Virus record (IMG/VR): IMGVR_UViG_3300035099_000039
Coordinates: 1-26,395 of that record
Source of the DNA: a virus
Reading direction: 5' to 3' (one strand)
Length of the DNA: 26,395 nt
In this document: positions 1 through 26,395 of the stretch, one piece after another
How positions within the stretch are numbered: position 1 is the stretch's first letter
Layout of the letters: each line of letters begins with the position of its first letter
Notes under the pieces: model-generated
Databases searched by the model: none
Told to the model about the DNA's origin: nothing
Seen by the model: the letters and a program-made list of their open reading frames with translations, nothing else
Made by a program: the position numbers and the translations under genes

Positions 1-146
1 CCGCCGAGATAAGCCACGAGCTTGCGGCCAAACGCTACATCACATATATCGGGACATCTCGGCCTACGGCGGGAACCATACGCAAGACTTAACTTCCGCT
101 TCCGGGGTTCATTGACCATTAGACGCAGCTCCTGTTTTCCGGTCAT
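1..146 (-). CDS. Helical-repeat protein, second tandem copy (3' end cut by window edge)
   Basis: Only the N-terminal 48 or so codons are inside the window; the frame is open to the left edge. The peptide begins MTGKQELRLMVNEPRKRKLS and differs from the N-terminus of the neighbouring complete copy (starting at 762) only near residues 5-6. The first 126 bases of the window are identical to 617-742, so this is a recent duplicate. The ATG at 146 lies inside the end of the preceding copy, whose stop is at 109-111, giving a 38-bp overlap, and there is no good Shine-Dalgarno, so translation would depend on coupling or reinitiation. Whether this copy also carries the 30-residue repeats cannot be seen. 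Function unknown. Confidence 0.6.
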   Translation of the reverse strand, partial: MTGKQELRLMVNEPRKRKLSLAYGSRRRPRCPDICDVAFGRKLVAYLG

Positions 147-158
147 CAGAACGTGTCC
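1..158. repeat. Direct repeat, copy 1 (pairs with 617-774)
   Basis: Bases 1-126 match 617-742 without a difference (offset 616), and the match continues with a handful of substitutions to about 158/774. It covers the N-terminal coding region of the helical-repeat genes and marks a tandem gene duplication with a unit of about 616 bp. Confidence 0.9.
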
Positions 159-762
159 GGGCGCGCTCCAGCACTCGCTCTGCCCATGCGCGGTCGCTAC
201 CGCAGTACTGAACCAGATAATGTGCTGCCAGAGCCGGATTGCCCGTCCGGGCGCGCTCGACCACGCCCTCAGCCCAGGCACGGTCGCTACCGCAGTCCCG
301 CACGAGAGAATACGCTGCCAGAGCTAGTTCGCCCGTCCGGGCGCGCTCCACCACGCCCTCAGCCCAGGCACGGTCGCTATGGCAGTCCCACACGAGGCAA
401 TACGCTGCCCACGCCGGGTCGCCTGTCCGCGCGCGCTCTACCACGCCCTCAGCCCAGGCAGGATCGCTACCCCAGTGGTGAACGAGATAATAGGCTGCGA
501 GAGCCGGATTGCCCGTCCGGGCCGTGGCGAAATAGCGCTCCGCGCCCGACCGTAGCTTTCGATATTCGCGCGCGAAATCCGACCAACACCATCTGTCCTT
601 GATAGCGGTCGGGTCGCCGCCGAGATAAGCCACGAGCTTGCGGCCAAACGCTACATCACATATATCGGGACATCTCGGCCTACGGCGGGAACCATACGCA
701 AGACTTAACTTCCGCTTCCGGGGTTCATTGACCATTAGACGCAAGTCCTTTTTTCCGGTCAT
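109..762 (-). CDS. 30-residue helical-repeat protein, unknown function
   Basis: This 217-residue protein has a basic N-terminal region (about 1-80) and then four 30-residue repeats at about 81-200, with a fifth begun. Each repeat starts ARTG, continues with a hydrophobic helix (pattern NPALAAYYLV), a Gly-Ser-Asp turn and a second helix (pattern AWAEGVVER), so a right-handed alpha solenoid is the natural reading. Such scaffolds usually mediate protein-protein contacts, but I recognise no named family. An AGGA lies 9 nt before the ATG. The gene follows the zinc-ribbon gene ending at 784 and overlaps the start of a second copy at 146. Conserved repeat DNA and the duplicate indicate recent expansion. 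Its place in the regulator-led left unit suggests an accessory or host-interaction role, which is inference only. Confidence 0.75.
   Translation of the reverse strand: MTGKKDLRLMVNEPRKRKLSLAYGSRRRPRCPDICDVAFGRKLVAYLGGDPTAIKDRWCWSDFAREYRKLRSGAERYFATARTGNPALAAYYLVHHWGSDPAWAEGVVERARTGDPAWAAYCLVWDCHSDRAWAEGVVERARTGELALAAYSLVRDCGSDRAWAEGVVERARTGNPALAAHYLVQYCGSDRAWAERVLERARTRSDDRKTGAASNGQ
155..518. repeat. Four tandem 90-bp coding repeats plus a partial fifth
   Basis: The word GTCCGGGCGCGCTC or a close variant recurs at 155, 245, 335, 425 and 515, an exact 90-bp period. Each unit encodes one 30-residue helical repeat of the protein ending at 109. The period is a multiple of three and units differ by substitutions, as expected for protein repeats rather than a CRISPR. 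Confidence 0.9.
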
Positions 763-774
763 CGGAACGCGTCC
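617..774. repeat. Direct repeat, copy 2 (pairs with 1-158)
   Basis: Second member of the duplication described at 1-158. It spans the N-terminal coding region and start codon of the complete helical-repeat gene. The repeats diverge abruptly just upstream of the start codon, so the duplication junction is near 774. Confidence 0.9.
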
Positions 775-783
775 TAGCGCTTC

Positions 784-1194
784 CTAGCGCGTTTGCGGGG
801 CATCGTCACGCCTCAAATCGAATGTCGGCAACATCCGAGAAGCAGTTTTTTCGCGGCATCGGCGAGAGCGGCGCAAACATGCTTGGCAATACCGTTGCTG
901 AGGTCGAAGCGCCGCGCCGCAATCCTGGCAGCAACGGACCTTGCTTTGCTCGGATGCCGCCTGAAATTGGGCGACGGCCGCGGGCGGCACGCCCTGGGCG
1001 CTGGCTGCCCGCTCCCAATACTGCGCCTCAACCTGCGGATAGAGGTCTGGCCGCATCCTCGCCAAAGGCAGGACGCATCGCTCGAAGTAAGCGCAACGCG
1101 CTCCGCGCTTTTGCAGGACGCATACGCCTTCGTTGAGGTGGTGGTCATTGATGGCATTCGCGCACACGGCGCGGGCCAATTGTAGTGGACTCAT
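784..1194 (-). CDS. Cysteine-rich zinc-ribbon protein
   Basis: This 136-residue protein contains a first cysteine pair (GARCAYFERC, about residues 32-40) and a C-terminal CxxC...CxxC ribbon (CCQDCGAALRPQQRYCQAC, about 88-106) followed by a very basic tail with RRSRRCREK. That is a treble-clef or zinc-ribbon arrangement, typical of small phage nucleic-acid-binding proteins, but I cannot assign a family. Its ATG overlaps the stop of the upstream gene by the 4-base ATGA motif at 1191-1194, so the two are translationally coupled. A zinc-binding DNA or RNA contact role is inference from the ribbon and basic tail. Confidence 0.7.
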   Translation of the reverse strand: MSPLQLARAVCANAINDHHLNEGVCVLQKRGARCAYFERCVLPLARMRPDLYPQVEAQYWERAASAQGVPPAAVAQFQAASEQSKVRCCQDCGAALRPQQRYCQACLRRSRRCREKTASRMLPTFDLRRDDAPQTR

Positions 1195-1622
1195 TTCGCG
1201 TTCCTAGAAGCGGAAATAAGACCGTGGAGGAGGGGCCTGCGGGCGTCGCCTTTGGGGTCGGCCTCGTAGCGCCCGGGCGTCTCCCGCCTCACTCCTCCAC
1301 GGGTCGAAGGGGCCGCTGCCGGTGATGATGCGCCGTCAGGTGGAGGGTTGAACGGCGCGGCAGACGGCCCGATTCCGTCGAGCATTTCCGCGATTTCGCG
1401 CTTCGCGGCGCGATTCCGCTTGATATATTCCGAACTCAGGCGCGGGCGCGTTCCCGGCTTCCGCATGGCGCGCGCGATTGCGGCTGGGTCATCGTCGCCA
1501 GCGCCGCCCGTTCCGCGGCGCCCGCAAGAGGCTAGAAAGCGGTCTGCCAGCAGGTCGCACACCAGTTCCTCATCGCTCGGCATTGGGGGCTGATTCGCAC
1601 CCCGGATTCTCCACATGCGCAT
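1191..1622 (-). CDS. Hypothetical protein, Pro/Ala-rich C-terminus
   Basis: I do not recognise this 143-residue protein. The N-terminal part contains an acidic helix (PSDEELVCDLLADRFL) and a basic stretch (about 55-80, SSEYIKRNRAAKREIAEML); the C-terminal third is rich in Pro, Ala, Gly and Arg and is probably disordered. The chosen ATG at 1622 has GGAGG 6 nt upstream, although this overlaps the end of the regulator gene by 53 bp. An alternative ATG at 1583 would reduce the overlap to 14 bp but lacks a Shine-Dalgarno. The gene ends in an ATGA overlap with the zinc-ribbon gene. Position directly after the ribbon-helix-helix regulator suggests they share one transcript. Confidence 0.6.
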   Translation of the reverse strand: MRMWRIRGANQPPMPSDEELVCDLLADRFLASCGRRGTGGAGDDDPAAIARAMRKPGTRPRLSSEYIKRNRAAKREIAEMLDGIGPSAAPFNPPPDGASSPAAAPSTRGGVRRETPGRYEADPKGDARRPLLHGLISASRNAK

Positions 1623-1812
1623 GTGTTTCCTCCACCTTCGACGGTTCCAAACACGCTTCAGGAAGCTCGCTCGGCGACCGCAAGGCCAGATATGTCTTCA
1701 ATGCGCGGCGAATGGTTTGCACTCTCGGCTCGTGATCGGCCATCGCCCGGACTTTCAGGGCGTCGAATAACTCCACGTCAAGATTTAGCAGAAGGGGATG
1801 TTTGGGTGGCAT
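1570..1812 (-). CDS. Ribbon-helix-helix DNA-binding protein (probable autoregulator)
   Basis: This 80-residue protein starts with a short beta-strand (HPLLLNLDVEL, about 4-14), then helix-turn-helix elements (FDALKVRAMAD and VQTIRRALKTYLAL) in the order and spacing of Arc/MetJ/CopG-type ribbon-helix-helix repressors; the remaining 40 residues look disordered. The ATG at 1812 is preceded by AAGGA at 6 nt, whereas the same frame continues upstream to a TTG at 1935 that looks less natural. It is the first clear gene behind a near-consensus promoter carrying a perfect inverted repeat over its -35 box, the usual layout for an autorepressor of this fold. The family assignment is from pattern reading; repression of its own promoter is inference. 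Confidence 0.7.
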   Translation of the reverse strand: MPPKHPLLLNLDVELFDALKVRAMADHEPRVQTIRRALKTYLALRSPSELPEACLEPSKVEETHAHVENPGCESAPNAER

Positions 1813-1922
1813 CTGTTTTCCTTCCCAAAGCCGCGACCAATGGCGGGCGATTTGTCTTGACACGAAGGCTGGCAGGTGGTATATACATCTTTTGAGGGGG
1901 AGGTTAGCGAGTTCGGATTCAT
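1785..1922 (-). CDS. Possible 45-residue leader ORF
   Basis: An ATG at 1922 stands 6 nt behind a full GGAGG, the best ribosome-binding site in this area, and opens a 45-codon frame beginning MNPNSLTSPSKDVYTTC and containing four cysteines. It ends with TAA after overlapping the regulator start by 28 bp. It begins about 27 nt downstream of the expected transcription start. It could be a leader peptide coupling translation to the regulator gene, or an unrelated small protein. No similarity is recognised, and a chance ORF cannot be excluded. Confidence 0.35.
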   Translation of the reverse strand: MNPNSLTSPSKDVYTTCQPSCQDKSPAIGRGFGKENRCHPNIPFC

Positions 1923-1956
1923 CACCGTCCTCCAAGTTCGCTACGCTTCGCCCTTG

Positions 1957-1984
1957 ATTATATCAGCTTGACACAAGTTGTCAA
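1957..1984 (-). promoter_or_regulatory. Near-perfect sigma70 promoter, leftward
   Basis: On the minus strand a TTGACA -35 box (1984-1979) and a TATAAT -10 box (1962-1957) are both exact consensus, separated by 16 nt. Transcription would start near 1950, giving a 5' leader of about 137 nt before the regulator ATG at 1812. A promoter this strong usually needs a repressor, and an inverted repeat overlaps it. Confidence 0.8.
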
Positions 1985-1985
1985 G
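1967..1985. promoter_or_regulatory. Candidate operator: 7-bp perfect inverted repeat over the -35 box
   Basis: Minus-strand CTTGACA, a 5-nt spacer ACTTG, then TGTCAAG form a perfect inverted repeat that contains the whole -35 hexamer and reaches into the promoter spacer. Occupancy would block RNA polymerase. The ribbon-helix-helix protein encoded just downstream is the obvious candidate ligand; that link is inference. Confidence 0.55.
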
Positions 1986-2136
1986 GACCTAAATTACGGA
2001 TTGCGGGGAGCAACAGGAGCGGCTTTTTCCCTAACTCATTGCCGGCATGTGGGTTAGCTCGCTGGGCAGTGTGGCAAAATATATTTGCGCGGGCAGATTT
2101 TTTCGGCGCGAACGGTTCGAAATGGCCTGCGAAGTG

Positions 2137-2244
2137 TCAGGATGCCCAATGGAGCAGTAACGCCAGAATGACGAGCGCCGCGAGAATGATGCCGATGAGC
2201 GGCCAGAATCCGCTATCGTCGCCCAGGTATGGGGCTTGCCTCAT
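2137..2244 (-). CDS. 35-residue single-span membrane peptide (holin-like candidate)
   Basis: The peptide begins MRQAPYLGDDSGFWP and is followed by an uninterrupted hydrophobic stretch (LIGIILAALVILALLL, about residues 16-31), then HWAS. That is a short soluble N-terminus and one membrane span. Its ATG overlaps the stop of the upstream coiled-coil/membrane gene in an ATGA at 2241-2244, so the two are coupled. Short membrane proteins beside XhlA-like proteins at the end of phage structural operons often form part of the lysis module, but no endolysin is visible in the window, so a lysis role is inference. It is the last gene of the long operon. Confidence 0.7.
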   Translation of the reverse strand: MRQAPYLGDDSGFWPLIGIILAALVILALLLHWAS

Positions 2245-2648
2245 GGCTTCACCATCAGCTTGAAAATCAGGTTCGTGAGCACCGAGGCGAGAATCGCCAG
2301 CCCTGTGGCAAGCGCAACCATTCGCGCGCCCAGAACGCGAATGTCCCCAGACTGACGCTCGAGTTCGCGGGCGCTTTTGCCAATCTCACGCTCCAACTCC
2401 ACGCGGCGATTGCCGTTCCTGCGACTCAATTCAACCTCGACGTTCCGAACGTGAGTCATAAACTCATCAAGCCGCTTCAAACTGGCCTGTATCGGCCCTA
2501 ACTGCGCGTGAATCTCGGCCACCATCACAACGAGGCGGTCATGCTCGGGACAATGACTCCGACCCGCGCGATGGAAAACCGGAATGTGAGGTCGAATCTC
2601 GGTATCGGCGTCCGCGAGTTCGCTCGGTGTCAAATCACTTTCGGCCAT
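2241..2648 (-). CDS. Coiled-coil protein with C-terminal membrane anchor (XhlA-like)
   Basis: This 135-residue protein has a hydrophilic N-terminus, a heptad-type helical stretch (about 45-105, including LKRLDEFMTHVRNVEVELSR and VELEREIGKSARELERQ), and a single C-terminal membrane span (MVALATGLAILASVLTNLIF, about 110-129) followed by KLMVKP. Coiled coil plus C-terminal anchor is the layout of XhlA/haemolysin-like phage proteins that act with holins at the host membrane; spanin-like or other tail-anchored functions are possible. The ATG at 2648 follows a GAAGGAAG Shine-Dalgarno and overlaps the upstream small zinc gene by 14 bp; an in-frame extension to 2762 is less likely because it would bury that gene. 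It is coupled to the 35-residue membrane peptide. Confidence 0.7.
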   Translation of the reverse strand: MAESDLTPSELADADTEIRPHIPVFHRAGRSHCPEHDRLVVMVAEIHAQLGPIQASLKRLDEFMTHVRNVEVELSRRNGNRRVELEREIGKSARELERQSGDIRVLGARMVALATGLAILASVLTNLIFKLMVKP

Positions 2649-2829
2649 CAAAATCTTCCTTCTTCTCCCTGACTTTTCCTTGGGCGCATCGGTCGCCGGG
2701 CAAGGTATCCTGCTTGAACTTCGGACACCAGCCACCGCGCCATTCGCGCTCGTGCGGCTCACGGTATGCCTGCCAGTAGGCGCAGTCGCCGCACTTCACC
2801 GTGTCGCCATTCGTTTCCCCGTGTTCCAT
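2635..2829 (-). CDS. Small zinc-binding Cys protein
   Basis: Starting at the ATG at 2829 gives a 64-residue protein with cysteines in a CxxC (VKCGDCAYW, about 12-18) and a second pair (WCPKF and DRCAQGK, about 34-50), a CxxC-X~18-C-X~12-C pattern with aromatic residues as in small phage zinc knuckles of the CKDCKWW type. The same frame is open upstream to 2925, but the extension looks non-natural and an independent small ORF ends 1 nt before this ATG. It overlaps the next gene by 14 bp. Function unknown; metal binding is inferred from the cysteines. Confidence 0.6.
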   Translation of the reverse strand: MEHGETNGDTVKCGDCAYWQAYREPHEREWRGGWCPKFKQDTLPGDRCAQGKVREKKEDFDGRK

Positions 2830-2830
2830 T

Positions 2831-2941
2831 TCAATCCCGTTTCTGCCTGAACGATTCCACGGCATTTCGCCAGGGCGAGACGAGTTCCGCAAGGAGCACG
2901 CCATCCCGTATCGTAGTAGGGGCAATCAGGCCATCGGCCAC
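2831..2941 (-). CDS. 36-residue hypothetical small protein
   Basis: A GTG at 2941 opens a 36-residue frame (begins MADGLIAPTTIRDGVLLAEL) with an amphipathic, protein-like composition. It overlaps the preceding small ORF by 16 bp and stops 1 nt before the ATG of the small zinc gene, so it fills the space exactly. No strong Shine-Dalgarno is visible, so coupling is needed. The frame is open further upstream to about residue -19, so the start is uncertain. Unrecognised. Confidence 0.4.
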   Translation of the reverse strand: MADGLIAPTTIRDGVLLAELVSPWRNAVESFRQKRD

Positions 2942-3063
2942 CGCACAAGCCGCCGCGCGTCTGCCGTCAGGAGCAGGCCATAACGCTCATCCCACCAGAG
3001 CCAAGCATCTATCCCGCCATTGGCGTCAATCCATTCCGGCAAACCCTTGCCATTCGCTTCCAA
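2926..3063 (-). CDS. 45-residue Trp-rich hypothetical small protein
   Basis: This frame overlaps the last 55 bp of the glycosyltransferase gene and continues into the following gap. It encodes a 45-residue peptide from a TTG start, with a striking stretch WIDANGGIDAWLWWDERYG. Composition and tight packing with neighbours suggest a real gene, but the start is weak: no ATG or Shine-Dalgarno is present, and another TTG lies 7 codons in. Function unknown. Confidence 0.4.
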   Translation of the reverse strand: MEANGKGLPEWIDANGGIDAWLWWDERYGLLLTADARRLVRWPMA

Positions 3064-5486
3064 GCGACCAGATGACTAGCCGGGTGCGGCTTTGGCCAGG
3101 TGCTGCTCGCCTCCCATCCCAGGGCCGTGAACGCTTCTGGCGTCGGCGCCCATTGTTGCTCATTCGCCGGATTGCCGTCCACGGGGCCGTTCACCATCTT
3201 CCCATGCGTGGTTCCGATGACCGCGAGGCGCAGCGCCGCGCGCTCCATCTGCGCCAGCGCGCCAGGCAGTTCCTCCGGCCTGACGTGTTCCGGCCCGTGC
3301 CACCAGAATACGACATCATATCTGCGGTTTCCAATGGCGCGGTTCAGCGAGCGCACATCGCCTTGCAGAATCTCCCGGAAGTAGCGCTGGTTCGCGTTGA
3401 GCGCGCGCAACTCCTCCAGGTACGGAACCCACACCTCCACCACATCCACGGCGTAACCCGTCAGGCAGAGCGTCGGCACCAGGGCATGCTCACGCCTGCT
3501 GGCCCCGATGTAAAGGGCGGTCCGATATTGAAACACGTCCGGCACGCGCAGTCTCAAATGATGAATGCGCTCGGCGCTGCATCCGTCCTTGGTGAAATAC
3601 GCCTTCGGCATGGCATCGAAGTTAATCAATTTCCGGCGCATCATCGTCACGGAACCGGGCCGGTCAATCCGGTAGTGGTAGAGCGGCTCCGGTAACTCGG
3701 CCCACTGGTAGTTGAGCAGCGCCGCCTCGCGCTCCCAGCAGTGATCGGACCCGGCATCCACGGCCTCGCGGAACTTCACGACCTGATAAACTTCCCGCCT
3801 CGCCATGAGCGAAGCGCGCACCGGTGACCAGCTCGACAGTTTGACTGTCCCATCCGGGAAGTGCTCCCACATGCGCGTACTGACGCTGTGGATGTACGGC
3901 CGCTCTTGCAGGAAACGAACTTGTTTCTCCAGGCGAGTCGGCTCATCCCAGTCATCGGCGCCGAGACGGGCGATGAACTCCCCCTTAGCGTGGCGCAGGG
4001 CCATGTTATTCGCCATCGGGCAGTTGCTATGCTCGCGCATCTGCACCAGTCGCACGCGCTTATCCTGGCCCGCTGCCTGCCTCGCTACGGCCGCCGTCTC
4101 ATCCATGGAGGCATCGTCCACGATAATCAATTCCCAATTCGCGTAGGTCTGCCTCTGGACAGACCGGATCGCACCAGGCAGAAATGCGGCGACGTTCCAC
4201 GCGGGCATTATGACGCTGACGAGCGGATTGGGCGGCGTCGCGCTTACGAACGGCAGCAGCCTTTGGTCGTTCAACCATCGGGCGAACTCCTCATCCGTCC
4301 GGCGCTTCAGCGGCCGGAAACGCTCGCGCTGTTCCCGGACCCAGGGCGTGTTCTCCAGCGCCTTCCAGCGCTCCGCAGCCTCCGGGCAGGCCCGCGCCAC
4401 GTTCGGATACCAGAACCGGCGAAAGGTGTCTTCCTCGAAATAGACGCGCGCGATGCAGAGCCAGTTGAGGTTAATCTGCGTCGGCGAGACGGAGAACTTA
4501 TGCGGGCTATTGAACAAATGTCGGTTGTGGCACACGCGGTCCACCAGGATTGGCGTGTCGGTGAAGTAGCACGCGAGGGCGAGGGCCTGCTCGTCGCCGG
4601 GCCATGACGGGAGGTCAATCCATCCGCCGATTCGGTTCAGCGTCTCAAAGCTGGCGATGTACCCGGCGCCAATGGCTGACTGGACGGGCGAGAAGCGCTG
4701 CGGCGGCGCGGCGGCGTTGTAGGGCGTCATATAGTGGCAGGCGTCCTTACTGAGCACCAGTCGCCCGCCGAAACCCGTCCCGTACTGTTTGCGCTCGCTC
4801 TCTGCCAGACCTTGGACGCTGAGACAGACTACGGCGCCGCGTTCAAGGGCGACGCGGCACGGTTCCACGAGCGAGTCCGGCTCCACGCGCTCATGCGCGT
4901 CGAAGATGGCAGCGACGTGATGCGCTATCCCATGCCGGCGCTTGGCCTCGGCGAGTCCCTGGCAGCGCGCGGCCGCAACGCCGGCGGGTTTGTCGTTGCG
5001 GAGCAGGATGACGGCGGGAGGCAGTTTCGCCGGGTCGCAAGAACCATCTGTCGAGCCATCATCCACGAGGCAGATTTCATCAGCGCCGCCGGCGAGGATG
5101 CTTTCGCAGGTCGGGATGACCTCCCCGGCCTCGTTGCGGGCGGAAATGACGGCGGTGATTCGCAGGCCAGGGATGGGCAGTTGGATGTTTGAGATGGCGG
5201 CCTTCCTGCACTGTGCGCAGACGCCCTCCGGGACGACGCCGGCAATGCCCGGATTGCCGCAGAGGAAACGGAACACCCGGCGCTTCTTCCCTCCGCAGCA
5301 GGGCACGTCGTTGACGATCTCCCCCGAGCCGCGCCAGGCGCACGGGGGGAGGACGCGGGCCATGATGCCCGGGGCGATTTCCACGGTCTGGTTGGCCCCG
5401 CTCACGGCGGGTGCATGGACCGCGATGCGCGCCTGCCGCTCCGCATGCTCCGCTGCCGCCGCTTTTATATCGCTCTCCAGGCTCAT
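3009..5486 (-). CDS. Double GT2-type glycosyltransferase with methyltransferase-like C-terminus
   Basis: The 825-residue protein has a Cys-containing N-terminal segment (Cys 49, 63, 64, 76, 90, 93; possible zinc site). A first GT-A domain follows (about 108-380) with VDDGS at 141-145 and a DAH (DxH) motif at 196-198, plus WPGDEQA near 295-301, features shared with polypeptide-GalNAc-transferase-like GT2 enzymes. A second GT2 domain (about 420-640) has SVIMPAWN, IVDDAS and GADDWD. The C-terminal 170 residues resemble a Rossmann methyltransferase (ALYIGAS, then acidic VVEVW, then YDVVFWWHGPEH). The start at 5486 is set by an ATGA overlap with the zinc-ribbon gene; longer frames reach 5690 but overlap it out of frame. 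It probably glycosylates a virion or host surface target. The adjacent Ser/Thr/Pro-rich adhesin is a plausible substrate, which is inference. Confidence 0.85.
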   Translation of the reverse strand: MSLESDIKAAAAEHAERQARIAVHAPAVSGANQTVEIAPGIMARVLPPCAWRGSGEIVNDVPCCGGKKRRVFRFLCGNPGIAGVVPEGVCAQCRKAAISNIQLPIPGLRITAVISARNEAGEVIPTCESILAGGADEICLVDDGSTDGSCDPAKLPPAVILLRNDKPAGVAAARCQGLAEAKRRHGIAHHVAAIFDAHERVEPDSLVEPCRVALERGAVVCLSVQGLAESERKQYGTGFGGRLVLSKDACHYMTPYNAAAPPQRFSPVQSAIGAGYIASFETLNRIGGWIDLPSWPGDEQALALACYFTDTPILVDRVCHNRHLFNSPHKFSVSPTQINLNWLCIARVYFEEDTFRRFWYPNVARACPEAAERWKALENTPWVREQRERFRPLKRRTDEEFARWLNDQRLLPFVSATPPNPLVSVIMPAWNVAAFLPGAIRSVQRQTYANWELIIVDDASMDETAAVARQAAGQDKRVRLVQMREHSNCPMANNMALRHAKGEFIARLGADDWDEPTRLEKQVRFLQERPYIHSVSTRMWEHFPDGTVKLSSWSPVRASLMARREVYQVVKFREAVDAGSDHCWEREAALLNYQWAELPEPLYHYRIDRPGSVTMMRRKLINFDAMPKAYFTKDGCSAERIHHLRLRVPDVFQYRTALYIGASRREHALVPTLCLTGYAVDVVEVWVPYLEELRALNANQRYFREILQGDVRSLNRAIGNRRYDVVFWWHGPEHVRPEELPGALAQMERAALRLAVIGTTHGKMVNGPVDGNPANEQQWAPTPEAFTALGWEASSTWPKPHPASHLVAWKRMARVCRNGLTPMAG

Positions 5487-5863
5487 TCTGTGGCCTTTGC
5501 GGAAAGGCCGTACTGCCTTGCCAGGGCGAGGCCATCTGCTTCGGTGAGTCCACCCATCCTCACGGCCTCGACCAGCACCCGACCAACAGCCTCTTTGCTC
5601 ATTCCACCACTGCCGAGGAGTTTGCCCAGCAGAGCTTGTGGCGGTTCGTCGGGAAGGCGCTTCTGCGGGAAGATGAGGCGACAGGCCCACATCTTCCGCT
5701 GAATGACCGCGTGAATCGGCAGCGCCGTCCTCCCGTCACACTTGGCGCAGTGGTTCGCGTTGATGTCCACCTTGGCGCCGCAGAGTTTGAAGGCGACAGG
5801 GCATTCGTGCGCCAACTCGATGCCTTGGTGCGCATAGAGTTTCGCTCCGCAGACTGGCTTCAC
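5483..5863 (-). CDS. Zinc-ribbon protein between adhesin and glycosyltransferase
   Basis: The 126-residue protein starts at a GTG that overlaps the adhesin stop as GTGA (5860-5863), with GGAGG 9 nt upstream; a longer frame from 5896 exists but is less likely. It has five cysteines at about 5, 21, 28, 39 and 42; the segment LCGAKVDINANHCAKCDGR matches the half-ribbon of double-zinc-ribbon proteins. The C-terminal 45 residues are helical (MSKEAVGRVLVEAVRMGGLTE). It ends in an ATGA overlap with the glycosyltransferase gene, so adhesin, ribbon and transferase are coupled in one block. A chaperone or adaptor for the neighbouring enzyme or adhesin is possible, but there is no direct evidence. Confidence 0.7.
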   Translation of the reverse strand: MKPVCGAKLYAHQGIELAHECPVAFKLCGAKVDINANHCAKCDGRTALPIHAVIQRKMWACRLIFPQKRLPDEPPQALLGKLLGSGGMSKEAVGRVLVEAVRMGGLTEADGLALARQYGLSAKATE

Positions 5864-7851
5864 CAGCAGTACCCTCCGCCACCATACCAGCCGCACTGGT
5901 ACTTGTAGTCATAGTGCGAGCCGAGGATATATTTATGGTCGCCGTCCAGGCATGTGTCGAACGTCATCGCTTCCTTCTGCGCATTCGTGTAGCAGTCATG
6001 GTCTACGTACTCTAATTCGGCGCAGCCACGCCCTGAATACCATTCCGTGCTGATGCACCACCAGCCGCCGCGGTATGGACAGTCTGCCAGGCATTGCCAT
6101 TCCTCGTCAAACGGGCCAGCCGTCTTGATAGCGTTCTCGGATGTGTTCCAGCCCGTGATTACGCATGATCCATCCCAGGGGGCGCTCCCACTATCAGACC
6201 CTTGGCAATAAGAGTTTGGCGCGCCCGATGGCGTTGTGCAGATGCGGTCACTGTAGTGCTGGGAAGAAATGCAATAGCATTTATCGGCTGTCCAAGTCGG
6301 AGGCTGATGATCAAGAATTATGCCGTAAGCGGACCTACAACCGATGATAGAGCACATCGTTGAGTAATCGAATCCAGACCTGTCTGCCCACGCATCAATC
6401 GTGCAGATCCAGCGCGAGCCGCCACCATAATCAAAATAGCAAAGGGCCGTTTGCCCGTCCTCCGATTCCCAATAACAGGCATTCGGCTCGGGCGGGTCGG
6501 CGTAGGGTGTTTTGCCATCCACCTTCCAATGAAGTGGCGTCGCAGCCGTGTCGTTCCGCCTGAATAGATAGAGCGTATCCGGCAACCCGCAGTCGTTGCA
6601 GTTGTTCTGCGGCCCCGGCGGCGCACTGCTCCCGGGCGGCGGACTCGATGCGGGCGGCACGCTCGATGCGGGCGGTGCGCTCGTGAGCGGGGCACCGCTG
6701 CTTGCGGGCGGAGGCGTCGTCCCCGGCGCGCCGCTGCTTGCGGGCGGAACGCTCGATGCGGGCGGTGCGCTCGATGCGGGCGGTGCGCTCGATGCGGGCG
6801 GTGCGCTCGATGCGGGCGGTGCGCTCGTCAGCGGGGCGCCGCTGCTTGCGGGCGCAGGTGTCGTCCCGGGGGCACCGCTGGTTGCGGGCGGTGCGCTCGT
6901 TGCGGGCGGCGCGCTCGATGCGGGCGGCCTCTCATAGACAACCCACATATCATCGCCAATGCGCCAGAGGCAGTCCGCCGGAAAGACCAGCATGCCGTTG
7001 TCCCAGTATATACTCGCGCCCGTCGTCGTCTGGATGGAAGAAACTACGTAGATGTTATGCCATCCGTAAGGCCATACTTCCTCTAGGTGAACGGGCACCG
7101 CCACCGGGTCATCATAGGGGCCTGGCCCAATCTGCATCCGACCCGGCACGTCCATACTCACGCAAGGCCAAGTCCAAATGATGTCCGCCGCAGGCCCATA
7201 ACGCCCTGTCCCAATCAGCACCGAATCGGTCACGAAGATGTAATCAAGCCGCTGCCGGCTGATCTCAACGACCGCCCATTTCACGACTTCGTGGTCTTCA
7301 TATTCCGCATCGCTGGTCTTCTCGAGGGCGAGTACCTTGAACGGCCCGCCCTGGTTCCATCCCGAAGCGTTATTTTCGTGGTAGCCGAGGCGGTCACCGA
7401 TAATCAGCGGGCGGAAGTTGGCGGGAACCGTATGCGGATGCCATACCACCGTGGCGATGCCGAAGGTGCGTATGGGCGAGACATTGGTGAGCGCCGTCAA
7501 GTTGAATCCGACGCCCAATTGGCTGTAACAACAATAATCCGGCGCACCATTAGCATACACCAGTTCGGGATATGGTAGGTACGGTTCTCCCGCATCGGAG
7601 AAGAGGGGAGCACCGGAAAGTCGTACGGTTCCACCCCGAATAGTGCCGTAATTATCGTCCATCCGGGCGTCAATCGCGTTATCGTGGAGTTTCGGTTGCG
7701 AAGGGGCGCTCAGAACTAGAGCGTGGGGCAGGCGGTATGATTCAAGGCCGGCACCGACCATAGGCCGCTGGATGGCGCGTGCGGCCTCTATGAGTTCGTT
7801 CTGCTGACTGGCGGTCAGCGGTGAACCGCGTCGTTTTTCTGGCGGCAGCAA
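5860..7851 (-). CDS. Tail adhesin candidate: mucin-like linker and 20-Cys C-terminal domain
   Basis: The 663-residue protein has three parts: an N-terminal region (1-308) with an early phage-tail-type segment (LTASQQNELIEAARAIQRP), a low-complexity linker (about 309-415) of Ala, Pro, Ser and Thr in five-residue APPAS-type units, and a C-terminal domain (about 416-663) with 20 cysteines and many Trp, Tyr and Gly. No signal peptide is seen. Position after the tape measure and one further tail gene fits a tip or fibre protein. The start is a TTG, 6 nt beyond the TAA of the upstream gene and in the same frame, so readthrough is possible. The Cys-rich end suggests disulfides formed outside the cell or metal binding; receptor binding is inference. 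The GTGA at its end couples it to the zinc-ribbon gene. Confidence 0.7.
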   Translation of the reverse strand: MLPPEKRRGSPLTASQQNELIEAARAIQRPMVGAGLESYRLPHALVLSAPSQPKLHDNAIDARMDDNYGTIRGGTVRLSGAPLFSDAGEPYLPYPELVYANGAPDYCCYSQLGVGFNLTALTNVSPIRTFGIATVVWHPHTVPANFRPLIIGDRLGYHENNASGWNQGGPFKVLALEKTSDAEYEDHEVVKWAVVEISRQRLDYIFVTDSVLIGTGRYGPAADIIWTWPCVSMDVPGRMQIGPGPYDDPVAVPVHLEEVWPYGWHNIYVVSSIQTTTGASIYWDNGMLVFPADCLWRIGDDMWVVYERPPASSAPPATSAPPATSGAPGTTPAPASSGAPLTSAPPASSAPPASSAPPASSAPPASSVPPASSGAPGTTPPPASSGAPLTSAPPASSVPPASSPPPGSSAPPGPQNNCNDCGLPDTLYLFRRNDTAATPLHWKVDGKTPYADPPEPNACYWESEDGQTALCYFDYGGGSRWICTIDAWADRSGFDYSTMCSIIGCRSAYGIILDHQPPTWTADKCYCISSQHYSDRICTTPSGAPNSYCQGSDSGSAPWDGSCVITGWNTSENAIKTAGPFDEEWQCLADCPYRGGWWCISTEWYSGRGCAELEYVDHDCYTNAQKEAMTFDTCLDGDHKYILGSHYDYKYQCGWYGGGGYCW
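6607..6927. repeat. 15-bp coding repeat (Ala/Pro/Ser/Thr linker)
   Basis: Plus-strand units of the type GATGCGGGCGGTGCGCTC recur with a 15-bp period, best conserved around 6765-6830, and encode APPAS-like pentapeptides. Larger blocks (for example the two SGAPLTSAPPASS segments) are also duplicated. Such arrays change length readily by slippage. Confidence 0.9.
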
Positions 7852-7857
7852 TCGTGA

Positions 7858-8820
7858 TTACCTATCTGTTTTACTCGTAAGTTCTAGGCTTGCAAACGTA
7901 TAACTCCCACCCTCGACAATTTTAAGCTTGTCTCCTCCGAAGCCATCCTTATCGGTTGTCTGCTCTTCTTTGCCTGCGATGGGCAAAACGCGCCCCTCAA
8001 CGGCTGGCCCGAAATAACGCGGCTTGGCATTCTGTGCCCCCGCCGCCACTTGCTTGTCATAATTGAACCAGTAGAAATATGCCTGATTCACATACTTAAT
8101 GGGGTCACCCGCTTTGGCCTGGGCATAGCGCAAATCATCGCGCATAAACGTGTGGATAAAGGTTATTGTATCGTCTCGGTGTGCTTGCTCCTGGGCGCCG
8201 AGATAAAGATATTCGCCTTCGTCAGCAGGGTCGTCATCCCAAGGGTTCCGCCAACCGCCTTCGCAAACGCTACCCGTCAGTACTCTAATGCGCCAGCGCA
8301 TCTCTATAATACTCGGACGCCCCTCTTTCGACTCATAGTTCAAAGTCTGCCACACCTGATAGACGCTAAACGGAACCGGTACTTGGGTTCCCTGTCCATC
8401 GGCACCCAGCGCGTCGTAGTACCACTTTTTATCTTCCCCTTCCCCTTCGGCTTCCCCGTCTAACGCGCGCAGGAGTTGCAATGCTTTCGTGCCTTCTTCC
8501 ATCGCACAGCGTAATGTTCCAAGAACATGGCCCTCAAATGTCACCTCTACGAAAGTGTGGCCCTGCGCCTCTCGCGTCGCGTGTTTGTGCACCGGAACGC
8601 AGTAAATCGTCTGAGACTTTCCGCGATCCCACAATTGCAACGGTTCATGTACGAAACTGATCTTGCAGGGAATTGTGCTATCCGAATAGCGGACGCCAGG
8701 AACGTCCTCCGGGTCTGCCCCGGTGAACATATAGACTCTACGGACCAGATAGGTTCCGGTCGCGTAATCGTATTCAAGTTCATTTGGGGCGCGGTACTGC
8801 CGCGAGACGGTTATCTCCAC
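7858..8820 (-). CDS. Tail-tip/distal tail protein of unknown family
   Basis: The 320-residue protein sits directly after the tape measure, the usual position of a distal tail or tip protein. It is rich in aromatic residues and beta-type sequence, with an acidic Gly-Glu insertion (about 123-131). I do not recognise a family or catalytic motif. A GTG start at 8820 follows AGGAG by 8 nt and lies 11 nt past the tape-measure stop. The TAA stop is followed, in the same frame and only two codons later, by the TTG start assigned to the adhesin, so a readthrough fusion of about 986 residues is formally possible. Confidence 0.7.
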   Translation of the reverse strand: MEITVSRQYRAPNELEYDYATGTYLVRRVYMFTGADPEDVPGVRYSDSTIPCKISFVHEPLQLWDRGKSQTIYCVPVHKHATREAQGHTFVEVTFEGHVLGTLRCAMEEGTKALQLLRALDGEAEGEGEDKKWYYDALGADGQGTQVPVPFSVYQVWQTLNYESKEGRPSIIEMRWRIRVLTGSVCEGGWRNPWDDDPADEGEYLYLGAQEQAHRDDTITFIHTFMRDDLRYAQAKAGDPIKYVNQAYFYWFNYDKQVAAGAQNAKPRYFGPAVEGRVLPIAGKEEQTTDKDGFGGDKLKIVEGGSYTFASLELTSKTDR

Positions 8821-8831
8821 AAATCAATCTC

Positions 8832-11800
8832 CTATTCTGGCGCATTCAGACCAGCAATTGCGCCCACTTCACGCGCGCTATGCCCGGTCATGGTGGCGAT
8901 ATTGTCGCTCATTTCGGCCAGCAATTCGTTTGTCTGCATTATCAAGTCCGCCATATCAACATCGGCCTTACCACTGCCGGCGGACACCATATATGGATGT
9001 TTGCGCGCTTCTTCCCGCGCACCCTCGCGTAGTTGCGAGAATCGCTCCCAGCGGCCCTTTTCCTCCTCGCGTTCCTCCGCGCGCTGCTTGGAGAACTCGC
9101 GCATCGGTTCGTTTTCCGCCAACTCGCGCGCTTTACGTTGCTTCGTGTAACCCTCCCAGAATTTGCCGAGTCGCTCTCGCTGGGCGCGAATCCCCTCAAG
9201 CGTACCGGGATACGTCTCGGCTGGCGGTGCGCCGATTCCGAGTTGTTCACGCAAGGGCGTTGCTTGTTCTTCTAGCATCCTTCCAAGAGGCTCCATATCA
9301 GGCAATTTGGCGACATGGCCGAAAAGACGCAGACTGGTTTCCAAACGGAGGAGTTGATTGGCTGTACTGACGTCCCTATTCGCACCAAATGCCATGCGCT
9401 GGCGCGCTGCTTCTTCCGCTGGATTTACGGTAAGTCCCCGAAGAATCGTACGCGCCTTTTCTCGCAATCTGGCAGCTTCCTCCGCCTCTCTCTGTTGGGC
9501 CGCAGCGACCTCATCTTTCTCGCCACCGACCGCTTTGGGCAGTGTCGCCTCTCTCAGATCGAGCGCACCAGCCCGAGCCCCCTCAGCGCCGAGCGCTTTG
9601 CGTACTTTCGCCCCTCTCTGTTTGACGGCACCGCCCTCGGCCTCCTCGCCGCCGACCGCTTTGGGCAAAGCAAGCATAGCCAAGTACGCAGCCTCAAGTC
9701 CGGGAACGAGCGGACCGCCAAGGGGTAACCCCCCCTGTTGTCTGGGGATTGTTGCCGAGGATGGCGGGCCACCGGGCTTTTTTGGCGGTAATGGGGGGGC
9801 AGCGAAGAACTTGGCGCGCTTCTCCACCAATTCCCGCTCTTTCTTGTCTAACTCCGCCTCTCTTTTCCGCTCCTCTGCATAACCAGCTTCATATTGCTTA
9901 TGCGTGGCCGTAACTCTCCATAGCATGGTGAATACATCATCTAGCACAGATGCGATCCGCGGCGGTCCTTTTGTTATCTCGGGCCGACCAGCTTCCCGAG
10001 CCATGCGGTTTGCGATAGCGATCTCGCGGGCCATCTTTCCCCAGGACGGAGTTAAGTTTAGGATTTCTTGGTCCAATTCGGCCTGAGCTTTTCTTCGCGC
10101 TTCGGGGCGCACCTCGGCAGGCCTCTGGGCTGCAACGGCCTCGGCCCCCTCACCGCCAGCCGCTTTGGGCACTTGCGCCTCTCTCTGTTCGACCGCACCA
10201 CCCCGAGCCCCCTCAGCGCCGACCGCTTTGGGCGACAAGGACGCACCCTGAAATTCGGGACTAATCGGACCGAGAAGGGGCAACCGCTCCGGTGCTTGAC
10301 CGCCCGGTGCTTGGCTTGCCAATTGTTTGCGGATTGTTGCCCACGATGGCGGGCCACCGGGCTTTTTTGGCGGCAATGGCGGGGCACCGAAGAACTTGGC
10401 GCGCTTCTCCACCAATTTCCGCTCTTCCTCCTCGAACCACTCGTCTATTTTCCGCTGCTCTGCATAAGCAGCTTCATATTGCTTATGCGGGGCCACAGCT
10501 AGCCACATTATGTGGGTTAGAGCATCTATAAGTGCCGCCCCCGGCATTCCTTTTATTTCGGGCCGACCAGCTTCCCGAGCCATGCGGTTTGTGATAGCGT
10601 CCCGGCGGGCCATCCTTCCGTGGGACGGAGTTAACTTTGCGACTTCTTCGTCGAATTCGGCCTGAGCTCTTCTTTCCGCTTCGGCGCGCGCCTCGGCAGC
10701 CCTCTGGGCCGCAGACAATCGTGGGGTATATCGCAATTCCCCCCCAGGGCCCGGCCCGCCAAACTCTTTGGCAGGAATAGCACCTCGCTCAAGAGGTAAT
10801 GCGCCCATTAACTGACGCGGACGAGCAACCCCAAAGATATTCAGAGCCGCCCAGCTATTCCACTGCTCGATCAAGCGACCCCAAGCACCCCAAAGTTCCC
10901 GCGCGCTTTGCGCCCATCCAGCCTTCAACAACTTCGTATGCTGTAAGTTTAGCTGGTACTCTGCGTCATAGATTCGCGCCATGCGCTTCATGTGTTCTTC
11001 AACACCCGATTTCGCATAGACCCCGAAGGTGGTTTCGGCTTGACGCTCCCGGATAAGCCTTTCTTGCTCCATCGCCGTGATGACGGGCTTTACGCCGGCG
11101 AAACCCAGATACTCAAGTTGAAGCGCAAGCTGCTTGGCGGCATCGGCTGTTTGCCGAATATCGTCGATCATACGGATGATGCCGCGATGCAACGCTCTTC
11201 CTGCGCCAATGGCGACGCTACCGAGCAAAGTGACGCCCGCAGTAAGCGCAAGTGTGGCGCGAAAGATGCCCTGGCCCGTCTGGAGGCCAAGCGCCGAAAG
11301 AATCCAATCACGAGTACCGCCTGTGACTTTGCCGCCGCCAGCGGGCAATGGCTTCTTGGGCTTAGGCGCTTGCTGTTTCCTCCGCAACTGCTCGCGCAGC
11401 CCCGCCATTTTCGCTTGAGAAGACTCCAGCGCGGCGCGCAGGGCCGCCATTTTCTCTTCAGCAGCTTCTCGTTTGGCACCCGCCTCCTCGCGTGCTGCGG
11501 CTATTGTATGAGCTGCAACAAGCGACCCGGCTTCGCCGCCGGTGACTTTGGCGCGGAACCTTTCATATTCTTCTTTCGTCATGAGTGCTTTTGCGCGGGG
11601 AATCGCAGGACTCACCGCGCCGCGACTCGCACCGACCGCCCTGGCAAGTTCGCCCTGAGCCGCACGAGTCGCACCGAGCGCTTTGGCAAGTACGTCCTGA
11701 GCCGCGCCGGCGGGCGCAGCGCCGCTCACAGGCACAGCACCGCTCACAGGCACAGCACCGCTTACGGGCGCACCCCCGCTTACGGGGATAGTCACCCCCC

Positions 11801-11900
11801 TGCCGATCCTTGACTCGGCCTGTTTCAGCGCCCGGTCAAGTTCTTCGACGTGATGGCGATAATGGACATCAATGTAGAGTTTGCCGAATGATTCGGCCAT
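8832..11900 (-). CDS. Tail tape measure protein
   Basis: At 1022 residues this is the longest protein, encoded immediately after the frameshifted tail chaperones, the hallmark position of the tape measure that sets tail length and is injected with DNA. It begins MAESFGKLYIDVHYRHHVEELDRALKQAE. PVSGA repeats follow at about 39-62, then a long coiled coil (about 130-175), a membrane-type span (about 212-236, ATLALTAGVTLLGSVAIGAG) and long charged helical segments. A 190-residue block is duplicated (MAREAGRPEI and RAKFFGAPPLPPKKPGG recur), and PKAVGGEGA-type 21-residue minirepeats follow each copy. At about 1.5 angstrom per residue the tail would be near 150 nm (rule of thumb). No peptidase domain was noticed. 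Confidence 0.88.
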   Translation of the reverse strand: MAESFGKLYIDVHYRHHVEELDRALKQAESRIGRGVTIPVSGGAPVSGAVPVSGAVPVSGAAPAGAAQDVLAKALGATRAAQGELARAVGASRGAVSPAIPRAKALMTKEEYERFRAKVTGGEAGSLVAAHTIAAAREEAGAKREAAEEKMAALRAALESSQAKMAGLREQLRRKQQAPKPKKPLPAGGGKVTGGTRDWILSALGLQTGQGIFRATLALTAGVTLLGSVAIGAGRALHRGIIRMIDDIRQTADAAKQLALQLEYLGFAGVKPVITAMEQERLIRERQAETTFGVYAKSGVEEHMKRMARIYDAEYQLNLQHTKLLKAGWAQSARELWGAWGRLIEQWNSWAALNIFGVARPRQLMGALPLERGAIPAKEFGGPGPGGELRYTPRLSAAQRAAEARAEAERRAQAEFDEEVAKLTPSHGRMARRDAITNRMAREAGRPEIKGMPGAALIDALTHIMWLAVAPHKQYEAAYAEQRKIDEWFEEEERKLVEKRAKFFGAPPLPPKKPGGPPSWATIRKQLASQAPGGQAPERLPLLGPISPEFQGASLSPKAVGAEGARGGAVEQREAQVPKAAGGEGAEAVAAQRPAEVRPEARRKAQAELDQEILNLTPSWGKMAREIAIANRMAREAGRPEITKGPPRIASVLDDVFTMLWRVTATHKQYEAGYAEERKREAELDKKERELVEKRAKFFAAPPLPPKKPGGPPSSATIPRQQGGLPLGGPLVPGLEAAYLAMLALPKAVGGEEAEGGAVKQRGAKVRKALGAEGARAGALDLREATLPKAVGGEKDEVAAAQQREAEEAARLREKARTILRGLTVNPAEEAARQRMAFGANRDVSTANQLLRLETSLRLFGHVAKLPDMEPLGRMLEEQATPLREQLGIGAPPAETYPGTLEGIRAQRERLGKFWEGYTKQRKARELAENEPMREFSKQRAEEREEEKGRWERFSQLREGAREEARKHPYMVSAGSGKADVDMADLIMQTNELLAEMSDNIATMTGHSAREVGAIAGLNAPE
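9745..10680. repeat. Two-copy internal duplication in the tape measure gene
   Basis: About 350 bp at 9745-10100 is repeated at about 10330-10680 with an offset of 579-585 bp. The plus-strand word GATGGCGGGCCACCGGGC and the following TTTTTTGGCGG appear in both copies (near 9759 and 10344). The copies differ by small in-frame indels, so coding is preserved. Between and after them are 63-66-bp minirepeats encoding PKAVGGEGA-type units. Confidence 0.85.
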
Positions 11901-11905
11901 CGGTT

Positions 11906-12546
11906 TCAGGCCCGTCCAAATGATACCGACTGCCGCCCGAAGCCGCGCGGTTGCGCATCATCCGTTGCCCGAACCATGCGCACCAGCGCCACATACTGCG
12001 GCCATTCAAGTCGGGCTACTTCGTCGAATCCGCCGATTCCGGGGAATTCATGGGAAATACGCGCGGCGTTGTAGAGGAAGTCGGCGTTTGTGAAGCCTGG
12101 TCCGCCAAAGGGTCCGCCTGTGCATCCTCCCTCGCCGGCAATAATCCGCTTTCCCGTAGTAACTGCACCGCCCAATCGCCAAGAAGATTGAAACCGCCAT
12201 TGGCGTCGAGCAAAGCGTCAAATGCCTTCTCTGTCAACTGCGGTTGATGCTCGCGCAGGCACCGGAGCAACAGGAACCGCTGACCCATCGGCGTCCGAAT
12301 GAAATCCCACAACTCGTCTTCGGTCGGCGTGGTGGAAATGACGCGGGCAATGGTGCGCGAACGGTCATCCGCCGACATCAGGCCAAGCGGCGTTTTGACG
12401 GCAGATTCCTTGCGCAAGTCCACAAGGTACTGCGTGATTGCCGCGAAGTCCCCGACGTTGACGCGCCGGTACTGATACTTCTGGCCGCCAACTTCACGCG
12501 ATAGCGGCTGCGGATGCGCGACCTGTGCGCCAGTCAATTCGCCCAT
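11906..12546 (-). CDS. Tail assembly chaperone long form (gpGT-like, -1 frameshift product)
   Basis: A second frame, offset -1 from the chaperone ORF, is open from about 12210 to a stop at 11906 and overlaps the end of the first ORF by nearly 200 bp. If ribosomes slip at the CCCTTTG heptamer, the first 147 residues of the short form are joined to 66 residues beginning GGPGFTNADFLYNAARISHE, giving about 213 residues. Two overlapping chaperone frames directly before the tape measure are conserved in long-tailed phages (lambda gpG/gpGT), where the long form recruits the tape measure. The second frame has only a TTG as a possible independent start and no Shine-Dalgarno, which favours frameshifting. 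The fusion stop is 5 nt before the tape-measure ATG. Confidence 0.75.
12016..12546 (-). CDS. Tail assembly chaperone, short form (gpG-like)
   Basis: The 176-residue soluble protein lies between the major tail protein and the tape measure, where lambda-type gpG is found. The first 130 residues look helical and folded (MGQRFLLLRCLREHQPQLTEKAFDALLDANGG); the last 45 residues, encoded where the second frame overlaps, are Pro/Ser/Thr-rich and look like filler, as in other frameshifting chaperone genes. It is expected to bind the tape measure during tail assembly and be absent from the mature virion. Identification is by position and frame organisation rather than by sequence similarity. Confidence 0.75.
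   Translation of the reverse strand: MGELTGAQVAHPQPLSREVGGQKYQYRRVNVGDFAAITQYLVDLRKESAVKTPLGLMSADDRSRTIARVISTTPTEDELWDFIRTPMGQRFLLLRCLREHQPQLTEKAFDALLDANGGFNLLGDWAVQLLRESGLLPAREDAQADPLADQASQTPTSSTTPRVFPMNSPESADSTK
12106..12112 (-). promoter_or_regulatory. Slippery heptamer CCCTTTG for -1 frameshifting
   Basis: In the short-form frame the codons read GAC CCT TTG, so C CCT TTG fits the X XXY YYZ rule exactly, at codons 146-147. A slip of -1 leads into the long open frame ending at 11906. A direct repeat GGCGGACC flanks the site on both sides. No strong downstream pseudoknot is obvious. Confidence 0.75.
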
Positions 12547-12564
12547 GCGATCCTCCCTGCCGGT

Positions 12565-13296
12565 TTAGACCGGCGCTAGAGTATCTGAACCAACGAAATC
12601 AATATCAAACTGCCCTTCCCCGCTGTTCACGTCAGCCGAGAAGCGAACGCCAGTGACGAGAATGGTGCCACCATACGTCTGGTTCGCTGCGGCAGTAAAC
12701 GTCGCACTGCCCGTCGCGCCAACCTCTGGCAATGTGCCAGTTACCGTGACATCGCCACTGCCGACAAATGGGATGGTAAATGACGGTTGCTCTGCGACGG
12801 ATACAGTTGCTTCCGCGCCTTCGCCACATAGCACCGTCATCGCATAACTGTTCCCCGTTGAAACGGTGAAGGTGGCGGTTGCGCTTTCACCAGGCATAGG
12901 CATGGCATTCGTATCGTCAATGTAAGTCGTGTAAGAGCCGCTAACGCGCTTCAGCCCAATCGTCGCGTAGCTTTCCCAAACCCCGGTGAAGACGGTGCTC
13001 TTGATGGATGCTCCTGTCATGCTCAAGTCATAACGATGAGGGAAGTGGCAGTACTTAGACGCCACCGCAATTGTCGTTGCCGCCGTCACCGGCGACCGGC
13101 ACGAATACGAGCCATCCCATCGCTTCAGGAGATTGGCCGAGTCCGTGACCGCCGTGGCCCAGTTATTGGTAGGCGCGAACGGGGTATTGTCCACCTGGTT
13201 GATGCCCAGCCGAATCCGCCACGAAAAGGCATTGGTAGCGTACCCCGTGGCAAAGGTCACGCCACCCTTCGTCCCGCTAATAACCGCCGCAGCCAT
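12565..13296 (-). CDS. Major tail protein (tail tube)
   Basis: The 243-residue protein starts MAAAVISGTKGGVTFATGYATNAFSWRI and consists almost entirely of Thr/Ser/Val/Ala/Gly-rich beta-type sequence, as expected for the HK97/lambda gpV-type tube fold. It lies between the tail terminator gene and the chaperones, the conserved position of the tube protein. The segment SGSYTTYIDDTNAMPMPGESATATFTV suits the tube beta-sandwich, and the last 80 residues (from about 165) may be an additional beta domain. Polymerised rings of six would form the tail tube. No motif is diagnostic; the assignment rests on position, length and composition. Confidence 0.7.
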   Translation of the reverse strand: MAAAVISGTKGGVTFATGYATNAFSWRIRLGINQVDNTPFAPTNNWATAVTDSANLLKRWDGSYSCRSPVTAATTIAVASKYCHFPHRYDLSMTGASIKSTVFTGVWESYATIGLKRVSGSYTTYIDDTNAMPMPGESATATFTVSTGNSYAMTVLCGEGAEATVSVAEQPSFTIPFVGSGDVTVTGTLPEVGATGSATFTAAANQTYGGTILVTGVRFSADVNSGEGQFDIDFVGSDTLAPV

Positions 13297-13305
13297 ATTC
13301 TTCTC

Positions 13306-13728
13306 CTAACTGGCGGCCCGCTGGCGCTCTATCCGCCAATCGCCGCCGACCTGAACTACGTGTCCACTAACCGTTTCCGAGTGCGTATTGATTCTCCGCA
13401 TCACGACATGCGTGCTGTCGTCCATTGTCCCTAAGTCGCAGAGGTCATAGAGCCGTTTGACGGCATCCCAGACTTCGGCGACGGGTGACGAATCGTTCTT
13501 GAACTCGCCATAGACCATCATCTGCAAGGTACTCTGCTCGATATTGTCATGGTTGAAGGTGCGCAACGGTGCTTCACTCACGAATGTCACCACGATATAT
13601 GGCGGATCCAAGGCGGTTCCTGGCGGCGTCTGCGTCCGAAACATCTTGCCGCCCGTGAGCGTGTATGGGTCTTTCGGCCCAGTCATGCGCCGAAACCGCC
13701 GATAGATGGCCGCAAACACATTGTTCAT
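13306..13728 (-). CDS. Tail terminator / tail completion protein
   Basis: The 140-residue protein begins with a helix (MNNVFAAIYRRFRR) and continues with alternating strands and a helix near AEVWDAVKRLYDLCD, the alpha/beta pattern of DUF3168 or gpU/gp17-type tail terminators that cap the tube and join it to the head. It overlaps the upstream tail-completion gene by ATGA (13725-13728) and precedes the tube gene by 9 nt. The order closure protein, gp10-like protein, terminator, tube is standard. Assignment by context and fold pattern. Confidence 0.65.
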   Translation of the reverse strand: MNNVFAAIYRRFRRMTGPKDPYTLTGGKMFRTQTPPGTALDPPYIVVTFVSEAPLRTFNHDNIEQSTLQMMVYGEFKNDSSPVAEVWDAVKRLYDLCDLGTMDDSTHVVMRRINTHSETVSGHVVQVGGDWRIERQRAAS

Positions 13729-14237
13729 TCACGCATCGGCCTACTGAGAATGACGCGCAAATCAATCGCCCGCTGGTCCAGGGTCGGCCGCAGGAAGGGT
13801 CGCGCGGGAATCGGCACGGTCAACTTCGCTCTCTTTGTCTTCGATATAGCCAGGTAGACTTCGGCATCGAGATATATGGTAGCGGTATTCTCTTTGCCGC
13901 CGGCCTCATACGTTCTTCTCGCCCACTTACGCATCGCCATCGTCACCGTCGGATGCGTCACACCGCCCAACTCATGTATCCGCGCATATTGACACTCGTC
14001 GCCCCTAAGATTGCAGCCGACGCGGACGCCCTGGATGTTTCCACTCTCATACGGTTCCATGCTGATAGAGTCGCGCAACTGCCCCGACCAGACTTGCAGG
14101 CCGCTAACGCCGCCGCCGGAGACGTTATCCTTCGCCTGCTGCGTGAGCATCAGGCCAGCTTGCTGCAAGTTCTCGCGGCAATGCGCCCACAGTTGCTGCT
14201 TCAGTCGCGCCGCGCTAGCCGCAAAATCGGCATTCAC
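13725..14237 (-). CDS. HK97 gp10-like tail completion protein
   Basis: The 170-residue protein has an N-terminal helix (ADFAASAARLKQQLWAHC), a segment VSGGGVSGLQVWSGQLRDSI and the characteristic YARIHELGG...ARPFLRPTLD motifs. ARIHELGG followed by a PARPFLRPTL-type stretch is the signature of the HK97 gp10/virion morphogenesis family that works at the head-tail interface. It is coupled on both sides through ATGA overlaps (14234-14237 and 13725-13728). About 25 residues near 115-140 (KENTATIYLDAEVYLAISKTK) may be a small family-specific insertion. Confidence 0.8.
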   Translation of the reverse strand: MNADFAASAARLKQQLWAHCRENLQQAGLMLTQQAKDNVSGGGVSGLQVWSGQLRDSISMEPYESGNIQGVRVGCNLRGDECQYARIHELGGVTHPTVTMAMRKWARRTYEAGGKENTATIYLDAEVYLAISKTKRAKLTVPIPARPFLRPTLDQRAIDLRVILSRPMRE

Positions 14238-14563
14238 CGCGTCTCCTCGACCTCTACGCGCAGGTGGTGGTTCATTTCGTCCGCATTCCGCACGCCCAGG
14301 ATGCGAAAGCTCCGCGTTCCGAAGCGGAGCCGATGCTGCTCCGTAACGCCGCAGGCCGTATCGGAGAAGAACACAATATGTGTTGCCTGCGTGGGTTCGC
14401 CCCCAAACAAACCGACACGTTCATGCGCGGACATCGGCTGTATCCGGCACTTGACGCGCGGTTGCTTGACGCGCCAATCGTCGGGCGTGCCCGCCTTGCC
14501 GTCGGACGTGCCGACGTTCTCCAAAATGTCCGCGCTGTGAATGCACAAGTTCTCTACACTCAC
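14234..14563 (-). CDS. Head closure / head-tail joining protein
   Basis: The 109-residue all-beta protein shows the pattern of phage head-tail joining proteins (SPP1 gp16-like): an N-terminal segment, then VKCRIQPMSAHERVGLFGGEPTQATHIVFFSD and a closing FRILGVRNADEMNHHLRVEVEE, in which the FRILGV...D...H..V stretch is typical. It sits between a connector-region gene and the gp10-like gene and overlaps both by ATGA. It should seal the portal channel after packaging and accept the tail. Confidence 0.75.
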   Translation of the reverse strand: MSVENLCIHSADILENVGTSDGKAGTPDDWRVKQPRVKCRIQPMSAHERVGLFGGEPTQATHIVFFSDTACGVTEQHRLRFGTRSFRILGVRNADEMNHHLRVEVEETR

Positions 14564-15057
14564 GCCTTCGTCCCAATGAGAACAATGTCATAGACAACCG
14601 TGGCCGCCGGCGAGTTCAATTTGAGGTTCTTGTGGGTATCATCTACGGTCGCCGCTGCACCAGGACTCCACCAAATGAATTGGCCGTTGGGCGGGACGAC
14701 CACGATATCGCTACTGTCGGCCAAGAAGCCGGAGAAGATATTGGTGGTCGCACCGCCAACGGATAGGTCGGCGAGCGCCGTAGTCGTCGTGTTCCAAATG
14801 AAGATGCCCTTGATACCCGTAAAGGTCAATGAGAGGCCAAGCGAATCCGTGAGGCTTGTGAGGTCATGCGTCTCGCTCGCGCTCGCCAAGGTTCTCTGGT
14901 CGCGCCAGAACGCGTTGGCCTGGTCAGCGCTCGTTCCATTCGCCAGGGAATCCGTAAGCGCAATACTGCCCTCATCCGTCGCGTCCGCGAAGTCCAGCTT
15001 ATTCAGATATTCCCAAGCGATTCGGGCCGTCCAATTGATTTGCAGTTCCGTCGCCAT
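14560..15057 (-). CDS. Structural beta-protein inserted between connector genes
   Basis: The 165-residue protein starts MATELQINWTARIAWEYLNKLDFADATDEGS and is rich in Thr, Ala, Ser and Val. The segments LTFTGIKGIFIWNTTTT, DLSVGG and VVVPPNGQFIWWSPGAAATV give a beta-sandwich impression with an exposed aromatic loop, as in several uncharacterised phage virion proteins. It interrupts the usual connector to closure-protein order, so it is probably a minor virion protein near the neck or capsid surface. ATGA overlap with the closure gene; 9 nt after the connector stop. Confidence 0.6.
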   Translation of the reverse strand: MATELQINWTARIAWEYLNKLDFADATDEGSIALTDSLANGTSADQANAFWRDQRTLASASETHDLTSLTDSLGLSLTFTGIKGIFIWNTTTTALADLSVGGATTNIFSGFLADSSDIVVVPPNGQFIWWSPGAAATVDDTHKNLKLNSPAATVVYDIVLIGTKA

Positions 15058-15066
15058 CGCACGCTC

Positions 15067-15915
15067 CTAAAACAGCCGCCGCCACGGGGCAAGTTTCGCC
15101 CGCAATTCGTCGTCCAACACGGACTGGATGGCCCGCGTATATTGGTAATCCCCTATCCGTTCGCTTTGCATCCCGAAGTCAACCTTGCGCTGGTCATACG
15201 CTCGCTTGACCAGTTCGAGGCAGATCTGTTCGACATCAGCAGGCGCGGTCGAATAGCCCGCATTATAGACGACGAAAACGCTCCGATAGCCGAACGGGAA
15301 CCCCGTGGGCAAATGAAGAACGCCGTCATCCTCATTGTACTGATAGTCCGATTCCTGTCCATACGGCATTTCAAGCCAAACATATTTGGTCAGGGCCTGA
15401 AGGGCTGGGGTGGGCCGCAAGTCAGCCGTCAGCCAAGTGTCGTATGTGGACGATTGCGCGGAAGCTGTCCAACCGTAACCCGCTGCCGCGATTGCCCCAA
15501 CCAGTGTGCTGACCGTCGTGTAGGTGTCCAGCGCAAGCGATGTCGAGTCCTCATTCTCGCCGCCGCCGACGACAAGATCAAGGGCAGTCGGTGCCGCAAT
15601 GCCCGTCTGGACGACGCGGACGTTCGCATACTCCGCATCGCTACTCGTGTTCTTGACTTGAACTACGATTTGATGGTCAATATAGAGCCGTGTCACTGCC
15701 GTCACCGGGCGTTCGTCCAGCACTAAGTAGCCGTCACCGCTACCATCCAGCCATTGCCGATATTCGCGCGTCAGGAAGTGGCGGCTGCACAATCGCTCCA
15801 TGTAAGCCGAGGCGGCGTTGATGAGACGGATAATCAGATTCGCGTTCTCGGTGACGCCCAGGTATTCCTGCGCGTTCGCCAGACTGGTCAGCGCGTATGT
15901 ATCAAGCGTAACCAT
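15067..15915 (-). CDS. Head-tail connector (adaptor) protein, gp6/gp15-like with insertion
   Basis: The N-terminal 85 residues (LANAQEYLGVTENANLIIRLINAASAYMERLCSRHF) and C-terminal 75 residues (VVYNAGYSTAPADVEQICLELVKRAYDQRKVDFGMQSERIGDY) match the helical adaptor fold that docks under the portal: the region around AGYSTAPADVEQICLELVKRAY is a strong family signature. Between them, about 100 residues of beta-type sequence (about 88-200, NTSSDAEYANVRV to ADLRPTPA) form an inserted domain not present in minimal members of about 110-200 residues. It overlaps the preceding small gene by 14 bp. The insertion may project outward at the neck. Confidence 0.78.
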   Translation of the reverse strand: MVTLDTYALTSLANAQEYLGVTENANLIIRLINAASAYMERLCSRHFLTREYRQWLDGSGDGYLVLDERPVTAVTRLYIDHQIVVQVKNTSSDAEYANVRVVQTGIAAPTALDLVVGGGENEDSTSLALDTYTTVSTLVGAIAAAGYGWTASAQSSTYDTWLTADLRPTPALQALTKYVWLEMPYGQESDYQYNEDDGVLHLPTGFPFGYRSVFVVYNAGYSTAPADVEQICLELVKRAYDQRKVDFGMQSERIGDYQYTRAIQSVLDDELRAKLAPWRRLF

Positions 15916-16117
15916 GTAGCGCCTTCGTTTCGCCGTCAGATTGACGCATCATCTTGTCCGCGACCCCTTGCGGGCCGACGCGCACCGCTCCGGCCGCATT
16001 CACAAGCAGCCATGCATCCCAAGCCGAGAGTTCAACTGTTTCGCCTGCGCGATGCCCGCGATATGACCGCAGAAGCCGCACGAGCATCGGCCTGCTTTCG
16101 ACTTCATATCGCATCAT
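15902..16117 (-). CDS. Small SH3-like phage protein preceding the connector
   Basis: The 71-residue protein contains VRLLRSYRGHRAGETVELSAWDAWLLVNAAGAVRV, a pattern (basic RYRGHRAG, then T-V-E-L, then a helix ending in LV.AGA) common in small phage proteins encoded just before head-tail connectors and probably an SH3-like barrel. The same pattern occurs in weaker form at the N-terminus of the major capsid protein here. Overlaps the connector start by 14 bp. Exact function unknown; a structural or assembly role is inferred. Confidence 0.6.
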   Translation of the reverse strand: MMRYEVESRPMLVRLLRSYRGHRAGETVELSAWDAWLLVNAAGAVRVGPQGVADKMMRQSDGETKALHGYA

Positions 16118-16127
16118 CTTCTCTCCC

Positions 16128-16820
16128 CTACAGCACGAACCAAAGCGTCACTTTTATCACGGCACTCGGCACGAGATTGCCGGCAACGGTCAGGGTGAGC
16201 ATATCGCTCTGGCAGATGGACGGATGATTTGTCGTGCCGGCGATAACGATATTCGCATCCTCACTCTCGCTCTCGTCCCGATTCGTCAAGCAACCTTCTG
16301 CGCGGTCGAAGCCGAAGCCATCAACCAGCCTAATATCGTAGTTATCCGTCGGCGCAGGGGTACCCGGCTTGGTGGAGCCGCGCACCAGAAACCCATCCAC
16401 GCGGTAATCAAGCGTCGCCGGCGTCACGGAACCATCGCCGCTATCCGCCACGATGTCGAATACAACGCGCGTGACGAATCCGGTGCGATACCAAGTCTGT
16501 GTTATAGTCGAATCGCCCGCGAGAGTACCGCCAGCTAGCGTCACGCTCGGCGCAGGCGGCGTCCCCTCTTCGGTTGTCCAACCCGTTTCGGGTGGCGTCT
16601 CCGCGCTACTCAGCGTGTAATAGAGTATCAACCCGCCATTGTCCGCGTAGATATACCAACCCGCACCACCCGGAGGCGGATAACCATCATCCCAACGGAG
16701 GTAATACTTGTCGGAACTCCCGCTATAACTCCATTGGGACTTGCCGCCATAGCTGCCATCGGGCGTATAGGAGCCATTACAATCCGTTGTCCCGGCATCA
16801 GCGACGGTATAAGTAGACAT
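16128..16820 (-). CDS. Two-domain virion surface protein (paralogue of next gene upstream)
   Basis: The N-terminal about 100 residues (NGSYTPDGSYGGKSQWSYSG, YYLRWDDG, GWYIYADNGGLILYY) form a compact aromatic/Gly-rich repeat seen in phage fibre and capsid-display proteins. The C-terminal 130 residues parallel the 136-residue protein encoded immediately upstream: VVFDIVADSGDGS versus VILDVTFDSGDGS, RVDGFLVRG versus KIDGFLLRA, then YDIRLVDGFGFD versus YDITLIDGMGVD, and SDMLTLTVAGN versus SDTLTLTITGN. The gene thus arose by tandem duplication plus addition of a display domain. It is probably a capsid decoration protein; carbohydrate binding by the N-terminal part is inference. Confidence 0.65.
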   Translation of the reverse strand: MSTYTVADAGTTDCNGSYTPDGSYGGKSQWSYSGSSDKYYLRWDDGYPPPGGAGWYIYADNGGLILYYTLSSAETPPETGWTTEEGTPPAPSVTLAGGTLAGDSTITQTWYRTGFVTRVVFDIVADSGDGSVTPATLDYRVDGFLVRGSTKPGTPAPTDNYDIRLVDGFGFDRAEGCLTNRDESESEDANIVIAGTTNHPSICQSDMLTLTVAGNLVPSAVIKVTLWFVL

Positions 16821-16873
16821 TAAACGAGGCTCCGGTCAAGTAGCTCACTATCGCCTATTCGACCACACACGCC

Positions 16874-17284
16874 TCAATCCATAGCCAGCGAGTACCACAG
16901 CACAATCTGTGTCGTGGCGCTTTTCACGCTGTTTCCCGTGATGGTGAGCGTTAGCGTATCCGAAGGCGCGACGACGGGATGATTCTCCGTGCCGCTATAG
17001 ACAATGGCGACATCCTCAGTCGTGGCATTGCTGCGATCGAGCAAGCAACCTTGCAGCACATCCACGCCCATTCCGTCAATTAACGTGATGTCGTACCCGT
17101 TCGTCGGCGCCGTGCCGCCAGGGTCGGTCACGGCCCGCAAGAGAAAGCCGTCAATTTTATTCTCCAACGCCGTGGCCGTGAAGGACCCATCGCCGCTGTC
17201 AAACGTCACATCGAGGATGACCTTCTTGATATGACCAAGAAGATGCGGAGTTTGCACCAAAGCCGAATCGCCAGCGGCAGGCAT
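16874..17284 (-). CDS. Single-domain virion beta-protein
   Basis: The 136-residue protein is one copy of the beta domain found at the C-terminus of the following gene (SGDGSFTATALENKIDGFLLRA, YDITLIDGMGVD, SDTLTLTITGN, TQIVLWYSL). It has the even spacing of strands expected of a compact beta sandwich. The ATG at 17284 has AAGGA about 8 nt upstream. Expected role is capsid or neck decoration; no catalytic motif. It is preceded by a GC-rich hairpin in the 79-bp spacer. Confidence 0.65.
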   Translation of the reverse strand: MPAAGDSALVQTPHLLGHIKKVILDVTFDSGDGSFTATALENKIDGFLLRAVTDPGGTAPTNGYDITLIDGMGVDVLQGCLLDRSNATTEDVAIVYSGTENHPVVAPSDTLTLTITGNSVKSATTQIVLWYSLAMD

Positions 17285-17312
17285 TGTTCATTCCTTTTTA
17301 TGCAGGCCCTGT

Positions 17313-17342
17313 GCGGGGCCAGGCCCTATTACCCGGCCCCGC
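17313..17342 (-). other. GC-rich intergenic hairpin
   Basis: GCGGGGCC and GGCCCCGC form a perfect 8-bp stem with a 14-nt loop in the spacer between two virion genes; GCAGG/CCTGC can close an outer stem. There is no following U-run, so it is not a classical terminator; mRNA processing or stability is possible. Confidence 0.6.
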
Positions 17343-17363
17343 CCTTCCCTGCCGGAAACGGCC

Positions 17364-18071
17364 TTACACCGTCGCCAAGAACCGAATCCAGTCAAGACCG
17401 AAATGATTGGGGTTCGTCGTCCCCCCACCCAGCGCGCCAAACGTCAGCCGCATCGCGCTCGTTGGAATGTTGCTGGTGACTGCCGTAAGCGCGACGCTGT
17501 TGACGTAGCCCGTTACATTGGTCACGCCGTTGATGAAGAAGCCCAGGGTGACGGCGGTAGCGTCTGCGGTATCGTAGGTCGTATCAGCCGCAGACCCCGT
17601 TCCGCCCGCCCGCACCTGGAAGTCAATATTCGCATCGCCATCGTCGCCACGGAAGACCACCAAGTTCGTCGGGTCGGTGCTGAAGATGTTGGTATCGCTC
17701 GAAGCCAGACCGACCATCCAATCGCAGTCGTCGGCGTCCGTAATACCCTTGATGCCGAACTCGACCCAGCAGAACTTCCCCGCCGCCGGCGCGAACCAAA
17801 TCCCGTCCGCCTGGCACTGAACGCCCTGCCCATCCGTAGTATTGGTGATGCTCAGGACGCCGCCCGCCTGGCCCTGGTCCGTCAGTGTCCCGCTCGAAAT
17901 CTGCGTTGTCGTGAAGCCAAGCAGCGAGGTGGAACTGAGCAGCGGAATTGGCGTAAAGTGCGTCTCGAAGCCATACGCATAGCGCAGGTTCAGCCCGGGC
18001 GCATACGGCGTACGGCACCAACCGTCAATGCCGACCAGCGCTTGGCCGACCCAATCTGCATGGAGACCCAT
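17364..18071 (-). CDS. Jelly-roll/lectin-like virion protein
   Basis: The 235-residue protein reads like a concanavalin-type beta sandwich: GGVLSITNTTDGQGVQCQADGIWFAP, FCWVEFGIKGITDADDCDWMVGLAS, VVFRGDDGDANIDFQV, VTLGFFINGVTNVTGYVNS and a closing FGALGGGTTNPNHFGLDWIRFLA. I know this arrangement from uncharacterised virion proteins encoded after the capsid gene in environmental phages, sometimes proposed as capsid decoration. No catalytic residues seen. The ATG has GGAG 7 nt upstream, behind a 140-nt structured leader. Confidence 0.7.
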   Translation of the reverse strand: MGLHADWVGQALVGIDGWCRTPYAPGLNLRYAYGFETHFTPIPLLSSTSLLGFTTTQISSGTLTDQGQAGGVLSITNTTDGQGVQCQADGIWFAPAAGKFCWVEFGIKGITDADDCDWMVGLASSDTNIFSTDPTNLVVFRGDDGDANIDFQVRAGGTGSAADTTYDTADATAVTLGFFINGVTNVTGYVNSVALTAVTSNIPTSAMRLTFGALGGGTTNPNHFGLDWIRFLATV

Positions 18072-18085
18072 TTGCGTGCTCCAAT

Positions 18086-18199
18086 GACCCGCCTCTCGTC
18101 AGGCGGTCACGAGTAACCTGCCAACAATCTCCCGAGTACGTCGCCGGGGACCAGACCTTGTCCGGCTGGGGAGGAGCAACCGGCTCCGGCCCCCGGCGA
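18086..18199 (-). other. Structured intergenic RNA between two head genes
   Basis: In the 140-nt spacer a 9-bp perfect stem (TCGCCGGGG with CCCCGGCGA, outer ends 18141 and 18199) encloses a second 7-bp stem (CCGGTTG with CAGCCGG, one G-U). A separate hairpin at 18086-18108 (GACCGCCT with AGGCGGGTC, one bulge) ends 5 nt before the GGAG of the next gene. None is followed by a U-run. The last hairpin is placed to affect translation initiation of the jelly-roll gene. Confidence 0.55.
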
Positions 18200-18211
18200 G
18201 TAAGCCGCCTC

Positions 18212-18706
18212 TTAGTCCCTGGCGTCGAACGGAGGCGCAAGCACGTTCATACTGCGTCCACGGTACGGCTGAATCGTGCAGAACGACAGGTTGCTGGCGC
18301 TGGACGACGCCATATTAACGCGGATACACTGCTTCGTTCTGTCCAATTCATCCACGCGGATATCAATGACATAGATGCTGGAACCGGTGCCCGTGGTGCT
18401 CGGCGTGATGCTGGTCGCCGCCGTCCCCTTGGTCGCATAGGTCGTGGTCGTCTGCGGGGTATCCACGAGCGCCCACCAATGGTTGATCGTAATGCCCGTG
18501 GTTGCGGTCGTACCGGCCACGTCATCACACTTGTCAACCGTGATGGCCCCGCTGGAAGCGTTACCCTGCTTGATCCCGATGGTGATCATTGCGCCATCAT
18601 AACCCTTGAGGTTGATGATGTCGCTGACTGCGCCACTATCCATCGCCTGAATCTTCCATCCTTCATACGGGAACGCCACCTCTGCGAGTCTCGCGTAAGT
18701 ATTCAC
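18212..18706 (-). CDS. Capsid decoration/cement-type protein
   Basis: The 164-residue protein follows the major capsid gene and has the composition of head cement proteins: Thr/Ser/Ala/Val-rich strands (GYDGAMITIGIKQGNASSGAITV, IYVIDIRVDELD, CIRVNMASSSASNLSFCTIQPYRGR). The C-terminal pattern (Asp-rich strand, R-V, then SASNLS and an aromatic-Arg close) recurs in many proteins encoded after HK97-type capsid genes. The GTG start at 18706 is fixed by AAGGAGAG 4 nt upstream; an in-frame extension to 18736 would run through that site. Function inferred from position. Confidence 0.65.
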   Translation of the reverse strand: MNTYARLAEVAFPYEGWKIQAMDSGAVSDIINLKGYDGAMITIGIKQGNASSGAITVDKCDDVAGTTATTGITINHWWALVDTPQTTTTYATKGTAATSITPSTTGTGSSIYVIDIRVDELDRTKQCIRVNMASSSASNLSFCTIQPYRGRSMNVLAPPFDARD

Positions 18707-18725
18707 TCGTCTCTCCTTCAATGAC

Positions 18726-18747
18726 GCGGGCGGCACATACCGTCCGC
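18726..18747 (-). other. Hairpin after the major capsid gene
   Basis: GCGGACGG and CCGCCCGC form an 8-position stem with one mismatch and a 6-nt loop (TATGTG), enclosed by UGAC/GUCA, between the capsid stop and the decoration gene Shine-Dalgarno. No U-run; perhaps an mRNA-stabilising or processing element. Confidence 0.45.
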
Positions 18748-18769
18748 AGTTCTACGCACTACGTCACCA

Positions 18770-20113
18770 TTACGCGCGGGCAGCCAACGTAACAACCGTG
18801 CTGACGACCTGGCCGTTCGGCGTGGTGAGGCTTGACTGCCACCTGCTGTGGGCATCGCCCCACCAAATCAGCCTGAATACCTTCTCATTGTAGTCAAACC
18901 GCAGATGGTCGCTCTCGGCATAGTCAATACCGCGCGACCACTCGCCAACGAGATATTCCGTCGGGTCAAACAGAACGATGTCGCCCTCATCACCAACCGT
19001 CGGCAGTTTTTCCGTCAGGAGGACGGGCCGACCGTTGATGGTGCCGAGCGGAGCGCCCGCTACGCCGTTACCCGGCATCCACACAGGAACACCGCCAGTC
19101 CCGACTTTGCGGTGCAACGCGGCCAATTGCGGGTAGGCGTTGAGTCCTGCCAGCCAGATAGCCGATGCCTGGGAATCGGCGGGCATACTGGCCCACATCT
19201 CGTCAATGTTCGCCACCTCAATGGTGTCCGCCAGTTGCCCGTTTACCTTATTCACGGCCACCTTGCACGGCGAGTTGATGACGCCCAGAGGCTCGACCCC
19301 GCCGCCGCCGCGCAGCAAGAGGTAGTCGCGCTTGTACGCCAAGCCGCGCGAGAAGATGTCCATGAGTTCCGGCCCCAGACTGATGGGCGAGAACTGAAGC
19401 AACGACTGCTCCACAGCCGCCATCACGTATTGCTGATGCAGCGTCAACGTAACCGGCATGAAGGTTGGGCGCGTCGGTGACATTTGCGCTGTCGGCCGCA
19501 AGGCCGCAGGGATAACGCCGCCGTCCGTGCCGCTGGCGATGGCCCGCGTGGTCTCATTGATGGACACGAAGTTCGCCGAAATTGTGGACATTGGCCGCTT
19601 CGCCGCCAACGGATACACGACTTCGCGTTCCATCGTCTTCTTGAGTAATTCGGCGATGAACTCCGTCGGCATGGCGAACCCACCGAATGCGCCGGTCGCC
19701 CCGCTGAGTTCATCACTGCCCACCGTCTTGCTTCTCCAAATCCGCTGCCAGTTATCCAACGCCGGCGTGGTCACATGCTCTTGGCAGTGCATATAGATGG
19801 ACTTGAAGTACTCGCCGACGTGTTTGAACCCACCCTTGGGGTCGTCCTCATCGCGCGCTCGGACGTGTTGGATGATGGAGCGACGTTGGGCCACTTGCTC
19901 CTGGCGGGTACGCGCAGCCTTCTGGCGGAGTTCAGCCGCCCTTTGCGCTTCGTACTCTTCGGGAGTCTGCTTGACCGCAACGGCGTCACGCACCAGCTCA
20001 TCCGCATAGCCGGGTTCGACCTTGGCGAAATCGCCTTCCTTGGTCACGCTGCCGTCTTCGAGCGCGATGTCCGACATGAGCCAACGAACGCTTACGAGCG
20101 TATCTTGCGCCAT
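18770..20113 (-). CDS. Major capsid protein, HK97 fold
   Basis: The 447-residue protein carries an N-terminal extension (about 1-92) with charged helix (EYEAQRAAELRQKAARTRQEQVAQRR), expected to act as a built-in scaffold (delta domain). The mature part begins around PKGGFKHVGEYFKSIY. The core shows GGFAMPTEFIAELLKKTMER, strand pairs typical of the N-arm and E-loop region, a spine-helix region around MAAVEQSLLQFSPISLGPELMDIF, and GVEPLGVINSPCKV...EMWASMPADSQASAIWLAG, standard for this family. Residues 5-50 also resemble the SH3-like 71-residue protein encoded at 15902. GGAGA lies 8 nt before the ATG. Cleavage by the upstream-encoded protease is expected. Confidence 0.93.
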   Translation of the reverse strand: MAQDTLVSVRWLMSDIALEDGSVTKEGDFAKVEPGYADELVRDAVAVKQTPEEYEAQRAAELRQKAARTRQEQVAQRRSIIQHVRARDEDDPKGGFKHVGEYFKSIYMHCQEHVTTPALDNWQRIWRSKTVGSDELSGATGAFGGFAMPTEFIAELLKKTMEREVVYPLAAKRPMSTISANFVSINETTRAIASGTDGGVIPAALRPTAQMSPTRPTFMPVTLTLHQQYVMAAVEQSLLQFSPISLGPELMDIFSRGLAYKRDYLLLRGGGGVEPLGVINSPCKVAVNKVNGQLADTIEVANIDEMWASMPADSQASAIWLAGLNAYPQLAALHRKVGTGGVPVWMPGNGVAGAPLGTINGRPVLLTEKLPTVGDEGDIVLFDPTEYLVGEWSRGIDYAESDHLRFDYNEKVFRLIWWGDAHSRWQSSLTTPNGQVVSTVVTLAARA

Positions 20114-20116
20114 TGG

Positions 20117-20314
20117 TTATTCTCCGTTTCCCTGTCTTCGTCTGCGGATACGCCGCAATCTTGGAAACGGTGCCGCCGAACACTGGTCCTCCCGCCTTGT
20201 CCTTGCCGCCCCGCCTTTCCCGATTCGTCCGCGCCGCACACGCTCACTACGACCATTCCACGCGAACTCCACGTAGAGTCCGGTGTTGGTTGTTTCAGTT
20301 TCGTCACATATCAT
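20117..20314 (-). CDS. Small basic protein between protease and capsid genes
   Basis: A 65-residue frame starts at an ATG with GGAGG about 9 nt upstream and stops 3 nt before the capsid ATG. The first 30 residues (MICDETETTNTGLYVEFAWN) look natural; the rest is dominated by Arg and Gly (RVRRGRIGKGG, RLRRIRRRRQGNGE) and could instead be out of frame. In another frame the same DNA gives GGPVFGGTVSKIAAYPQTKTG, so a sequencing slip or frameshift near 20210 should be considered. Possible DNA- or RNA-binding peptide; no family recognised. Confidence 0.45.
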   Translation of the reverse strand: MICDETETTNTGLYVEFAWNGRSERVRRGRIGKGGAARTRREDQCSAAPFPRLRRIRRRRQGNGE

Positions 20315-20318
20315 CAGG

Positions 20319-21575
20319 TCAATCCTCCGGCCAGACGACGCGACCGTGCATTTTCGCCAGCAGTCGCGCCTCAATCTCTTTGGCGGAAGCTATGCGTTGA
20401 ACGCGCCGAATAATGCCCGCCACCTTCGCGTCCAGTTCGCTGGCCGATGCGACCCGTTCCGCCTTACGAGCCTGCGGCAACGCATTCACGGCAATTCGTT
20501 CCATATATGGCCGACCGGGAATGAACTTAATGCTCTTTTCCGTCGCGGCATATTTCTCCGCTGCCGCCATACTCCAATCGCGGTTATGGAATCGGAGCGC
20601 ATGAACGCAGAGAATCGCGTCCTTCTGCCGCCGCGCCCAGAGCACATCCACATTGCCGCGTTCGGTGCCGCGATGCTCCATGCGGAACGTATCGGGGGCG
20701 AGTTCGCTGAACGGCGTAACAATGGCCTCATGTTCGTCCGGTGAAGCGACCGTATAGTCAAAGGGCAGGCCGGGCATGGCGGGGATTTTCGCGGCCGTTT
20801 CCGCCCATTCCTTCGGTACCCATAGCCCCTTCTGCACGGCAATGGTCACCGCCTCGGGATTGGCGGGCACCGGCACGGCGCTATACTCGACCAGTTCCCA
20901 TTCCCGGATCAGACGGCGCGCGCCGTTCCAATCGGGCCGCGCCTTCAGTTCCTTTTCGGTCGGCTCGCCCATCTTCTCGAAGTCCGGGATGAAGCCGAGG
21001 CTCCAGGTGCTCAGGATTTCCTCGGCGTAGAGTTCATAGACCCCCTGAGCAAACTCGACGTGTTCCTTCGGCCCCTTTGTGACGAACTGCGGATTGCCCA
21101 CGATGTCATGCTGGCGGGTTTTGATGCCATAGTCTTTCGCAATCGGCAGACCATTCCGTTCGTGCGCCCAGAGCACGACGGGGTTCTTGCGGTAGTTATC
21201 CAGATTGCCGCCCTTCGGCAGCATCACTTCCTTATCGCGGTCAAGGATGTCCGTGGTAATTTTGACAATGAGGCGCTTGGCCGCGCGGTCTATATCGTCA
21301 ATCTTGGCCTGGTAGTCGTGCCGAGATTCCTTGGCCTGAACCGGAGGCGGTTCTTTCGGCGTCTCGGGCCCATTTTCCCGCTCGATCTCACTCTCGGCTT
21401 CCGCTTCCGCGTCTTTCCTGGAATCGCGCCACTGCTGGTAGCACATGGCTGCGCGCTGTTCCGGCGACCGTCGCTCCTCCTTCGGCTTGTCTTCATCCTC
21501 GTGGGCCACGAAGGCAATACAGCGGGAGACGAAAGCGTCTTGTTCCTCATTCGGCTTTGGCGTCGGGAGCGGCAT
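20319..21575 (-). CDS. Prohead (capsid maturation) serine protease, HK97/U35 type
   Basis: The 418-residue protein starts at the ATG at 21575, which has AGGAG 8 nt upstream; the same frame extends to a TTG at 21614 inside the terminator stem and is unlikely. The N-terminus (PTPKPNEEQDAFVSRCIAFV...PEQRAAMCYQQWRDS) is the small CxxW-type domain often fused to phage proteases. The protease domain (about 75-260) has the catalytic His in VVLWAHERNG and Ser in EEILSTWSLGFIPDF, and the family-marking EWELVEYSAVPVPANPEA. The C-terminal region (about 280-418) is helical and basic (ASASELDAKVAGIIRRVQRIASAKEIEARLLAK), possibly a scaffold part. It should remove the capsid protein N-terminus during maturation. 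Confidence 0.9.
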   Translation of the reverse strand: MPLPTPKPNEEQDAFVSRCIAFVAHEDEDKPKEERRSPEQRAAMCYQQWRDSRKDAEAEAESEIERENGPETPKEPPPVQAKESRHDYQAKIDDIDRAAKRLIVKITTDILDRDKEVMLPKGGNLDNYRKNPVVLWAHERNGLPIAKDYGIKTRQHDIVGNPQFVTKGPKEHVEFAQGVYELYAEEILSTWSLGFIPDFEKMGEPTEKELKARPDWNGARRLIREWELVEYSAVPVPANPEAVTIAVQKGLWVPKEWAETAAKIPAMPGLPFDYTVASPDEHEAIVTPFSELAPDTFRMEHRGTERGNVDVLWARRQKDAILCVHALRFHNRDWSMAAAEKYAATEKSIKFIPGRPYMERIAVNALPQARKAERVASASELDAKVAGIIRRVQRIASAKEIEARLLAKMHGRVVWPED

Positions 21576-21590
21576 GGCACATACTCCTGC

Positions 21591-21628
21591 AAAAACGAAA
21601 AGGGCACCGGTCAACCGACCACTGCCCT
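21591..21628 (-). terminator. Intrinsic terminator between portal and protease
   Basis: On the minus strand AGGGCA (21628-21623) pairs with TGCCCT (21606-21601), continuing inward through a G-G mismatch and a U-G pair to GGTC/GACC around a GGTT loop: a 12-position stem with one mismatch. It is followed at once by TTTCGTTTTT (21600-21591). Its 5' arm overlaps an alternative hairpin in the upstream element, so it is likely conditional. Confidence 0.75.
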
Positions 21629-21689
21629 ACCAGTGTCACCCCTGTTTCCCGCGTAGGGGCGGGAACCGTGGCCGTCGCCACACAGGGGT
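21620..21689 (-). ncRNA. Three-way-junction RNA with kissing-loop antiterminator candidate
   Basis: Directly after the portal stop the mRNA can form P1 (ACCCCTGT with ACAGGGGT, 8 bp), which encloses P2 (GTGGC-GACG-GCCAC) and P3 (TTCCCGC-CCCTAC-GCGGGAA), joined by GG. All 20 pairs are Watson-Crick. Two bases later comes hairpin H4 (CACTG-GTAGGG-CAGTG). The 6-nt loop of H4, GTAGGG, is the exact complement of the P3 loop CCCTAC, so the two can kiss as in the TAR/TAR* complex. H4 shares bases 21620-21628 with the terminator stem, so H4 plus kissing excludes termination. Reading this as a regulated attenuator or antiterminator is inference; the pairings are directly visible. Element class not recognised. 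Confidence 0.7.
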
Positions 21690-21702
21690 TAGCTATTTGT
21701 TG

Positions 21703-23175
21703 CTATTCCCGTTTCGGCGTTTCGCTCGGTCTTTCCTCTGGTGTTATGCTTTCGCGCTCATCTTCCGGCCCGACCTCCTCTCGCGCATTAGGATTCGGCT
21801 TCTGTTGTACAAAGCGCGTACCCGGGCGCCTGTATAACTTGCCCTCGAACTCCGGTCGGGCTTCGACGCCGAGCGCGGCGCGCAGTTCGTTCTGATAGAC
21901 CACATTTTCCGTCTGTAACATTGCATTGCCCTGTTGTAGCCGGAACACGTCGTCCTGCGGCACAGGGTTATCGAACGCGACAAAGATATGCGGGTCGTAC
22001 TTCGGCATGATGTCTCGGTTGATTTGTTCTTCGATAAGGCAGCAGCGCGGCAGAATCGCGTGGCGGGCGAGGCTATATTCGCCGACCTTGACGTTTGCCA
22101 AGTCCACGTCGCCGGGCACGAGCAGCGAATCCGGCACGTTGAAGGCCGCCGCGATCTCCTGCCGCGTCAATACGCGCCCCTGCGGGAACTGCATCTCGCG
22201 CTGGGACAGTCCGAACGTCTTGATATCTACATCCCCGCTGATGATGGCGAACTTGCCGGCACGCGCCGGCCCCATGAACCGGCTGTTCCATACATATTCC
22301 GACCGCCGGCGTTCCGGCTCGGTGATGCCCGCCTTCGCCACGCCGATAATACTGGGCGACGCCCCGTGGTCCATCAGCGAACTCTCAAAAACGTTCATCT
22401 TGTGATAGAGGCTTGCGGCCAGGCCGACGGCCTCAAGCGGAGCGTACCCATAAACGGGATTGTTTGGGTCGGGCCATTTGACGTGCATCACCTCTTCCGG
22501 CGCATAGTGAATGGTCTTGGTGCCGTGTCGCTGGACGTAACCGGCGATGAAGTCCTTTGACTCGGACAGTTCCACCTTCATTTCGTCAGGCGGCAGTGAC
22601 ACGCAGTATTCCGGCCCATATTCGCCCTCTTCGATATACCAGTATGAATCGCCCACGAGGTCGAGTTGCATCACGAGCAGCATCTTATTCTGCATACCCG
22701 TAAGGAACGGATTGCCCTTATCCCAGAAGTCGTAGAAGGGGTGTTCGACAACCTCCTCCACGTCCACGCTCTTGCGAAGGTACCGCTGGAATCGTTCTTG
22801 GCGTTCCAGATATCGCTTGACGCGCGGTTTGATTTTGCGGGTCGGCCATAGGAACTTTTCCCTGTGGCTTCGGCGCGGCGCGTAGAGACGCAACGGCACA
22901 TGGGACACGCCCTGCGCCACCAACTTCACGCAGGTATAGACCCATTCCTTATACATCGCCATAAGCGCGCGCGGGTCGTCGGGATACGGCATACCCCAGG
23001 ACGTATAACCGACGGGAATCTGGGCGGCCATCACTTGACGCGCCGTTGTCTTGACGGGCAACTGCCGCACCACTGTTGGCCGATAGGACGCTCTGACGGG
23101 CACGATAGTCCAGGTCTTTCGCGCCGCTTTTCCGCCAATCATCCGAGCTATGCGCCGCCGCAGTGATTCAACCAT
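21703..23175 (-). CDS. Portal protein, HK97 type
   Basis: The 490-residue protein has the family order of motifs: ALMAMYKEWVYTCVKLVAQGVSHVPLRLY near 90-115 (wing/stem start), HPFYDFWDKGNPFLTGMQNKMLLVMQLDLVGDSYWYIE near 148-185, PEEVMHVKWPDPNNPVYGYAPLEAVGLAASLYHKMNVFESSLMDHGASP near 225-270, and the clip/crown part with ALGVEARPEFEGKLYRRPG. The C-terminal 40 residues are Glu-rich and probably disordered. Twelve copies form the DNA channel at one capsid vertex and hold the terminase. Its ATG overlaps the stop of a tiny upstream ORF, and no strong Shine-Dalgarno is present, so coupling is likely. The stop is 14 nt before the structured RNA element. Confidence 0.93.
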   Translation of the reverse strand: MVESLRRRIARMIGGKAARKTWTIVPVRASYRPTVVRQLPVKTTARQVMAAQIPVGYTSWGMPYPDDPRALMAMYKEWVYTCVKLVAQGVSHVPLRLYAPRRSHREKFLWPTRKIKPRVKRYLERQERFQRYLRKSVDVEEVVEHPFYDFWDKGNPFLTGMQNKMLLVMQLDLVGDSYWYIEEGEYGPEYCVSLPPDEMKVELSESKDFIAGYVQRHGTKTIHYAPEEVMHVKWPDPNNPVYGYAPLEAVGLAASLYHKMNVFESSLMDHGASPSIIGVAKAGITEPERRRSEYVWNSRFMGPARAGKFAIISGDVDIKTFGLSQREMQFPQGRVLTRQEIAAAFNVPDSLLVPGDVDLANVKVGEYSLARHAILPRCCLIEEQINRDIMPKYDPHIFVAFDNPVPQDDVFRLQQGNAMLQTENVVYQNELRAALGVEARPEFEGKLYRRPGTRFVQQKPNPNAREEVGPEDERESITPEERPSETPKRE

Positions 23176-23287
23176 TCGGTTTCGCTGTCCGTATGGGCAC
23201 GCGCCTCGTCGTCGGCTGCATCTGCATCAGATGAAACAGATTCTGCGCAGTGTTCCGTTGCGCGGCCCGGTTGGCATCTTCGCGCAT
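23168..23287 (-). CDS. 39-residue ORF coupled to portal
   Basis: In the 137-bp gap between the large terminase and portal an ATG at 23287 opens a 39-codon frame (MREDANRAAQRNTAQNLFHL then QMQPTTRRVPIRTAKPNG) whose TGA overlaps the portal ATG in ATGGTTGA. The helix-then-basic-tail composition is protein-like. There is no strong Shine-Dalgarno. It may be a genuine small protein, or simply serve to load ribosomes onto the portal gene, which itself lacks a good site. Confidence 0.4.
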   Translation of the reverse strand: MREDANRAAQRNTAQNLFHLMQMQPTTRRVPIRTAKPNG

Positions 23288-23312
23288 TTGCGCCAGCGGC
23301 CCGAGCTTTCTC

Positions 23313-24674
23313 TTAGAATCTGTGCCACATTCCCGGTCGCTCAAGCGGGAACTCTCCTGCTCCTGCGCCTATCATGTCCGGCCCGTGCCATTCTGAAGGC
23401 GTTTCGTCGCCGCCGAGGACATCAATCCGCACGCCACCCAGTTGTGCCCCGTGCCAGGCCAGGGCCAGCGCAATCACCCTGTCGTCGAACATGCCTTCGG
23501 GCGCGCGGTAGCGCATCCAATCGCTCGGCATCCGCTCTTTTTGGTATGCCTGCAATTCCCCTATCAGGCCGGGATCATTGGTGATGCGCAGTTCCCCCTT
23601 CTCGAAGGCCAATACAAGGCCCTCGATGAGTGAAACCTTGCTGATGCGTGAGGTTTTGAACGGGAGGATAGGCAATCCCGCCGCCTCCAAGTCTTCGACG
23701 ACGGCCTCGCCGATATTATTTACTTCGACGACAATCCGGCGCGGCTTGAACCGATGCGCCCAGCCCATGAGCCGCCGTTCCTGGATGCGGAAGTCCAACT
23801 GGTTGAATCTATCGACGGCCGCCACCTCCCGCGCCGTCACGTCCAGAATGCAGAAGACGGTGAAATCGTTGTGTTTCGCCAAGTCCACGCCGATTACGTA
23901 ATCATGGCCGGGCCTGGGCGATGTGTGTCCTTCAGCGGTTGCTGCCTCTGCTACGCGCCTGAACACATCGCCGGCATCGTCTATGAACTGCGCAAGGAAC
24001 TCCTGCCGGAAGCTCATCTCCGACAGCCTTTGCCACAATCTTTGCACCTCATCATATGGAAAGGATGGATTTTCCATCGGGTGTGGCTTACGAATCAGGC
24101 CCTGGTTCGTCACCTCCACGCCCAGGGTCGGGACCTGCCAGGCGATGGCCGACGGGTCATCGGCGGCCGCCATGCTTTCGCGCCAGAACCAGTTACGACC
24201 GAACGGTGTGCTCATAATGAGCGCCCAGCCCAGCGTGTCGGAAATCATGGGTCGGACGCTATCGAACCATGCCCTTTCGACCAGAAAGGCGGCTTCGTCC
24301 AGGACAACCCCCTGTACGGTATGTCCGCGCGCGTTTTCCGGGTCGTCGAGCGACCGCAGAATGACGCGCCCGCCGCCGGGGAACAGAATATCCATTCGGC
24401 TCTCGCGGAACTGTGCGGTATCACGCGCGGCGCGCTGAAACTCTGTCCAAGCGATGCTGCACTGGTCATAGGTCGGCGCGCCCCAGAGCACGGTTTGGTG
24501 CTTTCCGAGGCATGCGAGGCATGTCTGGAAGACCCCGCAGGTCGTTTTTCGCCATCTTCGCCCTGCCGCGAGGAACTTGAAGCGATGGTTGTCGCGCAGC
24601 ACAATCTCCTGGCCGGGGTGCGGCTTCGGCAGGTTGAGCGTGGTCACACTCGCGTCGGGTTCCGCCCGGGGCAT
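23313..24674 (-). CDS. terL: Terminase large subunit (packaging ATPase and nuclease)
   Basis: The 453-residue protein has an N-terminal ATPase with Walker A-type AAGRRWRKTT (36-45), Walker B VVLDEAAF (123-130) and coupling motif MSTPFGR (154-160). The RNase H-like nuclease has IGVDLAKHNDF (261-271, Asp264), VVEVNN (315-320, Glu317) and MFDDRV (395-400, Asp397/398). Together these make a complete motor that translocates DNA into the prohead at the portal and cuts it. Length is normal for this family. It begins 6 nt after the small terminase stop. Whether packaging is cos, pac or another type cannot be decided from this protein by eye. Confidence 0.95.
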   Translation of the reverse strand: MPRAEPDASVTTLNLPKPHPGQEIVLRDNHRFKFLAAGRRWRKTTCGVFQTCLACLGKHQTVLWGAPTYDQCSIAWTEFQRAARDTAQFRESRMDILFPGGGRVILRSLDDPENARGHTVQGVVLDEAAFLVERAWFDSVRPMISDTLGWALIMSTPFGRNWFWRESMAAADDPSAIAWQVPTLGVEVTNQGLIRKPHPMENPSFPYDEVQRLWQRLSEMSFRQEFLAQFIDDAGDVFRRVAEAATAEGHTSPRPGHDYVIGVDLAKHNDFTVFCILDVTAREVAAVDRFNQLDFRIQERRLMGWAHRFKPRRIVVEVNNIGEAVVEDLEAAGLPILPFKTSRISKVSLIEGLVLAFEKGELRITNDPGLIGELQAYQKERMPSDWMRYRAPEGMFDDRVIALALAWHGAQLGGVRIDVLGGDETPSEWHGPDMIGAGAGEFPLERPGMWHRF

Positions 24675-24680
24675 ATGCCT

Positions 24681-25391
24681 TCAGTATTCCTTATCCGCGC
24701 CTATTTCGCCGGGTTGAGCGCCGTCTTCCTGCCCTTTAGCGCCATTTTGAGGCTTTTCAGGCCCATTCTGACTATTTTCCGCCGTTCCTTGCGGTTCATC
24801 AGCCGCAACTGGACTTCCGCTGCCGAGTTTAGGAAAAGCAACGGAGTAGTCCTTATCGGCGCCGGTACCGCCCTGAGCACGGTCTTGTTGCGCTCCCACA
24901 TTTTCATTCCCTCCCCAGTTCTCGACGAACCGCACGCATACCGTTTGCTCCTGCGTCTGCCGCAACTTGTCCCCGAAAACCTCCGGCCGCCGCCCTTTCA
25001 GGAGGAATTGAAGCAGCATATCGCTCTTTTTGAGCATGGTGCCGACGCGCTTACCCCCGCGGAAAACATCTACCGGGTCGCCCTCGACCGCTCTTCGGCG
25101 CAATTCCGCCTCGAATACGTCAATGCCTTCTTCGTAGGCGCGGCGGTAGGCGGCGGCAAATCCCACATCGCGTTCGCGCATGTCATCCAGTTGGCTTCGC
25201 GTGATGCCCGCCTGTTTACAGGCCGCCGAGACGACGGCCCCACCCGCAATGGCATTCAGTAAGACTTCGCACCATGCCGGCCGTTCCGCGCGCGGCAGCC
25301 CTTCCCGCCTGTCCTCGCGTTCAGGAATCGGTCTTTTCTGGTAAATCGCCACTCTTCCCGTCTCCGCGTCCCTTATCCTCCCTGTTACCAC
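24681..25391 (-). CDS. terS: Terminase small subunit (DNA recognition)
   Basis: The 236-residue protein has a helix-turn-helix-type segment (GGAVVSAACKQAGITRSQLDDMRERDVGFAAAYRRAYEEGIDVFEAELRRRAVEG, about 50-104), the usual architecture of small terminases: a DNA-binding domain, then an oligomerising helix, then a conserved MLLQFLLKGRRPEVFGDK (about 124-142). The C-terminal 90 residues are Gln/Gly/Asn-rich and likely disordered, ending GEIGADKEY. The GTG start at 25391 overlaps the preceding zinc-ribbon stop in GTGGTAA. It probably recognises the packaging site, perhaps in the gene-free region to the right. Confidence 0.82.
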   Translation of the reverse strand: MVTGRIRDAETGRVAIYQKRPIPEREDRREGLPRAERPAWCEVLLNAIAGGAVVSAACKQAGITRSQLDDMRERDVGFAAAYRRAYEEGIDVFEAELRRRAVEGDPVDVFRGGKRVGTMLKKSDMLLQFLLKGRRPEVFGDKLRQTQEQTVCVRFVENWGGNENVGAQQDRAQGGTGADKDYSVAFPKLGSGSPVAADEPQGTAENSQNGPEKPQNGAKGQEDGAQPGEIGADKEY

Positions 25392-25594
25392 ACCTCGGCC
25401 ACTTCCGGCTCAACATCCCACCAACCCTCCCTGCCCGCCGCCTCGCTCTCCTCCTTCACCTCCTCCACACATTCGCGGCATAACGGCGCATCCCGCCGCG
25501 TCACATACGCATCATTGCACCTCGGACATATCCGTACCCGCCCCACCGTCTCATGCCATGGCAATAACCCTATATACCGCCCGCTCATCGCCAC
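25385..25594 (-). CDS. Small zinc-ribbon protein at operon start
   Basis: The 69-residue protein has two CxxC pairs (ICPRCNDAYVTRRDAPLCREC, about 22-42), a rubredoxin-like zinc ribbon, then an acidic tail (EEVKEESEAAGREGWWDVEPEVAEVW). The GTG at 25594 is preceded by GAGG at about 7 nt; an ATG two codons later is an alternative. It is the first gene of the structural operon and overlaps the small terminase start by 7 bp. Small ribbon or HNH-like proteins beside terminases can assist packaging; no His-Asn-His motif is present here, so it is not an HNH nuclease. Confidence 0.65.
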   Translation of the reverse strand: MAMSGRYIGLLPWHETVGRVRICPRCNDAYVTRRDAPLCRECVEEVKEESEAAGREGWWDVEPEVAEVW

Positions 25595-25605
25595 ATCACG
25601 CCCTC

Positions 25606-25634
25606 GTTATACCCACATCTCGCCTCGTCGTCCA
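25606..25634 (-). promoter_or_regulatory. Weak candidate promoter for the structural operon
   Basis: Minus-strand TGGACG (4 of 6 to the -35 consensus) and TATAAC (5 of 6 to the -10) are separated by 17 nt, with a start near 25599, only a few bases before the first gene, so the leader would be nearly absent. A phage-specific or antiterminated promoter further right is equally possible. Confidence 0.25.
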
Positions 25635-25706
25635 TCGGCAAAAATATACAGCCCCAACCCACCCGCGAACTCTCCACCTGGTGCATAATTTGCCCAGCAC
25701 CGGCGG

Positions 25707-25779
25707 CGATATAGGGCAATCTGCGACCGACGTAGGGCAAAATGACGCCCCACACCCATTAACCGTCAAGAAACCGTCA
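25707..25779. repeat. Helically phased direct repeats upstream of the terminase genes
   Basis: CGATATAGGGCAA (25707-25719) and CGACGTAGGGCAA (25728-25740) are 21 bp apart; AACCGTCA occurs at 25761-25768 and again at 25772-25779, 11 bp apart. Spacings of two and one helical turns place the copies on the same DNA face, as for terminase or regulator binding sites. Confidence 0.5.
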
Positions 25780-26320
25780 GTACCTACAACACCCTACCCA
25801 ACCTGCACCCATACCCCTCCAACACCTCACGATACATCCAACTTCCCTTCCATCTCCCCCCGTATATATCACCCCACCCCTATATCAGCCAAAAACACGA
25901 AAAAAACCAAAATAACCAGCAGGGGATATGGGCAAGTTGGCCGGGGGCCCCATTTGCGCCGAAGCCCCCCCACCCCCTAGTCCCTCAGCGTATTCTCATC
26001 CGTCCCCATTCCCGGACAGCATAATTCCGTGAATCCCACCATTTCTGTCGCAAACCCCATAGGCACACAGAGATATAACAAAATCCCTAATGCACCATAA
26101 TACGACATTATCAGACGTTGCCCCTACCCAGCGCACAATCCCCCCGTCTCTGTACCCCACATCGCAAATCCGCTACCCCCGGGGCGCCGGATCCGTGTTG
26201 ACCATATCCCGCGTTATCGGAGCTCCCAGGGTTACCACTCATTATTTTGTATCTGTTGCCGGGGCGCTTCGGCATCGCGTCTAGTCGCCTCATTAGTGCC
26301 CTGGACTAGGCTTGCGAGCG

Positions 26321-26343
26321 CCCCCCACCCGGCCCCACCCCCC
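26321..26343 (-). other. Potential G-quadruplex tract
   Basis: On the minus strand four G-runs of 6, 4, 3 and 6 bases are separated by T, CC and T only. This satisfies the strict G3+N1-7 rule for an intramolecular quadruplex with very short loops. Confidence 0.6.
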
Positions 26344-26395
26344 ATAGTACCAGCCCGTAGCGGGGGGTCTGGAACGGTTGGTTTCTGGAAAAATC

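Follow-up and report, generated by a model that had tools for sequence, protein, structure and literature searches.

The RNA encoded between the portal and the prohead protease genes of the virus studied here is predicted to fold into a three-way junction (3WJ) followed by a sequence with the features of an intrinsic terminator, and the whole element is housed in the 127-nt gap that separates the portal stop codon from the protease ATG. The analysis covered an IMG/VR virus record, and the window is the whole stretch of 26,395 bp that was analysed. As the best explanation, to which we give about an even chance, we propose that the element is an internal terminator of the late operon, which gates the capsid genes and is passed by read-through or antitermination.

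Location and Structure of the Element

The main genes of the window are carried by the minus strand, which is also the coding strand of the element (Table 1). The start of the protease (MPLP) agreed with an alignment with the homologue in the related contig L003. The P1 stem of the 3WJ starts 13 nt behind the portal stop codon; at the other end of the element, 15 nt lie between the T-tract and the protease ATG. As only these 15 nt separate them, no promoter fits between the T-tract and the protease ATG. Moreover, a consensus scan of the minus strand from 22346 to 21575 did not reveal any sigma-70-like site. Thus, with neither space nor a site for a promoter behind the terminator, the protease and capsid genes would need read-through, if the terminator works.

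Table 1. Genes and RNA features of the portal–protease region, in minus-strand order (positions in the window).
Feature	Position	Strand	Evidence or remark
Terminase small and large subunit genes (terS, terL)		-	PHROGs
Portal gene, 490 aa	21703..23175	-	Upstream of element; PHROG portal families, best E 9e-53
Three-way junction (3WJ)	21638..21689	-	P1 8 bp, P2 5 bp, P3 7 bp
P1, 8 bp	21689-21682/21645-21638	-	Sequence, folding
P2, 5 bp, loop GACG	21681-21668	-	Sequence, folding
Junction nucleotides GG between P2 and P3	21667-21666	-	
P3, 7 bp	21665-21646	-	Sequence, folding
P3 loop CCCTAC	21653..21658	-	Sequence; exact complement of H4 loop
Hairpin H4, CACTG-GTAGGG-CAGTG	21620..21635	-	Prefix folding; possible transient antiterminator
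H4 loop GTAGGG, 6 nt	21630-21625	-	Sequence
Intrinsic terminator hairpin, AGGGCA.TGGTC-GGTT-GACCG.TGCCCT	21601..21628	-	-19.6 to -19.8 kcal/mol
T-tract TTTTCGTTTTT	21591..21601	-	First T pairs with A21628
Protease ribosome-binding site AGGAG	21584..21588	-	Sequence; 8 nt upstream of ATG
Head maturation (prohead) protease gene, 418 aa	20319..21575 (ATG 21575)	-	PHROG head maturation protease, E 3.5e-11
Major capsid protein gene	18770..20113	-	Next downstream; PHROG major head protein, E 3.5e-21
Head-tail adaptor gene		-	PHROGs

The sequence-only reading of the window had described a 3WJ with stems of these lengths, a hairpin (H4) whose whole loop is exactly complementary to that of P3, and a strong hairpin followed by TTTTCGTTTTT, and all of these were found on the minus strand. 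The 3WJ leaves zero unpaired nucleotides at P1/P2 and at P3/P1, and P1 is joined to H4 by a connector of only 2 nt. The stem of the terminator consists of 11 bp (6 bp, one G.G mismatch and 5 bp) closed by a GGTT loop. Bases 21620-21628 belong to both H4 and the terminator, so that, as had been claimed, the two structures are mutually exclusive.

Elsewhere in the window, at 1955-1990 on the minus strand, a promoter was seen that matches the sigma-70 consensus perfectly (TTGACA-16-TATAAT) and also has a TG ahead of its -10 box. Its -35 box lies within an inverted repeat (CTTGACA-acttg-TGTCAAG), and it is located upstream of ORF 1935-1570, which by eye resembles a gene for a small DNA-binding protein; the promoter is possibly self-regulated.

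Stability and Terminator Features

The 3WJ alone folded with an energy of -33.0 kcal/mol (z -4.0), which was equalled by 1/2000 dinucleotide shuffles, and the terminator alone (z -4.7) was equalled by none (0/2000). The folding z-score was -4.1 for the whole 112 nt and -3.15 for the 126-nt region. In terms of raw energy, the region ranked about fifth among 1315 sliding 112-nt windows of the GC-rich minus strand. Since a few other minus-strand windows match its raw energy, stability alone does not make the region unique.

A GC-rich hairpin with a short loop, followed by a U-rich tract, as in the sequence definition of an intrinsic terminator, is present at 21628-21601. A terminator scan of the minus strand of the window found four sites, of which the one at 21601-21628 was the sole compact, near-perfect hairpin followed by a run of T. 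The T-tract is interrupted by CG and the terminator stem contains a mismatch; given both, the efficiency of termination may be modest.

Competition between H4 and the Terminator

Owing to the overlap of H4 with the terminator, the terminator and antiterminator folds are mutually exclusive, as in an attenuator, and the sequence-only reading had taken the element for a candidate attenuator. A self-contained switch of this kind would work by the pairing of the P3 loop with GTAGGG, either as kissing loops or as a pseudoknot, which would sequester the 5' arm of the terminator and let the polymerase pass, the outcome being decided by a ligand, a virion protein or the speed of the polymerase. In favor of such a switch, the complementarity of the two 6-nt loops is exact and uses both of them fully, and H4 precedes the terminator in sequential folding: the minimum-energy folds of the 92- and 104-nt prefixes contain H4, and the terminator replaces it from 108 nt on. 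Purine-class transcriptional riboswitches are known to use a similar competition of strands (PMC9756952).

The loop pairing is also rare in simulations. Kissing pairs were defined by stems of >=5 bp, loops of 6-8 nt and >=6 Watson–Crick pairs between hairpins within 100 nt. They occurred at a mean of 0.37 per shuffled 26-kb window (in 14/60 shuffles), and in the real 26-kb window the only pair was that of the element. When the loops and the linker were randomised with the stems and the terminator kept fixed, an equally good pair was reached in 0/100,000 trials, and weaker pairs in 4 to 73/100,000, depending on the criterion. This rarity makes the pairing at the element unlikely to have arisen by chance. 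However, as the scan of 26 kb carries a large look-elsewhere effect, the pairing is just suggestive.

Several observations argue against switching. The energies were estimated at -5.3 kcal/mol for H4, about -8.1 kcal/mol for the loop duplex and -19.6 kcal/mol for the terminator, which is thus favored by about 6 kcal/mol over H4 with the kissing pairs. Since the terminator outweighs the two together, any switch must be kinetic. Additionally, the duplex energy of the 100-nt leader with the 5' arm of the terminator was no better than that of shuffled leaders, both in the window and in nine other protease leaders, and a general antiterminator in the leaders of protease genes was rejected on these grounds. 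The geometry is also demanding: with a connector of 2 nt between P1 and H4 and the P3 loop lying 7 bp past the junction, kissing would be strained and would require P3 to bend back toward P1, whereas a pseudoknot of the P3 loop with an unfolded GTAGGG would be sterically easier. Finally, the element is known from one sequence, the search for homologues was negative, and the nearest relatives do not have it (see below). What stands of the attenuator reading is an intrinsic terminator between the packaging and the head genes that excludes H4; its switching part is unsupported, and we regard a self-contained attenuator as unlikely. That the element represents a new cis-acting attenuator of late operons, in which a loop of the 3WJ and that of a transient antiterminator hairpin kiss and thereby delay the terminator to time capsid production or to respond to a signal, seems quite unlikely.

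It is also conceivable, though in our judgement as improbable as the attenuator, that the element serves in the processing or stability of mRNA. The 3WJ and the hairpin would then stop nucleases or be cleaved themselves (in an RNase III-type reaction), giving separate portal and capsid mRNAs of differing stability, and the U-rich stretch would aid the binding of ribosomes to the protease message. The high stability of the structure in the gap fits such a role, as does the position of the U-rich stretch just upstream of the ribosome-binding site. However, a GC hairpin that runs directly into a T-tract is the hallmark of a terminator, and processing would not require the T-tract.

Relatives of the Element and of the Surrounding Genes

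In line with the sequence-only reading, which had recognised no described class of RNA, the search of the whole window against Rfam at E <= 10 gave no family; the sole match (11 bits, E 5.6) was on the opposite strand and was attributed to chance. Rfam names obtained at other loci, namely miRNA at L062 and L066 and Chlorobi-1 at L112, were rejected as being below the gathering scores. When 2.9 million viral contigs were scanned by DNA pattern, no homologue of the element was found: five matches to the P3-loop/GGTAGGGC pattern and three to the CACTGGTAGGGCAGTG pattern were ascribed to chance, and none of them had the 3WJ-terminator layout when refolded. A covariance model (R1), which was a single-sequence model built on two copies of the element, returned only self-hits and chance matches across 119 sources. 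Among 392 genomes from the L093 phylum, it had a single match (per-genome E 7e-4), which was an ordinary terminator lying antisense to the likely adjacent genes. The covariance search, which had been proposed as a check of the attenuator, thus yielded zero homologues across the 119 sources and 392 genomes. Judged by its sequence, the element would appear to be an orphan structured terminator and not yet a new class of regulatory RNA.

The portals closest to that of the window (40-44% identity) were those of L002, found in a single-sequence portal scan, and of L003 and L004, added by portal alignments. A single-sequence protease scan of viral contigs and a portal alignment scan of bacterial genomes each gave no relative. 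The element was sought in L002, L003 and L004 and was not present in any of them. The portal–protease gap of L003 is 24 nt long and contains the ribosome-binding site alone, and that of L002 apparently contains small open frames, with structure that was within chance. As all three relatives do without it, the element is dispensable for a head module of this type. The portal of the window does not have the MuF-like C-terminal extension that is present in all three relatives (490 aa versus 732-744 aa in L002/L003); the CxxC-rich end of this extension is typical of MuF domains, to which we putatively assign it by sequence. In L002, a complete tRNA-Thr(CGT) gene, CCA included, was found within the portal open reading frame (L002:3151-3226), in the linker that joins the portal to its C-terminal extension, where it is read through in frame.

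The portal extension of relatives that are without the element, and the few other windows of equal raw stability, would fit a chance fold of a GC-rich spacer left by the loss of a MuF-like extension, the terminator-like hairpin being incidental, but the shuffles (1/2000 for the 3WJ, 0/2000 for the terminator) and the location of the strand's sole compact, clean terminator in this very gap argue against it, and we consider it very improbable.

Terminators near Homologous Protease Genes

Protease homologues were gathered from 80 loci of viral contigs and 27 loci of bacterial genomes. Strong terminators (-18 to -34 kcal/mol) were present near homologous protease genes, mostly just upstream. In viral contigs, they were located near the protease start (L047, -27 kcal/mol; L064/L065, -21.8 kcal/mol; L080, -33.8 kcal/mol), overlapped the script-called start (L077, -34.3 kcal/mol) or preceded the gene by 210 nt (L017, -18.0 kcal/mol). 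In bacterial genomes, they were seen near the protease gene in L093 (Planctomycetes) and in L107, L112, L117 and L119 (Chloroflexi), and a similar strong terminator lay ahead of the protease in all four of the loci L142-L145 (Chloroflexi). Such counts are confounded by the intergenic position, and no enrichment figure is offered as proof. The genes upstream of the terminators in L112, L117 and L142-L145 look host-like, and these terminators may serve simply to end the transcription of those genes; for L142-L145, where the upstream gene resembles one for a 2'-5' RNA ligase, a plain gene-end terminator appears equally likely. In cultured phages with related proteases, the portal–protease gaps were a few nucleotides long or held another gene, with no annotated spacer.

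Some of these loci showed features of their own. In L064 (2760-2940), a near-consensus promoter (TTGCAA-16-TATAAT) lies ahead of the strong terminator that closely precedes the protease gene, together with a short ORF (Met-Arg-Tyr-stop) that has a ribosome-binding site; it is possibly a leader-peptide attenuator or a small RNA gene. L112 (3095-3270) and L117 (3180-3360), both from Dehalococcoidia, have in common a TTGACA/TATAGA-like promoter that overlaps an inverted repeat, a leader of about 130 nt with an almost identical 3' part, and the strong terminator ahead of a protease-capsid gene pair. In L142-L145, such a pair has host-like neighbors, which in the two loci read (L142 and L145) resemble by eye genes for a 2'-5' RNA ligase and a uracil-DNA glycosylase; the pair looks vertically inherited, and is possibly a domesticated phage or a cluster resembling a gene-transfer agent.

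Discussion

In long operons of mobile elements, spurious transcription is known to be suppressed by internal terminators that act together with processive antitermination (PMC8955417, PMC11658703), and the passage of such terminators by means of processive antitermination is established in conjugative elements and lambdoid phages (PMC8955417, PMC11658703, PMC9378689). The element resembles the conAn system of pLS20, canT of Tn916 and the N/Q systems of λ in that a GC hairpin with a U-tract is located between genes of the same operon, with no promoter behind it, which leaves the downstream genes dependent on read-through (PMC8955417, PMC11658703); in contrast to them, it has a stable 3WJ ahead of the terminator.

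The similarity to HK022 put, which the sequence-only reading had suggested, is limited to a structured nascent phage RNA in a termination context. The put RNA is about 70 nt long, has two stem-loops, is located downstream of early promoters, binds the beta' subunit of RNA polymerase and acts on remote terminators (PMC9378689), whereas the element is a 3WJ of the late operon with its own terminator. As both the layout and the place differ, a put-like antiterminator is unlikely, and membership in the put group was rejected for an RNA with a 3WJ between the portal and protease genes. With riboswitches of the purine class the element shares a three-way junction with a competing terminator behind it, but it has no Rfam match, the loops of P2 (GACG) and P3 (CCCTAC) show no mutual complementarity, and the proposed kissing targets a downstream hairpin.

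According to the explanation that we prefer, a functional intrinsic terminator would act within the late packaging-head operon, directly ahead of the ribosome-binding site of the prohead protease gene. We infer that polymerases coming from terS, terL and the portal gene would halt in part at this terminator in vivo, and that only those that read through would make the capsid genes; the simplest cause of read-through would be resistance conferred by processive antitermination of phage or host origin. The terminator would thereby block stray transcription of the capsid genes and determine how much packaging protein is made relative to head protein. As the portal stop codon is 13 nt upstream of P1, a ribosome that terminates there should not occupy the 3WJ, and the 3WJ most likely holds the nascent RNA folded and free of ribosomes, so that the terminator would form reliably. 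The kissing of H4 with the P3 loop may slow the formation of the terminator and, if there is any regulation, tune the read-through.

No terminator or attenuator between portal or protease genes and capsid genes was found described among the listed titles and abstracts of open-access papers. The presence of terminators by homologous proteases across unrelated viruses and bacterial lineages suggests that such a layout is possibly commoner than has been noted. Late operons of phages are usually pictured as giving a single uninterrupted transcript. If the terminator works, the dosage of head proteins would be set by transcriptional read-through, and if the kissing-loop switch were true as well, the element would represent a new type of RNA attenuator, one that controls virion assembly genes.
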